Positions 1 to 64,000 of a stretch of 64,000 nucleotides of DNA are shown here, piece after piece (positions within the stretch are counted from its first letter, which is position 1; each line of letters begins with the position of its first letter). The stretch lies in NCBI GenBank assembly GCA_937872895.1, contig CALMUP010000017.1, positions 1 through 64,000 of the forward strand, read 5' to 3'. The stretch comes from an uncultured Verrucomicrobiota bacterium. Its GTDB lineage: Bacteria > Verrucomicrobiota > Kiritimatiellia > CAIVKH01. The notes under the pieces are model-generated. The model was given only the letters and a program-made list of their open reading frames with translations. It ran no database searches and was not told the origin of the DNA. Position numbers and translations under genes: made by a program.

Positions 1-206
1 GGTGCTTGAACCCCCGGCGAGTACGGACGTCCTTGAGAAGGGGGTTCGAGAACCCGCACGCCTTACCCATCCACGCGGGCGTTCACGAACGGAGTGCGCG
101 AGCTTGATCGCGCTCTGTCCGGGGGTGCTTGAACCCCCGGCGAGTACGGACGTCCTTGAGAAGGGGGTTCGAGAACCCCCTTAACAGAGCGGGTTCAAGA
201 ACCCGC
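1..206. repeat. Tandem palindromic repeat at the lysA 3' end
   Basis: A block of about 56 bp at 1-56 recurs at 124-179 (offset 123 bp) with no mismatch seen. Both contain mirrored GAACCC/GGGTTC arms. The block ends with a perfect hairpin at 189-206, GCGGGTTC-aa-GAACCCGC. The lysA stop codon lies inside this hairpin. The array begins at or before the window edge, so its full size is unknown. Confidence 0.85.
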
Positions 207-1451
207 ACTCCACATCGTCTCGCCACGCACGACATCCTCGATCGTTTCGCGGGCGCGCACGAGTTGGTGGCGACTGCCCTGGACCATCACTTCGGCGGCG
301 CGGCCGCGGCTGTTGTAGGTCGAGGACATGACGTAACCGTAGGCACCGGCGCTCATCACCGACAGCAGGTCGCCCTGTTGTACGGCGGGCAGGTCGCGGT
401 TGGCGGCGAGGAAGTCGCCGGACTCGCAGACCGGGCCGACGAGGTCGCCGAACACGGTCGCGGCGGTTTCCTGCACCGGCTTGATCTCGTGGTAGGCCTC
501 GTACAGCGCGGGGCGGATCAGGTCGTTCATCGCGGCGTCGATCACCACGAACTTCTTGAACGGGTTCTCCTTGATGTACTCCACCCGGGTCACGAGGATG
601 CCGGCGTTGCCGACCATGAACCGCCCGGGCTCCATGCTCACCGACAGGCCCATCTCCTGCAGCGGCGGCAGCACGGCGGCGGCAAAGGCCTTGAGGTCGA
701 AATCCTTGTCGGTCGGCCGGTACACGATGCCGAGACCGCCGCCGATATCGATGTGGGAAAACGACGGGAAACGTTTCTTCAACTCGGCGCAGAGCGGCTT
801 GACCTTGTGCAGGGCCTCCTCGTACGGATCCTTGGTCATGATCGGCGAGCCGAGGTGCATGTGCAGCGAGGTGATCTCGAGGTTCGGCAGGCGGGCGGCC
901 AGTTCGTAGGCGGCCATCGCGCGTTCGAGGTCCACGCCGAACTTGTTCTCCTTCTTGCCGGTGCTGGTGTACTTGTGCGTCTTCGGATCGACGTCGGGGT
1001 TCACGCGGATGGCGATGCGGCCGGTGATGCCGATGCGCCGGCCCACGGCGGAGATGCGTTCGAGTTCCGGTTCGGATTCGACGGTGAAGTACAGGATGCC
1101 TTCGCGCAGCGCGATCTCGATTTCCGCCTCGGTCTTGCCGACGCCGGCGAAGACGATCCGGTTGGCGGGAATGCCGGCGCGGCGGGCGCGGTAGAGTTCA
1201 CCGGCCGACACGACATCGGCGCCGGCGCCCTCGGCGGCGAAGGTCTGGATCACCGCCGCGTTGGTGTTCGATTTCACCGCGAAGCAGATCAGCGGGTTCA
1301 CCGGGGCCATCACCTGCTTCAGGGCGCGGAATTGCGCCTGCAGGTGCGAGCGGCTGTAGACGTAGAGGGGGGTTCCGTAGGCGGCGGCCAGCTCGGCCAC
1401 CGGGACGTCCTCGGCGTGGAGGCGTCCGTCGCGGTAGGAAAACTCGTTCAT
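195..1451 (-). CDS. lysA: Diaminopimelate decarboxylase
   Basis: A PLP enzyme of 418 residues, the family's usual size, that decarboxylates meso-diaminopimelate to L-lysine in the last step of lysine synthesis. The Orn/Lys/Arg decarboxylase group 2 barrel is complete: FAVKSN carries the PLP lysine (about K60), HMHLGS and GGGLGI follow, then EPGRF for phosphate binding and the GPVCESGD motif with the active-site cysteine near the C-terminus. The ATG overlaps the TGA of the upstream zinc-ribbon/EIIA gene (ATGA), so the two are probably co-translated. The last residues and the stop codon are contributed by a palindromic repeat at 189-206, which may also act as a transcript end. Family assignment is firm. 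Confidence 0.96.
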   Translation of the reverse strand: MNEFSYRDGRLHAEDVPVAELAAAYGTPLYVYSRSHLQAQFRALKQVMAPVNPLICFAVKSNTNAAVIQTFAAEGAGADVVSAGELYRARRAGIPANRIVFAGVGKTEAEIEIALREGILYFTVESEPELERISAVGRRIGITGRIAIRVNPDVDPKTHKYTSTGKKENKFGVDLERAMAAYELAARLPNLEITSLHMHLGSPIMTKDPYEEALHKVKPLCAELKKRFPSFSHIDIGGGLGIVYRPTDKDFDLKAFAAAVLPPLQEMGLSVSMEPGRFMVGNAGILVTRVEYIKENPFKKFVVIDAAMNDLIRPALYEAYHEIKPVQETAATVFGDLVGPVCESGDFLAANRDLPAVQQGDLLSVMSAGAYGYVMSSTYNSRGRAAEVMVQGSRHQLVRARETIEDVVRGETMWSAGS

Positions 1452-2338
1452 GTGATGGTCAGCCTCGTGGTTTTGACCAGGGCCTTCCACAGGTCTTCCG
1501 GCGATTCGGCGGCGAGCAGCAGGTCGCGGGCGGTCTCGTCGCGGAAGGTCTGGGTCAGGCCGGCCAGCAGTTTCAGGTAGAAGGCGCTGGCCGCCGTCGG
1601 GATGGAGATGAAACAGACGATCTTGGTGGACGACTTCGCGTTTTCGTCGAACTTCACGCCCTTCGAGAGGGTGGCCAGGGCGAGGGAAAGGCCGCCGCCC
1701 TCGACGCCGCGCACGTGCGGGAAGGCCAGGCCCTGGTCCACCGCGGTGCTGGCCAGCACTTCGCGGCGCAGGGCTTCCTCGTAGAGGCGCTTGCCGTTGT
1801 CGATGAAGTTCTCCTGCTCCATGTGCGTGCAGATCTGCTCGAGGACCTCGTCGCGCGAGGCGGCCTTCAGCTTGGGCAACATCAGCTTCGGCGAACTGAA
1901 GCGGGCCACGCCGACCTGCGGGGGCTCGCTGCGGAGTTTCTTCGCGGTGGCCACGCGGCGCGGGGCGGATTCGGTAAAGTAGAGGAAACGCGCGCAGCTC
2001 GGGCAGGTGTAGAGGGCATCGGCGGCGTGGACGGCGTGGACCTGGCTGACCGGGATCATCATGCCGCAGGCCGAACAGACGCCTTTCGAGATCGGGACGA
2101 TGGCGAGGCCGACCTTCTTCCACATCTTCTCGAAGTGGCTGCGGTTCTCCGGGGGAAGGTCTTCCAGCAGCTTGGCGATCGAGGCATCGATCTGGGACAG
2201 GCGCGAGCCGGGCATCGAGGCCTGGTGTTGCTCGCGGGCGAAGATCAGGTCCTGCAATTGCAACATGTGGTTGATCAGGCGCAGGGTGCGGCCATTCGCG
2301 GATTGTCCGGTATCGCCGGACGAGGTGCTTTTATTCAA
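1448..2338 (-). CDS. Zinc-ribbon / PTS EIIA (PtsN-like) fusion protein
   Basis: The protein has 296 residues if it starts at TTG 2338. TTG was chosen because GGAG lies 7 nt upstream and no ATG in this frame has a good ribosome site. Residues about 25-120 hold a helical stretch and a C4 zinc ribbon (C88, C91, C112, C115; motifs CSAC and CPSC) like the zf-RING_7/CT398-CdsZ family. Residues about 155-290 are an EIIA type-2 fold with the phosphorylatable histidine in LAFPHVRG (H208). EIIA domains of this type accept phosphate from the PTS chain and are often regulatory (PtsN). The zinc ribbon suggests a binding role. The gene overlaps lysA by 4 nt and is divergent from a second EIIA gene. The substrate or partner is unknown, and the fusion is the odd feature. 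Confidence 0.8.
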   Translation of the reverse strand: MNKSTSSGDTGQSANGRTLRLINHMLQLQDLIFAREQHQASMPGSRLSQIDASIAKLLEDLPPENRSHFEKMWKKVGLAIVPISKGVCSACGMMIPVSQVHAVHAADALYTCPSCARFLYFTESAPRRVATAKKLRSEPPQVGVARFSSPKLMLPKLKAASRDEVLEQICTHMEQENFIDNGKRLYEEALRREVLASTAVDQGLAFPHVRGVEGGGLSLALATLSKGVKFDENAKSSTKIVCFISIPTAASAFYLKLLAGLTQTFRDETARDLLLAAESPEDLWKALVKTTRLTIT

Positions 2339-2460
2339 GGTACGTCTCCATAAAGGTTTCGGTCCACCGTTCATACACGAGCATCGCCCGCAGTTCAATC
2401 GGGGAATCGGGACGGCGTGGCCAGCGGCAACACGCGGGTCACTTTTCGCGCAAACCGGTA

Positions 2461-2489
2461 TTGACCCGACGGGCGGATGAGAGGATGAT
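2461..2489 (+). promoter_or_regulatory. Probable sigma70-type promoter of ptsN-like gene
   Basis: TTGACC at 2461-2466 and GATGAT at 2484-2489 are separated by 17 nt, placing transcription start about 25 nt before the ATG at 2519. The -10 box is poor, so this is a prediction from consensus only. Confidence 0.45.
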
Positions 2490-2518
2490 AGCATCTTTAT
2501 TTTGCTAGGAGCCGTCGC

Positions 2519-2992
2519 ATGAACCCGAAGCGCGTGCTGTCAAAAGATACCATCATCATGAAGCTCAAGAGTGACTCCAAGGACGGGGTCATCGAGGAGT
2601 TGATTGACGTCTTGGTGGCCAGCGGAAAGATCAAGGACCGGAAAGCGGCCCTGAAGGCGGTCGTGGACCGCGAGAAGAAGATGTCCACCGGGCTGCAGAA
2701 CGGCATCGCCATTCCGCACGGCAAGACGGATACCATCGAGTCGCTGGTGGCTTCGATCGGCATCAGCCCGGCCGGCATTCCCTTTGAGTCGCTCGACGGT
2801 CAACCGGCGCAGATCATCCTGCTGACGGTTTCCCCGGCCAGCCGCACCGGCCCGCACATCCAGTTCCTGGCCGATATCAGCCGCGTGCTGCACAACGAGG
2901 ACACCCGCAAGCGGGTGCTGACCGCGACGCACGAGGAGGAAGTCCTCGAGCTGCTGGCGGGCGAAACGCCGCCCGCGCCCCCCCCCGCGTGA
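2519..2992 (+). CDS. PTS EIIA type-2 (PtsN-like) protein
   Basis: A single-domain cytoplasmic EIIA protein of 157 residues, near the 150-160 usual for PtsN/EIIA-Ntr. The phosphohistidine motif GIAIPHGK is present (H67), followed by the conserved segment with LLTVSP and the helix ISRVLHNEDTRKRVL. The short tail is rich in proline and alanine. AGGAG sits 7 nt before the ATG. It is divergent from the zinc-ribbon/EIIA fusion, with 180 bp between the starts, so the two may be co-regulated. No EIIB, EIIC, HPr or EI gene is in the window. A regulatory role is therefore more likely than sugar transport, but this is inference. The downstream end is closed by a bidirectional terminator. Confidence 0.88.
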   Translation: MNPKRVLSKDTIIMKLKSDSKDGVIEELIDVLVASGKIKDRKAALKAVVDREKKMSTGLQNGIAIPHGKTDTIESLVASIGISPAGIPFESLDGQPAQIILLTVSPASRTGPHIQFLADISRVLHNEDTRKRVLTATHEEEVLELLAGETPPAPPPA

Positions 2993-3151
2993 TGCGGGGT
3001 AGCGAACGGATGCGATCGCGGTGTTGACCCGTGTAGAGCGCGTCCAGCCTGCGGCCGCGGAGCGGCCGCCCCACCCCACGATGGAACAGGCTCGACGACC
3101 CCGTTCACCATCGCGATCACGCGCCCGTACGGAACGCCTGGAATAACCCAT

Positions 3152-3184
3152 AAAAAAAGCCCCGCTGGATGGCGGGGCTTTTTT
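3152..3184. terminator. Bidirectional rho-independent terminator
   Basis: GCCCCGC (3159-3165) pairs with GCGGGGC (3172-3178), with an A7 tract before the stem and a T6 tract after it. It separates the ptsN-like gene (+, ends 2992) from the secreted-protein gene (-, ends 3206) and can stop transcripts from both sides. A second palindrome, GCGGCCGC-gga-GCGGCCGC, lies at 3051-3069 in the same gap. Confidence 0.9.
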
Positions 3185-3205
3185 GTCAGGCGGGTAAGCC
3201 TGCGT

Positions 3206-6169
3206 TTAGGGCAGGGCCACACCGGTGCGGTAGAAGCGGACCGGCACATCGTTGGTCACGCTGAGGGTCACCGTGCCGCCGTTGCCGGGGACGGGGGCAT
3301 TCAGGCGGTTCCACTGCTGCGGGTTGGACAGCAGGTTGGTGGTCCAGAAGATGTCGTACACGCGGCTGTTGGTGGTCGGGCCGGTCTGGAGGCTCAACAC
3401 GGACGAACCGGACGCGCCGGTGATCTCGTTCAGGAAGAACGAGTTCAGGTCGGCGGGGTTCGTGTCGGCGATGTACTCGTCGAGGTTGCTGAAGCCGTCG
3501 TTGTCGAAGTCGGCAGCGGCTACGCGGTCGATGACCGGGATGTTGTAGAGGTCCCACCAGGTGTTCGGGATGCCATCGGTAATGGCTTCGCCTTCGATGC
3601 CGGTGTAAACGGCGAGGTTGTTGACGTAGAGGTTGTTCGCGTCCCCGCCGTCGGTGTCAAACACGTAGAAGCGGACCTGGTTCGGGGTCTGGGAGAGGAA
3701 CACGCCCTGGACGAGGGTGTTTTCGGGAGCGCTGCCTTCGCGGATGAAGCGCACGTTGTAGCTGTTGGTGGAAACGCGCGACAGGATGACGGTGATGGCG
3801 GAGTCGGAGGCGTAGGACCAGCCGAGCGAGACCGGATTGTCGGCGCCGAGGTCGCGGATGTTGTACACGTAATCGTCGTTGAACACGCCGATTTCGAACA
3901 GCCAGGCATCGGAGTTCTGGAACATCGCGCCTTTCGCGCCGTTGCGGAAGTTCACGCCGAGGCGGAAGGACATCGACTCGCCGATACCCAGCGGCTGGGT
4001 CATCGGGCGGAGGGCGGTGACGATGGGCGTATTGGGGCCGGTGCCGTCGCCGGAGGCGTAGAAACCAAAGGATTCGCCCTCGCTGTCATTCACATCGGCG
4101 CCGCCGAAGGTCGAGTCGCCGAGGAACATGCCGACGAAGTTGGTGAAGCCTTCGCCCGCGCCATCGGTGTTGGCATTGATCTGCCAGGTGCCGAAGCCGA
4201 CGCCGCCGTTGCCGAAGTTGTCGAACGAGGCGGGCGGGTAGTAGGTGGTGTCGTCGTAGGCGATGTCCACGACGCGCAGTTCGAAAGACCCTTCGACGGC
4301 GTCGATGGCTTCCGCGGTGATCGTGGTGGTGCCGTTCGACAGGGCGACGACCTCGAAGTCGACGCGGTTGGTGCCGGCGGGAATTTCCACGGAGGCCGGA
4401 ACCGAGGCGACACCGGCATTGGCATTGCCGAACAGCACCTCGAGCGCGTCGTTCACCGGGCCGGTGCGGGAGACGGAGAATACATTGGTGCGGTTGACGA
4501 CCATACCGTCGTTGCCACCGATGGACAACACGGCGATCTCGGTGCCGGTGAAGCGGGCAAGGCGATTGAAGTACAGGTTGTTCGCGCTGTCACCGCTGTC
4601 GGTGTTGAAGGTAAAGAAGCGGACTTCGTTCGGGGCGGAGGCGCCGAGGTCGATGTTGTCGAGGAACTCGTTGACCGGCTCGCTGCCCGTGCGGGTGATG
4701 GTGATATCGTACAGGGTCGGGGAGATGCGGGCGAATTCGATGGTGAAGGCGCTGTCGGACGCATAGGCAAAGTTCAGGTTCACCGGGGCGTCGTTGCCGA
4801 CCTTGTACCAGTAGTCGTCGTTGAACACGCCGAATTCAAACACGTTGTTGCCGCTGTTCTGGAAGGAAACGCCTTTCGAGCCGTTGCGGAAGTTCACGCC
4901 GACCTCAAGGGAGAGGACTTCGCCGATGCCGAGACCGCCGGTCAACGGACGGATGGCGTTGGCGAAAGGATTGCCGCCACCCTGGCCATTGGCATAGAGC
5001 GCGAAGGCATCGCCCGAGCTGGCATTGACATCCATGCCACCGAAGGTCGAGTTGCCGATGAAGACGCCGGCGAAGTTCGTGTAGCCCTCGGCCGCGCCGT
5101 CGTTGTTCTGGAGGATCCAGGGCTCGAAACCGAGGCCGCTGTTTCCGCCATTGGTGAAGACGCCGGCGGCGTAGGAGGAATCGTCATAGCCAAGATCATA
5201 GACCGAGATGTCGTACTGGGCATCCGGATAGCCGGTGTTGGTGGCGATCACGGTGGCAACGCCGAAACCGATGCCTTCCACGGCGAAGTTCGTCACGGTG
5301 GCGCCGAGGGCGAAAGCTACCGAGGCGGGAACGTCCACCACGCCGGTATCGCTGGAGAGCAGGGTGAAGGTCGTGGCGGTGACGTTCGAGCCGCCGCGGG
5401 TCAGGGTGAGCTGGTTGGTCATGCCGACGGCCATGGCGTCGCGGCCGCTGATGGCGGCGGTGGAGGCCGGGTTGGGCGTGATTACCAGGTTATTGGCGAA
5501 GAGCGCATAGTTGATATTATCGCCGAGGTGGCCACCGTTGTAGAATTTCACCTTCGCGGCCGGCGCGCTGAGGGTGGTCGAAACCGCGCTGGTGGTGAAC
5601 CCGTCGTTGCGGGTCAGGGTCAAGCCGAGCTGATTGCCGGCGAGCTGCCCGACCACGACCGAGACCGATGCGGTATCGCTGTAGGTGGAGCTGACCACGA
5701 CCCCCAAGGCCCCGCTGAACGTGTAGGACAGGTTGTCGTCGGAGAAGTTGATGTTCAGCAACTCGTTGTTGGAGGCATCGAGGATGTTGATGCCGCGGGC
5801 ACCGCCGCCCCAGTTGTAGGCGATGGTCGCACTGAAGATATCGCCCTGGGCCAGCGCTGCGTTGAATGCGCGGGTGGCCTCGCCGTAACTGCCGCTGCTG
5901 CCGCCATAGAACCGGAAGGACACGCCGTTGGTGGAGTTGATGTTGCCGGTGCCACTGGTTGAATCAGCCAGGTCCACCAATGCGCCGTCGCCGACGTTGA
6001 ATTCCCACGCCCCAAATCCCGAACCGAGGTTCGAACCGTTGGTAAACGCACCGGCACCATAGTTGCCGGCATCGTCAGCACCCGCACCGGCCGCCTGGAC
6101 GGTGGAAACCGCCGCCAAACCAACCACCATGGCCAAATAGCCCATCTTCCGCATCAACGTCTGCATCAT
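3206..6169 (-). CDS. Large secreted protein with repeated beta modules and TSP3-like C-terminus
   Basis: The product has 987 residues. The start at 6169 was chosen because AGGAG lies 7 nt upstream and it opens a clean signal peptide (MMQTLMRKMGYLAMVVGL, cleavage near VQA-AG). Three related modules of roughly 250 residues follow; each opens with YxxxxFTNG/DN..GxGFxxW and contains NFRNG(A/S)KGxxFQNS and FGVFNDDY in the last two. Bacterial Ig-like linkers lie between them (for example GRDAMAVGMTNQLTLTR). Near the C-terminus is a calcium-binding thrombospondin-3-like stretch, DFDNDGFSNLDEYIADTNP, then a beta domain ending in RFYRTGVALP. Such architecture is common in exported proteins of Verrucomicrobiota and Planctomycetota. 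No catalytic motif is visible. A surface or matrix role is inferred. Confidence 0.85.
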   Translation of the reverse strand: MMQTLMRKMGYLAMVVGLAAVSTVQAAGAGADDAGNYGAGAFTNGSNLGSGFGAWEFNVGDGALVDLADSTSGTGNINSTNGVSFRFYGGSSGSYGEATRAFNAALAQGDIFSATIAYNWGGGARGINILDASNNELLNINFSDDNLSYTFSGALGVVVSSTYSDTASVSVVVGQLAGNQLGLTLTRNDGFTTSAVSTTLSAPAAKVKFYNGGHLGDNINYALFANNLVITPNPASTAAISGRDAMAVGMTNQLTLTRGGSNVTATTFTLLSSDTGVVDVPASVAFALGATVTNFAVEGIGFGVATVIATNTGYPDAQYDISVYDLGYDDSSYAAGVFTNGGNSGLGFEPWILQNNDGAAEGYTNFAGVFIGNSTFGGMDVNASSGDAFALYANGQGGGNPFANAIRPLTGGLGIGEVLSLEVGVNFRNGSKGVSFQNSGNNVFEFGVFNDDYWYKVGNDAPVNLNFAYASDSAFTIEFARISPTLYDITITRTGSEPVNEFLDNIDLGASAPNEVRFFTFNTDSGDSANNLYFNRLARFTGTEIAVLSIGGNDGMVVNRTNVFSVSRTGPVNDALEVLFGNANAGVASVPASVEIPAGTNRVDFEVVALSNGTTTITAEAIDAVEGSFELRVVDIAYDDTTYYPPASFDNFGNGGVGFGTWQINANTDGAGEGFTNFVGMFLGDSTFGGADVNDSEGESFGFYASGDGTGPNTPIVTALRPMTQPLGIGESMSFRLGVNFRNGAKGAMFQNSDAWLFEIGVFNDDYVYNIRDLGADNPVSLGWSYASDSAITVILSRVSTNSYNVRFIREGSAPENTLVQGVFLSQTPNQVRFYVFDTDGGDANNLYVNNLAVYTGIEGEAITDGIPNTWWDLYNIPVIDRVAAADFDNDGFSNLDEYIADTNPADLNSFFLNEITGASGSSVLSLQTGPTTNSRVYDIFWTTNLLSNPQQWNRLNAPVPGNGGTVTLSVTNDVPVRFYRTGVALP

Positions 6170-6411
6170 GTTTCTGCTCCTATTCTCTATCACCAACCGA
6201 CACATGGGATAAAACGCTCTACATACAAGCACATCGCGTGATCCAAACAAAGCCTAAACACGGCGTTGAAGCGTTTTTTGGACCGCACACGTACGCCCGT
6301 CGCAACGCGGTCGAGCGTAACGTTTTACCGACGAGCCTAGGAATATACCCCGGAGTCCGCGATACGTTTAGCAGAAATGTGACCCTGGTTCGGGCTCTCC
6401 ACCGCACCCGG
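6170..6411. promoter_or_regulatory. Intergenic region with TAAARCGCT-type sites upstream of the secreted-protein gene
   Basis: This 242-bp AT-richer gap carries GATAAAACGCTCTAC at 6208-6222 on the + strand and a looser AAAAAACGCTTCAAC on the - strand at 6265-6279. Related words occur before the CotH gene and the PEP-CTERM gene. No convincing -35/-10 pair for the gene at 6169 could be picked. The function is unknown. Confidence 0.35.
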
Positions 6412-7287
6412 TCAGGGCATCTCGGGTGCTGGCAGCAGCTCGGCCAGGGTGGCTTTCAGGGCGGATTCCGTCGGATCGGTGGCGATGATGGTGCCATCCG
6501 GGCCAATGAGGAACGTCGCCGGGATAGCTTCAATGCCGAGCTTGGTGGCGAATTCGTTTTCCCATCCCTTGCCGTCGAAGAACTGCGGCCAGGTGATGCC
6601 TTCCTTCTCAAGGTAGCTGGTGAACTTGTCCTTGTCGTCGTCCAGGGAGATGCCGATGATCTCGAATCCGCGCTCGCGGAATTCGGCGTAGGCGGCCTTA
6701 AGACCGGGCATGGCCTTGAGGCAGGGGACGCACCAGGTGGCCCAGAAATCGACCAGTACGACCTTTCCATGGTAATCGGCGAGGTTGATGGCGGTGCCGT
6801 CGAGGGCGGTGAAGGCGAGGTCGAGCACTTCGCCGGGGCCGGGGGCAGCGAACATGCCGCTGAATTCATCAAGGGCTTCGTTGATCGTTTCCGCCATGTC
6901 GTGGTCCTTGAAGTCGGCGCGCACGGAGGCGATGAAGGCCAATCCGTCCTCCTTGCGCCCGTCGAGGCGGTACATCTGGATCAGCGGGGCGACGATTTCA
7001 CCGAAGGCGACACTGAGATCGAGCTGGGATTTGTCGGCCGGGAGTTCCTTGTAGCGGGCATCGAGCAGGTCGATGGCCGCGCCGTAGTCGTCAAGGGCGA
7101 CCAGGCCATAGACCAGGCGTTCGCGCGCCTCGGCGAGGTCGTCGGCTTCCGGATTGGCGGCGATGTAGGCCTTGAGGGCTTCAACCTGCTGGCGGTTGCT
7201 GTCATCCAGCAGCTCCTCCAGGCTGGTGTAGGCGTGGGCGGGGATCGTGGCTATGGCGAGCAGGGCGGCAACGGTTATGGATTTCAT
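6412..7287 (-). CDS. TlpA/ResA-like periplasmic thioredoxin-fold protein
   Basis: A 291-residue protein with a signal peptide (MKSITVAALLAIATIPAHA). Residues about 20-150 form a helical, TPR-like N-terminal part. Residues about 155-290 are a thioredoxin-fold domain of the AhpC-TSA/TlpA type, with the redox motif WCVPC inside FWATWCVPCLKAMPG and the cis-proline region GIEAIPATFLIGPDG. It should act outside the cytoplasmic membrane as a disulfide reductase, as TlpA and ResA do in cytochrome c maturation, though the partner is not shown here. AGGAG lies 4 nt before the ATG. The gene starts 48 bp after the end of gcvP on the same strand and may share its transcript, a pairing without an obvious functional link. 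Confidence 0.88.
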   Translation of the reverse strand: MKSITVAALLAIATIPAHAYTSLEELLDDSNRQQVEALKAYIAANPEADDLAEARERLVYGLVALDDYGAAIDLLDARYKELPADKSQLDLSVAFGEIVAPLIQMYRLDGRKEDGLAFIASVRADFKDHDMAETINEALDEFSGMFAAPGPGEVLDLAFTALDGTAINLADYHGKVVLVDFWATWCVPCLKAMPGLKAAYAEFRERGFEIIGISLDDDKDKFTSYLEKEGITWPQFFDGKGWENEFATKLGIEAIPATFLIGPDGTIIATDPTESALKATLAELLPAPEMP

Positions 7288-7335
7288 ACAACTCCTCTGT
7301 GGTGGCGGGTTGGACGTGGCGCGGCGGATTTATGT

Positions 7336-10236
7336 TCAGCGGGAGACGGCAGGTTCCGCATAGTCGGCAACCGGGGCGCACGAACAGACGAGGTTGCGGT
7401 CGCCGTACGGGTTGTCGATGCGGGCGACCGAGGGCCAGAATTTGCGCGCGCGCAGGGTGGGTACGGGGAACGCGGCCTGCTCGCGCGTGTAGGCATGGGT
7501 CCAGGTATCGGCGCAGACCTCGGCAACGGTGTGCGGGGCGTTCTTGAGCGGGTTGTCGGCGCGGTCGGATTCGCCGTTGATCACCGCGTCGATTTCGCCG
7601 CGGATGGCGATCATCGCGTCGCAGAAGCGGTCGAGCTCCTCCTTCGGTTCGCTCTCCGTCGGCTCGATCATCATCGTACCCGGCACCGGCCACGACACGG
7701 TCGGGGCGTGGAATCCGTAGTCCATAAGCCGTTTAGCGACATCCTGCTCGTCGATGTCCGAGCGGTCGCGCAGCGGGCGCAGGTCGAAGATCATCTCGTG
7801 GGCGACCCGGCCGTTGGTGCCGGTGAAATGCACCTCGAAATACGGTTCGAGCCGGGCCTTGATGTAGTTGGCGTTGAGGATGGCCATCTTGGTGGCGTGG
7901 GTCATGCCGTCGCCACCGAGCATGCGGATGTAGCCGTAGGAGATCAGCAGGATCGACGCGCTGCCCCAGGGGGCGGCGGAGACCGCCGGGATGGCCTGCT
8001 TGCCGCCGGTGGCGACCAGGGGATGCCCGGGCAGGAACGGGGCGAGGTGTTTGGCCACGCCGATCGGCCCCATGCCCGGTCCACCGCCGCCGTGCGGGAT
8101 GGCGAAGGTCTTGTGCAGGTTCAGGTGGCAGACGTCCGCGCCAATCGCACCGGGGCTGGTCAGGCCGACCTGCGCGTTCATGTTCGCGCCGTCCATGTAC
8201 ACCTGGCCGCCGAGCTTGTGGACCAGCTTGATGACCTCGCGCACATTGTCCTCGAAGACGCCATAGGTCGAGGGATAGGTGATCATCAGCACCGAAAGCC
8301 GGTCGGCAACCTGCTCGGCCTTGGCCTTCAGGTCGGCAAAATCGATCCGTCCGTGGGCATCGCACTTCACGATCACCACCTCCATGCCGGCCATCACCGC
8401 CGAGGCGGGATTGGTGCCATGGGCACTGGAGGGGATCAGCGCGACGGTACGCTGCGGCTGGCCGCGCGCGATATGGTAGGCCCGGATCACCATCAACCCG
8501 GCGTACTCGCCCTGCGAACCGGCGTTGGGCTGCAGCGACACGGCGGCGAACCCGGTGATTTCGGCGAGGGTCTTTTCCAGCTCTTTGAAGATTTGTGCGT
8601 AGCCTTTGGTCTGGTCGGCGGGAGCAAACGGATGCATCCGGCCGAATTCCGGCCAGGTGACCGGGATCATCTCGGCCGCACTGTTGAGTTTCATCGTGCA
8701 GGAACCGAGCGGGATCATCGCTTCGTTCAGGCCCAGATCCTTCTGTTCCAACGACTTGATGTAGCGCATGAGCGCGGTTTCGGAGCGGTGGGCGGAGAAC
8801 ACCGGGGCGGTCAGGTACGGGCTCTTGCGCACGAGGTCATCGTGGTAGACCAACTCGACCGCGGCCATTTCCGCCGCGACATCGACGGCGGGTGCGGGCT
8901 GGCCGGACACGTCGGCAAACACGCCGATCAAGGCCTGAACCAGCTCGGGGGTGGAGGTCTCGTCGAAGGCGATGCCGATATGACCATCGCCGGGGTACTG
9001 CAGGTTGATCCGCGCCTTTTCGGCCCGGGCACGTACGGCTTCCGGGGTTGCACCGGGTACGCCGGCGAGGGAAACGCGCAGGGTGTCAAAGAAGTACGGA
9101 TTGGTTTGCACAAACCCTAAACGTACCAGGTGGTCCTCGAGTACGCGGGCGAGTTGGTGGGTGCGCAACGCGATGCGACGAAGACCGCTCGCGCCGTGGT
9201 ACACGCCGTAGAAGCCGGCGATGTTGGCGAGCAGGGCCTGGGCGGTACAGATGTTGGATTTGGCCTTTTCGCGGCGGATGTGTTGTTCGCGGGTCTGGAG
9301 GGCCATGCGGTAGGCGGGGCGGCCGAATTTGTCGACGGACACGCCGATGATGCGGCCGGGCATTTCGCGCACATGGGTTTCGCGGGTGGCGAAGAAGGCG
9401 GCGTGCGGGCCGCCGAAGCCCATCGGGACGCCGAAACGCTGGGCACTGCCAAAGGCAACGTCGGCGCCGAGTTCACCGGGCGGGGTGAGCAGGGTCAGGC
9501 TGAGCAGGTCCGCCGCCATGGCGACCGGAACCTGTGCGGCATGGGCGCGCTCGATAAACGAACGGTAGTCGCAGACATTGCCGTGGGCGTCGGGATACTG
9601 GACGAGCGCGCCGAAGTGCTGCGGGCCGAGGGTGACGGTGCGGAACTGGCCGACCTCGAGGGTGATCCCGATCGGTTCGGCGCGGTTGCGCAGCACGGCC
9701 AGGGTTTGCGGCAGCACGGTATCGGCGACAAAAAATATGGCCGCTTCGGACTTGCGGCTGGTGCGCTGGTGCAAGCGGTGCAGCATGACCATCGCCTCGC
9801 CAGCGGCGGTGGCTTCGTCGAGCAGCGATGCATTCGCGACATCCATGCCGGTCAGGTCTTTCACCATGGTCTGGAAGTTCAGCAGCGCCTCGAGGCGGCC
9901 CTGGGCGATTTCCGCCTGGTATGGGGTGTACGGAGTGTACCAGGCCGGGTTTTCGAAGACATTGCGCAGGATTACCGGTGGGGTCAGGCAGTCGTGGTAG
10001 CCGAGGCCGATGCAGGAGGTAAAGACCTTGTTCTTCGCGGCGATGGTTTTAAGCCGGGCGAGGTAGGCGTGTTCCGGTTCTCCGGCGGGAACGCGGAGAG
10101 GCCGCTTCAGGCGGATGGAGGGAGGAACAGTCTGGTCGATCAATGTATCAAGCGAAGCGGCCCCGACGGCGGACAACATGGCGGTGGCATCCGATTCACC
10201 CGGCCCGATGTGGCGGTCGCGAAAAGCGTCAAACAT
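7336..10236 (-). CDS. gcvP: Glycine dehydrogenase (decarboxylating), P protein
   Basis: A fused single-chain P protein of 966 residues, matching the 950-970 of bacterial one-subunit GcvP. It decarboxylates glycine with PLP and passes the aminomethyl group to the lipoyl H protein of the glycine cleavage system. The N-terminal half opens with RHIGPGESD and includes SCIGLGYHD. The C-terminal half contains the PLP lysine in [16 protein letters not shown] (K709) and [15 protein letters not shown] lies 7 nt upstream of the ATG, and a good promoter lies at 10278-10305. gcvT and gcvH are not in the window, so the system is split. No glycine riboswitch was recognised in the short leader. Confidence 0.97.
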
Positions 10237-10277
10237 GGAACAACTCCTGCGTACGGTGCATGGAAACAGAAAGGTCC

Positions 10278-10305
10278 ACTATACGAGAGGAAAACAGGGA
10301 ATCAA
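10278..10305 (-). promoter_or_regulatory. Promoter of gcvP
   Basis: Read on the minus strand: TTGATT (10305-10300), a 16-nt spacer, then TATAGT (10283-10278), with the gcvP ATG about 42 nt further on. Both boxes are close to the sigma70 consensus. Confidence 0.65.
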
Positions 10306-10337
10306 AGGGAAAGTTGGAAGGTTCAGGCCGTGGTGGA

Positions 10338-11207
10338 TCAGCGGCCGGACCGGAGGGCGCGGAGTCCGCGTGAAGGCGGGGGCGTTCCCCACAGGCGGTC
10401 GCCGGGATCCTGGTGGACCAGGTACATCCGGTCATCGAAATCCCAGAAGACGATGGTCTTGTCCGGGGGCTTGAGGGCCAGCAGGTTGGCAATGTTCCGG
10501 AGGTTGGCGACGTGGAGCATCAGGTAGTCGGCCCGGGTTTCGGCAAACCGGTCGAAGAGCTGTTCGGTCAGGATGTCGAGGTGCAGGTAGGTGGAGCTGG
10601 TGAGCCAGAAGATCTGGCCGGTCTTGACCTCGGGGTAGGTCCGCTTGATGTAGGCGATGACTTCGCCGGAAATGGAACTGATCATCGTGTCGCCGAGGCG
10701 GTGGCGGGCACGCAGATCGGCGATCAGGGCATCGGCCAGGCGGGCATCCTCGCGGTCGTCGCCCTGGGATTTGATCTCGATGTTGAGGCGCTTGGTCACC
10801 CGGTCCATCACATCGGCGTAGGTGGCGATCTCGCCGCCGGTGAGGTCGCGCAGCGAGGCGAGGGTTTCGTTGCCGACCGAGCGAACCTTCCCGAACAGGC
10901 GCACCAGCATCAGGTCGTGGTAAACGACGATGACGCCGTCGCGGGTGTACTGGACATCGAACTCGATGAAGGCGAAACGCGGATCCCGGTCGGCGGCGAG
11001 AATGGCATCGAGGGTGTTCTCCCGGAATTCCATCGAGGCCCCGCGGTGGGCTCCCATGGTCACCCGGACGTCGGGCAGGTCGCGGCGTTCGGCGCCGATC
11101 TCGTGCTGCAGCACCTCGCGCAATGAAACGCCGGGCCCTGAGGAGACGCACCCGGCGGACACCAGAAGCAGCACGGGCAAGGCGAGCTTGGACAGGGACC
11201 ATTGCAT
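10338..11207 (-). CDS. Glycerophosphodiester phosphodiesterase-family lipoprotein
   Basis: The protein has 289 residues and starts at 11207, where MQWSLSKLALPVLLLVSAGC forms an ideal lipoprotein signal with lipobox cysteine C20. An in-frame ATG 18 nt further upstream is possible but adds nothing. The GDPD TIM-barrel signature is present: AHRGASMEFRENTLDAI (catalytic HR pair near H54) and IEFDVQYTRDGVIVVYHD with the metal ligands. A second catalytic histidine (VYHD) is present. IEIK follows at the usual place. Family members hydrolyse glycerophosphodiesters to sn-glycerol-3-phosphate and an alcohol. As a lipoprotein it would act in the periplasm or at the outer membrane. It stands alone upstream of gcvP with 101 bp between them. 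Confidence 0.88.
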   Translation of the reverse strand: MQWSLSKLALPVLLLVSAGCVSSGPGVSLREVLQHEIGAERRDLPDVRVTMGAHRGASMEFRENTLDAILAADRDPRFAFIEFDVQYTRDGVIVVYHDLMLVRLFGKVRSVGNETLASLRDLTGGEIATYADVMDRVTKRLNIEIKSQGDDREDARLADALIADLRARHRLGDTMISSISGEVIAYIKRTYPEVKTGQIFWLTSSTYLHLDILTEQLFDRFAETRADYLMLHVANLRNIANLLALKPPDKTIVFWDFDDRMYLVHQDPGDRLWGTPPPSRGLRALRSGR

Positions 11208-11279
11208 CGGCGCATCATGGAACAACCCCGCCCGGGCTTGAAGCAGGAAATACGGCCGGGCGGCGGCCGAAGCGACCGC

Positions 11280-11307
11280 TGGACAGCAGCCGATAATCCG
11301 CTACATT
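11280..11307 (+). promoter_or_regulatory. Candidate promoter of proB
   Basis: TGGACA (11280-11285), a 16-nt spacer and TACATT (11302-11307) lie 19 nt before the proB ATG. The match is moderate. Confidence 0.4.
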
Positions 11308-11326
11308 CGGGGCTTTTCGAGGAAGC

Positions 11327-12460
11327 ATGAATTCGAACGACCGTTCAGGCCTGCACGAAGCGAAACGCATCGTGGTGAAAATCGGCAGCCGCGTGCTGGT
11401 GCAACGCACCGGGCGGCCGGATCTACGCCGCATGCGCGAACTCGTGCGCCAGGTCGCCCGCATCCGCGAGGCCGGCCACCAGGTGATCGTCGTCTCCTCC
11501 GGCGCGATCGGCGCGGGCATGGAGGCGCTGGGCATGAAGTCCCGCCCGAAGACGGTACCCGACCTGCAGATGGCCGCCGCGGTCGGACAGTCGCGGCTGA
11601 TGGCGACCTACGACGCCCTGTTCGGCAAACACGGGGTGACCATCGGCCAGATCCTGCTCACCCACGACGACCTGAACCACCGCACCCGCCACCTGAACGC
11701 CCGCAACACCATGCTGAACCTGCTCGAACACGACATCGTCCCGATCGTGAACGAGAACGATGTGATCGCGATCGACGAGATCAAGTTCGGCGACAACGAC
11801 CTGCTCGCCTCGCTGGTGGCCATCATGATGGAGGCGCACGCGCTGGTGCTGCTGACCACGGTGGACGGCTTCCGCCTGCCCCACGGACCGGGACGCACCA
11901 AACGCGCCTCGGTACTGGCCGGCGTCGATGAAGCCACCCTCGCCCACGCCATCGGCAAGGGCAGCGAACTCTCCACCGGCGGCATGGCCAGCAAGCTGAA
12001 GTCGGCCGGCATGGCACTCTCCACCGGCATCCCGGTGGTCATCGCGAACGGCCGCAGCGACGACGTGCTCTGCCAGGTCATGACCGGGAAGGACACCGGC
12101 ACCTTCATCCAACCCTGCTCGGCCGAAAAGGGCGGGATTCCCATGCGCAAGCGGTGGATCGCCTTCTTCCATAAACCCGCCGGCACCCTCGTGGTGGACG
12201 ACGGCGCGGCCACCGCCCTGACCGCGAAGGGCCGCAGCCTGCTCGCCGCCGGCATCAAGGCCGTTCAGGGCGACTTCGGCAAGGGCGCCGCGGTGAACAT
12301 CGCGACCGAATCCGGCCGCGTCGTCGCCCGCGGACTGACCGGCTACAACAGCACCGACGTCCGCACCATCATGGGCCGCAAGACCGGCGACATCGCCGCC
12401 CTGCTCGGCACCCGCGACTACGACGAGGTCATCCACCGCGACAACCTCGTTGTGTTGTAA
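11327..12460 (+). CDS. proB: Glutamate 5-kinase
   Basis: Glutamate 5-kinase phosphorylates L-glutamate to glutamyl-5-phosphate, the first step of proline synthesis. It is 377 residues, a full-length form. The amino-acid-kinase domain (about 10-260) has KIGSRVLV, VVSSGAIGAG, IVNENDVIAIDEIKFGDND and the GGMASKLKSA nucleotide site. The PUA domain follows at about 285-370, ending in GLTGYNSTDVRTIMG. GAGG lies 4 nt before the ATG. proA follows 115 bp later with its own candidate promoter. Feedback inhibition by proline is a family property and cannot be read from the sequence. Confidence 0.97.
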   Translation: MNSNDRSGLHEAKRIVVKIGSRVLVQRTGRPDLRRMRELVRQVARIREAGHQVIVVSSGAIGAGMEALGMKSRPKTVPDLQMAAAVGQSRLMATYDALFGKHGVTIGQILLTHDDLNHRTRHLNARNTMLNLLEHDIVPIVNENDVIAIDEIKFGDNDLLASLVAIMMEAHALVLLTTVDGFRLPHGPGRTKRASVLAGVDEATLAHAIGKGSELSTGGMASKLKSAGMALSTGIPVVIANGRSDDVLCQVMTGKDTGTFIQPCSAEKGGIPMRKRWIAFFHKPAGTLVVDDGAATALTAKGRSLLAAGIKAVQGDFGKGAAVNIATESGRVVARGLTGYNSTDVRTIMGRKTGDIAALLGTRDYDEVIHRDNLVVL

Positions 12461-12511
12461 ATCGCTGCGCGGCAATCGTTCATACTTCCTGCGCCCCGCC
12501 CATGTTGAACG

Positions 12512-12542
12512 TTGCCTAGACCGGGTCGGCCTGTGGTATAGT
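12512..12542 (+). promoter_or_regulatory. Candidate extended -10 promoter of proA
   Basis: TGgTATAGT, an extended -10 with the hexamer at 12537-12542, is preceded by a weak TTGCCT 19 nt upstream (12512-12517). It lies in the proB-proA gap and could give proA expression independent of proB. Confidence 0.5.
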
Positions 12543-12575
12543 AAGCGGTTTGAGGAGTCCACCGAAAGGCAGCTT

Positions 12576-13832
<1,257 letters not shown>

Positions 13833-13833
13833 C

Positions 13834-14244
13834 ATGCCGATCCGCGAAACCATCGCCCGCACCCTGGATGAACTCGGCGCCTTCAGCGATCCGCTGGAGC
13901 GGTTGGAATTCCTGATCGACCAGGCCCGCGCCATGCCGCCCCTGCCCGACACCGACAAGACCGAGGCGAACCGCGTGGAAGGCTGCATGGCCCAGCTCTG
14001 GCTGACCGCCCGCTTTGCCGACGGACGCTGCCGCTTCCACAGCGACTCGGACTCGCTGGTGGTGAAATCGATCGCCGGCCTGCTCTGCTCCATCTACGAC
14101 GACGCCACCCCGCAGGAGGTCCTCGAGTTCCCCCCTGATTTCCTCGCCGAGGCCGGCGTCACCAGCCACCTGTCCGCCAACCGGCGCAACGCACTGACCC
14201 AGGTGTGGAAAAAGATCCGCGCCTTCGCGGAAGCACACCGCTGA
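13834..14244 (+). CDS. sufE: Cysteine desulfuration protein SufE/CsdE
   Basis: A 136-residue SufE-family sulfur acceptor that takes persulfide from a cysteine desulfurase and passes it on. The conserved cysteine lies in NRVEGCMAQLWL (C51), and the family lengths match. It starts one base after the proA stop. The next gene is TatD-like, and the sulfur-pathway relative tcdA lies 0.8 kb away on the opposite strand. In Escherichia coli csdA-csdE-tcdA form a cluster, so this copy may be CsdE-like rather than SUF-linked. No cysteine desulfurase gene is in the window. Confidence 0.92.
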   Translation: MPIRETIARTLDELGAFSDPLERLEFLIDQARAMPPLPDTDKTEANRVEGCMAQLWLTARFADGRCRFHSDSDSLVVKSIAGLLCSIYDDATPQEVLEFPPDFLAEAGVTSHLSANRRNALTQVWKKIRAFAEAHR

Positions 14245-14260
14245 CCCCCGCCTCCCGGCC

Positions 14261-15055
14261 ATGCCGCTCTACGACGCCCACAACCACCTGCAGGACGACC
14301 GGTTCGCCGGCGCCCAGGCCACCCTGCTCGCCGAAGCCGCATCCGCCGGCGTCGCGCGGATGGTGGTGAACGGCTGCGGCGAGGCCGATTGGCCCGACGT
14401 GGCCCGCCTGGCCCGCGCATACCCCGCCGTCCTGCCAAGCTACGGCGTGCACCCGTGGTACCACACCGAACAAAGCCCGCGCTGGCTCGAAACCCTCGAG
14501 CACCTGCTGCACGCCGATCCGCACGCCGCCGTCGGAGAAATCGGCCTCGACCGGTGGAAAGAAGACCTGCCCTATGCCGGACAGGAGGAGGTGTTCCTCG
14601 CCCAATGGAACCTCGCCGCCCGCCTGAACCGCCCGGCCAGCATCCATTGCCTCAAGGCCTGGGGCCGCCTGCAGGAACTGCTCCGCGCCCACCCCGGCCC
14701 GGACCGCGGTTTCGTGCTGCACAGTTACGGGGGCCCGGCCGAGATGATCCGCTCGTTCACGGACCTCGGTGCCTACTTCTCGTTCCCCGGCTATTACCTG
14801 CATCCGCGAAAGGAACGGCAGCGCGACACCTTCCGCCTCGTCCCGCGCGACCGATTGCTCGCCGAGACCGATGCGCCCGACCAAGGGTTGCCGGATGAAC
14901 GGAACACCCACCCGTTGCGCGATCCCGCCGGCCACCCGATCAACCACCCGGCCAACCTCGCCGCCGTCTACGCCGGGCTCGCCCGCCTGCGCCAGGAAGC
15001 GCCGGAACGCATGGCCGAGGCCCTCGCGGAAAACTTCCAGCGGGTGTTCGGCTGA
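14261..15055 (+). CDS. TatD-family metal-dependent deoxyribonuclease/hydrolase
   Basis: A 264-residue amidohydrolase-fold protein. Metal-binding motifs typical of TatD are in order: DAHNHL at the N-terminus, YGVHPW, VGEIGLDRW, SIHCLKAWG and the late LLAETDAP. TatD relatives hydrolyse DNA ends or D-aminoacyl-tRNA-like substrates; the true substrate of this branch is not known. It follows sufE by 16 bp in the proA-sufE-tatD run. There is no clear ribosome-binding sequence before the ATG, so expression may rely on coupling. The gene is convergent with tcdA, and only 28 bp without a terminator hairpin separate the stops. Confidence 0.88.
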   Translation: MPLYDAHNHLQDDRFAGAQATLLAEAASAGVARMVVNGCGEADWPDVARLARAYPAVLPSYGVHPWYHTEQSPRWLETLEHLLHADPHAAVGEIGLDRWKEDLPYAGQEEVFLAQWNLAARLNRPASIHCLKAWGRLQELLRAHPGPDRGFVLHSYGGPAEMIRSFTDLGAYFSFPGYYLHPRKERQRDTFRLVPRDRLLAETDAPDQGLPDERNTHPLRDPAGHPINHPANLAAVYAGLARLRQEAPERMAEALAENFQRVFG

Positions 15056-15083
15056 CGCGCCGCCGTGCGAATACCCGGGCGTA

Positions 15084-15857
15084 TCACGCGCCGCGGGCGA
15101 TGCGGTTGACGACATACCCCGCCGCGACCAACCCGAACGTGCCGGTGACATGCGCGGCTGCGCCGAGGCCGTAATCGCAGTTCGCCCGCACCCCCGGCTC
15201 GCGGATCTCGCAGGCCACTGGCGGCGTCTCGAACACCTGCTCGGTGGAGAACACGCACGGCACCCCGAACTTGCGGTCGCCGCGCGGAAACTGGAACCAC
15301 TTGCGCAGCCGCTTGCGGATGAACGCCATCAGCGGATCGTAGATCGTCTCGGTCAGGTCGCGGATGGTCACCGCCGCCGGATCGGTCTTGCCCCCGGCCG
15401 CACCGCAGGTGATGACCGGGATCCCCTTCTGCTTGCACATGCCGATCAGCCGGGCCTTGTGCGCCACACCGTCGATGGCATCGATCACGAAATCGTAGCG
15501 CGTCGCAAGGATCTCCTCGGCATTGGCCTTCTTGAAAAACGTGGGCAACACGGTGACCCGGCACGCCGGGTCGATCAACCGGATGCGCGCCGCCAACGCC
15601 TCGGCCTTGAGCTGCCCGACGGTGTTCTCCAGCGCATGCAACTGCCGGTTCATGTTGCTGACGCAGACCTCGTCGAGATCGACCAGCGTGAGCGCGCCGA
15701 CCCCCGACCGCGCGAGCGCCTCCACCGACCACGAGCCCACGCCCCCCAGCCCGACCACCGCCACGTGGGCGTTGTGCAGGCGCGCCAACCCGTCCGCGCC
15801 GTAAAGCCGGGCGATGCCGGCAAACCGCGGATCGCCGCTGTCGCCGGCCTCGGTCAT
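15084..15857 (-). CDS. tcdA: tRNA threonylcarbamoyladenosine dehydratase (TcdA/CsdL)
   Basis: A 257-residue E1/MoeB/ThiF-like protein. The nucleotide-binding motif VVGLGGVGSWSVEALARSG is followed by LVDLDEVCVSNMNRQ, VIDAIDG and ITCGAAGGKTDP, the set characteristic of TcdA. With ATP it cyclises the threonylcarbamoyl group of t6A37 in tRNAs to ct6A. The start at 15857 overlaps the stop of the upstream esterase gene (ATGA); 20 further in-frame codons upstream lack family similarity. Its closeness to sufE recalls the E. coli csd cluster, although here the genes converge. Confidence 0.93.
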   Translation of the reverse strand: MTEAGDSGDPRFAGIARLYGADGLARLHNAHVAVVGLGGVGSWSVEALARSGVGALTLVDLDEVCVSNMNRQLHALENTVGQLKAEALAARIRLIDPACRVTVLPTFFKKANAEEILATRYDFVIDAIDGVAHKARLIGMCKQKGIPVITCGAAGGKTDPAAVTIRDLTETIYDPLMAFIRKRLRKWFQFPRGDRKFGVPCVFSTEQVFETPPVACEIREPGVRANCDYGLGAAAHVTGTFGLVAAGYVVNRIARGA

Positions 15858-17005
15858 GGCGACGCCGGCGCGGTCCCGAACAGGAACCGCAACGGCCGCT
15901 CCAGCCGCGCCGCCCATGCCTGTTCGTTGTGCTCCGCCCCCTGGTCGAGGAACCAGTCGAAGCGCGGACCGGCGGTGATGCCCTTCGCGGACAACGCGGC
16001 CAGCATGTCATCGCAGTAGGCCTGGATCTTCTGCTCAAGCCCCTCGGTCCCGTTGTCCATGTAGATCCGCAGCGCCGTCGGCACGGACTCCGCGTCGCGC
16101 ACCAGCTTCACCGCCTCCGGGAAAAACGCCGGGGACAGGCAGCCCGCGTGGTGGAACACGTCGGGGTAGTGCCACGCCAGCAGGAACGAGACGAGGCCAC
16201 CCATCGACGACCCCATCACCGCGGTGTCCTCGGGACCGGTCCGGGTGCGGTAGGTCGCGTCGATCATCGGCTTCACCACCTCCACCACGAACCGGCGGTA
16301 GGCCTCCCCCTGCTCGCCGGTGCCGTAGTCATCCATGCGTTGCGGCGTGTTGTACAGGCCGACCACGATGAACGGGCGGATCGCGCCTTCGCCGATCAGC
16401 CGGGTCGCGGTTTCGTCCACGCCCCAGTCCACGCCGAGGAACGAGGTGGTCGGATCGACGATGTTCTGTCCGTCGTGCATGTACAGCACCGGATAACGCG
16501 CATCGCTGTCGCGGTAGCCGGGCGGCAGCCAGACGATGATGTCGCGCGGCAGCAGGCCCGGTCCGGCGACCCCGCGGTGCATCACCGCCTCACCGGTCAC
16601 CTGCGGCGGCTTGACCTCGGGTACCGGCGACGCCCACCGGGTGACCCGGTGGCGCACCGTCTTGGAGCGGGTCGCGGCCAGGGTGAAGTTCGGCAGCGGT
16701 CGACCCTGGTCATCCAACGCCTCGGTGTTCCACGAACCGAGGGTAAACTTGTACTCAAGTCGCGCGCCGTAGGGAATGGCCAAGGTTCGCGTCCAGAGAT
16801 CGCCCGCGCCCCGCTCGAAAGGAACCTCGTACGGTTCCCAATCGCCCAGCACCGGATGGTTGCCGCTGATAAACACCAGGGATTGGTCCGGCAAATCCGG
16901 GGCTTCCACCTCAAAAGTAACATCCATCAGTCCTCGCATTTCGTTTTTCGAGCAACCCACCGCCAACACAGCGGTCAGGGACAACAAGGCGACATGTAGG
17001 TTCAT
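15854..17005 (-). CDS. Esterase (Fes/esterase-D type) lipoprotein with starch-binding-like N-domain
   Basis: The product has 383 residues. The start at 17005 gives MNLHVALLSLTAVLAVGC, a lipoprotein signal with C18. Residues about 27-120 resemble a CBM20-type starch-binding domain (FISGNHPVLGDWEP, RLEYKFTLGSW). Residues about 140-380 are an alpha/beta hydrolase of the putative esterase family, with LYMHDGQN and the nucleophile elbow GSSMGG (S267), plus a late EHNEQAW that probably supplies the histidine. Similar proteins include enterochelin esterases and carbohydrate acetyl or feruloyl esterases. The binding domain favours a polysaccharide-linked ester, but this is inference. It overlaps tcdA by 4 nt, an unusual partner for a housekeeping gene. 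Confidence 0.85.
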   Translation of the reverse strand: MNLHVALLSLTAVLAVGCSKNEMRGLMDVTFEVEAPDLPDQSLVFISGNHPVLGDWEPYEVPFERGAGDLWTRTLAIPYGARLEYKFTLGSWNTEALDDQGRPLPNFTLAATRSKTVRHRVTRWASPVPEVKPPQVTGEAVMHRGVAGPGLLPRDIIVWLPPGYRDSDARYPVLYMHDGQNIVDPTTSFLGVDWGVDETATRLIGEGAIRPFIVVGLYNTPQRMDDYGTGEQGEAYRRFVVEVVKPMIDATYRTRTGPEDTAVMGSSMGGLVSFLLAWHYPDVFHHAGCLSPAFFPEAVKLVRDAESVPTALRIYMDNGTEGLEQKIQAYCDDMLAALSAKGITAGPRFDWFLDQGAEHNEQAWAARLERPLRFLFGTAPASP

Positions 17006-17126
17006 GGCCGGACTGTAGAGAAACCTCGGCCTGAACGCCAACCGCAAACACCACCCCAAATTCCCCCTTGCCTTGGGGAGGCAAATCCCGATGATGGCGG
17101 GAAATCAACCCCAAGGGAGTAACTTC

Positions 17127-17546
17127 ATGGCATTCATCAAGGAATTCAAAGAGTTCGCGATGCGCGGCAACGTCGTCGATATGGCGGTCGGTGTGGTCAT
17201 CGGCGGCGCCTTCGGCAAAATCACCACCTCGCTGGTCAACGACGTGATCATGCCCCCCATCGGCATGATGCTCGGCAAGATCGACTTCAGGGACCTCAAG
17301 CTGGACCTGATCGAGGCTACCGACGGGGCAGCCGGGGTCAGCATCAACTACGGCTTGTTCATTAATACCATCATCGACTTCACCCTCGTAGCCTTCGCCT
17401 TGTTCCTGGTCATCAAGGCCATGAACACGATGAAACGCAAGGAAGCCGCCGCCCCGGCCGCCCCGGCCGCCCCCGCCGCCCCGCCGCCGCCCTCCAACGA
17501 GGAAAAACTGCTCGGGGAAATCCGCGATCTGCTGAAAACCCGGTAA
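17127..17546 (+). CDS. mscL: Large-conductance mechanosensitive channel
   Basis: A 139-residue inner-membrane channel that opens on membrane tension to release solutes during osmotic downshock. The N-terminal amphipathic helix and first membrane helix ([25 protein letters not shown]) match the family, followed by the periplasmic loop and the second helix ([23 protein letters not shown]). The C-terminal linker has an alanine/proline repeat ([14 protein letters not shown]) before the family tail [17 protein letters not shown] lies 7 nt before the ATG at 17127. A strong terminator follows the stop. Confidence 0.97.
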
Positions 17547-17574
17547 TCGACCGGTTTTACGCGGAAACACGACG

Positions 17575-17606
17575 GGCGCCGGAAGGAATTCCGGCGCCTT
17601 TTTTTC
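17575..17606 (+). terminator. Rho-independent terminator after mscL
   Basis: GGCGCCGGAA (17575-17584) pairs perfectly with TTCCGGCGCC (17589-17598) around a 4-nt loop, followed by seven T residues. Confidence 0.93.
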
Positions 17607-17652
17607 GCTTGCATCACCGGGCATACCGGCTATGGTATCGCCTCCCCAAAGC

Positions 17653-17729
17653 GGGGGCGTAGCTCAATTGGTTAGAGCGCTGCCCTGTCACGGCAGAGGT
17701 TGCGGGTTCGAGCCCCGTCGCTCCCGCCA
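17653..17729 (+). tRNA. tRNA-Asp (GTC)
   Basis: A 77-nt cloverleaf. The acceptor stem GGGGGCG pairs with CGCTCCC, the D-arm is AGCTCAATTGGTTAGAGC, and the anticodon arm CTGCC-CTGTCAC-GGCAG carries GTC. The T-arm is GCGGGTTCGAGCCCCGT, the discriminator is G, and CCA is encoded. Open frames across it are not genes. Confidence 0.97.
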
Positions 17730-17816
17730 CTATTTCAACAACAGAAATGGTTGCGGTCCGCCCTCAGTTTTCTTTACCCGCCCATCGGCAACAGCCACAC
17801 CGCACGACGCCGGACT

Positions 17817-17844
17817 TTGCTCTTTCCGCACGGTTTGGTAGGGT
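17817..17844 (+). promoter_or_regulatory. Candidate promoter giving a leaderless PIG-L mRNA
   Basis: TTGCTC (17817-17822), a 16-nt spacer and TAGGGT (17839-17844) end only 6 nt before the ATG at 17851. No ribosome-binding sequence is present in between. Confidence 0.4.
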
Positions 17845-17850
17845 GCCCGG

Positions 17851-18681
17851 ATGTTGCTGAATCCACAAGCCCGGCTCGATGTACCGGATGGCACGGACCC
17901 CTGCTCCGCACTGGCACGCACCACGCACCTTGGCATCGGAGCGCATGCCGACGACCTGGAGTTCATGGCCCTGCACGGGATCCTCGCGGCCTATGCACGT
18001 GATGATCGCTGGTTCGGCGGCATCACCTGTACCGACGGAGCGGGCAGTGTCGGCAGCCTTGATGCCGCCGCCCTGATTACCCGCCGCCAGGCCGAACAAC
18101 GGGAAGCCGCACGCATCGGAGACTATGGATTCATCGCGCAACTCGGCTACACCAGCGCCGAGGCGAAGGACCGGAGCGACGACCGCCTCACCCGCGATCT
18201 CGCCACCCTGATCGACGCCTGCCGCCCGGAGATCATCTACACCCACAACCCCGCCGACCGCCACCCGACCCACCTCGCCGTGGTCGCCCGCACCCTGCAC
18301 GCCTTGCACTCCCTGCCGCGCCCGAGCCGCCCCCAACGCCTGCTCGGCTGCGAAGTCTGGCGCAGCCTCGATTGGCTCGAAGGTGCTGCACGCATTGAAC
18401 TCGACGTCTCCAGCCACCCCGAACTGGCCGCCCGCCTCGCCGACGTGTTCTCCACCCAGATCGACGGGGGCAAACACTACGACCGCGCCGTACGTGGCCG
18501 CGAGGCCGCCAACGCCACCTTTGGTGCCAGCCATGCCGCCGATCCATCCCCCGCCGTCTGGCTGGCCATGGACCTGACCCCGCTGCTGGAGGACGATGCC
18601 CCCTCGCTGACCGAGTACCTCCACACCCACCTCGACGCGTTCCATCGCACCGCCCTGAAGGAGTTGTCCGCGTATGCCTAA
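17851..18681 (+). CDS. PIG-L/LmbE-family deacetylase
   Basis: A 276-residue zinc-dependent N-acyl-glucosamine-type deacetylase. The metal motif AHADDLEF (H32, D34, D35) and the later PADRHPTHLAVV match PIG-L proteins. Family members deacetylate GlcNAc-linked substrates such as GlcNAc-inositol compounds or bacillithiol precursors, but the substrate here is not evident. The stop overlaps the start of the nucleotidyltransferase gene by 8 nt, so the pair are surely translated together and may act on one activated sugar. No Shine-Dalgarno sequence is seen, and a possible -10 box lies 6 nt before the ATG. Confidence 0.87.
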   Translation: MLLNPQARLDVPDGTDPCSALARTTHLGIGAHADDLEFMALHGILAAYARDDRWFGGITCTDGAGSVGSLDAAALITRRQAEQREAARIGDYGFIAQLGYTSAEAKDRSDDRLTRDLATLIDACRPEIIYTHNPADRHPTHLAVVARTLHALHSLPRPSRPQRLLGCEVWRSLDWLEGAARIELDVSSHPELAARLADVFSTQIDGGKHYDRAVRGREAANATFGASHAADPSPAVWLAMDLTPLLEDDAPSLTEYLHTHLDAFHRTALKELSAYA

Positions 18682-19591
18682 ATCCCTCGTTGTCCTCGCC
18701 GCCGGCATGGGCAGCCGTTACGGCGGCCTGAAGCAGATCGACCCGGTGGGCCCCTCCGGCGAACGCATCATCGACTACTCGATCTACGACGCGCGCCGCG
18801 CCGGTTTCACCCGCGTCGTCTTCGTCATCCGGCGCGACATGGAGCAGGCCTTCCGCGACGGCATCGGCCGCGCCATGGAATCCCGCCTCGACGTCGCCTA
18901 CGCCTACCAGGCGCTCGACGACCTGCCCGCGCCGTTCACTCCGCCCGCCGGCCGCGAAAAACCCTGGGGCACCGGCCACGCCCTGCTCGCCGCGCGCCAC
19001 GTCGTGCGCGAACCGTTCGCGGTGATCAATGCCGACGACTTCTACGGCCCGCGCGCCTTCCAACGGCTCGCCACCCACCTCGACCAGCCAGCCAACCCCG
19101 CCCGCCCGGTCTACGCCATGGTCGGATACGAACTCCGTCAGACCGTCTCCGCCCACGGCACCGTCTCCCGCGGGCTGTGCCGCACCGACGCCCATGGCCT
19201 GCTGGTCGATATCGAGGAAGTCACCGCGATCGCCTCCACCCCAGCCGGCATCGTCTCGCATGAAACCGACGGCCGCACCGTCGTGCGCGACCCCGCCACC
19301 CCGACCTCGATGAACTGCTGGGGCTTCACCCCCGACCTGTTTGCCCGCATGGAAGCACGTTTCTCCACCTTCCTGGCCCAACGCGGCCAGGAAACAAAGG
19401 CGGAGTTCTACCTGCCGGGAACAGTCAGCGACCTCATCGCCGCCGGCACCGTCGCAGTCAAGGTGCTGACCTCTCCCGACCCGTGGTTCGGCGTGACTTA
19501 CCGGGAAGACAAACCGCTCGTCACCGCGGGCATCCAACGCCTGGTCGACCAAGGGCTCTACCCGGCCACGCTCTGGGCGCACGGCATCTGA
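18674..19591 (+). CDS. Sugar nucleotidyltransferase-like protein
   Basis: The 305-residue protein has the nucleotidyltransferase signature near its start, VLAAGMGSRYGGLKQIDPVG, with GPSGERIIDYSIYDA following. Also present are PWGTGHALLAAR and VINADDFYG, where the aspartates should bind metal and sugar-nucleotide. It is probably a sugar-1-phosphate NTP transferase of a group often annotated only as nucleotidyltransferase. The linked PIG-L deacetylase (8-nt overlap) suggests joint work on an amino-sugar. The sugar and nucleotide cannot be read from the sequence. Confidence 0.8.
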   Translation: MPKSLVVLAAGMGSRYGGLKQIDPVGPSGERIIDYSIYDARRAGFTRVVFVIRRDMEQAFRDGIGRAMESRLDVAYAYQALDDLPAPFTPPAGREKPWGTGHALLAARHVVREPFAVINADDFYGPRAFQRLATHLDQPANPARPVYAMVGYELRQTVSAHGTVSRGLCRTDAHGLLVDIEEVTAIASTPAGIVSHETDGRTVVRDPATPTSMNCWGFTPDLFARMEARFSTFLAQRGQETKAEFYLPGTVSDLIAAGTVAVKVLTSPDPWFGVTYREDKPLVTAGIQRLVDQGLYPATLWAHGI

Positions 19592-19625
19592 CCGGACGGG
19601 AACCAACCGCGGAATTGGCCCGATT

Positions 19626-19792
19626 TCATGCGTTGGAACCGCGAATGGCGCGGATGTACGCGGATACCGTCATCTTTCTGGACGACGACCTCGACTCCTG
19701 CTGTGCAGCGAACGAGAAAACGGAAATCCAACATCCCCCTTCCCGTCTGCGATATGTGCGTAACCTGCGGTTCTTCACGGTAGGTTTTCGGA
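19626..19792. repeat. Decayed dispersed repeat in the 19592-19866 gap
   Basis: The 275-bp gap holds no credible gene. Short words such as CGCGAATGGCGCGGATG occur near its left end. The segment 19747-19791 matches 31940-31984 with shared CTGCGATAT, CTGCGGTTC and TTTTCGG blocks. A run of similar short words built on ATCAACCATT lies at about 19838-19866. This looks like old dispersed repeat debris. Confidence 0.55.
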
Positions 19793-19866
19793 CGTAGCAT
19801 GAACGCGCGGCGGACACGCGACCCGGTCCACCCCCATCAACCATTAACCATTCCCCATCAACCATC

Positions 19867-20271
19867 CTAAAAGTCCACCGACCGACGCCCGGCCTTCTTG
19901 TCCCCATGCTTGCGCTTGTCGTCGAGCATGCGCGCCTTCTGGCGACGGGACCGGCGACGCTTCTGCCGCCGAATCTTCTCCTGTTCCTGCTGCCGCGCCG
20001 CCTTGATGCCCTTGACCCGTTCCTCGATCCGGTCACACAACTCCCGGCGGGCAAAAAAACGATTCATGGCCTGCGAGCGCTCGCGCTGGCACTTCACCTC
20101 GATCCCGGTCGGCACATGCAGAATCTGGACACAGGAACTCGTCTTGTTGACCTTCTGACCCCCGCTCCCCGACCCCCGGACAAACTCCTCCCGCAGGTCC
20201 TCCTCCCGGACCCCCAGCGAAGCCATGCGCGCCACCAACGCCTCCTGCTTGTCTGAACCTACTGGAAACAT
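19867..20271 (-). CDS. Small GGQ peptidyl-tRNA hydrolase (release-factor-like rescue protein)
   Basis: A 134-residue protein with only the catalytic domain 3 of class I release factors: RGSGSGGQKVNKTSS holds the GGQ motif (G37-G38-Q39) that triggers peptidyl-tRNA hydrolysis. It lacks codon-recognition domains. The C-terminus is very basic (RRQKRRRSRRQKARMLDDKRKHGDKK across about residues 100-128), as in ArfB and mitochondrial mtRF-R relatives, where the tail binds the ribosome. A role in freeing stalled ribosomes is therefore likely. It is not a typical ArfB by length, and no stop-codon recognition is expected. It is divergent from the PEP-CTERM gene. Confidence 0.85.
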   Translation of the reverse strand: MFPVGSDKQEALVARMASLGVREEDLREEFVRGSGSGGQKVNKTSSCVQILHVPTGIEVKCQRERSQAMNRFFARRELCDRIEERVKGIKAARQQEQEKIRRQKRRRSRRQKARMLDDKRKHGDKKAGRRSVDF

Positions 20272-20310
20272 GGTTTGATCCGTTTTTTAATGATTACAGA
20301 AACACCTACG

Positions 20311-20325
20311 CAAGAGCGCTTTACA
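20311..20325 (-). promoter_or_regulatory. TAAARCGCT-type motif upstream of the PEP-CTERM gene
   Basis: Read on the minus strand, TGTAAAGCGCTCTTG lies in the 148-bp divergent gap before the ATG at 20420. It matches words before the CotH gene and the 987-residue secreted-protein gene. Confidence 0.3.
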
Positions 20326-20419
20326 AATCAACAACGGTTTTGGCAACAACTTTACCCTTGCCCTTGAACATTCAAGCTGAAAAGGTGTAAGGTTGTAAAG
20401 AGAAGTGGGGACCAAAACG

Positions 20420-21091
20420 ATGAAAAAACTGCTCGTAGCCGCATTCACATTCGCCTTGATGCAATCGTCCCACGCGGATCTTCTGGTCGCGTTTGATTTC
20501 ACGGGGTACGCCGGTTCTGAACTTCAAGGCACCTCCACCGTAGTCGCTGTTGGCATCGACGGCCCGGTCCTGATCTTGCGCGGCAGCGGCCTGACTGCGG
20601 TCGGTAACGCTGATCGGTTCAATGCACAAGGCTGGGATGGCACAGCCGATGCCGACGCCGCACTGGCCGCGAACAACTATTTCGAGTGGACGATCACTCC
20701 CTCGGCGAGCTACAGCATGTCGATTACCCAGATCGCCTTCCAGGTCCAGCGCTCGAACACCGGTGCCTCCAACCTCGTGTTGCGCACCAGCGTGGACAGC
20801 TACGCGGCCAACCTGAATACGCTGAACAACTTCGCCGGCAACAACGCCACGGTCGGCTCCACGTTCAACTCCAGCGGGGTGTCCGCCCTGCAGGACGCGA
20901 CCGGCGCCATTACCTTCCGCGTGATCGCCTGGCCCGGTGCCAGTACCGGCAGCCTCGGCTTTGAAGGAGCCGGCAATGATATTCAGATCTTCGGCACAAC
21001 CACGCTGGTGCCCGAACCGACCACGGTCTTGCTGATGGCTTCCGGCTTGCTCGCCTTATCGGCATCCCGAAGGAAAAAAATCAGGGTCTGA
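20420..21091 (+). CDS. PEP-CTERM sorting-domain protein
   Basis: A 223-residue exported protein. It has a signal peptide (MKKLLVAAFTFALMQSSHA), a beta-rich middle without a recognised domain, and a C-terminal VPEPTTVLLMASG followed by a short hydrophobic helix and RRKK. That tail is the PEP-CTERM signal cut by an exosortase. A GTG 15 nt upstream is in frame, but the ATG at 20420 is preferred because GTGGGG lies 9 nt before it. No exosortase gene is in the window. PEP-CTERM proteins usually go with exopolysaccharide production, and an EPS operon is present at 49-56 kb. A strong terminator follows. Confidence 0.88.
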   Translation: MKKLLVAAFTFALMQSSHADLLVAFDFTGYAGSELQGTSTVVAVGIDGPVLILRGSGLTAVGNADRFNAQGWDGTADADAALAANNYFEWTITPSASYSMSITQIAFQVQRSNTGASNLVLRTSVDSYAANLNTLNNFAGNNATVGSTFNSSGVSALQDATGAITFRVIAWPGASTGSLGFEGAGNDIQIFGTTTLVPEPTTVLLMASGLLALSASRRKKIRV

Positions 21092-21107
21092 CCCTGAGGA
21101 TGCCTCC

Positions 21108-21137
21108 AAAAAACCCCGCGACCCGCGGGGTTTTTTT
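21108..21137 (+). terminator. Rho-independent terminator after the PEP-CTERM gene
   Basis: CCCCGCG (21114-21120) pairs with CGCGGGG (21124-21130) around a 3-nt loop, with A residues before and seven T residues after. It can also end transcripts entering from the right. Confidence 0.92.
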
Positions 21138-21195
21138 GTGCCCATGAACCAACGGCACGACACACCGGTGGCGGGTTGAATTGGAAGGGAAAAGG

Positions 21196-21273
21196 TGGGG
21201 TGAGTGACGGGATTCGAACCCGCGACATTCAGAACCACAATCTGACGCTCTAACCAACTGAGCTACACCCACC
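21196..21273 (-). tRNA. tRNA-His (GTG)
   Basis: Minus-strand cloverleaf with anticodon arm TCAGA-TTGTGGT-TCTGA. Acceptor GTGGGTG pairs with CACTCAC. The extra 5' G (G-1) opposite discriminator C73, the hallmark of tRNA-His, is encoded at 21273, and CCA is encoded at 21198-21196. Open frames across it are not genes. Confidence 0.97.
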
Positions 21274-21409
21274 ACCCAAATAGCGGGGAACATCCATACA
21301 CGCCCCCCCCGTCAAAATCAACGCCTTTTTAAACCGTCCCGCGAAACCCGCCGAACCGACCCGGCGCAAGGAGCCCACGGATGCGCGGCCCGCCGATCCA
21401 GGCCCCACG

Positions 21410-21892
21410 CTACAGCCATCCCTGCGGGACCAGCACGTAACGGTAGATCAGCCAGTTGACCCCCAGTGCATAGAGCGAGGAGAAGGCATCGTCGATGGTG
21501 ATCCCCAAACCACCCGGCAACCGCTGCAATCCGCGCGCCGGTGGCGGTTTGATGATGTCGAGAATACGGTGGCTGAGAAAGGCCACCAGCAGCATGACCG
21601 GACTGGTGACAGGCAGGCCGATCATGGTGAGCGGAAAGGTCAGGTATTCGTCCGCCACGATACGCCCGTCATCCTTCTTCCCGCCGAGTGCCTTTTCCGC
21701 TTGGTCACAAATCGGGATCGCGACCAACACGAGGACCACCGAGATCACCGCCTGCGCGATCCACCCGGTCTGCCAGGTGAACAAGGCCATCGCCAGCGGA
21801 ATGCCCAGCAAGGTGCCGAAGGTCCCCGACGCCACCGGACTCAACCCCAACCCGAAACCCGTTGCTATTACCACCCAGACATTTTTCATCAT
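21410..21892 (-). CDS. pgpA: Phosphatidylglycerophosphatase A
   Basis: A 160-residue multi-pass inner-membrane protein that dephosphorylates phosphatidylglycerophosphate to phosphatidylglycerol. The family motifs SPVASGTFGTLLGIPL, the acidic IVADEYLTFPLTMIG and the late GGLGITIDDAFSSLYA are present. The start at 21892 is one of two adjacent ATGs, with GAGG 4 nt upstream. It is last in a minus-strand run after pyrK, pyrD and a membrane protein, 40 bp after the latter. Confidence 0.92.
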   Translation of the reverse strand: MMKNVWVVIATGFGLGLSPVASGTFGTLLGIPLAMALFTWQTGWIAQAVISVVLVLVAIPICDQAEKALGGKKDDGRIVADEYLTFPLTMIGLPVTSPVMLLVAFLSHRILDIIKPPPARGLQRLPGGLGITIDDAFSSLYALGVNWLIYRYVLVPQGWL

Positions 21893-21932
21893 CGTTCCTC
21901 GGCCATGCGATCCGGCAAGGCTCGTCGCCATC

Positions 21933-23519
21933 CTACTGTTTTCCTGTCCGGATATCCACCCGGAGATACGGCCCGTCCGCCGTCACCGTTGCTTGCACCT
22001 GTTCCAGCGTGGCCAATGTCTCCAACCAGGCCTTGGCCTCGTTGAGTCGTTGCCGCTCGGCCCGGGTCCCGGATGCATCCTCGAACAACAACTTGAGGGC
22101 GTAGGCGGTAATCGCCAGCCGCAACGCCTCGTGGCCTCGTACCAGATCAATCCCCAGGTAGCCCACGGCTTCCGTCCCCGCCGCGCGGTCAAGGGAACGC
22201 GACCACAACGGGGTCACCCCGCCGATCGCTCCGACATCCCGCGCGCGCACCAACGCATCAAGTCCGCGCAGGTTGCTCGACACCACCAACCAATCTCCCA
22301 CCGCCGTGATCGCCACCTGTTCGGATGGTCCGAAGGCCGCATACATCGAGCCGGCCGTCGCCTCGATCCGCCACACCGTGGTCGTTCCCACCGCCAACGG
22401 AACCAGCACCAGGCCCCACTGCGTACGCGCGTTCCAACGATCCAACACCGGGGTGACCAACGCCGGCACATCGCCCCCCTCGTCGCGCTGCAAGGCCGCC
22501 ATCAGGGTGGGCACCTTGATGCCTTTGAACCGACCGCTGTAGTCACCGCCAAACACCGCCAACGCCACCGCCTCGGCCCGCGTCGCCACGATCACGTCCT
22601 TTACCAGCGCCTTGCTCCAGGTTTCCGGCGCTCCGTGCATAAGCTCCACCACGGCGTCCACGCCGACCGCCGCCGTGGCCAGGGCCGCGTCGCCCCACAA
22701 CCCGGCCAGGGGTTCCGCATCCAACACCGCCGGCAACGAACCGACTTCGGCCGGCGGGAAAAACCGCACCGCCGCCGCCAAGGTCTGCGCATCGGAAATA
22801 TCCACCTCGGTGAAGGAACGATCGATCCCCGAACGTGTATCGCCGGCCACCCAAAACCGGTCGGCCGCACTCGACCGGCGCAACAAGGCGTTCCAGTCCT
22901 GCAGGTCCTTGCGGTAGGCGATCGATGGAAAGAGGCCGTTGTAGGCGTCGATCACCATCTCGATGGCCATCGGATCGCGCGCTGTGCAGCCGAGGATCAT
23001 GCCCTCGACCAGGGCGAGCGTAACCCGGAAGGTTCCCTGTTCGCCGCGCGTAACCCAGGTCCACACCGGCCACCCGCCGATCGATTCCATCCGGCTCAAC
23101 CCCGGGATGTCGAGGAACGACTGCGACCACCGCAACCGTTGGCTGCGTCCACCAATCCACCCCGCAAACACCCATGCCCGTTCGCTGTACAAACCGAGAT
23201 GCGGCACATAGGCAAGGACCAGATCGTCGCGGCCAATCAGATCGAGGGTGGCGAGAAAGCCCGGATCCTGGCGCAGGTCGGTCCATGCCTCCTGGTCCGC
23301 CTGCAAGGCCCCGACCACCGTGGCGGTCAACGGATGTTCGGCGATGGCCGGCCACCGTCCGGCCAGATCGCTATGCCACGAAACAACCATCGCCTGCCCG
23401 GGAATGGCTTGCAGCAACCTGGCCGTATCGCGCGGAATAACCAGCGTCCACCAGACCGAGCCCGCCGCGAATATCAGCAGCAGGACCCAGAACAACCACG
23501 AACGTCCCACGCGCTTCAT
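21933..23519 (-). CDS. Membrane-anchored protein of unknown function
   Basis: I do not recognise this 528-residue protein. It begins with one membrane helix (SWLFWVLLLIFAAGSVWWTLV), leaving about 495 residues outside the cytoplasm. These are rich in W, A and V, with scattered segments such as GQAMVVSWHSDLAGRW and WVVSSNLRGLDALV that recall large all-beta DUF3352-like proteins. No catalytic motif is evident. The ATG overlaps the pyrD stop (ATGA) and pgpA follows after 40 bp, so it is part of the pyrK-pyrD-pgpA operon. A role in the envelope or lipid synthesis is possible but unproven. Confidence 0.7.
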   Translation of the reverse strand: MKRVGRSWLFWVLLLIFAAGSVWWTLVIPRDTARLLQAIPGQAMVVSWHSDLAGRWPAIAEHPLTATVVGALQADQEAWTDLRQDPGFLATLDLIGRDDLVLAYVPHLGLYSERAWVFAGWIGGRSQRLRWSQSFLDIPGLSRMESIGGWPVWTWVTRGEQGTFRVTLALVEGMILGCTARDPMAIEMVIDAYNGLFPSIAYRKDLQDWNALLRRSSAADRFWVAGDTRSGIDRSFTEVDISDAQTLAAAVRFFPPAEVGSLPAVLDAEPLAGLWGDAALATAAVGVDAVVELMHGAPETWSKALVKDVIVATRAEAVALAVFGGDYSGRFKGIKVPTLMAALQRDEGGDVPALVTPVLDRWNARTQWGLVLVPLAVGTTTVWRIEATAGSMYAAFGPSEQVAITAVGDWLVVSSNLRGLDALVRARDVGAIGGVTPLWSRSLDRAAGTEAVGYLGIDLVRGHEALRLAITAYALKLLFEDASGTRAERQRLNEAKAWLETLATLEQVQATVTADGPYLRVDIRTGKQ

Positions 23520-24448
23520 GGGGCGAATGTTCCAACCAAGCCATCCAGCGAGGCCATCCCCTGCGCCGCCAGGTAAGCCCGCAGGTCATCGACCAGCGTG
23601 ACCGCCGCCGCCGGATTGGTGAAATTGGCCGTGCCCACCGCGACCGCACGCGCACCGACGAGGAAGAACTCGAGGGCGTCGTTCACCGCGCCGATGCCAC
23701 CCATGCCGATCACCGGGATCGACACCGCCTTCGCCGCCTGCCAGACCAGGCGCACCGCGATCGGACGGATCGCCGGACCGGTCAGCCCGCCCGTGATATT
23801 GGCCAGCTTCGGCTTGCGCGTCTTGATGTCAACCGCCATGCCCGGGAAGGAATTGATCAGCGAGATCGCATTCGCCCCGCTCGCCTCGGCCGCCTTGGCG
23901 AAGGCGGTGATGTCCGCCACGTTCGGCGCGAGCTTCGGAATCATCGGCAACCGCGTGGCCGCCCGGATCGCATCCACCACCCGGCGGAACATGTCGAGGT
24001 CGGTCCCGAACAACGCACTGCCCTCCTTGATGTTCGGGCACGACACGTTGACCTCGAGCCCGGCAATGCCCTCGACCTGGTCGAACCGGCGCGCGACCTC
24101 GGCATATTCCTCGATCGTCTTGCCCCAGATGTTCACGATCACCGGCGTCGCATACTGCCGAAGGAACGGCATGTAGGTTCGGACAAAACCGTCCACGCCC
24201 GGACCCGGCAAGCCGATCGCGTTGAGTAACCCGCTCGCCACCTCGGCGGTGCGCGGCGTCGGATTGCCCTTCGTCGGATTGAGACAAATCCCTTTCACCA
24301 CGATCGCCCCGAGCCGGTTGATGTCCACCAGATCGGCATACTCCGGGCCGTAGCCGAACGTGCCGGAGGCCACCATCACCGGGTTCTTCAGCGCGATGCC
24401 GCCCACATTGACCGAAAGATCCACTGCCGTGACCGGGATCGCGCTCAT
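23516..24448 (-). CDS. pyrD: Dihydroorotate dehydrogenase B, catalytic subunit
   Basis: A 310-residue FMN-binding TIM barrel that oxidises dihydroorotate to orotate in pyrimidine synthesis. Class 1B signs are the catalytic cysteine in VNVSCPNIKEG, NPVMVASGTFGYG near the start and GMGGIGAVNDALEFFLVGA near the end. GGAGG lies 7 nt before the ATG at 24448, and that ATG overlaps the pyrK stop by 4 nt. Pairing with pyrK indicates the NAD-linked heterotetramer. Confidence 0.96.
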   Translation of the reverse strand: MSAIPVTAVDLSVNVGGIALKNPVMVASGTFGYGPEYADLVDINRLGAIVVKGICLNPTKGNPTPRTAEVASGLLNAIGLPGPGVDGFVRTYMPFLRQYATPVIVNIWGKTIEEYAEVARRFDQVEGIAGLEVNVSCPNIKEGSALFGTDLDMFRRVVDAIRAATRLPMIPKLAPNVADITAFAKAAEASGANAISLINSFPGMAVDIKTRKPKLANITGGLTGPAIRPIAVRLVWQAAKAVSIPVIGMGGIGAVNDALEFFLVGARAVAVGTANFTNPAAAVTLVDDLRAYLAAQGMASLDGLVGTFAP

Positions 24449-25245
24449 CCGACCGCCTCCCAGACGATGTCCGACGCCGCGAATACCGGGCCTTCCCGGC
24501 AGGCCCGCGCCCACGTCCAGTCGCCCTTCTCGTGGTCATGCACCTTGAGCACGCAGGTCAGGCACGCCCCGACCCCGCACCCCATGTTGTTGTCCACCGA
24601 CACCCAGGCACGCCAGCGGTGCTCCAGCGCCCGCGCCGCCACCGCCTTGAGCAGGCCCGACGGACCACACACGAACAACTCCGGCTTGCGCGCCGCACCG
24701 CCCTGCGCCATCCACGGATCCAGCGCATCGGTCACCCGTCCCTGATGCCCGAGCGAACCGTCCTCGGTCGTGACGATCACCGTCCAACCCAAGGCCTCGA
24801 ATTCCTTCACGCACAGGATGTCCGCTGCGGTGCGGCCACCGAAAAACGCCACGCCCTTGACCGGGCTGCGCTGTGCACAGATGTGCAACGCCGCCATGCC
24901 GTATCCACCCGCCACCAGCACCGGAAACAACCCCGGCGCCGGATCGGGAAAACCGCGCCCGAGCGGACCCACCAGGCTGAGCGTCTCGCCGTGCCGCAGG
25001 TAGGTCAACGTGCGCGTGCCGCGTCCGACATCCTTGTAGAGAATGGCCAACCGGTCACCCTCGGCACGGAACACGCTGAAGGGGCGGCGCAGGATCGATT
25101 CGCCGAGATGCGGTACCAGCACATGCACGAACTGGCCTGGCTTGACTGCCGGCGCGATGTTCGGCGACCGCATGATCAGCAGGTTGTACCCGCCCTGAAT
25201 GGCCTCGTGCTCCAACACCTCGGCATTTTCCTGATACATGCTCAT
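24445..25245 (-). CDS. pyrK: Dihydroorotate dehydrogenase B, electron-transfer subunit
   Basis: This subunit carries electrons from the PyrD FMN to NAD+. The 266-residue chain has an FAD-binding ferredoxin-reductase fold (RRPFSVFR), an NAD site (VAGGYGMAAL, FFGGRTAADILC) and a C-terminal 2Fe-2S cluster with cysteines in NNMGCGVGACLTCV and RACREGPVF. The start is uncertain: ATGs at 25245 and 25239 are both possible and neither has a clear ribosome site. It is first in the pyrK-pyrD-membrane protein-pgpA run. Confidence 0.93.
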   Translation of the reverse strand: MSMYQENAEVLEHEAIQGGYNLLIMRSPNIAPAVKPGQFVHVLVPHLGESILRRPFSVFRAEGDRLAILYKDVGRGTRTLTYLRHGETLSLVGPLGRGFPDPAPGLFPVLVAGGYGMAALHICAQRSPVKGVAFFGGRTAADILCVKEFEALGWTVIVTTEDGSLGHQGRVTDALDPWMAQGGAARKPELFVCGPSGLLKAVAARALEHRWRAWVSVDNNMGCGVGACLTCVLKVHDHEKGDWTWARACREGPVFAASDIVWEAVG

Positions 25246-25353
25246 AAGAGTCGGCGAACATGACAAAAAGACGCCCGCTGTTCAACCTTTAGAAATGATA
25301 CCACACGTCGATTCCTTCGTTTCCTTTTACCCAAAGAATCGTACCATGCACCC

Positions 25354-26439
25354 GTGAAATACCTCGACGAATACCGCGATGCCGAGGGCGTGCGCCGCAT
25401 CGCCGCCGCCATCCGCCGCATCACCACCCAGCCGTGGATGCTGATGGAGGTCTGCGGCGGCCAGACCCACGCGATCATCAAGTTCGGCATCGATGAACTG
25501 CTCCCCCCCGGCGTAACCCTGCTCCACGGCCCCGGTTGCCCGGTCTGCGTCACCCCGACCGGCATCATCGACCAGGCCCTCGCCATCGCCTCCCGCCCGG
25601 GTGTGATCTTCTGCTCGTTCGGCGACATGCTCCGCGTTCCCGGCACCTCCCGCGACCTGTTCTCGGTGAAAGCGGCCGGTGGCGACGTGCGCATGGTCTA
25701 CTCGCCCCTCGACGCCCTCGCCCTCGCCCGCCAACACCCCGACCGCGAGGTCGTGTTCTTCGCCGTCGGCTTCGAGACCACGGCCCCCGCCAACGCCATG
25801 AGCGTGTTCCAGGCCGCCCGCGAAGGCCTGACGAACTTCTCGCTGCTCGTCTCCCACGTCCTCGTCCCGCCCGCCATGGAGGCGCTGCTCGCTAGCCCCG
25901 ACTGCCGCGTGCAGGGGTTCCTCGCCGCCGGCCACGTCTGCGCCATCGCCGGCTGTGAACCCTACATCCCGCTCGCCGAGAAATACCGCGTGCCCATCGT
26001 GGTCACCGGGTTCGAACCGATCGACGTGCTGCGCGGCATCCACCAGTGCATCCTGCAGCTCGAGGAAGGCCGCGCCACCTGTGAAAACGCCTACGAACGC
26101 GCGGTCCGCCGTGACGGCAACCCCGAGGCCATGGCCATGGTCGACGATGTCTTCACCGTGATCGACCGCACCTGGCGCGGCATGGGCCGCATCCCGCACA
26201 GCGGCCTCGGCCTCGCACCGAAATACGCCGCCCACGACGCCGCCGTGAAATTCGGCCTCGGTCCCGATCCCGGCGAACCCCCCTCCGCCTGCATCAGCGG
26301 CCTCATCCTCCAAGGCCTGAAGAAGCCCCACGAATGCCCGGCCTTCGGCACCCGCTGCACCCCCGAGAAACCCCTCGGCGCCACCATGGTCTCCAACGAG
26401 GGCGCCTGCTCCGCCTACTACCGCTACCGGAAGTCATGA
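25354..26439 (+). CDS. hypD: Hydrogenase maturation factor HypD
   Basis: HypD, with HypC, carries the Fe(CN)2CO group during assembly of [NiFe]-hydrogenase active sites. The 361-residue chain has all signature blocks: [36 protein letters not shown] and the cysteine-rich C-terminal [16 protein letters not shown]. The start is GTG at 25354: the nearby ATG at 25345 runs into a stop two codons later. A TACCAT box 6 nt before the GTG and no Shine-Dalgarno sequence hint at a leaderless message. It overlaps hypE by 4 nt. No other hyp gene or hydrogenase subunit is in the window. Confidence 0.95.
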
Positions 26440-27470
26440 ACACCTGCCCCATCCCGCTCGCCGACTACCCGGTCGTCACCCTCGCCCACGGCGGCGGCGG
26501 CTCGATGATGCGCCGCCTGATCCGCGACCTGTTCGCCGCCACGTTCGGACCCGATTCGCTGCAGTCCCACCAGGACAGCGCCCTGCTCGACCTCCCCCCC
26601 GGCCGCGTGGCCTTCACCACCGACTCGTTTGTCGTGAAGCCGCTGTTCTTCCCCGGCGGCGACATCGGCTCGCTCGCCATCCACGGCACCGTGAACGACC
26701 TCGCCATGGCCGGGGCGACGCCGTTGTACCTGTCGTGCGCGATGATCCTCGAGGAAGGCCTGCCGATGGAAACCCTGTGGCGCGTGGCCCAGTCGATGAA
26801 ACAAGCCGCCGACGCCGCCGGCGTGCAGATCGTCACCGGCGATACCAAGGTCGTGGACAAGGGCAAGGGCGACGGCCTGTTCATCACCACCAGCGGCGTG
26901 GGCGTGCTCGAGTTCGAAGGCGAAACCGGCCCCGGCGCGATCCGCCCCGGCGACGCCATCCTCGTCAACGGCGACATCGCCCGCCACGGCATGGCCATCC
27001 TCGCCGCCCGGGCCGAACTCGCCCTCGAGTCCCCGATCGACAGCGACAGCACCCCGCTGAACCATGCGGTCCACGCCCTCTTCGACGCCGGCCTCGACAT
27101 CCACGCCCTGCGCGATGCCACCCGCGGCGGCGTCGCCTCCGCCGTGATCGAACTCGCCCGCGACAGCCGCCACGACCTCACCCTGACCGAAGCCGCCATC
27201 CCCGTGCGCGAGGACACCCGCGGCGCCTGCGAACTGCTCGGCCTCGACCCCCTCTACGTCGCCAACGAAGGCCGCTTTGTCTGCTTCATCCACCCCGACC
27301 ACGCCGAACGCGCCCTCGACCTCCTCCGCACCCACTTCCCCGACACCACCCCCGCCCGCATCGGCACCGTCACCGAAGGCCGCACCGGCCGCGTCACCCT
27401 CACCAGCCCCTTCGGCGCCCGCCGCCCCCTCGACCTCCTCAGCGGCGAACAACTTCCCCGCATCTGCTGA
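26436..27470 (+). CDS. hypE: Hydrogenase maturation factor HypE
   Basis: A 344-residue AIR-synthase-fold protein that dehydrates the carbamoyl group received from HypF to make cyanide ligands for [NiFe]-hydrogenase. The N-terminal [10 protein letters not shown], the ATP site region [27 protein letters not shown] and the invariant C-terminal PRIC (last residue the thiocarboxamide cysteine) are all present. It is translationally coupled to hypD (ATGA). After its stop a repeat-rich gap of about 0.95 kb begins. The missing hypA/B/C/F must be elsewhere. Confidence 0.96.
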
Positions 27471-27484
27471 CCCCCGCCGCCCCC

Positions 27485-27588
27485 GTTGTCCAATCCCTGG
27501 AACGTCCCACCCCCCGGTTGTCCAATCCCTGGACAATCCACTTCCGTCCGCTTCATCACCCATCCCATCCCGCCGCTCGCGGAGCGGC
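27485..27588. repeat. Short palindromic repeats after hypE
   Basis: GTTGTCCAATCCCTGGA occurs at 27485-27501 and again at 27517-27533. The second copy completes a perfect TTGTCCA-atccc-TGGACAA hairpin (27518-27536). A further hairpin, GCCGCTC-gcg-GAGCGGC, lies at 27572-27588 next to TACTAC. The first may help to end the hypDE transcript, though it has no T tract. Confidence 0.75.
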
Positions 27589-27722
27589 TACTACACCCCG
27601 AACGCCTTCTCCGATCCACAGATCCCCTTTAGGTTTGTTTCGTGTCTTTCGTAGTTCATCCCCTTCCGCGTCCTCCACGTTTTCCGTCGTTTTCTTCCTC
27701 GCCCCTGACCCATCACCCTGTA

Positions 27723-28255
27723 GTTCCGGCGTTGTACGCCGGAAGGTCCCGGCGCACGATCCTGACCATGTCCCCCTCCGGCGAATATCGCCGGAACTAC
27801 AGGAAGCGCCTCGCCGCCATCACACACCCTTTCGCGCATTTCGCGTTTTTCGTAGTTACCTCCTCTTTTCCTCCGTGCCCTCCGTGTCCTCGGTGGTTCC
27901 CTTTCTTTCCGCGTCTTCTGTGTATTCCGTAGTTGCCTCTTCTCCTCCCCCTCATCCGCCTCCGTGGTTCAACATCTTTTCCGTGAAGGTCCCGGCTCAC
28001 GATCCTGACCATGTCCCCCTCCGGCGAATATCGCCGGAGCTACAGGAAGCGCCTCGCCGCCATCACACACCCTTTCGCGCATTTCGCGTTTTTCGTAGTT
28101 ACCTCCTCTTTTCCTTTGTGCCCTCCGTGTCCTCGGTGGTTCCCTTTCTTTCCGCTTTTTCCGCGTTTTCCGTAGTCGCCTTCCTCCTCCCCCTCATCCG
28201 CCTCCGTGGTTAACTAATTCCCAACCCCGCCCCGCCTGCGCCCTGACGGGCGCAC
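27723..28255. repeat. Duplicated 'accacggag' dispersed-repeat block
   Basis: The gap 27471-28423 has no credible gene. About 228 bp at 27743-27970 recur at 27986-28212 (offset 243 bp) with few differences. Each unit has a TCCGGCGA-ata-TCGCCGGA hairpin (27777-27795, 28020-28038), a run reading CGCGCATTTCGCGTTTTTCG, and CTCCGTG/CCTCGGTGG words whose reverse complement is the known ACCACGGAGGACACGGAG type. Extra hairpins are TTCCGGCG-ttgta-CGCCGGAA (27724-27744) and TGCGCCC-tgac-GGGCGCA (28237-28254). A partial third unit lies at about 28285-28345. Confidence 0.88.
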
Positions 28256-28423
28256 TACGAACGACGCACCCTATATTCCCCATCCGTGGTTCAACGTCTT
28301 TTCCACGCTTCTTTCGCGCATTTCGCGTTTTTCGTAGTTCACCCCCCTCCCCGAGTTTCCCGCCATCCAACTTCCCGCGAAGTGCTGTTTCCTTCCGCCC
28401 CGTTTCCTGCTATCAGTGATCCC

Positions 28424-29404
28424 ATGAAGATCACCCCCATCCTCGCCTCGCAGTTCACCTCGGACGGCGGCACCATGTTCGGCCTCGTCCCGAAACCGAT
28501 CTGGTCCCGGCTGATCAAGCCCGACGCCGAGAACCGCATCCCGCAGGACGCCCACGCACTGCTGGTCGAGCTCGATGACGGACGCCTCGGCCTGATCGAC
28601 ACCGGTTGCGGTCCCGCCGAGAAATTCACCGAACGCGAAGCCACCCTCCACGGCCTCGGTCCCGGCTGGCCCCTGCTCGAACGCCTCGCCGCCCTCGGCA
28701 TCGACCGCACCGCCATCGCCTTCGTCGTCTTCACGCACCTCCACTGGGACCACGTCGGCGGCGCCTCGATGGGCACCCCCGGCCACCTCGAACCCGCCTT
28801 CCCCCACGCCACCCACTTCACCACCGCCCTCGAATGGGAGGACGCCACCTCCGGCGACCCGCTGCTCTACAAATCCTACCCGCCCGAAGCCATCGCCCCG
28901 CTGCACCAGCTTCCGTCCGCCCACCTCCAACGCATCGGCGCCGAACGCAAGGAAATCCTCCCCGGCATCACCCTCGTGCGCTCTTCCGGCCATACCCGCG
29001 GCCACGCCGTCGTCGTACTCGACCACCCCGATGGCATCGAGATCGTCCACCCCGAATCGATGTTCATGTTCCCGCCCCGCCGCGCCGTATTCGCCGGCGA
29101 TGTCTGCCCGATGCGCCACAACCTGCGCCTCGTCTTCCAGACCTCCTACGACACCTTCCCGCTCGACACCCGCCGCTGGAAACGCAGCTGGCTCCCCGAA
29201 CTCGCCCAGGACGGCACCCTGCTCCTGTTCGACCACGATCCCGACCTCTTCGGCGCGACCATCAAACCCCACGAACGCCGCGAATTCGCCATCGACAAGA
29301 CCCTCCACACCGCCCTGTCCGCCCACGCCGCCCAATCCCTCGCCGCCCTCGAGAAAAAAGGCCGCCTCGTCCTCTACAAGGACCAGGACTTCATCACCGG
29401 CTAA
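28424..29404 (+). CDS. Metallo-beta-lactamase-fold hydrolase
   Basis: A 326-residue cytoplasmic protein with the MBL metal motif THLHWDHVGG, a DTGCGPAEKF stretch before it, SSGHTRGHAVVV and FAGDVCPMRHN after it, the standard order of a two-metal MBL site. The family includes lactonases, glyoxalases and many unassigned hydrolases. This one resembles the broad quorum-lactonase/UPF-type group, but the substrate cannot be named. The ATG at 28424 has no Shine-Dalgarno site. The extended -10 TGcTATCAG ends 7 nt before it. It lies alone between two repeat-filled gaps. Confidence 0.85.
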   Translation: MKITPILASQFTSDGGTMFGLVPKPIWSRLIKPDAENRIPQDAHALLVELDDGRLGLIDTGCGPAEKFTEREATLHGLGPGWPLLERLAALGIDRTAIAFVVFTHLHWDHVGGASMGTPGHLEPAFPHATHFTTALEWEDATSGDPLLYKSYPPEAIAPLHQLPSAHLQRIGAERKEILPGITLVRSSGHTRGHAVVVLDHPDGIEIVHPESMFMFPPRRAVFAGDVCPMRHNLRLVFQTSYDTFPLDTRRWKRSWLPELAQDGTLLLFDHDPDLFGATIKPHERREFAIDKTLHTALSAHAAQSLAALEKKGRLVLYKDQDFITG

Positions 29405-29418
29405 ACCACCGCCCCGCG

Positions 29419-29825
29419 ATGAACCCGCTTAACGTATCAACCCAAGAAAACGAATGGATATCCCCTCGGATGATGATCCCCGCCTTTATCGGCGAGCGAA
29501 GCGAGACGATGCGTGAACACCTGGATTCGTCGGGCAAACGGTTTGCGCTTCCAGCGCGAACCGTTTAGCGGGCGGGTGGTCGGATGTGCGGTGATTTCAA
29601 GGCGGAGCCGCGAGGGCTGGACTCCCGTCCGCCCACGCGGCTCCAACACAGAAAGCGCCGTACATCCGGCCGCACGCCCGGCGGCCCGACGAATCCAGGT
29701 ATCATCCAACCACCGCCCACGTCCCGTCCCGCAATGAACCCGCTCGACGCCCATAACGCCGCCATCACCGCGTGCCGCGCCTGCCCGCGGCTTATCGCCT
29801 GGTGCGAACAGGTCGCCCGCGACAA
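29419..29825 (+). pseudogene. Truncated duplicate starts of the uracil-DNA glycosylase gene
   Basis: From 29734 the first 30 codons of the downstream glycosylase gene are repeated with only one base change (29793 versus 30218). The frame then leaves the family sequence at 29826. Further upstream, ATGAACCCGCTTAACG at 29419-29434 matches the gene start at 14 of 16 bases and is also preceded by a CCACCGCC word, so it seems to be an older third copy. Neither fragment can make a functional enzyme. Confidence 0.85.
29519..29700. mobile_element. MITE-like element, copy 1
   Basis: A 182-bp element bounded by perfect 17-bp inverted repeats, ACCTGGATTCGTCGGGC (29519-29535) and its complement (29684-29700). 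Inside are nested inverted repeats: AAACGGTT with AACCGTTT around paired GCGC, CGGATGT with ACATCCG, and GGAGCCGCG with CGCGGCTCC. It has no coding capacity. No target-site duplication was found. The structure is seen directly; mobility is inference. Confidence 0.7.
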
Positions 29826-29943
29826 AGGACACACGCAGCCAGTACCAACCATCACGCTCAGCCATAAAGCAGGAAAAAGAACGGACATGAAACGGGATGA
29901 TGTCTTGGTTTTATCGGCGAGCGAAGCGAGACGATGCGTGAAC

Positions 29944-30125
29944 ACCTGGATTCGTCGGGCAAACGGTTTGCGCTTCCAGCGCGAACCGTTTAGCGGGCGG
30001 GTGGTCGGATGTGCGGTGATTTCAAGGCGGAGCCGCGAGGGCTGGACTCCCGTCCGCCCACGCGGCTCCAACACAGAAAGCGCCGTACATCCGGCCGCAC
30101 GCCCGGCGGCCCGACGAATCCAGGT
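29944..30125. mobile_element. MITE-like element, copy 2
   Basis: Identical to the element 425 bp upstream. Its right end is 33 bp before the ATG of the glycosylase gene, and CCAGGTATCAT at that boundary could supply a -10 box (TATCAT) for the gene. Confidence 0.7.
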
Positions 30126-30158
30126 ATCATCCAACCACCGCCCACGTCCCGTCCCGCA

Positions 30159-30833
30159 ATGAACCCGCTCGACGCCCATAACGCCGCCATCACCGCGTGC
30201 CGCGCCTGCCCGCGGCTGATCGCCTGGTGCGAACAGGTCGCCCGCGACAAGAAGGCCGCCTACCGCGACCAGCCCTACTGGGGCCGACCCGTTCCCGGTT
30301 TCGGCGACCCCGCCGCCCGCCTGCTCCTCGTCGGCCTCGCCCCCGCCGCCCACGGCGCCAACCGCACCGGCCGCATGTTCACCGGCGACCGCTCGGGCGA
30401 CTGGCTCTACCGCGCACTGCACAAGGCCGGCTTCGCCAGCCAGCCCACCTCCACCGCACGCGACGACGGCCAGACCCTGCGCGACGCCTACATCAGCGCC
30501 GTCGTCCGCTGCGCCCCGCCCGGCAACAAACCGCTCCCCGCCGAACGCGACGCCTGCATCGGCTACCTCAACCGCGACCTCGACCTGCTTCCCGACCTCC
30601 GCGTCCTCGTCTGCCTCGGGAAATTCGCCTGGGACGGCCTGCTCGCCCTGATGAAACAACGCGGCCACACCCCCGCCCCCGCCCCCGCCTTCGGCCACGG
30701 TGCCGAAACCACCCTCGGCCCCTACCACCTGCTCGGCTCCTACCACCCCAGCCAGCAGAACACCTTCACCGGCAAACTCACCGAACCCATGCTCGACGCC
30801 ATCTTCACCCGCGCCCGCACCCTGCTCCGCTGA
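30159..30833 (+). CDS. Type-5 uracil-DNA glycosylase (UdgB family)
   Basis: A 224-residue DNA repair enzyme that removes uracil and other deaminated bases. The family-5 motif GLAPAAHGANRTGRMFTGD is nearly intact and has alanine where other families have the catalytic aspartate. The later motif LLGSYHPSQQNTF and Fe-S cysteines in ITACRACPRL, VRCAPPGNKP and VLVCLGKF fit as well. The ATG at 30159 is weakly supported by RBS evidence but begins the family similarity. The upstream region holds a duplicated structured element and two truncated copies of this gene's start, so its promoter has been rebuilt recently. Confidence 0.92.
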   Translation: MNPLDAHNAAITACRACPRLIAWCEQVARDKKAAYRDQPYWGRPVPGFGDPAARLLLVGLAPAAHGANRTGRMFTGDRSGDWLYRALHKAGFASQPTSTARDDGQTLRDAYISAVVRCAPPGNKPLPAERDACIGYLNRDLDLLPDLRVLVCLGKFAWDGLLALMKQRGHTPAPAPAFGHGAETTLGPYHLLGSYHPSQQNTFTGKLTEPMLDAIFTRARTLLR

Positions 30834-30847
30834 ACCCGCACACCGAT

Positions 30848-31077
30848 GTCGCGAAAGGGCAACCCGGAGGTTGCCCCTCCCGTAACGCCACAACCGTTTT
30901 CGACATGCTGGAGGGTCGAGCTCCCGCGAGACCGGTTCATCGATACCGGGTCAGACTGAAAACACCCTTCCGGTTTTTCGTGTGGTTCGTAGTCGCGAAA
31001 GGGCAACGTGGAGGTTGCCCCCCCGTAACGCCACAACCGTTTCCGACATGCTGGAGGGTCGAGCTCCCGCGAGACCG
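30848..31077. repeat. Paired GGGCAACC-hairpin / CTCCCGCGAG repeats
   Basis: In the 412-bp gap 30834-31245, an 87-bp unit at 30848-30934 recurs at 30992-31077 with few changes. Each begins TCGCGAAAGGGCAAC, has a hairpin (GGGCAACC-cgga-GGTTGCCC in the first), and ends with CGAGCTCCCGCGAGACCG. Frames across it give MLEGRAPARP, a known repeat-derived false peptide. No gene is seen in the gap. Confidence 0.88.
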
Positions 31078-31245
31078 AAACAATTCAGGACCATGATGAC
31101 ACCAAGCCTGAATGGAAATTCCACTTCCGGTTTTCAGGCCGCAAACAACCTCTCGGTTTTTTCGCCTGTTTCGTAGTTCCCGCCCTCCTCGCCCCCTCCC
31201 CACTTTCCCCTCGAATCGCGTTCCATCCCCTGCTATCCGTTCCCC

Positions 31246-31743
31246 ATGCACCTCGCCCTGCTCTCCGATACCCACGGCAACGTCACCCGCACCGCGCGCG
31301 CCATCGCCGCGCTGAAGGCATTCCATCCCGTCCATGTCATCCACGCCGGCGACATCGGCAGCGCGGCCGTGCTGACCGAACTCGCCGCCGGCTTTGCCGA
31401 CCCCGAAACGCCGATCACCTGCGTGCTCGGCAACGTGGATACCTACATCGACGACCTCGTCTCGCCGGTCCACTTCCTCTCCATCCCCGGCTCCCTCGCC
31501 ACCCTCACCCTCGCCGGCCAATCCATCGCCGTGCTCCACGGCCACGACACCCGCCGCCTCGACGCCGTGATCGCCAGCGCGTCCTACGACCTCGTCATCA
31601 CCGGCCACACCCACCTCGCCGCCGACGAACGCCACGGCCGCACTCGCATCATCAACCCCGGCGCCCTCCACCGCGCCCAGCAACCCGGTTGCGCCATCCT
31701 CGACCTCGCCACCGACCACCTGACCTTCCTGCCCATCGCCTGA
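31246..31743 (+). CDS. YfcE/MJ0936-type metallophosphoesterase
   Basis: A 165-residue single-domain calcineurin-like phosphodiesterase. Metal-binding blocks appear in order: LLSDTHGN, HAGDIGS, VLGNVD, VLHGHD and ITGHTHLA, a complete set. Family members hydrolyse phosphodiesters such as cyclic nucleotides in vitro; the biological substrate is not known. The ATG has no ribosome-binding sequence. The extended -10 TGcTATCCG ends 6 nt before it. It lies alone in the repeat-rich accessory stretch. Confidence 0.9.
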   Translation: MHLALLSDTHGNVTRTARAIAALKAFHPVHVIHAGDIGSAAVLTELAAGFADPETPITCVLGNVDTYIDDLVSPVHFLSIPGSLATLTLAGQSIAVLHGHDTRRLDAVIASASYDLVITGHTHLAADERHGRTRIINPGALHRAQQPGCAILDLATDHLTFLPIA

Positions 31744-31798
31744 TCATCCGCTCCGCCTCAACCAAACATCATCGCTACCTTCGTCGTTCACGAAATCG

Positions 31799-31984
31799 GT
31801 GATGGGGTTAACCCCGAATCCAGAAATTCAAACCGCTGATTTCGCCGACGGTCGCGGATGGCTTTACGTTGCATCACAACGACCCCGTTTTTTTGTGCAT
31901 CACCCCTGCATGGCAGGATCTTCATCACTCCATTTCCATCTGCGATATCAGCGCAATCTGCGGTTCATGCATTCAAGTTTTCGG
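31799..31984. repeat. Decayed dispersed repeat in the 31744-32123 gap
   Basis: The 380-bp gap has no credible gene. 31940-31984 matches 19747-19791, and words such as AAACCGCTGATTTCGCC and GTCGCGGATGG recall the same repeat family. The last part (32063-32093) carries a possible promoter, TTGATT with TATCGG 19 nt later, for the M23 peptidase gene. Confidence 0.5.
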
Positions 31985-32123
31985 GCTAACGATTCAGATC
32001 ACATTCAAAAACAGCAGCCCCCCGCCTGCGCCCCCCCCTTTCCGAATTTCTCCGCTTCCGGATTGATTCCACCCCGCGCTTGGGGCATATCGGATGCACC
32101 CATTTTTTACCGGACGAACATCC

Positions 32124-33275
32124 ATGTTGAATTACGGACAACCCAATCTTCCCGAAACGCCCCCCAGCGCCTGGCAACGCCACCGGGTCTGGCTGATCCC
32201 GCTGCTGATCCTCGACCTGCTGATCGTTGTCTGGTGGCTGTGGCCGGAGAAACCGCCTTCCGTTTCCGACCTGCCCGCCCCCGAACTCGCCGCGCCACTC
32301 GCCGCGCCTGCCGTCCCGCCCCCTCCCCCCGGCCTGCGCTTCGGCTACCCCACCGCCCAGGACCAACTGCTCGATACCAACACCCCCGGCATCTACATGC
32401 CCACCGCTTCCGGCCGCCCCGAGTCCGCGATGTACGGATCCGTGCGCAGCACCCAGCAAGGCAAGTACGTCCTCCCCTCGTTCCACGAAGGCCTCGACAT
32501 CGGCCCGATGAACCGCGACCGCAAGAACATGCCCACCGACCTGGTCATCGCCGCCGCCGATGGCCGCGTCGCCTACGCGAACCGCATCGCCGGCAACTCG
32601 AACTACGGCAAGTACGTCGTGCTCGTCCACGACGACCCGACCATGGGCGAGATCTACACCCTCTACGCCCACCTCGCCGACGTCGATCCGGCCATGCGCC
32701 CCGGCACCGCCGTCACCCGCGGCCAGACCCTCGGCCTGATGGGCAACTCCGCCTCCACCGGCATCCCGGTCGTCCGCGCCCACCTCCACTTCGAGGTCGG
32801 CGTGATCAACAACACCCAGTTCCACCGCTGGTTCAAGGCCCAGAAACTCAAACCCGACCACGGCAACTACCACGGCCACAACCTCACCGGCATCCACCCC
32901 CTCGACGTGTACCAGTGGCAACTCACCCACGAGGTGTTCGGCCTCGGCGACTACCTCGACCAACTCGCCCCCGCCTTCACCCTCGTGGTGAAAACCCCGC
33001 GCCCGCTGAACTACTTCGCCCGCTACCCGTCCCGCTGGACCGGCGAACCCGCCACCACGTTCGTGATGACCGTCTCCGAAGGCGGCGTCCCCCTGCGCGG
33101 CCGCCCAGCCACCGAGGAGGAACGCCGCGCCCTCGCCGGCAAACGCCACCACGTGCTGTCCGTGGACGAGGCGGTCCTCGGCCGCAACGGCCTCCGCCTG
33201 ATCACCCGCAAGCAAGGCCACTGGGTCCTCGGCAAGAACGGGGAACGCTGGCTGGAGGTCCTCGCCTACCATTGA
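32124..33275 (+). CDS. M23 (LytM-type) metallopeptidase, membrane-anchored
   Basis: A 383-residue protein with an N-terminal membrane helix (VWLIPLLILDLLIVVWWLW), a proline/alanine linker and a peptidase domain with the zinc ligands HEGLDIGP (HxxxD) and RAHLHFEVG (HxH). The M23 family cleaves peptidoglycan cross-bridges or cross-linking peptides outside the membrane. About 150 further residues follow the domain and are of unknown fold. The start at 32124 is preferred because a possible -10 box would place transcription start after the upstream ATG at 32094, but neither has a good ribosome site. Confidence 0.87.
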   Translation: MLNYGQPNLPETPPSAWQRHRVWLIPLLILDLLIVVWWLWPEKPPSVSDLPAPELAAPLAAPAVPPPPPGLRFGYPTAQDQLLDTNTPGIYMPTASGRPESAMYGSVRSTQQGKYVLPSFHEGLDIGPMNRDRKNMPTDLVIAAADGRVAYANRIAGNSNYGKYVVLVHDDPTMGEIYTLYAHLADVDPAMRPGTAVTRGQTLGLMGNSASTGIPVVRAHLHFEVGVINNTQFHRWFKAQKLKPDHGNYHGHNLTGIHPLDVYQWQLTHEVFGLGDYLDQLAPAFTLVVKTPRPLNYFARYPSRWTGEPATTFVMTVSEGGVPLRGRPATEEERRALAGKRHHVLSVDEAVLGRNGLRLITRKQGHWVLGKNGERWLEVLAYH

Positions 33276-33311
33276 CAGATGCGGCGATCTGGTCTTTCTT
33301 TGTCCCTACCG

Positions 33312-33752
33312 ATGAACGAGCTGCTCCACAACCCGTCGTTCCTGTCCGCCTTCTTCGGCTGGCTCGCCGCCCAGTCGATCAAGTTCACCTGGAACCTGAT
33401 CCGCAACCGCGAGATCGACTTCAGCTACATCGTCAGCACCGGCGGCATGCCCAGCGCCCACTGCGCCGCGGTAAGCGCCCTCGCCGCCTCGGTCGGCCTG
33501 ATCGAAGGGTTCGGCTCAACCCTGTTTGCCGTCGCCCTCGCCTTTGCCCTGATCGTGATGTTCGATGCCCAGAGCGTGCGCCGCGCCGCCGGCCAGCAGG
33601 CCCGTATCCTCAACAAGATCGTCGCCGAGCTGTTCAAGGAACACCACCTGTCGAAACAAAAACTCGCCGAGCTGCTCGGCCACACCCGGCTCGAAGTGCT
33701 CGCCGGCACCCTGCTCGGCATCGCCATCGCGATCGCCGTACACACCTTCTGA
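33312..33752 (+). CDS. Divergent PAP2-family (DUF212) membrane protein
   Basis: A 146-residue multi-pass membrane protein with TGGMPSAHCAAVSALAASVG, the degenerate PAP2 signature (SAH) of the DUF212 family, and MFDAQSVRRAAGQQARILNKI after it. Family members may be lipid phosphatases, but this is not established. The start could instead be 33279, four bases after the M23 stop. It probably shares a transcript with the M23 peptidase and the YheT-type hydrolase. Confidence 0.85.
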   Translation: MNELLHNPSFLSAFFGWLAAQSIKFTWNLIRNREIDFSYIVSTGGMPSAHCAAVSALAASVGLIEGFGSTLFAVALAFALIVMFDAQSVRRAAGQQARILNKIVAELFKEHHLSKQKLAELLGHTRLEVLAGTLLGIAIAIAVHTF

Positions 33753-33781
33753 ACACCGCCGCAACCGCCTGCGGCCCCACC

Positions 33782-34735
33782 ATGCCCGTCACCGCATCAT
33801 CCTACCACGCCCCGCCCTGGCTGCGCAGCGGCCACCTCCAGACCATCCTCGGCGCCTGTAAACCCGCCCCGGTGATCAACTACCAGCGCCGCCGCATCGA
33901 AACGCCCGACGGGGACTTCCTCGACATCGATACCGTGACCAGCGGACACCCCCGCCTGGTGATCCTCTCCTACGGCATGGAAGGCGATGTCCACCGCCAC
34001 TACGTCCGCACCATGGTGCAGGCCCTGCGCGACGCCGGCCGCGATGTCTGGGTCTGGAACTACCGCGGCATCAGCGGCGAACCGAACCGCAAGGTCCACT
34101 TCTACCACGGCGGCCTGACCGACGACCTGGCCATGGTGATCCTCGAGGCGCGCCTCGCCGGCTACCTGCACATCGACCTCGTCGGCTTCAGCCTCGGCGG
34201 CAACCTGACCCTGAACTACCTCGGCCGCCTCGAACACCGCGTGCCCGGCGAAATCCGCCGCGCCGTCTGCCTCTCCGTCCCGGTCGATGTCGAGGACTGC
34301 GCCCGCCGCCTCAACGCCCCCGACAACCGGTTCTACATCCGCCGGTTCCTGAACTCCTTCCGCGAACGCATCCGCCAGAAAATGCACGTCATGCCCGGAC
34401 ACATCGACGATGTCGGCTACGACGAGATCCGGACCCTTGAGGACTACGACGCCCGCTATACCGTGCCACACTTCGGCTTCAACGACGTCCCCGCCTTCTA
34501 CCGCTGGGTCAGCAGCCGCTACGTGCTCGGCGGCATCCAACGCCCGACCCTGCTCGTCAACGCCCTCGACGACCCGTTCATGGGCCCGCACTGCTACCCG
34601 CGCACCGAGGCCGGACACCACCCGCTCCTCACGCTCGAACTCGCCCGCCACGGCGGCCACCTCGGCTTCCTCGGCCGCAACGGTTGGCTCGAACGCCGCA
34701 CCCTCGCCTTCCTCGACGACACCACCCCCCTGTAG
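33782..34735 (+). CDS. YheT-type alpha/beta hydrolase
   Basis: A 317-residue hydrolase of the YheT/EMB8 group. WLRSGHLQTILGA near the N-terminus, GISGEPNRKVHFYHGG and the nucleophile elbow GFSLGGNLTLNYLG are diagnostic, with NALDDPF and HGGHLGFLG supplying the acid and histidine. The physiological substrate is not known; relatives act on esters. It follows the DUF212 gene by 29 bp. The TAG stop touches a GCGGGATC palindrome at 34736. Confidence 0.9.
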   Translation: MPVTASSYHAPPWLRSGHLQTILGACKPAPVINYQRRRIETPDGDFLDIDTVTSGHPRLVILSYGMEGDVHRHYVRTMVQALRDAGRDVWVWNYRGISGEPNRKVHFYHGGLTDDLAMVILEARLAGYLHIDLVGFSLGGNLTLNYLGRLEHRVPGEIRRAVCLSVPVDVEDCARRLNAPDNRFYIRRFLNSFRERIRQKMHVMPGHIDDVGYDEIRTLEDYDARYTVPHFGFNDVPAFYRWVSSRYVLGGIQRPTLLVNALDDPFMGPHCYPRTEAGHHPLLTLELARHGGHLGFLGRNGWLERRTLAFLDDTTPL

Positions 34736-34754
34736 GCGGGATCGCTGATCCCGC
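34736..34754. repeat. Palindrome at the YheT-gene stop codon
   Basis: GCGGGATC-gct-GATCCCGC begins one base after the TAG of the hydrolase gene. It may serve as a stem at the end of both converging transcripts but has no T tract. Confidence 0.8.
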
Positions 34755-34805
34755 AGAACGGTTGAGGAGAACGACGATGCCGGCACCGGCAACAACCGCG
34801 CCACG

Positions 34806-36893
34806 TTACGGCACCGGTTGCTCGACCAACCGGAACGCCGCGCTGGCCGCTTCGGCCGTGACCACGCCGGTAACAGCCTCCGTCACAACGGCGGTTGTCA
34901 CTGCGGAAATCGACGTCCACGCACCCACCCCGTTGGTCGCCGCCTGCACGCGGTACACGAATCCCGAACGCGCGGCCCACTGCACCGACCACACCGGACC
35001 CGGACCGCTCAGCAACTGCAGCTCCGCCGTCTCGACCAACACGCGCCGGATCTCCGTCCACACCACGTTCGTCCACGACGCATCGGTCACGTGGAGGACC
35101 ATTTCCTGCGTGCCGGCCTGGTTGAACGACGCGGTGACCGGATCGCTGTTGGTGACACCGTTGACCACCCACCAGCGCGGCGTTCCGAGCGGCGTTACGT
35201 TGGTCGCCGACCCGGTGACCGACCCCGCCCCGTACAGGTAGTTCGTCGAGACCACCGCGCGCGGCACCCCGACCGACATCGCCTGGTTGATCGCGACATT
35301 CCGCACCACCACCGCATCACCGTTGATCCACTCGGCCCGCACCGCGTCGATCACCGTGTTGGTGCCGAGCCCGAAATGCGCGATCCGGTTCGGGCCATGG
35401 GCCAGGTAGCCGGACGACGCGTTCAGCTCGCGCATCTGGGTCATCCCGCCCGCCGTGAGGTACACCCGCGAACCAATGCCATGCCGGTGCAGCGGCGGCA
35501 CGCCGTCGAGCGTGACCTTGAGCCACCCGTAGCCGTTGGTGTTGTCGTTGCGGTACAGGCGCGGAGGCCCCGGCGTACGCACCGCATTCGTGCCCACGGC
35601 GGTCAACGCCTGGTTGTTCACAATGAATACATCGAGGTCGCCGTCGTTGTCGTAGTCGAACAGCAGTGTCCCTCGCCCCTGTCCGGTATCAGCCAGCCCC
35701 GCCTCCGCCGCGATGTTGGTGAAGGTGCCATCGCCGCGGTTGCGGAACAGGAGGGCAGGCTTGTCGTTGAACTTCTCCGGAATCCACGAGAAGAACGTAT
35801 TGGCGTATCCGTTGACGTGGAAAAGATCGAGCCAGCCATCGTTGTCCAGGTCGCCCATCACCGCACCCCACCCCCAGTAGCCATCGCGCACACCGGCTGC
35901 ACTGGTGATGTCGGAAAAACGCAAGCCGCCCTCGTTGCGGAAAAGCCGGTTCCCCGATCCGTTCCACTTCACCCCCGGCGGCGGACTGGTGTCGCGGATG
36001 CTGGTCACGAACCAATCCAGGTCGCCATCGTTGTCGATGTCTCCGACCGCTGTTCCCATCCCGTTTTCATCGGTGCCATACCCGGCGAAGGTGCGCGTCA
36101 CCCGCTCCAGATACCCGGTGCGGCTGTTCGCGAACAGGTAGGTGTTGGTGAAGTCGGCAACCGATCCCATCTCGGGCCAGCGATCTCCGTTGAAATCGGC
36201 GAAGAACGGGGTGAATACATAAAAGTCCGGTTCGTCATCCCAGCGCATCGCCTCGACCAGTTGACCTCCCTGGTTGTGGTAAAACTCCAGGCTGGGCCGC
36301 TGTCCGTACCAGCGCCCGAAGGCCAGGTCAAGCTGGCCATCGCGATCAACATCGCCCCAGCTCGGGCTGGTCTGCCGGAAGATCTCGGTGTAGTTGGTGA
36401 ACACGCCGAATTCCTCATCCGTATCCACCTCGACCTTCGAATTGGTGAGGGTGGTGAAGACGAAATACCCGCCGCCGGTGTTCACCAGCAAGACCGGCTG
36501 GTTGGTCATCGCGGTGAACACGATGTCCACGGTTCCGTTGTTGTCATAATCGGCGGCGGCCGCTCCGATGGATTGCCAGACCTGGGCGGCCCCCCGCGGA
36601 ACAGCCTCGTTGGTGAAGGTACCGTCCCCGCGGTTCCGGTACAGCAGGTTGGCGTTGGTTCCCGCCTGCAGGACAAAGAGGTCGATCCAGCCATCGCCGT
36701 CGAAATCCTCGGCCACGGCACCGCCGGTCTGCTCAAAAAAATCCAGCGCGGCGCTGCCGGTGATCCCCCCGGTCGGCCGGGTGAACAGGTGGGTGATGCC
36801 GGCGTTGGTGGTGACCTCGGTGAACCACGCCTGGGCGCGCGTGGAACCGGCCGTGCACAGCACGGCCAGGCCGATGGCCGCAAGCAAGCGCAT
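34806..36893 (-). CDS. Secreted FG-GAP/VCBS repeat protein with ASPIC/UnbV domain
   Basis: The product has 695 residues, including a signal peptide (MRLLAAIGLAVLCTAGSTRAQA). At least six FG-GAP-like repeats with calcium-binding DxDxDG loops (EDFDGDGWIDLFV, GDVDRDGQLDLAF, GDIDNDGDLDWFV, GDLDNDGWLDLFH, FDYDNDGDLDVFI) suggest a beta-propeller. An ASPIC/UnbV region follows at about 475-560 (HGIGSRVYLTAGG, ELNASSGYLAHG, FGLGTNT), then a C-terminal beta domain. Such CRTAC1-like proteins are common in Planctomycetota and Verrucomicrobiota; function is unclear, probably adhesive. The gene starts 2 bp after the phosphomannomutase stop and must be co-transcribed with it, an unexpected pairing. Confidence 0.9.
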   Translation of the reverse strand: MRLLAAIGLAVLCTAGSTRAQAWFTEVTTNAGITHLFTRPTGGITGSAALDFFEQTGGAVAEDFDGDGWIDLFVLQAGTNANLLYRNRGDGTFTNEAVPRGAAQVWQSIGAAAADYDNNGTVDIVFTAMTNQPVLLVNTGGGYFVFTTLTNSKVEVDTDEEFGVFTNYTEIFRQTSPSWGDVDRDGQLDLAFGRWYGQRPSLEFYHNQGGQLVEAMRWDDEPDFYVFTPFFADFNGDRWPEMGSVADFTNTYLFANSRTGYLERVTRTFAGYGTDENGMGTAVGDIDNDGDLDWFVTSIRDTSPPPGVKWNGSGNRLFRNEGGLRFSDITSAAGVRDGYWGWGAVMGDLDNDGWLDLFHVNGYANTFFSWIPEKFNDKPALLFRNRGDGTFTNIAAEAGLADTGQGRGTLLFDYDNDGDLDVFIVNNQALTAVGTNAVRTPGPPRLYRNDNTNGYGWLKVTLDGVPPLHRHGIGSRVYLTAGGMTQMRELNASSGYLAHGPNRIAHFGLGTNTVIDAVRAEWINGDAVVVRNVAINQAMSVGVPRAVVSTNYLYGAGSVTGSATNVTPLGTPRWWVVNGVTNSDPVTASFNQAGTQEMVLHVTDASWTNVVWTEIRRVLVETAELQLLSGPGPVWSVQWAARSGFVYRVQAATNGVGAWTSISAVTTAVVTEAVTGVVTAEAASAAFRLVEQPVP

Positions 36894-36895
36894 GA

Positions 36896-38215
36896 TCAGG
36901 AACGGATAAGGCCGAGCACTTCGTCGCGCTTGGCGATCATCTCGTCACGCGACTTCGCTTCGAGGTTGAGGCGGATCAGCGGTTCGGTGTTCGAGGCACG
37001 CACGTTGAACCACCAGCTGTCGAACTCGACCGACAGGCCGTCGAGCTCGATCACCTGGCCGTGGCCGTACTTGGCGCGCAGGCGCTTGAACACCTCGGCG
37101 GTGTTCTCGACCTCGGAATTGATTTCGCCGCTGGCGAAGTACTTCTGGATCGGCTTGATCAGCTCCGACAGGGTCGCATCGGTGTCGCTCAGCAGGTTGG
37201 CCACGTAGAGGGCGGCCAGCGAGGAGCTTTCCGCGAAGTAGTTTTCCTTGAAGTAGTAGTGGCCCGACAACTCGCCGGCGAACACCGCGTTGTTGTCGCG
37301 CATCTGCTGCTTGATGAAGGCATGGCCGACACGGGACATCATCGGCTTGCCGCCGTTGGCCTCGATCAGCTCCTTCACCGCCCAACTGCTGCGCAGGTCG
37401 TAGAAGATCGTCGCGCCCTTGTCGCGCTTGAGGACCATCTCGGCGATCAGCGCGGTGATCATGTCCATCGGGATGATGTTGCCCTTCTCGTCCATGAACC
37501 CGGCGCGGTCGGCGTCGCCGTCAAACGCGATGGCGAAGTCGTAGTTGCCGGCCTTGACCTTGTGCTGCAACGCGTGCCAGGTCTCCTCGACCAGCGGGTT
37601 GGCCTCGTGGTTGGGGAACGTGCCGTCAAGGGTGTCGAACAACGGGTCGATCTCGACGAGGCCTTCCAGCACCTTGCCCTCGACGATGCCCATGGCGTTG
37701 GCGTAGTCGATGGCCACGCGCAGCGGCCGCTTCACGTCGGCGAACTGGCGGATGTGGTCGATGTAGTCCTGCAGGATGTCGACCTCCTTGACCGAGCCGC
37801 CGCCGGTGGCGGGAGCGAAGGCGTTGGACAGGACGATCTTCTCGATGTCCTTGATGCCGGTCACGCCGCTGATCGGGATCGCCTGTTCGCGGCACAGCTT
37901 GAAGCCGTTCCACTCGCCGGGGTTGTGCGAGGCGGTGAGCATGATGCTCGCGTCGGCGCCGAGCTTGCCGTTGGCGTAATAGGTCATCGGGGTCGAGCAG
38001 AGGCCGATGTTGATGACCTCGACACCCTGCATGACCAGGCCGTCGGCCAGCGCCTTGAACAGCGGGATCGAGTGCGGGCGCATGTCGTGGCCGAGCACGA
38101 CCTTCTTGCACTTCAGGAAGGTGGCGAAGGCGCGGCCGATCTTGCCCGCCAGCTCCTCGTTCAGGTCCTTGCCGTAGATGCCCCGGATGTCATATGCCTT
38201 GAAGATGCTGCCCAT
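36896..38215 (-). CDS. Phosphomannomutase/phosphoglucomutase
   Basis: A 439-residue enzyme of the alpha-D-phosphohexomutase family, which moves phosphate between C6 and C1 of mannose or glucose. The phosphoserine motif is TASHNPGEWNGFK (S96), the magnesium loop is FDGDADRAG (about 231-239), the sugar loop GELSGHYYF and the phosphate site RASNTEPLIRLNLEA. This set is typical of ManB/AlgC. AAAGG lies 9 nt before the ATG. It could feed GDP-mannose or UDP-glucose to the exopolysaccharide and glycosylation genes elsewhere in the window; this link is inferred. Confidence 0.93.
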   Translation of the reverse strand: MGSIFKAYDIRGIYGKDLNEELAGKIGRAFATFLKCKKVVLGHDMRPHSIPLFKALADGLVMQGVEVINIGLCSTPMTYYANGKLGADASIMLTASHNPGEWNGFKLCREQAIPISGVTGIKDIEKIVLSNAFAPATGGGSVKEVDILQDYIDHIRQFADVKRPLRVAIDYANAMGIVEGKVLEGLVEIDPLFDTLDGTFPNHEANPLVEETWHALQHKVKAGNYDFAIAFDGDADRAGFMDEKGNIIPMDMITALIAEMVLKRDKGATIFYDLRSSWAVKELIEANGGKPMMSRVGHAFIKQQMRDNNAVFAGELSGHYYFKENYFAESSSLAALYVANLLSDTDATLSELIKPIQKYFASGEINSEVENTAEVFKRLRAKYGHGQVIELDGLSVEFDSWWFNVRASNTEPLIRLNLEAKSRDEMIAKRDEVLGLIRS

Positions 38216-38353
38216 GATGGAATCCCTTTCGTAAATGAACCGTCATCCTACGGTCGCCACGGCATCTGGGCAAGGGCGAATCACCTGCCCGGAGGGCCGA
38301 TCCGGGAACCTCGCATGCCGCCCGGGGTACAACATGGGGTAGTGCTTCGTATT

Positions 38354-38467
38354 CGTAATCCTACATCCTCATCGTAATCCTCCGATGACGATCAAGATTA
38401 GGATTACGATTACGCAATAGAAGCGAGCCTACCGCCCCTGCATCCTGGATCGGCGATCCAGGATGCC
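38354..38467. repeat. Inverted repeats between the mutase and toxin genes
   Basis: CGTAATCCTA (38354-38363) pairs with TAGGATTACG (38399-38408), with other GTAATCC copies between them. A perfect 12-bp hairpin, GCATCCTGGATC-ggc-GATCCAGGATGC, lies at 38441-38467, just downstream of the toxin stop. No gene is seen in 38216-38487. Confidence 0.85.
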
Positions 38468-38487
38468 CTGCGCACGAGCCTGCGGTG

Positions 38488-38925
38488 TCAATCCGTCGGA
38501 TCGACCAGAGCCAACCCGACACGCAACGCGGCCGCCTTCATCCGGACATCGGCGGTAGCGATCAACCGGACATCCAACAGCAATGCGCTGGCCAGGTGCA
38601 GGCCATCCAGCGTCCGCATGGGCACGTGCTTCGCTTCATGAAGAGCCAACTCCACGGTTCGGGTCATCACCTCGGCGTTGAGCGGATACAGTTGCAGATA
38701 GCCGCGGGTTACATCGCGACGCAACATCTTGACCAAGTGGGCAGCCCCGCCCGGCTTCACTTCGCCGCGTTGCTCCTTCTGCCGGACCGCAAAGGAAAAT
38801 TCGGCCTCCAGCAGCATGCTGGACACGCGTGGATGTCGTTCATCCATGGCGACTTTTTCCCATAGTGCGGAGTCGCTTTCCTCCACATAGAGCTTAAGGA
38901 TGGCGGACGTGTCCCAGTAGATCAC
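38488..38925 (-). CDS. PIN-domain ribonuclease toxin (VapC-like)
   Basis: A 145-residue PIN protein, close to the usual 130-145. The acidic metal-binding residues are seen in YWDTSAILKLYVEE (D5), LLEAEF, RTLDGLHLASAL and IATADVRM. VapC toxins cut tRNA or rRNA when freed from the antitoxin. The start codon overlaps the end of the Phd-type antitoxin gene (ATGA), the normal antitoxin-first order, so synthesis is coupled. The cognate target is unknown. Confidence 0.93.
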   Translation of the reverse strand: MIYWDTSAILKLYVEESDSALWEKVAMDERHPRVSSMLLEAEFSFAVRQKEQRGEVKPGGAAHLVKMLRRDVTRGYLQLYPLNAEVMTRTVELALHEAKHVPMRTLDGLHLASALLLDVRLIATADVRMKAAALRVGLALVDPTD

Positions 38926-39170
38926 ACCCGATCCCCCCGCACCGCATCCAGGATCTCCGCGGAACTATCCTTGATGCGGACCGTGTACTTCGCCCGGGTT
39001 TCCTTCAGGCTTTTGACCCATTGCCTGGGGTTAGCCGATGCCACAGCCGAAACCGGCCCAAGCCGGGCCTTTGGTTTGCCGCGAACGGAAATGATGATCT
39101 CCTCGCCCCGGGCTGCCCGCTCGACCAACTCACTCAAGTGCGCCTTGCTTTCTCGCAGTGATTTTATCAT
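38922..39170 (-). CDS. Phd/YefM-type antitoxin
   Basis: An 82-residue antitoxin. The N-terminal MIKSLRESKAHLSELVERAARGEEIIISVRGKPKARLGP is the Phd/YefM DNA-binding fold; the C-terminal part should wrap around the toxin. It precedes and overlaps the PIN toxin gene. The ATG has no ribosome-binding site. A TACAAT box lies 6 nt before it and a perfect inverted repeat covers both (see the operator entry), so the mRNA is probably leaderless and self-repressed. Confidence 0.92.
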   Translation of the reverse strand: MIKSLRESKAHLSELVERAARGEEIIISVRGKPKARLGPVSAVASANPRQWVKSLKETRAKYTVRIKDSSAEILDAVRGDRV

Positions 39171-39206
39171 GTGACCATTGTAGTCACATGCGTGGTAAAA
39201 GATCAA
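39168..39206 (-). promoter_or_regulatory. Promoter and palindromic operator of the toxin-antitoxin pair
   Basis: On the minus strand TTGATC (39206-39201), an 18-nt spacer and TACAAT (39182-39177) form a promoter. CATGTGAC (39168-39175) and GTCACATG (39183-39190) are perfect 8-bp inverted repeats around the -10 box, and the left arm contains the antitoxin ATG. This is the expected place for antitoxin binding. Confidence 0.75.
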
Positions 39207-39285
39207 CGACAACGGCAAAAAAATCCGGCGCACCCTTGCGGATGCGCCGGCTGGCCTTGCGGGATCAGGAGGAACCCGCGGAAAC

Positions 39286-42200
39286 TTATTCGGGCGGATA
39301 CAGGACGTTGAGCACGCGTACCCGGAAGGAGGCGGCGCCGTCCTCGATGGCATCGCTGACATCCACATGCATGTCGCCGTGCACACCGGCCATGACCGGC
39401 GAGACCGACGTCCACGTGGCGGCGGCGGCATCCGTCACCGCCTCGACCAGGTAGCTGCGATCACCCACCCCGGTCCAGACGACCAGCAGCGAGCCATCCT
39501 GGTGAACCAGCTCGGTGAACAGGTAATCCTGCTCCTGGCGCGGATCGGTGCCGGCCATCAACTCGTCGCGATCCTGGTAATGATCGCCATCGCTGTCCTC
39601 GTGGTACGGATTGATGTCCTGGTAGTACTCGGTCAGGTTCTTCAAGCCGTCCCCGTCCGGATCCTGGGCACGCTGCACCGGATCGAGCAGGTTGATCTGG
39701 TACAACTTCTCCCACGGCGTGGTGAAGCTCGGGCTGCCGAGGACCAGGTTCGCCACCGACGGAACCGCCTGGAGGCTGAAGGCGCGGGTCTGCTCGTTGA
39801 AGATGATCCGGTAGGCACCGTTAAGCGCACTGCCGACAACGATGTTGCCGGCGCTGGCTTCCGCGATGCCGCTGAGCGGAACCGTGGTGCCGGACTGGTT
39901 GGCTTCACCCCAGTTGCCGGAGGCCCAGGCCCCGTTGGCGACGAACTTGAAGTTGATCGCCGCGAACAGCACCACGTCGTACTGCCAGGTGTAGTGGTCA
40001 ACCAGCGTCATGTTGTTCGCCGCCGGGTTCCACCCGTTGAAGGTGCCGGCCACGGTCATCGAACTGTAGGCGCTCAGGAAACCCGCACCGTTCTTGTAGA
40101 TCCAGTACCGCTTGGTCTGGTCGTTGAAACGGATGCGGTAGGTGCCGGAGCCCTGGGAGATCATGATGTTGCCGCCCGACTGCTCGGCCAGGCCGTCGTT
40201 GTTGTTATCGCCGAAGTTCAACGACCAGTCGCCGTTGATATCGAGCTTGAAGCGCTCGGTCGAACCGGGACCGAAGGTCGCCTCGATTTCCCAGACGTAG
40301 TTGCTGACCAGGGTCATCGCCGTGGTGCCCCATCCGTTCGGCGTGCCGCGGAAGAAGACATGGTTGTAGGTCTTGAGCAACTGCGGCGCGGACTGGGTGA
40401 CGGTGACCGTACCGGTGGCGGAGAGTCCCTCGTTGTCGGTCACGACCAGGCGGAACACGTAGAGCGTGCCGTTGGAGCCGGCGGGGATCGTTACCACCGG
40501 GAAGGCCGAGGCGGTATTGCTGATCGCGGCGGCCGGACCGGATACCTGGCTCCACGCGAAGGCGGCGATGAAGCCGTCCGGATCGGTGGAGGCACTGCCG
40601 TTGAAGGTCAGCACGTCGCCGGCCAACGCCGCCGTGCGGTTGCCACCGCCATTGGCCACCGGCGGCTGGTTGGCGATGATTTTGGTGACCCAGTAACGCC
40701 GCGTCTGGTCATTGAAGCGGATCCGGTAGTTGCCTGCACCCTGGGTGATGGCGATGTTCGCGCCGGATGCATCGGCAATTCCGTCGTTGTTGTTATCGCC
40801 GAAGTTGATCGACCAGTTGCCGCTGGCATCGAACTTGAAGCGTTCGGTCGCGGTGGACCCGAATGCGACCTCGGTCTCCCAGGTGTAGTTGCTGACCAGG
40901 GCCATGGCCGAGGTGCCCCAGTTGTTCGGTGTGCCCCGGAAGTACACGACATCGTACGACTTGAGGAGCTGCGGCGAGGATTGGGTGACGGTGACCGTGC
41001 CGGTGGCGGATGCGCCATGGTTGTCGGTCACCACCAGCGCAAAGCGGTACACCGTGTTGCTGGCCTGGGCCGGAATAGCGACCGATGCGATCGACGAGGC
41101 CTCGTTGGTCATGACCACGGCGGGACCGGCGATCTGGCTCCACAGGTAGGAAACAATGCTGCCATCGGCATCGGACGAGTTCGTGCCGACCAGCGAGACC
41201 GTGCCGCCTTCAAGCAGGAGGGTCTGGTTGGTTCCGGCATTGGCCACCGGCGCAAGGTTGAGCTGGGTGATGCTGACCAGACCCGTGGCCGAGGCGCCGC
41301 TGTTGTCGGTTACCACCAGCGCGAAGCCATAGACGGCGGGGGCGCCGGCCGGAATCGTCACCGAGGCCATCGCCGACGAGGCATCGCCGATGGTGACGGC
41401 GGGACCGGACACCTGCGACCAGGCATAGGCGGTGATCGTACCGTCGCTATCGCTGGAGGCACTGCCGTTCAACAGGCGGACGCCGCCATCGAGCGAGACC
41501 GTCTGGTCGGCCCCGGCATGCGCCACCGGCGGGACATTGACGATCTGCTTGATGATCCAGTAGCGACGGGTCAGGTCGTTGTAGCGGATGGTGTAGGTGC
41601 CCGCGCCCTGGGTGATGGCGATGTTGGCTCCGGACTGTTCCGCAATGCCATCGTTGTTGGTGTCACCGAAGTTCAGCGACCAGTCGCCAAACACATCGAA
41701 CTTGAAGCGCTCGGTCGCGGTGGCTCCAAAAACGACCTGGACTTCCCAGGTGTTGTTGCTGACCAGGCTCATCAACGTGGTGCCCCAGCCATTCGCGGTG
41801 CCGCGGAAGTACACCTGGGGATGGCTCTTGGCAAGCTGCTGGGTCACGGTGACCGTGCCGGTCGCGGAAAGACCCTCGTTATCCGTCACGACGAGACGGA
41901 ACACGTAGATCGAACCTTCCGGTCCGGCGGGAATGGACACGACCGGGAAGGCGGAAGCGGCATTGCTGATGGCGGCGACCGGGCCGGACACCTGGGTCCA
42001 GTCAAACGCAGCGATGGATCCATCGGAATCGGTGGAGGCGCTTCCATTGAGGGTGATCACCTCGCCGGCCGGGGAAACGGAGCGGTTGCTGCCGGCATTG
42101 GCCACCGGGGGCTGGTTGGCGACGATCTTGGTCACCCAGTACCGCCTGGTCTGGTCGTTGAAGCGGATGCGGTACGCACCCGCGCCCTGGGTTACCGGAA

Positions 42201-45200
42201 TGTCCAGCGTGGCACTCTGGTCGGCGATGCCATCGTTGTTGTTGTCGCCGAAGTTCAGCGACCAGTCACCGTTGACGTCGAACTTGAACCGTTCGTTCGC
42301 GGCGGAACCGAATGTCGCGGTGATTTCCCAGGTGTAGTTGCTAACCAGGCTCATCGCCGTAGTACCCCATCCGTTGGCCGTGCCACGGAAGAACATCTGG
42401 TTGTAGGTTTTCGCGAGGTTGATCACCTGGCTGACCGTGACCACGCCGGTGGCGGAAAGGCCGTCGTTATCGGTCACCACCAACTGGAACTGGTAGGTCG
42501 CGCTTTGCGAGCGGGCGGGAATGGTGGCCTGGGCCACGGCCTGATCCGCTGAACCCAAGGCGGCCGGAGGACCGGACAACTGGGTCCAGGCGTAGGAGAC
42601 AATCTGGCCGTCGTTGTCCTTGGACAGCGAGCCGTTCAGCCAGGCCGTACCACCGGAAGCGCCGAAGTTGCTGCTGGCCGAGAGCTTGACGATCGGGGCG
42701 GATGGCGCCTTGTCCGAGGCGATGAGGATATCGTCCAGGCGGATTTGCGGGCGCGCCCCGGTCACCCCCGTGTCGATGTAGTAGTACTTCCAGCGAACCT
42801 GCACGTAGGGCTGGTTGTTGACCAGGGCCGGCAAGGCGACCGGTCCGAAGTTCTGGGCATGGCCAGCAGTGGCATTGCGCAGGTATTCCACCGGCTGGCC
42901 ATTCTCCAGGACATCCACGAACGGCCCGCTGGCGCCGATGCGGTATTGCAGGCGCAATCCGTAGGTGCGGAAATTCGGCACGACGGTGCCGGCCGTGAAC
43001 GACACGGTCACGTTGCTGCGGCCGATGGTGGACACGGCGGCAATAGCCGAACCGAGGAAGCCGGATCCCGGCAGGGCGACCTTGTCGCCGGTGTTGATGA
43101 ACGACACGCCGTTCGTCCCGAGCCCGTTGATGCGGCTGCGCGAGGCAATGTTGTAGGGAAGCGTCCAGACGCCATCCATCGGCACGGACAGGACCGGGTC
43201 GGCACCGTCAACCTGCTCGAATAGCATGTGGGCCGGGTAGGTTCCCGCCGCCTCGGTATTCGCCCATTCGGTGAATGCGAAGGGGCCGGCACCCAGATCA
43301 AACGGCTGCGGGACCAGGCCGGACTGGTCCGGCGCAAAGAGGGCGGTGTAGGAATGTTCGCCGGCATGGACGAAGCTGAATACGGCATTGGTGGACAGGT
43401 CCGCCCCGGTCAACCCATTCACCCACTTCACGAACCGGAAACCCGGCTTGGCCTTCGCGGTCAGGGTCACCGTGGTGTTGGTGAAGTATGAACCCGACCA
43501 CGGATACACCGACGCGGAGACGCCAGGCAACCCGGGGGTGATCTCGATCGAGTTGACCTGCACGAGACCCTCGTTTGCATCGGATACGTTGACGTGAAGG
43601 GTGCGGCGCCCACCGAGGTTGAAGTAGGACTGAAGGTGGCCCCAGACCGCATCGGTGCGCAAGGCGGCGTAGTCGCGAACGCGCTGGAGATCGTTGCTCC
43701 AGTTCACCGGTTGGCGCCAGCGGCGCGCATGTTCGGCCATTTCCGGGGCGAGCTTCGCGGCCATGGCCTGGTGGTGCGCAATAACCCGGTCGGCGCGGAA
43801 CGCGCTGTTCAAGTGGTCGCTGAACCGACTGACGAATTCCGCGCGGAACTCGGAGTTTTCCAGCATCCGGCGCAGGATCAGGGTCGCGTTTGACTTGTTC
43901 GAGAAGTGTGCGCCATTCAAGGCGGTGGCGTGGGCGAGCGAGTTGTAATTCGCGAATTCGCTGTGGCCGGGGACGTAGGTGAAGTCGGCACCCAGTCCGA
44001 AGTCGGTATCATAGATCATCCAACGCCAGCGCGCATCGTGGCCGTAAGGGGCATCCGGCGCGGTATTCGTGGAAACCGAACGCCAGATCTTCACGTTGTT
44101 GCCCGGCCAGTCGGTGTTGCCGCAGTAGATCTCCGTGGAGAGGTAATCGATGTAGTTTCCGACATCGATCCGGTTCTTCACCTGCTCGTAGTTGCCCGAC
44201 GAAACAACACGTTGTTCGTTCAGGAACTTCAGCAGGTCATAGTAGTCCGCCTTCAGCGGCTCATAGCCGCGGTCGTACACGAGTTGCTGGCTGACCGCGA
44301 GATCGGCCTCCATCTGGACAAAGTCGTTTTCACCCAGGCCGTAGTGATTGAGGATGTAGCCCTCGTCAAAACGGTCACGGATATGATGGACACCCCAGTA
44401 TTCGCCGTTCAGGAACACGACGACCGGGCGCGCGTACTGGCGATCCACCTTGAGGTGGGAAATCAGCGACTGGATGAACACATCACGGAAGATCGTATTG
44501 CCCCAGTCATTGCCGCCGGAGCGGAGAATAAACGTGGAATATTTGTTCACCGGCTTGTCCGGGAAAACCTGGTAGTTCAGCGCGGTCGGGTCGCGCATGT
44601 AGATGCGAAGGCTCTTGCGCGGGCGGCTCACCGAGGTCGTGCCGTGGAGGCGAATGCCGACATTGTTCTGGAACTGCACGACGCCGTTGGTGTCGATCAT
44701 TTCCAGCGAAGCCGGCCGTTCCCAGGCGCTGCCGTCCTGGAAGAAGTTGTTGTTGTTCCCCTTGACGTAGATGCCGATGTTCGGATCGAAGAAGTTGCCC
44801 TCGTCGGTATTGATCGACATGATCGGCAGGGAATAGCGCGATGTGCCGGCGGGCGTGATTACGTACGAACGGGTGGCCGCCTTGCTGGCCGCCGAACCGG
44901 GGGCAAACACCTTTGCGCGCACGGTGCGGAACCGGAACACGTCCCCGAGCGGGGGTTGCCAGCCCTCGTAGTAGGGAGGTCCGGGGTTCGGGTCGTTGTT
45001 GGTCGGGATCAGGGATAAGTTTGCCGTGGCCGAACGCACCGTCACGGTCAAGGCACCGGTATAGACCGGGGAGTTGGTGGTCGGATCGGATCCATCCAGG
45101 GTGTAACGAATCACCCCTCCAGCGACCTCGGACGTGATGGTGACGACCTGGTTGTTGGTGTACACGCCGCTTGGAACGGATATGACCGGTATCGGCAGGT

Positions 45201-45726
45201 CGGCGGGTATGCCGGTGGTCGTGTTGGCGGCACCCGGAGTGGGCTGGTCAAAGAAGTGAACCGGGCCTGTACCGTCCGGTTTGCGACCGGCGCTGCGGTC
45301 GTTGCCAATCAAGGTTGCGCCAAAGAAACTCGCCGTCGAACCATCGGCCCGGGTCAGGACGATGTCTTCGCCACCGGAACTGATCGCCCAACTGGTATGA
45401 ATGGCATTGCCGTTGGTCACCGCCGGACGGTCCTTGCTCGAGGCCCACACCATCAGGAATTGGCCCGGCTGGATCGTCACGTCACCAAACCGCCACTTGT
45501 ACGGATTTGACGCACTATCCGTCAGACCCCAGTCCAGCAAACTCACCGGCGAAGCTCCCGGATTGTACAACTCCACCCAATCCGAATACGCCCCGTCCTC
45601 ATCCTGAATCGTCGACACGTTCGAGGACATGATTTCGTTGACGTGCACGGTCTGCGCCGAAGCCGTCACCACCAACGCGAGAAGCCACCCGGCCACCCAA
45701 CCCATTCCCTTGCTTGCTTTCATCAT
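39286..45726 (-). CDS. Giant secreted CotH-kinase/lamin-tail protein with PKD and starch-binding modules
   Basis: The product has 2146 residues. The start at 45726 has GGGAG 6 nt upstream and opens a signal peptide ending near TASA-QT. Visible order: lamin-tail domain (about 27-170; HVNEIMSSN, SDWVELYNP), a chitobiase/Ig-like stretch (to about 300), and a CotH domain (about 300-720) with IRLHGTTSVSRPRKSLR and MIYDTDFGLG. Next comes a beta region (about 740-1000). Five PKD-type domains follow, each ending VTDN..LSATG or a close variant. Four near-identical modules with FRGTxNGWGT and FNDQTRRYW, and a fifth diverged (VAGTFNGWNP), resemble CBM26-type starch-binding modules. TSP3-like calcium loops (DPDGDGLKNLTEYY, DSDGDHYQDRDEL) end the protein. 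CotH proteins include spore-coat and Legionella-type kinases; activity here is unproven. Internal repeats span about 40.1-42.4 kb. Confidence 0.9.
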   Translation of the reverse strand: MMKASKGMGWVAGWLLALVVTASAQTVHVNEIMSSNVSTIQDEDGAYSDWVELYNPGASPVSLLDWGLTDSASNPYKWRFGDVTIQPGQFLMVWASSKDRPAVTNGNAIHTSWAISSGGEDIVLTRADGSTASFFGATLIGNDRSAGRKPDGTGPVHFFDQPTPGAANTTTGIPADLPIPVISVPSGVYTNNQVVTITSEVAGGVIRYTLDGSDPTTNSPVYTGALTVTVRSATANLSLIPTNNDPNPGPPYYEGWQPPLGDVFRFRTVRAKVFAPGSAASKAATRSYVITPAGTSRYSLPIMSINTDEGNFFDPNIGIYVKGNNNNFFQDGSAWERPASLEMIDTNGVVQFQNNVGIRLHGTTSVSRPRKSLRIYMRDPTALNYQVFPDKPVNKYSTFILRSGGNDWGNTIFRDVFIQSLISHLKVDRQYARPVVVFLNGEYWGVHHIRDRFDEGYILNHYGLGENDFVQMEADLAVSQQLVYDRGYEPLKADYYDLLKFLNEQRVVSSGNYEQVKNRIDVGNYIDYLSTEIYCGNTDWPGNNVKIWRSVSTNTAPDAPYGHDARWRWMIYDTDFGLGADFTYVPGHSEFANYNSLAHATALNGAHFSNKSNATLILRRMLENSEFRAEFVSRFSDHLNSAFRADRVIAHHQAMAAKLAPEMAEHARRWRQPVNWSNDLQRVRDYAALRTDAVWGHLQSYFNLGGRRTLHVNVSDANEGLVQVNSIEITPGLPGVSASVYPWSGSYFTNTTVTLTAKAKPGFRFVKWVNGLTGADLSTNAVFSFVHAGEHSYTALFAPDQSGLVPQPFDLGAGPFAFTEWANTEAAGTYPAHMLFEQVDGADPVLSVPMDGVWTLPYNIASRSRINGLGTNGVSFINTGDKVALPGSGFLGSAIAAVSTIGRSNVTVSFTAGTVVPNFRTYGLRLQYRIGASGPFVDVLENGQPVEYLRNATAGHAQNFGPVALPALVNNQPYVQVRWKYYYIDTGVTGARPQIRLDDILIASDKAPSAPIVKLSASSNFGASGGTAWLNGSLSKDNDGQIVSYAWTQLSGPPAALGSADQAVAQATIPARSQSATYQFQLVVTDNDGLSATGVVTVSQVINLAKTYNQMFFRGTANGWGTTAMSLVSNYTWEITATFGSAANERFKFDVNGDWSLNFGDNNNDGIADQSATLDIPVTQGAGAYRIRFNDQTRRYWVTKIVANQPPVANAGSNRSVSPAGEVITLNGSASTDSDGSIAAFDWTQVSGPVAAISNAASAFPVVSIPAGPEGSIYVFRLVVTDNEGLSATGTVTVTQQLAKSHPQVYFRGTANGWGTTLMSLVSNNTWEVQVVFGATATERFKFDVFGDWSLNFGDTNNDGIAEQSGANIAITQGAGTYTIRYNDLTRRYWIIKQIVNVPPVAHAGADQTVSLDGGVRLLNGSASSDSDGTITAYAWSQVSGPAVTIGDASSAMASVTIPAGAPAVYGFALVVTDNSGASATGLVSITQLNLAPVANAGTNQTLLLEGGTVSLVGTNSSDADGSIVSYLWSQIAGPAVVMTNEASSIASVAIPAQASNTVYRFALVVTDNHGASATGTVTVTQSSPQLLKSYDVVYFRGTPNNWGTSAMALVSNYTWETEVAFGSTATERFKFDASGNWSINFGDNNNDGIADASGANIAITQGAGNYRIRFNDQTRRYWVTKIIANQPPVANGGGNRTAALAGDVLTFNGSASTDPDGFIAAFAWSQVSGPAAAISNTASAFPVVTIPAGSNGTLYVFRLVVTDNEGLSATGTVTVTQSAPQLLKTYNHVFFRGTPNGWGTTAMTLVSNYVWEIEATFGPGSTERFKLDINGDWSLNFGDNNNDGLAEQSGGNIMISQGSGTYRIRFNDQTKRYWIYKNGAGFLSAYSSMTVAGTFNGWNPAANNMTLVDHYTWQYDVVLFAAINFKFVANGAWASGNWGEANQSGTTVPLSGIAEASAGNIVVGSALNGAYRIIFNEQTRAFSLQAVPSVANLVLGSPSFTTPWEKLYQINLLDPVQRAQDPDGDGLKNLTEYYQDINPYHEDSDGDHYQDRDELMAGTDPRQEQDYLFTELVHQDGSLLVVWTGVGDRSYLVEAVTDAAAATWTSVSPVMAGVHGDMHVDVSDAIEDGAASFRVRVLNVLYPPE

Positions 45727-45774
45727 CGTCATCTCCCATCGATCCACCCATGGATCGACCATTGTTCAAGCGCT

Positions 45775-45803
45775 TTATTAGACTACGACACCATAAAGGT
45801 CAA
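45775..45803 (-). promoter_or_regulatory. Promoter of the CotH gene with flanking direct repeats
   Basis: Minus strand: TTGACC (45803-45798), a 17-nt spacer, TAATAA (45780-45775), a near-perfect sigma70 promoter. ATAAAACGCTTGA and ATAAAGCGCTTGA occur 34 bp apart, one covering the -35 and the other the -10 and start site. These look like a paired regulator site. Confidence 0.75.
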
Positions 45804-45954
45804 GCGTTTTATGTAGAACGTTATACTTGGCTTCGGAGAAACCCCTATGTTGTATTCGTCTGGAATTCAGCGGGTTGCGCGAAGATGTCGGAGAACCCGA
45901 GGGGGCATCGCGCTCGTTCAGATCTTTTTTCGGCGGGTTTATCGCCGCGAAGGG

Positions 45955-46980
45955 TCAGGCGAGCCGGGCGATGACGGCATCGGCGAATTCGACCGTGCCG
46001 AGGGGGCCGCCGAGGTCGCGGGTGGTGGCACCATCGAGCAAGGCCTGATCATAGGCGGCACGGATGCGTTGGGCCACCGGGCGGGCCCCGGGATTCCCCT
46101 GCTTGTCGGCGAGGTAATTGAGCATCATCACGGCCGACATGAGCAGGGCGAGCGGGTTGGCGAGGTTCTTGCCGGCGATATCCGGAGCGGATCCGTGCAC
46201 GGCCTCGAAGACGGCGTGGCCATCGCCGATATTGGCGCCGGGCACGACCCCGAGGCCGCCGACCAGGCCGGCGCACAGGTCGCTGACGACATCGCCGTAG
46301 AGGTTTTCGAGCAGCAACAGGTCGAATTGGGTTGGGTCCTGCACGAGCCGCATGCAACCGGCGTCGATGATGATCTCGCGGTAGCCGACCTGGGGGAACT
46401 CCGCGTCGTGCACGGCCTTGGCCTTGCGGATGAACAAGCCGTCGGTGAGCTTCATGATGTTGGCCTTGTGCATGACCGTGACGTCGCGGCGGCCGCGCTC
46501 GAGGGCATAGGCAAAGGCCCAGCGGGCGATGCGTTCGCAGGCGGTTTCGGTAGCGACCTTGAGGCTGGTGACCACCCCGGGGGTGACCTCGTTTTCGATG
46601 CCGCTGTAGAGGCCTTCGGTATTTTCCCGGATGATGACCAGATCGACGTTCTCAAACCGGGTTTTCACCCCGGGAAGGGATCGCACCGGGCGAACCGCCG
46701 CGTAAAGGTTGAGCTTTTTCCGCAATTGCACATTGACCGAGGAGAAACCTTTGCCAACCGGGGTGGTGCAGGGCCCCTTGAGCGCAACGGCATGCTGCAG
46801 GATGGCCTCAAGGGTGGATTCGGGCATGACCGAACCTGCGCGCTCGAGCGCGGTGATCCCGGCATGGCGCTCCTCCCAGATCAAAGCGGCGCCCGCAGCA
46901 TCCAGTACACGTTTCGTCGCGAGGGAAACCTCCGGGCCGATTCCGTCGCCCGGGATCATCACTACCGTTTGTGTCTTCAT
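45955..46980 (-). CDS. Isocitrate/isopropylmalate-type dehydrogenase, NAD-dependent IDH-like
   Basis: A 341-residue beta-decarboxylating dehydrogenase. [11 protein letters not shown], the substrate loop [46 protein letters not shown] and [16 protein letters not shown] are in order. The blocks around TEGLYSG and RWAFAYA resemble NAD-linked isocitrate dehydrogenase (Idh3-like) and homoisocitrate dehydrogenases more than LeuB. Isocitrate to 2-oxoglutarate is the likeliest reaction. GGAG lies 5 nt before the ATG. No other TCA-cycle gene is adjacent. Confidence 0.87.
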
Positions 46981-47076
46981 GACGTCTCCATGACGCGACC
47001 ACGGTAGCGCGTTGGCCTTCCGGCGCGAAGGCAGGATTTGGTTAGAACTGGATTGGGCCGAGGGCGTGCGGGTGGT

Positions 47077-47679
47077 TTATGGCCACGGATTCTGGCTGAT
47101 CGCGACGTTGGTGCGCTCGCGGGCATCGATGCGGCAAAGGGCAAACCAGACGGGAGCGCCTTTTGGCGGACGGCGACCGAGATACCCTTCGTACACGTTG
47201 TTCAGGGTCTTGGAGGTTTGGCCGGGACGTTGCCAATCGAAGTGACCACCGTACACCTGCGACCCCTCACGCCAGAAGATATACGTGCGGGCATCAACGC
47301 CGGCCACCGGCTGGTTGGGAACCGGCCAGCCAAGGCGGTCCACGGAGAAGTTGACCATTTTGCCTTCAATGCTGGCGGCGTAAAGGTTGCGGGTAACGGC
47401 GGCACTCTTGATCGGCACGCCGGCATGAGGCCCGAGGAGGATGGCCCCGGAGATGTCGAGTTGATCACGCCCATCCGTGGCGATCGGCGGGGCGGGCGCA
47501 GGGGCTGGTGCCGGTTCGGACTGGGGCTGGGCGGGCGACGGCGCGGCATTCTGCCCGGAAGCTTGATTGACCACATTCTCCGAGGCACCGGAATCGGTAT
47601 TGTCGATCGAACATCCGGCCGCGAAGGCCAACACGGCAAGGACTCCAACGCCCAGTAGCATACCCAGCGATTTTTTCAT
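47077..47679 (-). CDS. Lipoprotein of unknown function
   Basis: I do not recognise this 200-residue protein. Its lipoprotein signal (MKKSLGMLLGVGVLAVLAFAAGC) and a low-complexity A/P/Q linker (about 35-70) are clear. The remainder, with GAILLGPHAGVPIKSAAVTRN and YIFWREGSQVYGG, has no motif I can name. The start at 47679 is supported by AAGG 8 nt upstream. It begins 10 bp after the holin-like gene, in one run with that gene and the NYN gene. Confidence 0.72.
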   Translation of the reverse strand: MKKSLGMLLGVGVLAVLAFAAGCSIDNTDSGASENVVNQASGQNAAPSPAQPQSEPAPAPAPAPPIATDGRDQLDISGAILLGPHAGVPIKSAAVTRNLYAASIEGKMVNFSVDRLGWPVPNQPVAGVDARTYIFWREGSQVYGGHFDWQRPGQTSKTLNNVYEGYLGRRPPKGAPVWFALCRIDARERTNVAISQNPWP

Positions 47680-47689
47680 GATTGAGACC

Positions 47690-48103
47690 TTATACATCGA
47701 TGATTGGACCCTTGCCGGGCGGAGGCGTTCGACCGGAGGATGACGTTTGATGGACAATCACGGTTTTCCGATCCGTGTTCAACAGAAAAGAGATGAGGCT
47801 GACCACCAGGGCACCCCCGAGTGCGGAACCGAAACTGTCCACGTGAAAACCGCCGACCAGGGCGCCGGCCAGCGAGAACAGCGCCGCGTTGATCATCAGC
47901 ACCAGCAAGCCGAACGAGAGCAGGATAAACGGCAAGGTGATGATCATCAGCACCGGCTTGATAAAGGTGTTGATCAGGCTGAGCACCAGCGCGGTGGCCA
48001 CCAGCGCACCAGCGGACTCGTACCGGATGCCAAGAAAGGAAAGGTTCGCGGCAATAAAAATCGCCACCAACATGACCGCCCAGCGGATCAGGAATGGTTT
48101 CAT
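47690..48103 (-). CDS. Phage-holin-family-4 (YvlD-like) membrane protein
   Basis: A 137-residue four-helix membrane protein. LIRWAVMLVAIFIAANLSFLGI, ALVLSLINTFIKPVLMIITLPF, LPFILLSFGLLVLMINAALF and LGGALVVSLISFLLN are the membrane segments, matching the YvlD/phage holin family IV pattern (NTFIKP is characteristic). Despite the name most members are ordinary chromosomal membrane proteins of unknown role. GGAG lies 6 nt before the ATG at 48103. There are no phage genes nearby. Confidence 0.85.
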   Translation of the reverse strand: MKPFLIRWAVMLVAIFIAANLSFLGIRYESAGALVATALVLSLINTFIKPVLMIITLPFILLSFGLLVLMINAALFSLAGALVGGFHVDSFGSALGGALVVSLISFLLNTDRKTVIVHQTSSSGRTPPPGKGPIIDV

Positions 48104-48151
48104 GGACAACTCCGATCGGGCGGCATGGTGGTGGCGATGGTCCGCGCCGGC

Positions 48152-48838
48152 CTACTCGACCAGGTCGATCAGGCTCTTGACGGAATCGTTGCCGGAGGAT
48201 GCCTGAGCCGGAGCGGAAGCACCACCCTCGGCGGGACGTCCGCCACCGGATTGTTCCGTCGGCTGGGCCGAACCAGATTGCTCGCCCTGCGGACGACGGC
48301 CACGGTTGCGGTTGCGTCCACGGCCACGGCCACCATCACGGTCGCCGCGATCGCCACGCTCACCCCGGTCTCCGCGGTCGCCGCGGTCGCGGTTGAAACC
48401 GCCTTCGCGCCCACCGTTTTCGGAACCCGCAGGCTCCATCGCCTTGCGCAAAGTGCTGACCCGCATCGATCCATACCCCTTGGCGGTCATCTGCGCTTCA
48501 AACTCGGCATCCGATGTCACCAGCGCGGCGCGGGAACGACCCGCCTTGGCCAGCGAGGAAACCAGCTTGGCGCGGACGTCTTCAGGCGTCTCGCCGTAGC
48601 GGACGGTTACCCCGTTGTAATCCGAATCATCGGCCGCCTCACGCAGCGGACGACCGCCAAACACCACCGTCACCGGAAGGTTTTCGCGCGAGGAGAACCT
48701 CGCCAACCGGCTCAAGGCCTGGAAACGCTCGCCGGGGCCAACCCGGTCACCACCGGCCAGACGGTCCCCATCCACCACGCATACCGAGCGGGCGGAACAG
48801 CCGCCAAACAGCGCGGCCACTTTCCCCAATAGACTCAT
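48152..48838 (-). CDS. NYN/PIN-like nuclease domain protein with RG-rich tail
   Basis: A 228-residue protein. The N-terminal 130 residues resemble NYN (YacP-like) domains: VCVVDGDRLAGG for the first acidic site, then VTVVFGG and ALVTSDAEFEAQM. The next 45 residues repeat RGDRGDRGER and RGRGRNRNRGRR, a basic RG/RD tail that usually binds RNA, followed by a polar low-complexity end. An RNA-processing role is likely. GAGG lies 5 nt before the ATG at 48838. It precedes the holin-like gene by 48 bp. The tail pattern is unusual for a NYN protein. Confidence 0.75.
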   Translation of the reverse strand: MSLLGKVAALFGGCSARSVCVVDGDRLAGGDRVGPGERFQALSRLARFSSRENLPVTVVFGGRPLREAADDSDYNGVTVRYGETPEDVRAKLVSSLAKAGRSRAALVTSDAEFEAQMTAKGYGSMRVSTLRKAMEPAGSENGGREGGFNRDRGDRGDRGERGDRGDRDGGRGRGRNRNRGRRPQGEQSGSAQPTEQSGGGRPAEGGASAPAQASSGNDSVKSLIDLVE

Positions 48839-49069
48839 ACGATCCTCTTGTTCAACGTATTGCATTTGCCGACCGCCGCCGTCCACGAATGGACCCGAGG
48901 AGGAGAAGATAACCAGGCGGGATGGTTCGTGGAGGCTGGCAGGGATTCACGCGGGAATCCTTGCGCGCGGTCGTTTTGTACTTGGCCGAAAACCCTACCC
49001 GAGAAGTGCAGGGATGGCAAGGCAACAAACCGCCGCGCCATTTCGCACATTCAGCGAGGATTTTTGCGA
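48839..49069. other. 231-bp gap between the NYN gene and the EPS operon
   Basis: No gene, terminator or strong repeat was seen. It should hold the promoter for the NYN gene, but no clear -35/-10 pair stood out. Confidence 0.4.
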
Positions 49070-50971
49070 TTATGGGACGGGTTCTGCCAACCGGGCGCGC
49101 AGCCAGGCAATGTTCCGCTCGGCGGCAGGCGAGGTTTCGACCGCGCGCGATTGCTGGTACACGGCGAGAGCTTCGGCGTAGCGCCCCATGTCCTTGAGTT
49201 GCAAGCCCAGCTCGTTGAGGTAAAAGACATGGCGGGGAACCAGTTCGACCGCCTGCCGACGCAGTTCAAGGGCGCGTTCCTGATCACCCGTCATTTTGTA
49301 GAGGCCGCTGAGGCCGTACACGGCATCGACTTCCCACGGGTTCCGGGTCAGGGACAATTCGTAGTGTGTACGGGCATCCGCGAGCCATTGCTCACGCAGG
49401 GCGCGGTCACGCACCCAGAAACTGCGCGACCGCAACAGGTGGGCATATCCGATGTGAGCCCGCCAGTTGGCCGGGGACCAGGCCAGTGCCCGTCGGTATT
49501 GCGCCTGCGCTTCATCCCACCGGAGCTGGTCCACATTGTCCTCGGCGGCCTGGACGTAGGCATAGGAGACCAGGGAGCGGCCGTACCAGCCACACACCAC
49601 CAGGCACAACGCGATCAGCACGACACCGGCCCAGCGTGCACCGGCATGCCGCACCTCGACCAGGGTCTCGGCGCGGGCATCGGCCGCCGTGGCCGCGAAC
49701 AAGGCCGCGATCAGGAAGATATAGACATGGGCATTGGCATAGATGTGGAAGTTGAAGTCAAAGAAGGCGTGGGCCAGGGATCCGGCCATCATGCCCAGCA
49801 TCCCGGCCATCAGCCAGGCATGCCCCTCATCGTCCGTGGCGCGGATGATCCGCGCGGCGCGGATGGTTACCGCGAGGACGATGGCGGCACAGATCAACAA
49901 GCCCGCCAGGCCGAACTCCACGCCGTAATGGAGGTAGTCGTTGTGCGCGAATTCCGGGTCGGCATTGACGGTAAGGTGGTTTCGGTAGTGCGGGTACATC
50001 CACCGGTAACTGCCCAAGCCGTGGCCGAACAGCGGCTTGTCGAGCAGGATCGGCAGGGAGTCCTTCCATATGATCGTACGGATATCGCCCTTCAAGGCCA
50101 GGGCCACGCGCTCCTGCAGCATCGGCGACGCCTTCCATAACGCGACTCCGAAACCGGCCGCGAGGACCGGGGCGATCAACAGCACCAGCAGGAACTTTTT
50201 CAGCCCGCGGCGCAATGAAACCGCGACGGCCAGGGTTACCAACCCCGCCAGCAGGCCGATCAATCCGCTGCGCGATTCCGTCAGGTACAAGGCCGGAAGG
50301 GCAATCAACGCCGAATAGCCGGCCACCAGGCGCAACGCCACGCCGGCGCTACGGCAGGCCACCACACCGATTCCGACCGGGATCAGCATCTGCATCAGGT
50401 GGGCAAAGTGGTTCGGGCAGATGTAGGCACCGCTGGCCCGCATCGCATACTGCTCCGGACGCTCCTGGTTCAGCACCATGCGGGTACCGTGTACATCCTG
50501 GATCAGGGCATACCAGGCCATCAGGCTGGCGGACAACATCAGCAGGGCGAGCAGGATCTTCCAGCGACTGTGGAAGCGAAGCAGGTTCGCCCACGACCAG
50601 AAGGCCAGCAGGTAGGCCAGGAACCGAACGGTTTCAAGCGCCGCGTCATACCGCACCTCGGCAAATGGCCAACGGGCCGCGAGGTAGGCCACCAGGCCGA
50701 GCAACAGCCAGCCGCCCGGTGGTACGACTCCGTCGCGGCGGTAGGGCGACACGAGGAACCGGTAGGAGACCAGTGCGGCGGATACGGCGATGGCAACCAT
50801 CAGCGGGCCCATGAGGGTCAGCTTGTTCCCGCCAAACAGCCAAGGCCCCAGCACCGTGGTCAAACCGAGCAGGACCAGGGCCACGCCATCGAGCACCGTG
50901 AAGGAGGTCGGGAGCAACGTCTTGCGGCGACGTATGCGGGAAGAGACCGGCACTGTTGAACCGGCACGCAT
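49070..50971 (-). CDS. O-antigen ligase-like polymerase/ligase with TPR tail
   Basis: A 633-residue membrane protein with about 11 predicted membrane helices. The Wzy/WaaL O-antigen ligase region includes ESRSGLIGLLAGL, KPLFGHGLGSYRW and the AHNDYLHYGVEFGLAGLL block with the conserved histidine. The last 170 residues are soluble TPR-like repeats (WDEAQAQYRRALAWSPANWRAHI, QERALELRRQAVELVP). Such proteins polymerise or ligate polysaccharide on the periplasmic face. It starts 8 bp after the Wza-like gene and is the last gene of the exopolysaccharide run. Confidence 0.9.
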   Translation of the reverse strand: MRAGSTVPVSSRIRRRKTLLPTSFTVLDGVALVLLGLTTVLGPWLFGGNKLTLMGPLMVAIAVSAALVSYRFLVSPYRRDGVVPPGGWLLLGLVAYLAARWPFAEVRYDAALETVRFLAYLLAFWSWANLLRFHSRWKILLALLMLSASLMAWYALIQDVHGTRMVLNQERPEQYAMRASGAYICPNHFAHLMQMLIPVGIGVVACRSAGVALRLVAGYSALIALPALYLTESRSGLIGLLAGLVTLAVAVSLRRGLKKFLLVLLIAPVLAAGFGVALWKASPMLQERVALALKGDIRTIIWKDSLPILLDKPLFGHGLGSYRWMYPHYRNHLTVNADPEFAHNDYLHYGVEFGLAGLLICAAIVLAVTIRAARIIRATDDEGHAWLMAGMLGMMAGSLAHAFFDFNFHIYANAHVYIFLIAALFAATAADARAETLVEVRHAGARWAGVVLIALCLVVCGWYGRSLVSYAYVQAAEDNVDQLRWDEAQAQYRRALAWSPANWRAHIGYAHLLRSRSFWVRDRALREQWLADARTHYELSLTRNPWEVDAVYGLSGLYKMTGDQERALELRRQAVELVPRHVFYLNELGLQLKDMGRYAEALAVYQQSRAVETSPAAERNIAWLRARLAEPVP

Positions 50972-50979
50972 GGGCGGGA

Positions 50980-51762
50980 TCAGAGGATCGAGCGGTTCAC
51001 CACGATGACATCACCGCTTTCCAGCCGGATGTCCCGTTCCGGATTGCGCTCGATATCGCGCATGTTGATCGTGGTGGTGGTTTTGCCGCGGATCAGTTGG
51101 ACGTTGCGCTGGTTGGCAAACTCGGTGTACCCGCCGGCCGCAGCGATCGCTTGCAGGATGGTGACGCCACTGACCACAGGGAACCGGCCCGGGGAACGGA
51201 TTTCCCCGCGGATGAAATAAAACGGCGACGGCATGACCACATTGACCGTGATCGACCGGTAATAGCCGCCCTCGATGTACATGCGGGTAATGTCGGCTTC
51301 CAACTGGGAGGTGGACTTGCCGGCGGCAGGGATATCGCCGATCAACGGGATGGTGACATTTCCATCCTCGTCAATGATGTCTTCCACCGCTTCGTCCTTG
51401 GGATAAATGCCGCGCAGGTGGATGACCACCGGATCGCCGGACTTGAAACGGTAGAAGGTGACACCGGTCTCCATCGAGGCGAGCGGTTGGGATACCGGCT
51501 CAATCACCGGGAGCACCGGCGCCGGGGCGGGCGCCGAGGTTGGCGCGGACGGACGCGGGGGAATCACCGGAGCCACCGCCGAGGAGGTGGCGCCATCCGT
51601 CCCGGCCCGCGACATGGACATGGCCAGCGCGGGCCTGGCCGTGGCGGCAGCAAGGCCCTCATCGGCCCCGCCAGCATCGGAAGAACGCGAAACGCAACCG
51701 GTCAGCGCAGCCACGGCCAACGCCAACATCACACCGACGATGTGCACCTTCGACATCCGCAT
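50980..51762 (-). CDS. Polysaccharide export (Wza-like) outer-membrane lipoprotein
   Basis: A 260-residue lipoprotein: MRMSKVHIVGVMLALAVAALTGC gives the lipobox. After a proline-rich linker comes the poly-export domain (FYRFKSGDPVVIHLRGIYPKDEAVEDIIDEDGNVTIPLIGDIPAAGKS spans about 105-150) and an SLBB-type domain (FFIRGEIRSPGRFPV; ILQAIAAAGGYTEFA), ending LESGDVIVVNRS. It should form the outer-membrane export ring. It overlaps the Wzc-like gene by 1 base in the ATGA pattern. Confidence 0.93.
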   Translation of the reverse strand: MRMSKVHIVGVMLALAVAALTGCVSRSSDAGGADEGLAAATARPALAMSMSRAGTDGATSSAVAPVIPPRPSAPTSAPAPAPVLPVIEPVSQPLASMETGVTFYRFKSGDPVVIHLRGIYPKDEAVEDIIDEDGNVTIPLIGDIPAAGKSTSQLEADITRMYIEGGYYRSITVNVVMPSPFYFIRGEIRSPGRFPVVSGVTILQAIAAAGGYTEFANQRNVQLIRGKTTTTINMRDIERNPERDIRLESGDVIVVNRSIL

Positions 51763-53876
51763 CAGATCACTTCCTGTTTCTTGCCCGCGGCCTTGGCATG
51801 CGCCTCGTCCTCATGCGCCGCCGCGTCATCCGGCGAGTAATACGAGTGGTAATAGTAGTAATAATCGTCACGCAGGATGTTGATGTTGTTCAACACCACA
51901 CCCACCACCTTCGCGCCGACATTTTCAAGCATCCGGCGGGCCCGGGTGGACATGTTGCGCGGATACTTGCGGTACTGGACGACCAGCAGAACGCCATCCA
52001 CCTCGCTGGAGATGATCGAGGCGTCGCTGACCCCGACGATCGGAGGGGAATCAAACAACACGACATCGTAGGTCTTGCGCAGATCCTGAATGATGGTACG
52101 GATGCGCTGGGTATCGAGGATGCCGACCGAGGTGCGGGGCATCTTGCCGCTGGGCAGGAAATGCAGGTTCGGGATCGACGTCGCCTTCACCGCATCCTCC
52201 AGGGTCGCCTCCTGCTTCAACACATTGGTCAAACCGAACCGGTTGGACATGTTGAAGAAGGTGTGCTGGACCGGACGGCGCAGGTCGGAATCCACCACGA
52301 CGACCCGGTCGCCGAGTTGCGCGCAAACGTAGGCAAGGTTGAACAAGGTGGTGGACTTGCCTTCGCCGACGCCGCCGCTGACCACCGCGAAGGTGCCGCC
52401 GCGTTTTCCTTCATTGGCAAACATCATGTTGGTGCGGAGCACCCGGTAGGATTCGGCATGGGGGCTCTCCGGCCCTTCCTCGGCCAGCGAGCGAACCTTC
52501 TGCGGGATCACGCCGATCACCGGAAGGCCGAGGTACTTCTCCACATCATCCACCGTCTTCACCGAGGTGTCGAGGTACTCGATGAAGTAGGCAAGGCCGA
52601 TGCCGGCGCCGAGGCCGACGATCACGCTGAGGATGATGTTGACCATCACGCGTGGCCGCACCGGGCGATCCGGCCGCTCCGCACGGTCCACGATTTCGAC
52701 CATGGTGCGGGGCAGTCCCATTTCGACCCCCTTCTGGGTAACCCGGGCCCGCAAGGCGTTGAGGATCTCCTGCTGGATCATCAGGTTGCGTTCGGCGCGC
52801 TCAAACGGGAGGTATTTGTCCTTTTGCGCCTCGATATCGGCCTGGCGCACATCCTTCATTTCCTCGTCGAGCGCCTCGAAGCGGGTTTTCGCCACTTCGT
52901 AATCGGCACGCACGCCGGCCTTGAGCCCCTGCAAGGCTTCGGTCAACTGGGTTTTGAGTTCCTGTACACCAGCCTGGATGCGGCGCACTTCGGGATGGTT
53001 TGCGCCCAGGTTTTCCATCATCAACTTGAGCTGGACTTCAGCATCCACCAATTGGCGCCGCAAGGCCAGCAACGAGGCATCGTTGACCATGTACGCGGAG
53101 GCGTTCATCAACTCGTCACCTTCCAGCGCCTCGATCTGCTCGAGGCGGGCCCGGCGGGTCAACATGTCCACGCGGGCCGCCATCCGGTCACCCTCCATCT
53201 GCTGGATGCGCACATTATCGGCACGCACCCCGCGCGTGAGCACGATCACCCCCTGCTCCTGGCGGATGCGTTCCAGTTCGTCCTCGGCGGCGTTGACCTT
53301 CTGCTGCTGCTTGAGCAACTCGTTTTCCAGCGCGGTCACCGCGGCGCGGATCTCGACATCCTTGGAGGACTGGCGGTAGGCCCGGTAGGCATTGGCCACC
53401 TCGTTGGCGATGCGCATCGCCTCGTCCTGGTCGTCACGAAACACCTGGATCTCGATGAGGCTGGTATCGCGGTACTGGTTGACGCGGACGCTTTGCTCGA
53501 GGATCGACATGCAGACATTGCGCGGAATCAGGCCGCCCTTGTTCTCCTCGCGGGAACTCCACTTCTCCTGGAGGTTGAGCTTGTCCAGCACGCTCGACAG
53601 GATGGTGCGCGACTGGATGACCTCGAACTCGGTCTTGAGAAAGTACGGATTGAAACCGGACACGATCTGGCGGTCAAATACGTCGATGTCCGTGGCATCC
53701 TCACGCACGCGGATCGTGGTGCTGGCCATGTAGATCTTGGGCAGCATCAGCGTATAGCACGTGCCGGACAGCGTAACGAGGATGATGACGGCGAGAATGA
53801 TCTCCTTGCGCGAACGGATCACCCGCCAGTAATCGAGGAAATGTAGCCCACCTTCTTGATTTTCTTCGTGTGACAT
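51762..53876 (-). CDS. Wzc-like polysaccharide co-polymerase / BY-kinase
   Basis: A 704-residue two-part protein. Residues 1-440 have the Wzz/GumC chain-length domain with two membrane helices (EIILAVIILVTLSG; VMVNIILSVIVGLGAGIGLAYF) and long coiled coils between. Residues about 450-690 are the BY-kinase (CpsD/CapB) domain: Walker A GGVGEGKSTT, Walker A' VVVDSDLRRPVQ, Walker B VVLFDSPPI. The tyrosine cluster DDYYYYYHSYYS near the end is the autophosphorylation site typical of these kinases. It controls polymer length and export with Wza. It overlaps wza and follows the beta-barrel gene by 97 bp. Confidence 0.95.
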   Translation of the reverse strand: MSHEENQEGGLHFLDYWRVIRSRKEIILAVIILVTLSGTCYTLMLPKIYMASTTIRVREDATDIDVFDRQIVSGFNPYFLKTEFEVIQSRTILSSVLDKLNLQEKWSSREENKGGLIPRNVCMSILEQSVRVNQYRDTSLIEIQVFRDDQDEAMRIANEVANAYRAYRQSSKDVEIRAAVTALENELLKQQQKVNAAEDELERIRQEQGVIVLTRGVRADNVRIQQMEGDRMAARVDMLTRRARLEQIEALEGDELMNASAYMVNDASLLALRRQLVDAEVQLKLMMENLGANHPEVRRIQAGVQELKTQLTEALQGLKAGVRADYEVAKTRFEALDEEMKDVRQADIEAQKDKYLPFERAERNLMIQQEILNALRARVTQKGVEMGLPRTMVEIVDRAERPDRPVRPRVMVNIILSVIVGLGAGIGLAYFIEYLDTSVKTVDDVEKYLGLPVIGVIPQKVRSLAEEGPESPHAESYRVLRTNMMFANEGKRGGTFAVVSGGVGEGKSTTLFNLAYVCAQLGDRVVVVDSDLRRPVQHTFFNMSNRFGLTNVLKQEATLEDAVKATSIPNLHFLPSGKMPRTSVGILDTQRIRTIIQDLRKTYDVVLFDSPPIVGVSDASIISSEVDGVLLVVQYRKYPRNMSTRARRMLENVGAKVVGVVLNNINILRDDYYYYYHSYYSPDDAAAHEDEAHAKAAGKKQEVI

Positions 53877-53890
53877 ATTGATTTACCAAA

Positions 53891-53914
53891 CATCCAGAGC
53901 GCAGGCTCTGGATG
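53891..53914. repeat. Palindrome between the beta-barrel and Wzc-like genes
   Basis: CATCCAGAGC (53891-53900) pairs perfectly with GCTCTGGATG (53905-53914) around GCAG, inside the EPS operon. No T tract follows, so it may tune mRNA stability or be a dispersed repeat. Confidence 0.85.
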
Positions 53915-53973
53915 GGAAGGTCACGACCACAAACCCCGGCCGCCGCCGGGGCGGTTGCCCGGATCAGGCGGGA

Positions 53974-55164
53974 TCAGATATCCAACCGCCAACCGATGGA
54001 AATACGGTTGCGGTCGAAATCCTCGCGCAGGTCGGATTGCAGGTCGATGTACTGATAGTTGATTTCGAGCGAATTCCGGGCATTGACCTGGTAGGCTACG
54101 CGGGCCGAACCCTGCATGATGTCCTCGTCGCCGGAGAAGTCGGAGGGCAGGTCAAGATCGTTGGCAATACGCTGGTCCGTGTCGTACTCGCTCAACTGGT
54201 AACTGCCGGCGAGGTAGAGGGAAATCTTGGCGGTCAGCTCATGCGCGACGCTCGCAAAGAAAATCGTGCGGTCCTGGTTGGCGAAGGGATAGATGTCCGA
54301 TTCGAACATCGAGAACCCGCCACCCGCGGAGAAACGCGTGCGCGGCGAGTAGATGTAGGTCAGGGTGACGTCGAAGTACGGCTCTTCCGCGTCCTCGATG
54401 GTGGCATCGTTGAAATCCTTCATCTGGTAGCCGCCACGCAGCACGCCCACAAAGCTGGCGCCGAGCACGTGCTCGAGGCCGAGGCCGATGTAGTCGGAAT
54501 CCGAACCGCGGTCATCGCCGTCGTACGAAATCGACTCGCGGCGGTAGTCAGCCATGACGCGGGACAAGTCGGTGATGTTCTGGCGCAAGGTCAAGCCAGC
54601 GGCCCAGATGTCATAGTCTTCGGTTTGCGCAACGGTGGATTCGTCGTAACGCAGAACAGTGTACCGACCGCCAACCAGCATGTAGGTGCGGGGAAGGATC
54701 TGGTAATCCAGGTTGCCGTCGGTAACATTGTAGATGTAGTCGCCGTTCTCACGCACCACGGTACCGCGGTCGATTTCCTCCGGGCTTTCGGCGTACCGGA
54801 AGGTGTTCTTCAACCCCATGGACAGGCGGGGAGACGCGCGGTGATTCAACACGACATCGAAGTCGTGGTGGAGATCGGTGTCATCGGGCTCGCGGTTTTC
54901 CCACCAGGAGAAGGAGGGGCGGTAACGCAAGGTCAGGAAGGTCGGCTCGAAGTTCAAGGTAACACCGAGTTCAAGCTCTTCGATCAGTTTGAAGCTGTCT
55001 TCCTTGCCGCTGCTCTTCTCGTACACGTTGTCGTCGTATTCGAAGCGGAGACGGTTTCCGACCGACAACCAATTGCCGCCGGATCCGGCTTCCGCCGCCA
55101 TCGCGCCTGCGTGGCTGAACAGTGCCGTGATCGCGATCAATCCCATTATCTTGAACTGTTTCAT
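53974..55164 (-). CDS. Outer-membrane beta-barrel (BBP2-like) protein of the EPS cluster
   Basis: A 396-residue protein with signal peptide MKQFKIMGLIAITALFSHAGAMAAE. The rest alternates polar and hydrophobic residues in many strands (RFEYDDNVYEKSS, TFLTLRYRPSFSW, ARVAYQVNARNSLEINYQY), ending ISIGWRLDI, a C-terminal strand suited to outer-membrane insertion. Similar proteins are annotated as putative beta-barrel porin 2. In EPS clusters they may help export or hold polymer. AGGAG lies 7 nt before the ATG. It follows the 216-residue gene by 43 bp. Confidence 0.87.
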   Translation of the reverse strand: MKQFKIMGLIAITALFSHAGAMAAEAGSGGNWLSVGNRLRFEYDDNVYEKSSGKEDSFKLIEELELGVTLNFEPTFLTLRYRPSFSWWENREPDDTDLHHDFDVVLNHRASPRLSMGLKNTFRYAESPEEIDRGTVVRENGDYIYNVTDGNLDYQILPRTYMLVGGRYTVLRYDESTVAQTEDYDIWAAGLTLRQNITDLSRVMADYRRESISYDGDDRGSDSDYIGLGLEHVLGASFVGVLRGGYQMKDFNDATIEDAEEPYFDVTLTYIYSPRTRFSAGGGFSMFESDIYPFANQDRTIFFASVAHELTAKISLYLAGSYQLSEYDTDQRIANDLDLPSDFSGDEDIMQGSARVAYQVNARNSLEINYQYIDLQSDLREDFDRNRISIGWRLDI

Positions 55165-55207
55165 GAACGTACTCCTAAAGCGTGATTAACGTCGTGGAAC
55201 CTGTAAA

Positions 55208-55858
55208 TTACCGGCGCGGGGCGTTGGGCGTGACCGGGCGGGGCTTCGGCGGGGCCGGCGGCGGCACCGGCTCGGGCTGCGGGAACAGCTTGAGCACATC
55301 TTCCCGGGACAGCGTGCGGTTGAAGAACTGGAGGTCGGCGCCGAGCTGCTGCTCGTCCACCGGACGGATCAACGCCGCCTTGCGCAGCGGATCGGTGGAG
55401 ACCTCGACGGCCTTGAGCGCCACGACGTCATCCTTGGTGTCGATCTGGGCGATGGCGTCCTCGATCGTGCCGAATTCGACGCCGATACTCTTGAGGTAAT
55501 CAACCCACGACTTGTCACTTTCCGGATTCTCGATCTTGTCGGTGTCGCCGAGGCACTGCACCATGATGCGGGCCAGGTTGCCAATGGTCACCAGGTTGGT
55601 CGGATTCCACCCATCTTTCGGCGAAATGCCGTTCTGCAGGAGGATGGCGTACACATCCGCCGGCTGGGCATTCGGCGGTACCATGGTCGCCATGCCGAGG
55701 ACGTTGACCAACATGCTGGCCAGTTCGGCCTCGGTCATCAAATCCTGATCCGCGGAGGCCTCTTCCTGCGCCATGGCAGCGGGTTGCATCCGGGCAGCCA
55801 GCGGGGAGAAAACTAGGGCAAACAAGACCAAGGCGATCCATCCGTTACGGCTTTTCAT
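55208..55858 (-). CDS. Secreted protein of unknown function at the head of the EPS operon
   Basis: I do not recognise a family. The 216-residue protein has a signal peptide (MKSRNGWIALVLFALVFSPLAARM), an all-helical middle in two similar halves (LMTEAELASMLVNVLGMA; NLVTIGNLARIMVQCLG) recalling S-layer-homology-like folds, then a proline-rich tail (PQPEPVPPPAPPKPRPVTP). GGAGG is 6 nt before the ATG. It is first in the operon, under the promoter at 55929-55958, followed by the beta-barrel, Wzc, Wza and ligase genes. A structural or regulatory part in EPS export is inferred from position only. Confidence 0.72.
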   Translation of the reverse strand: MKSRNGWIALVLFALVFSPLAARMQPAAMAQEEASADQDLMTEAELASMLVNVLGMATMVPPNAQPADVYAILLQNGISPKDGWNPTNLVTIGNLARIMVQCLGDTDKIENPESDKSWVDYLKSIGVEFGTIEDAIAQIDTKDDVVALKAVEVSTDPLRKAALIRPVDEQQLGADLQFFNRTLSREDVLKLFPQPEPVPPPAPPKPRPVTPNAPRR

Positions 55859-55928
55859 AGCGCTCCTCCAAATATCGATCAAAACATTATGGCTTCGTCG
55901 TGGCTATCATACACGCCGAGACGCACTT

Positions 55929-55958
55929 TATATAGGCCTGAACTTCGGGTAGGGTCAA
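55929..55958 (-). promoter_or_regulatory. Promoter of the exopolysaccharide operon
   Basis: Minus strand TTGACC (55958-55953), an 18-nt spacer and TATATA (55934-55929). Transcription would begin about 55922, leaving a leader of about 65 nt with GGAGG before the first gene. Just downstream of the -10 is AAAGTGCG, similar to the CotH start region. Confidence 0.7.
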
Positions 55959-56081
55959 CTGTAAATTCTTGTCATCCCTTCTGATAGGGCAAGAGGCAAC
56001 CTGTCCTTCGCCACCCCGTAAACAAACCCGCCAATCTAACTTATTACGTACAAACACGTAGCGGATTGCCGACGTCCTGCG

Positions 56082-56109
56082 TTGTCAGCGCGCCGGTCCG
56101 CTGTATATA
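56082..56109 (+). promoter_or_regulatory. Promoter of rnhC, probably leaderless
   Basis: TTGTCA (56082-56087), a 16-nt spacer and TATATA (56104-56109), 7 nt before the ATG at 56117. The predicted start site falls at or next to the ATG. Confidence 0.6.
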
Positions 56110-56116
56110 AGGTGGG

Positions 56117-57112
56117 ATGCCCGAAAAGAATCTGTTTACATTCAGCCTGGCTCCGGACCAGCAGGACCGGCTGGTCGCCCTGCTGGCCGCCGGCAACTAC
56201 CAACCGACCCGCGTTCCCTATACCCGCGCCGCGGCGACCGGCTCCCAGGTGACCATCAACCTGTACACCAGCGGCAAGCTGGTGGTCCAGGGCAAGGGTG
56301 CGGCGGACTGGGTAACCTATACCCTGGAGCCGGAGGTGCTGGGCGAGGCGCGGCTGGGTTACGACGATGTGCACGATCCGGAAGCGACCGAACCGCACAT
56401 GGGCATCGATGAAAGCGGCAAGGGCGACTTCTTCGGTCCGCTGGTCATCGCCGCCGCCTACGTGGACCGCGCCCTGGTGGAGCAGTTGCGCGCGTTGAAC
56501 GTGCGCGACAGCAAGACCATCACCAGCGACAAGGCCGCGCTGGACCTGGCCGACCAGATCGCCGCCGTGCTCGGCCGCCGCTTTGCCCTGGTGACCATCG
56601 GCCCCTCCGCCTACAACCGGATGTATGCGAAGATGAAGAACGTGAACACGCTGTTGGCCTGGGGCCACGCCCGCGCGATCGAGAACCTGCTGTCCTTCGT
56701 TCCCGACTGCCCGCGCGCGCTGTCCGACCAGTTCGGCCCGACCCACCGCATTGAAAAGGCGCTGATGGAGAAAGGCCGGAAGATCCGCCTCGACCAGCGC
56801 CCGAAGGCGGAATCCGACCCCGCGGTGGCCGCCGCCTCGATCCTCGCCCGCGCCGGCTTCCTGCGCGCGTTGAAGCAGATGGGGACGACCTATGGCGTGA
56901 CCATTCCGAAAGGCGCATCATCCGCCGTGCAGGAAACCGCAGTCGCCCTGGTGCGGCAGCGCGGTCCGGCCGTGTTGCTGGAGACCTGCAAAGGACATTT
57001 CCGCACCGCCGATACCGTCCTGGCCAAGGCCGGCCACACCCGCGACGACGTGCCCGGCCTGCCCGCGCCGAACCCGACCCCGTTTGTCCGACGCAAGAAA
57101 ACCACGGAGTGA
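56117..57112 (+). CDS. rnhC: Ribonuclease HIII
   Basis: A 331-residue RNase H type 2 that cuts RNA in RNA-DNA hybrids. The N-terminal TBP-like domain (about 1-90, with SGKLVVQGKG) marks it as HIII rather than HII. The catalytic motif is GIDESGKGDFFGP, with the later acids in NVRDSKTIT and LDQRPKAESDP. The ATG at 56117 has a -10 box 7 nt upstream and only GGTGGG between. Its TGA lies 5 nt before the ATG of the next gene. Confidence 0.95.
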   Translation: MPEKNLFTFSLAPDQQDRLVALLAAGNYQPTRVPYTRAAATGSQVTINLYTSGKLVVQGKGAADWVTYTLEPEVLGEARLGYDDVHDPEATEPHMGIDESGKGDFFGPLVIAAAYVDRALVEQLRALNVRDSKTITSDKAALDLADQIAAVLGRRFALVTIGPSAYNRMYAKMKNVNTLLAWGHARAIENLLSFVPDCPRALSDQFGPTHRIEKALMEKGRKIRLDQRPKAESDPAVAAASILARAGFLRALKQMGTTYGVTIPKGASSAVQETAVALVRQRGPAVLLETCKGHFRTADTVLAKAGHTRDDVPGLPAPNPTPFVRRKKTTE

Positions 57113-57117
57113 CCCCG

Positions 57118-57981
57118 ATGAAACTGGTCCGTTACGGAGAACCGGGATGCGAACGCCCGGGCGTGTGGATCGATGATCCGGCCGGCGCGCGCATCCTCGA
57201 CGTGCGCGGCATGGCCTTCGACATCGCCGACTACGATGCGCACTTCTTCGCGCACCACGGCCTGGCCCGCGTGGCCGCCCTCGCCCGCGAAGCACGGCGC
57301 AAGGAGATCCCGGCCGCCGGCCTGCGTCTCGGTCCACCGGTCGCCCGCCCCGGCAAGATCCTCTGCGTTGGAAAAAACTACGCCGACCACGCCCGCGAGT
57401 TCGACGCCGTGGTGCCCATCTCGCCCGTGCTGTTCAGCAAGGCGGCCACTTCCTGGCACGGTCCGTTCGATGACCTGCGCATCCCGCCCGGTGCCGCAGC
57501 CATCGATGCCGAGGCGGAACTCGCCGTGGTCATCGGCGCGACCGCGCACCGGGTGACCGAGGCCGATGCACTGCGCCACGTCGCGGGCTATACCGTGGTG
57601 AACGACGTGACCGACCGGCAGGCCCAGAAGGAGGGAGGACAATGGTTTCGCGGGAAAAGCGCCGACTCGTTCTGCCCGGCCGGTCCGTGGCTGGTCACCG
57701 CGGACGCCTTCGACCTCGCCGGCGGCGCCTCCGTATCATCGTCCCTCAACGGCGCCTCGTTGCAGCAGGGCCACACCCGCGACATGATCTTCAGCGTGCC
57801 GTTCCTGATCGCGTTCATCAGCCGCGCCATCACCCTCGAACCCGGCGACGTCATCGCCACCGGCACCCCGGCCGGCGTCGGCTTCGCCCGCAATCCGCCA
57901 CTGCTGCTGCGCGATGGCGATACCATCGCCTGCACCGTCGAAGGCCTTGGCACGATCACCCAACACGTGCGCGCGGGCTAG
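57118..57981 (+). CDS. Fumarylacetoacetate hydrolase-family protein
   Basis: A 287-residue enzyme of the FAH superfamily (fumarylpyruvate hydrolase, ureidoglycolate lyase and related C-C bond hydrolases). ILCVGKNYADHAREF, the metal-binding VDAEAELAVVIG-type block, GYTVVNDVTDRQAQ and GDVIATGTPAGVGF are in order. The substrate cannot be chosen from sequence; the short N-terminal domain is closest to the ureidoglycolate-lyase-like set. GGAG lies 8 nt before the ATG at 57118. It is probably co-transcribed with rnhC. Confidence 0.9.
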   Translation: MKLVRYGEPGCERPGVWIDDPAGARILDVRGMAFDIADYDAHFFAHHGLARVAALAREARRKEIPAAGLRLGPPVARPGKILCVGKNYADHAREFDAVVPISPVLFSKAATSWHGPFDDLRIPPGAAAIDAEAELAVVIGATAHRVTEADALRHVAGYTVVNDVTDRQAQKEGGQWFRGKSADSFCPAGPWLVTADAFDLAGGASVSSSLNGASLQQGHTRDMIFSVPFLIAFISRAITLEPGDVIATGTPAGVGFARNPPLLLRDGDTIACTVEGLGTITQHVRAG

Positions 57982-58002
57982 TCCGCGCAGCCGCATGAGG
58001 AC

Positions 58003-58038
58003 AAAAAAACGGAAACAGGCTTGCGCCTGTTTCCGTTT
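58003..58038 (-). terminator. Rho-independent terminator of the HU gene
   Basis: AAACGGAAACAGGC (58007-58020) pairs with GCCTGTTTCCGTTT (58025-58038) around TTGC. On the minus strand the stem is followed by a T7 tract, so it ends the HU transcript. It lies between convergent genes. Confidence 0.9.
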
Positions 58039-58059
58039 CGATTCGACCGTGTCGATCGA

Positions 58060-58338
58060 TTACTTGCCGAGGATGGCGTCCTTCGCGGCCTTGGCCACGC
58101 GGAACTTGACCACCTTCTTGGCCGGAATCTTGATCGTCGCGCCGGTGGCGGGATTGCGACCCATGCGGGCCTTGCGCTGCACGAGGACGAGCTTGCCGAC
58201 GCCCGGAACGGTGAAGCTGTTCTTGGCTTCCTTGTAAGCCAGCGCAGCCAGCGCGTCAAAAAACTCGTTCACTTGCTTCTTCGACAGGCCGGTCACGTCC
58301 GCCAACTTCGCCGCGGTCTGAGACTTGGTCAATGCCAT
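58060..58338 (-). CDS. HU-family DNA-binding protein
   Basis: A 92-residue nucleoid protein. MALTKSQTAAKLADVTGLSKKQVNEFFDAL is the dimer helix region, followed by the DNA-binding arm with GRNPATGATIKIPAKKVVKFRVAKAAKDAI. It bends and packs DNA. GGAGG lies 7 nt before the ATG. Upstream, an inverted repeat TTGCGC...GCGCAA lies in the leader (about 58407-58426). Confidence 0.96.
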   Translation of the reverse strand: MALTKSQTAAKLADVTGLSKKQVNEFFDALAALAYKEAKNSFTVPGVGKLVLVQRKARMGRNPATGATIKIPAKKVVKFRVAKAAKDAILGK

Positions 58339-58456
58339 ATACTTGCCTCCTGATGGTTGTTTCTGTTGGTCAAACCGCCCAATGCGGCTTGATTGGTTCG
58401 GATTTTGCGCGTGTTCGTGCGCAATACAAGGATTTTTTAACGAAAAACGAGCGATT

Positions 58457-59017
58457 TCAAAACGCATCCGTCCCGGACAACACCATGCCATGGGCAAGTT
58501 CCTCGGCCTTCGCGCGCCCTTCGCGCAGCGCGACCACCGCGAGCGCGAACGCGAAGGTCGTGCCGGGTCCCTGGCTGGTGACGAGGTTGTCATCGATCAC
58601 CACGCGCTCATCGACCCGCAGCGCATCGGTGAGTTGGGCGGCGGCAAGCGGATGGCAGGTCACGCGCCGTCCGGTGAGGATGCCCGCCTTCTGCAACACC
58701 AGCGGGGCCGCACACACCGCGGCGATCAGCTTCCCTCGGCGATGGTGCTCGCGCAAGGCCTCCAGCACACGCGCATCCTCCATGAGGTTGATCGTACCGA
58801 GGTTGCCACCGGGCAGCGCGATCACCTCGTAGGCGGCCGGATCGACCTGATCCCACATGCGGTCGGGCATCAGCTTCACCCCGCGCGAGGCCTCGACGAC
58901 GCCCTTCTTGAGGCCCGCCACATCCACCATCCACCCGGCGCGGCGGAACACATCAATCACGATCACCGCCTCCATCTCCTCCACCCCCTCCGCCAACGGA
59001 ACCAACACCCGCGTCAT
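58457..59017 (-). CDS. DJ-1/PfpI-family protein
   Basis: A 186-residue flavodoxin-like fold with the nucleophile cysteine in IAAVCAAPLVLQKAGI and an EGVEEMEAV acidic site near the start, as in DJ-1/YajL. Members act as redox chaperones or deglycases; the exact activity is debated. GGAGG lies 6 nt before the ATG at 59017. It is upstream of HU on the same strand, with 118 bp between. Confidence 0.92.
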   Translation of the reverse strand: MTRVLVPLAEGVEEMEAVIVIDVFRRAGWMVDVAGLKKGVVEASRGVKLMPDRMWDQVDPAAYEVIALPGGNLGTINLMEDARVLEALREHHRRGKLIAAVCAAPLVLQKAGILTGRRVTCHPLAAAQLTDALRVDERVVIDDNLVTSQGPGTTFAFALAVVALREGRAKAEELAHGMVLSGTDAF

Positions 59018-59151
59018 AACCCACCTCCGGAATTGTCCATGCATTGGAACCCCAGCCTACCGGATTCTCCAGTGATTGGAAAGATTGACAACCGCCTCGG
59101 TTTTCCTACTATCCCCCACTTTGCACGGTCCTTCCGGACCCTTCCGCAAAC

Positions 59152-59227
59152 GGCCAGATAGCTCAGTTGGTAGAGCAAAGGACTGAAAATCCTTGTGTCC
59201 TCGGTTCGATTCCGAGTCTGGCCACCA
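59152..59227 (+). tRNA. tRNA-Phe (GAA)
   Basis: A 76-nt cloverleaf with acceptor GGCCAGA pairing TCTGGCC, anticodon loop CTGAAAA giving GAA, a T-loop TTCGATT, discriminator A and encoded CCA. Confidence 0.97.
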
Positions 59228-59401
59228 TGCTTCGCCTTGGCTCAATACCAAAAACGGGAGCGCGAACGCATCGCGCCGGCTGTTTTTGAGCGACCGACGA
59301 TTCGCACGGTCGAAGTCAGGCGGTTCTTGACTGGTTTGCCGTCAAGGCCCTAGGTTTGTTCGTTTCGCGCCGTGAACCGGTGGCGGAGGGAGATCTACCG
59401 T

Positions 59402-62400
59402 ATGTCGTTGAACGTTAATGATCCGTCACTGAACGAAGAAGCGCATTTTCTTGACCGTCAAACCGGTCCTTTCTTTCGCCGGGTGGATTGGATCGCCTTC
59501 TGGGTGACCTTCCTCGTCGCCTTCGGGGTGTATTTCCACTCCATGGCCCCCACCGTGACGCTGGAGGATTCCGGCGAACTGGCCGTCGCCTCCGATTACC
59601 TCGGCGTTCCCCATCCGCCCGGCTACCCGATCTGGACGCTGCTGACCTGGTTCTTCCAGTGGATCTTCCACTGGGTCAAGTACTTCGGAACCCCCGACGG
59701 CAACCTGACCCTTGTCTGGAAGTCATTCCTCCACCTCTTCGGTGCGGACTTCGGCAAGGCGCACCCGAACCCGGCCTGGGGCGTGACCCTGGCCTCGGTA
59801 GTGACCGGCGCGGTGGCCTGCGCCGCCCAGGCCATGCTGATCAGCCGCTCGGCCGCCGACGTGCTGTTCCACATGAAAAAGAAGCTCGAGGGCGTATCCA
59901 CCGGTTCCGAGAACCTGCTTTGCCTGGTCGGCGGCGTGACCAGCGGCCTGCTGCTCGCCTTTAGCCCGGTCCTGTGGTCCCAGAGCACGATCGTCGAGGT
60001 GTATTCGCTGAACGCGATGTTCATGACCATCGTCATGCTGTTGCTTTACCGGTTCATGTGCCGCCCGGGCGAGAACATGAACCTGTACACCCTCTGCTTC
60101 GTGTTCGGCCTCGGCCTGACCAACCACCAGACCCTCGTCTTCCTCGGACCGGCCATCCTCGTCGCCTTCTTCCTGCGCGACCGCCGCCTGTTCATGGACT
60201 CGATCGCCGCCCTGATGCTGACCGTCGGCGTGTACCTGCTCTGGAAGGGCGCGAAGATCGATATCCAAACCTCGGCGACCGCCGCCTCGAGCAAGCAGAG
60301 CATGTTCGCCTTCGGGGTGATCCTGCTCCTCGCCCCCGGCGGCCTGTTCATGATCGAGCGCAAGCTGTTCACCGAGTGGAAACGGGTGATCATCTCCGGC
60401 CTGCTCGTCCTGCTCGGCCTGACCTTCTACGTCGGCTACATGCCGGTCGCGTCCGAACAGAATCCGCCGATGAACTGGGGCTACCCGCGCACCACCGAGG
60501 GTTTCTGGCATGCGGTGGGCCGCGGCCAGTACGAACGCATCGACCCGGTGGAGAATTTCAAGGACATCCTGCGCGATTCGAAGAAGTACCAGATCCTCGT
60601 CTGGAAAACGATGTTCGACCCCGGCGGGCACGACCTGATCGCGGTGCGCCAGCACTTCAAGAACGTGAAGGGTTACGAGTTCATCGCCGAACGCGGCGGT
60701 TACAGCTCCATCGTCGCCCAGTTCGAGTGGTATGTAGCCTGGGCCGCAATGCTGCCCTTCTTCTTTTTCCGCCGCATCGGCAACCGGGCCCTCGGCTGGC
60801 TCGGGGTCACCCTGATCGCCTTCATTTTCCTTACCTTCATCTTCCTGGTGTTCCAGTACCTGCCGCCCGACATCCAGAGCCTGTTCATCGGCCGCGTGCA
60901 GTGGATCCAGGCCCATGCCGTGTATGCGATGTGGATCGGGTACGGCCTGATCTTCGCCCTGGCCTGGCTGGACTCCAAGCTCGGCGGTTCGCGGATCGTC
61001 ACCTACAGCGCCGCCGCGCTGATCCTCGCCGCCCCGATCCCGCAGCTCTACCGCAACGCCTACGACGAACTCTTCATCAAGGAGGTCGGCGGCTGCGAGC
61101 AGCACGGACATGACTTCGGCTGGCAGTTCGGCCACTGGCAACTCGAGGGCGCACGGGCCATTCTCGCCGAGATATCCGAGGAGGAACGCGCGAACTACCC
61201 GAACCCTGACTACCCGCCGCCGATGACGACGAACGCCGTGTTCTACGGCGGCACCGATCCCGGCCGTTTCGTGCCGACCTACATGATCTACTCGGCGCAC
61301 GTCCGCGAGGATGTGTTCCTGATCACCCAGAACGCGCTTGCCGACAACACCTACATGAACGTCATGCGCGACCTGTACGGCGACCAGATCTGGATCCCGT
61401 CGCAACAGGACAGCAACCTCGCCTTCCAGCAGTATGTCGCCGACGTGCAGGCCGGCCGCATCCCGGCCGGGGCCGCGGTGAGCATCGAGGGCGGCCGCGT
61501 CAGCGTACAGGGCGTCCAGGGCGTGATGACCATCAACGGCATCCTCGCCAAGAACATCTTCGACGCCAACAAGCGGCTCCACGACTTCTACGTCGAGGAA
61601 AGCTACGTGATCCCGTGGATGTACCCGTACCTCGAACCCCACGGCCTGATCATGAAGATCAACAAGGAGCCGATCCCCGGCCTGACCCCCGAGATGGTCA
61701 AGAACGACCGCGAATTCTGGGGCTGGTACATCGAGCGGCTGAACAACAACCCGAAGTTCGCCCGCGACGTGGTCGCCCGCAAGACCTTCTCGAAGCTGCG
61801 CAGCGCCATCGCCGGCCTCTACGCGGCGCGCCGGATGTTCGATGAAAGTGAACACGCCTTCCGCGAAGCCATCGCCCTCTACCCGCTCAGCCCCGAGGCG
61901 AACTTCCGCCTCGCCGACATCCACATGCAGCAGGGCGAGTTCGCCGCGGCCCGCGAGATCATCGAGGCCTTCCTGCGCGAAGACACCGAGAACGACAAGG
62001 TGCGCGACTTCCTCAACCAGATCATCAACCTCGAGCGGCTTGACCAGCGCCGCCGCGAACTGGAATTGGAATTGCAGACCGGTGGCGACATCAACAAGGC
62101 GTTCGAACTGGCCAACATCTACCGCGGCATGAACCTGATGCCGATGTTCGACAGCCTGACCCAGCGCATCCTCCAGCAACCGGATCTGCCGCCGCAGTTC
62201 ATCATCGAGATCGCCCGGATGTACGCGGAAACCCAGAAGCTGGACCTGTTCATCAACGCGCTCGAACTCTACGTGCAGCGCGACCCGTCCCAGCCGCGCA
62301 TCTGGCTCGACCTCGCCGCCGCCTATGCCAGTGCCCAACGCCGTCCCGATGCGCTGAGCAGCCTGCGCCGCGCCATCGAGATCGGCGGGGAAACCATCCG

Positions 62401-62518
62401 CGACGCCGCGCGCAAGGACAACCGGTTCGACCCGCTCCGCGAAATCCCCGAGTTCCGCGCCATCGTCCCGCCCATCCAACCGAACGCGGCCATGCCGATG
62501 AACCTGCCGCTGTTCTAG
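59402..62518 (+). CDS. TMEM260-like (DUF2723) glycosyltransferase with TPR tail
   Basis: A 1038-residue membrane protein. APTVTLEDSGELAVASDYLG and VPHPPGYPIWTLL are the N-terminal signature of PF11028, the domain of human TMEM260, a protein O-mannosyltransferase. About 11 membrane helices fill residues 30-560. A long extracytoplasmic part follows, then TPR-like repeats (about 800-1000; SEHAFREAIALYPLSPEANFRL, REIIEAFLREDTENDK). A GT-C fold transferase that sugars exported proteins or glycans is likely. The start at 59402 has GGAG 9 nt upstream; a GTG at 59372 is less likely. It lies between tRNA-Phe and pheS. Confidence 0.85.
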   Translation: MSLNVNDPSLNEEAHFLDRQTGPFFRRVDWIAFWVTFLVAFGVYFHSMAPTVTLEDSGELAVASDYLGVPHPPGYPIWTLLTWFFQWIFHWVKYFGTPDGNLTLVWKSFLHLFGADFGKAHPNPAWGVTLASVVTGAVACAAQAMLISRSAADVLFHMKKKLEGVSTGSENLLCLVGGVTSGLLLAFSPVLWSQSTIVEVYSLNAMFMTIVMLLLYRFMCRPGENMNLYTLCFVFGLGLTNHQTLVFLGPAILVAFFLRDRRLFMDSIAALMLTVGVYLLWKGAKIDIQTSATAASSKQSMFAFGVILLLAPGGLFMIERKLFTEWKRVIISGLLVLLGLTFYVGYMPVASEQNPPMNWGYPRTTEGFWHAVGRGQYERIDPVENFKDILRDSKKYQILVWKTMFDPGGHDLIAVRQHFKNVKGYEFIAERGGYSSIVAQFEWYVAWAAMLPFFFFRRIGNRALGWLGVTLIAFIFLTFIFLVFQYLPPDIQSLFIGRVQWIQAHAVYAMWIGYGLIFALAWLDSKLGGSRIVTYSAAALILAAPIPQLYRNAYDELFIKEVGGCEQHGHDFGWQFGHWQLEGARAILAEISEEERANYPNPDYPPPMTTNAVFYGGTDPGRFVPTYMIYSAHVREDVFLITQNALADNTYMNVMRDLYGDQIWIPSQQDSNLAFQQYVADVQAGRIPAGAAVSIEGGRVSVQGVQGVMTINGILAKNIFDANKRLHDFYVEESYVIPWMYPYLEPHGLIMKINKEPIPGLTPEMVKNDREFWGWYIERLNNNPKFARDVVARKTFSKLRSAIAGLYAARRMFDESEHAFREAIALYPLSPEANFRLADIHMQQGEFAAAREIIEAFLREDTENDKVRDFLNQIINLERLDQRRRELELELQTGGDINKAFELANIYRGMNLMPMFDSLTQRILQQPDLPPQFIIEIARMYAETQKLDLFINALELYVQRDPSQPRIWLDLAAAYASAQRRPDALSSLRRAIEIGGETIRDAARKDNRFDPLREIPEFRAIVPPIQPNAAMPMNLPLF

Positions 62519-62538
62519 GAGGGAGGGGCGGGTTTCGG

Positions 62539-62634
62539 ATGTCAGGTGTCAGGTTTCGGGGTCGGGCCGTTCGATGAACGGCCATGATCTCCATCCCCGT
62601 CCTCCCGGACACCCGGAACCCGACACCTGACACC
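62539..62634. repeat. Inverted TGTCAGG repeat between the GT and pheS
   Basis: GATGTCAGGTGTCAGG (62539-62554) is mirrored by CGACACCTGACACC (62621-62634) with mismatches. Between them is a perfect GGCCGTTC-gat-GAACGGCC hairpin (62565-62583). No gene is in 62519-62702. Confidence 0.8.
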
Positions 62635-62702
62635 TCTCTCCCGCCCCTTTTTCATTGATCCGATCCGCATCCGGAAGCTACGGTTGAAGTTTTGAGGCGA
62701 TT

Positions 62703-63713
62703 ATGAACCTTGCTGACATTCAAGCCCTTACCGAGACCGCCGTGCAGGAAGCCGACGCGGCCGGGAGTCCCGCCGCCCTCGAGGCGGTGCGCGTCCAGTA
62801 CCTCGGCCGCAACGGGCGGATCAACGACATCATGGCCGCGCTGAAGGACGCACCCGGCCCGGAGAAGAAGGCGTTCGGCCAGGCCGCGAACCAGTTCAAG
62901 GTATCGGTGCAGGCGGCCATCGACCAGCGCCGCGAGGCCTTCGACCAGCAACCCGCCGCCGCGGAGGGATTCGACTACACCCTGCCCGGCACCTGGCCGC
63001 TGCAGGGCCGCCGCCACCCGATCAGCCGCATCATCGAACGCAGCATCGAGATCTTCCGCGCCGCCGGCTTCATCGTAGCCGAAGGCCCCGACCTCGAGGA
63101 CGAGTTCCACAACTTCGACGCCCTGAACACGCCGAAGATCCACCCCTCGCGCGACCCGCAGGATACCTTCTACCTGAAGTCCGGCCAACTGCTGCGCACC
63201 CACACCTCCCCGGTGCAGATCCGCTACATGGAAAACCACCCGCCACCGGTCCGCATCATCGCCCCCGGCCGTGCCTACCGCCGCGACACCACCGACGCCA
63301 CCCACAGCGCCAGCTTCCACCAGATCGAGGGCCTGTACGTGGACAAGCAGGTCTCGCTGGCCAACCTGAAGGCGGACATCCAGTACTACCTGAGCAACCT
63401 GATGGAACGCCCGGTGAACATCCGGATGCGCCCGCACTTCTTCCCGTTCACCGAACCGAGCGTCGAACTCGACTTCTCCTGCCACGTCTGCGGCGGCAAG
63501 GGCTGCCGCGTCTGCAAGAACAGCGGCTGGATCGAGATCGCCGGCGCCGGCATGGTCGACCCGAACGTGTTCAAGGCCGCCGGCTACGACCCCGAACAGG
63601 TCACCGGCTACGCCTTCGGCATGGGCGTCGAACGCCTCGCCATGATCCTCTACGGCGTGCCGGACATCCGCATGCTGTACGAGAACGACCTGCGGTTTTT
63701 GGCGCAGTTCTGA
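62703..63713 (+). CDS. pheS: Phenylalanine-tRNA ligase alpha subunit
   Basis: A 336-residue alpha subunit of the alpha2-beta2 enzyme that charges tRNA-Phe. N-terminal coiled coil, then class II motifs: motif 2 RTHTSPVQIRYM and YRRDTTDATHSASFHQIEG, and motif 3 GYAFGMGVERLAMILYGVPDIR. A cysteine set HVCGGKGCRVC is also present as in many bacteria. GAGG lies 5 nt before the ATG. tRNA-Phe is 3.5 kb upstream. pheT does not follow; a four-helix-bundle gene does. Confidence 0.97.
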   Translation: MNLADIQALTETAVQEADAAGSPAALEAVRVQYLGRNGRINDIMAALKDAPGPEKKAFGQAANQFKVSVQAAIDQRREAFDQQPAAAEGFDYTLPGTWPLQGRRHPISRIIERSIEIFRAAGFIVAEGPDLEDEFHNFDALNTPKIHPSRDPQDTFYLKSGQLLRTHTSPVQIRYMENHPPPVRIIAPGRAYRRDTTDATHSASFHQIEGLYVDKQVSLANLKADIQYYLSNLMERPVNIRMRPHFFPFTEPSVELDFSCHVCGGKGCRVCKNSGWIEIAGAGMVDPNVFKAAGYDPEQVTGYAFGMGVERLAMILYGVPDIRMLYENDLRFLAQF

Positions 63714-63740
63714 GAGGTGACGGAAGCCGTCACCGCAACA

Positions 63741-63773
63741 TTCAACCTCCAACTTCCAACACTCAACGTCCAA
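63741..63773. repeat. CAACxTCCAAC-type simple repeat
   Basis: Three near-copies of CAACCTCCAAC/CAACTTCC words lie at 63741-63773, just before the four-helix-bundle gene. This word often borders such genes and other accessory inserts. Confidence 0.6.
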
Positions 63774-64000
63774 ATGGCGGATAAATTCAATTTAGAGGAA
63801 AGGCTGCTTGATTACGCGGCCCTGATTATCCATTTGGTTGACAACATGGACGCTTCGTATGCCGGCCGGCATATCGGAAACCAATTGTTGAGATCGGGGA
63901 CGTCACCCTTGTTCAACCACGGAGAGGCTCAAGGGGCTGAATCACAGAATGATTTTATCCACAAAATGGGAATCTGCCTGAAAGAACTGCGAGAATCCCG
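63774..64000 (+). CDS. Four-helix-bundle (S23/IVP-like) protein, cut by the window end
   Basis: Partial, first 75 codons. The translation contains YAGRHIGNQLLRSGTSP, FNHGEAQGAES and FIHKMGICLKELRES, the hallmark of TIGR02436 four-helix-bundle proteins first seen in 23S rRNA intervening sequences. Their role is unknown; some relatives pair with diversity-generating retroelements. The base composition is lower in GC than its neighbours, and a simple repeat lies just upstream, suggesting an insertion after pheS. The ATG at 63774 is the only start without family loss. Confidence 0.85.
   Translation, partial: MADKFNLEERLLDYAALIIHLVDNMDASYAGRHIGNQLLRSGTSPLFNHGEAQGAESQNDFIHKMGICLKELRES

Follow-up and report, generated by a model that had tools for sequence, protein, structure and literature searches.

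A palindromic repeat in front of a uracil-DNA glycosylase gene, copied in tandem with the first 30 codons, most likely through recombination with another repeat copy

Anatomy of the glycosylase locus

In the window, the whole 64,000-nucleotide stretch of DNA that we analysed, a gene of the uracil-DNA glycosylase (UDG) superfamily is separated from a metallo-beta-lactamase-fold gene by remnants of gene starts and by two copies of a dispersed element that we call E. The features of the locus are as follows.

28286..29404, + strand: metallo-beta-lactamase-fold gene upstream of UDG; longest ORF, stop TAA at 29402-29404; Pfam PF00753, E 2e-9
29405..29434, + strand: G0, original UDG start, decayed, ATG at 29419-29421; assigned from its match to the gene start and from the position of the empty site in G001
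29444..29467, + strand: purine-rich stretch, taken as the degenerate 5' tail of E copy 1; similar tracts precede GGATGATG in most E copies; 19-nt similarity to F2, equalled by 29/1000 shuffles
29468..29707, + strand: E copy 1 (E1), GGATGATG...ATCATCC, 240 nt; delimited by alignment with the genome's other E copies
29519..29700, unstranded: palindromic 182 bp of E copy 1, with 17-bp arms, a variable side hairpin, a long inner stem and a conserved internal loop
29708..29825, + strand: G1, leader and first 30 UDG codons, truncated, ATG at 29734; from the repeat end and translation
29826..29869, unstranded: F2, foreign spacer, not matched well anywhere else in this genome or in 19 relatives
29870..29909, + strand: 5' tail plus the initial 15 nt of E copy 2, whose subtype here differs from that of copy 1; from matches to the E copies at L011 and L009
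29895..30132, + strand: E copy 2 (E2), a hybrid of a foreign 5' block and a body equal to copy 1
30133..30158, + strand: G2, leader sequence before the intact UDG gene
30159..30833, + strand: intact UDG-superfamily gene, 224 aa; Pfam PF03167, E 2e-27
29734..30162, + strand: open frame that begins at the truncated start and crosses F2 and E2; from translation, its stop TGA overlapping the intact gene's start (ATGA)

Self-alignment of the locus located a direct repeat of 341 bp at 29485-29825 and 29910-30250 with an offset of 425 bp and an identity of 340/341, in agreement with the first-pass annotation of this DNA. The repeat consists of 308 exact bases, a T/G difference at 29793/30218 and a further 32 exact bases, and its sole mismatch is synonymous in UDG (CTT/CTG, leucine in both). 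Each copy holds a UDG start codon, at 29734 in copy 1 and 30159 in copy 2, followed by gene sequence to a total of 92 nt or 30 codons, which bears out the earlier description of each copy as a 182-bp element plus the first 30 UDG codons. That element is indeed present in both copies, but the real element is larger, spanning 29468-29707 and 29895-30132. The truncated UDG start is in frame with the open frame that crosses F2 and E2 and ends at the intact gene's ATG. Since long open frames are common in such GC-rich DNA, the frame at 29734-30162 is probably due to chance. Downstream of UDG, at 30848-31077, lies a second hairpin-rich repeat in two copies of ~86 nt with a spacing of 143-144 (GTCGCGAAAGGGCAAC..., ...GGAGGGTCGAGCTCCCGCGAGACCG).

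The assembly comprises 51 contigs and the direct repeat exceeds usual short-read k-mers, so an artefact of assembly or strain mixture in this draft, probably metagenome-derived, genome has to be considered. We regard it as quite unlikely, because the repeated block adjoins the unique F2 at either end, which means that both junctions exist in some real DNA, and because the E copies differ in their 5' block.

Element E in this genome and across the class

E, a hairpin-forming repeat, is dispersed and non-autonomous and resembles miniature transposable elements (MITEs) and YPAL palindromes. As MITEs are, it is short (~240 nt), non-coding and scattered over the genome, here with 12 full copies and a single short one, and the copies elsewhere in the genome are 71-88% identical to the pair at the UDG locus. 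Its termini in this genome form a 7-bp inverted repeat, GGATGAT/ATCATCC, with the arms lying internally. When folded as a single strand, the palindromic 182 bp (29519-29700 and 29944-30125) reach -87.4 kcal/mol (z = -14.3, with 0/200 shuffles as good). Next to its 17-bp arms the structure has a side hairpin whose sequence varies and a long stem that encloses a conserved internal loop. One copy (L029, 1457-1514) lacks the whole inner stem and retains the arms and the side hairpin. The E copies of this genome show no target site duplication of consistent offset. No autonomous parent with E's ends was found in it, the arm motif occurring there only as E pairs and as scattered hits with one mismatch. 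A comparison of E with the covariance models of Rfam 15 gave nothing near any gathering score, and a known Rfam structured RNA was rejected as the identity of E since no family matched.

Elements in G001 and G004 have entirely different arms and the same 117-nt core as E. Across 15 core sequences, 97% of the cells pair, and compensatory changes occur in 29/46 pairs, compared with a mean of 16 after shuffling and at most 14 when the partner strand was slid; intrastrand correction of palindromes can give the same pattern, so this covariation is not proof of an RNA. With a covariance model at E <= 0.001, the core was found in 26/266 genomes of the class, the copy numbers per genome being lower bounds, as no more than 13 were scored in any one genome. 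In G145 the members of the core family carry 17-bp terminal inverted repeats and, in most copies, target duplications of 9-10 bp, from which we conclude that the family is mobile there. A pattern with this genome's E arms had no match among GTDB genomes, the exact core pattern had none in viral contigs, and nothing on such repeats was found in the Kiritimatiellota literature. The family appears to be undescribed so far, a class-wide set of folded repeats in which the core is conserved and the ends differ between genomes. If the core is functional, the question is what selects for a hairpin of fixed length in a mobile element.

Tandem E pairs at offsets of 345-525 bp exist in other genomes (G004, G030 and G306), so the neighbourhoods of E do rearrange. 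At L212 of G004 (754-1441), two tandem E-core elements at a 370-bp offset share 97% identity, against at most about 94% with other copies, suggesting a local duplication there too. Among the other E copies of the present genome none has a significantly duplicated flank (for the candidate at L008, 155/300 shuffles were as good), and we therefore attribute the duplication in front of UDG to that locus and not to a standing property of E.

Two successive events at the gene start

Comparison with related genomes, a check suggested in the first-pass annotation, found the locus without an insert in G001, a member of the same genus. The metallo-beta-lactamase gene also lies upstream of UDG in G001 and in G018. 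The G001 orthologue of UDG is 78% identical with the same starting residue, and its ATG stands 16 nt past the upstream stop. G0 lies 14 nt past the metallo-beta-lactamase stop, at the same place as the start in G001. It matches the UDG gene start without gaps at 19/21 positions, which 0/1000 dinucleotide shuffles equalled, and over the longer stretch 29409-29434 the match is 22/26, so the third, decayed gene start that had been reported earlier is real. Because G001 has its start directly behind the upstream gene, G0 marks the original UDG start, the working start having been moved downstream by inserted DNA, and the region from the decayed start to 30158 is a later addition. An older duplicate of ~30 nt (AACCACCGCC...ATGAACCCGCT..ACG) has a right copy that starts exactly at E's end. 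This looks like an insertion of E with a target duplication of ~30 bp. In such a first step E would have inserted at the UDG start, leaving G0 upstream and a working start downstream; the basis for it is a single old, diverged duplication with an 11-nt indel, other E copies being without target duplication. YPAL palindromic elements make target duplications of 3-26 bp (PMC2229807), and for E a duplication of comparable kind, of ~30 bp, is seen at the UDG locus only.

As to the recent event, the body of E2 is 100% identical to that of E1, with other copies reaching at most 88%, whereas the first 17 nt of E2 match the E copy at L011 exactly and do not match E1. The left tail of E2, on the F2 side, is 80% identical to the E copy at L009 over 40 nt. 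For this reason the purine-rich 19-nt stretch common to the spacers is most readily explained as E's degenerate 5' tail. It is what stands of the earlier remark that the spacers share short words, and the similarity is weak, with 29/1000 shuffles equal to it. The type of 5' block does not go with the type of body in the family: the bodies at L008 and L009 are 93% identical, yet their 5' blocks are unlike, from which we infer that E copies exchanged ends earlier. E2 thus combines the 5' block of another copy with the body of E1, that is, a hybrid repeat at the junction. In Streptococcus pneumoniae, a fragment consisting of a repeat and its non-repeated flank gives rise to tandem duplications with such a hybrid repeat at the junction (PMC3784515). 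Together these features point to recombination of E copies at ectopic sites or to a template switch from one copy to another; one junction lies within codon 31 of UDG. Clear microhomology at this UDG-side junction is limited to a few bases at most (AAGG is possible), and the donor of F2, a spacer of ~40 nt, was found neither in this 95%-complete assembly nor in the 19 relatives.

Had the whole segment of flank, E and gene start simply been duplicated in tandem, the flanks F1 and F2 could have decayed while conversion preserved the identity of E and of the gene start. Tandem copies often undergo conversion, and F1 and F2 do have the one purine-rich 19-nt stretch in common. They are otherwise unrelated, however; F2 read as a decayed gene start was rejected, as 282/1000 shuffles were as good, and the 5' block of E2 equals that of another locus and not a decayed one. 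Plain duplication is for us a distinctly improbable origin.

A separate transposition, in which an E belonging to the other 5' subtype entered codon 31 and duplicated ~118 bp of target, would account for the order of partial gene, filler, E and full gene, the same anatomy as that left by the older event, and target duplications of variable length are known for YPAL elements (PMC2229807). The ~118 bp, however, far exceed the YPAL range of 3-26 bp and would have to begin exactly at the right end of E1, and the ~220-nt body of the new E would have to equal E1 at every base when other copies reach no more than 88%. We consider it unlikely, though somewhat less so than plain duplication. A broader proposal is that the core of E has a function as a folded module of DNA or RNA and is maintained class-wide while arms and terminal repeats change, that E's own movement makes long target duplications with switched 5' ends (compare target-primed copying), and that both UDG events reflect one unknown transposition mechanism; we offer this as speculation with little probability.

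We prefer recombination between E copies as the second step. Another E copy with F2 as its left flank would have paired with the resident E, the incoming 5' end being joined to the resident body somewhere in roughly the first 50 nt of the element, and the F2 flank would have been joined to UDG codon 31 without long homology. The step would have brought in ~40 nt of foreign flank and duplicated E and the gene start, yielding the order E1, truncated gene start, F2, hybrid E2 and intact gene, with a tandem duplication of 341 bp. Such a product could arise by uptake of E-bearing DNA, with one-sided homology and end joining, or by template switching between E copies during replication. The whole two-step account, an insertion of E followed by E-E pairing that gave the hybrid E2 and the 341-bp repeat, is in our estimate somewhat probable. 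At least two successive events are supported, the older being responsible for the decayed start and the recent one for the 341-bp repeat.

The first-pass annotation had proposed repeated events that rebuilt the promoter of the repair gene each time; the dispersed nature of the element and the hybrid make-up of its copy 2, shared with another locus, had gone unnoticed there. Successive events at one place are upheld; the promoter part is not, as a scan of 29380-30260, which covered promoters of the sigma-70-like type only, found no promoter, and no terminator was found there either. Before the events UDG probably shared the transcript of the upstream gene, as G001 UDG follows that gene by 16 nt. 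That each event gave the gene a promoter or leader as a regulatory adaptation is highly improbable: the start codon follows the end of E after 26 nt and palindromic repeats can change transcript stability (ERIC, PMC2229807), but no promoter-like or terminator-like site is present, the gene was operon-like earlier, and the neighbours of E elsewhere are of various kinds, among them a ruvA-like gene (named by eye from sequence) with E on its 3' side. Each event resulted in a truncated start on the upstream side and a complete gene on the downstream side, an outcome to be expected in any case, because selection for a working UDG, if it is needed, leaves such products. We saw no sign that the duplication benefits the cell. 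The locus is a clear case of genome rearrangement at a repeat, and no new kind of regulation.

Comparison with known palindromic repeats

This repeat-driven rearrangement is a well-marked example of how palindromic repeats lead to tandem duplications, hybrid repeats and partial genes. Like YPAL/RU-2, ERIC and similar enterobacterial palindromic intergenic repeats (PMC2229807), E is dispersed, encodes no protein and forms a long stable stem-loop, and it may resemble YPAL in its internal inverted repeats and, at the UDG locus, in an unusually long target duplication. It differs from YPAL/RU-2 and ERIC in being larger (240 nt) and GC-rich, in its two-hairpin fold with a conserved internal loop, and in belonging to another phylum. 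Like prokaryotic MITEs, the members of the E core family in G145 have terminal inverted repeats, of 17 bp, and for the most part target duplications of 9-10 bp, whereas E here has only the GGATGAT/ATCATCC ends, no target duplications at other copies and no parent transposon that we could find.

The IS1380 MITEs of G018 have arms similar to those of E (CCTGGATCCGTCAG versus CCTGGATTCGTCAG), and one copy lies between the same two genes. They are unlike E in their length of 163 bp, their 5-bp target duplications and their IS1380 parents of ~1658 bp. An IS1380 origin of E was rejected, since a search for an IS1380 transposase found none in this genome and the arms differ in the E relatives of G001 and G004. 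The copy in G018, which belongs to another family, is at L034 (1290-1452) between metallo-beta-lactamase and UDG, and its arms are a close match to E's; as G018 has 117 such MITEs, this placement may be chance. REPINs, which are mobilised by RAYT transposases (PMC3116915), are extragenic palindromes as E is, E being far longer. The genome has 14 matches to Y1 (IS200-like/RAYT) transposases, of which loci L061-L068 cover eight, and no E motif lies within 1.5 kb of the Y1 genes at these eight, so a RAYT/REPIN nature of E was rejected on the lack of proximity to the genes examined. Also comparable are the repeat-mediated tandem duplications of PMC3784515. The duplicated segment at the UDG locus is only 341 bp and its other junction is without long homology, but here, as there, a repeat appears to have paired with another copy, made use of that copy's flank and left a hybrid repeat at the junction.
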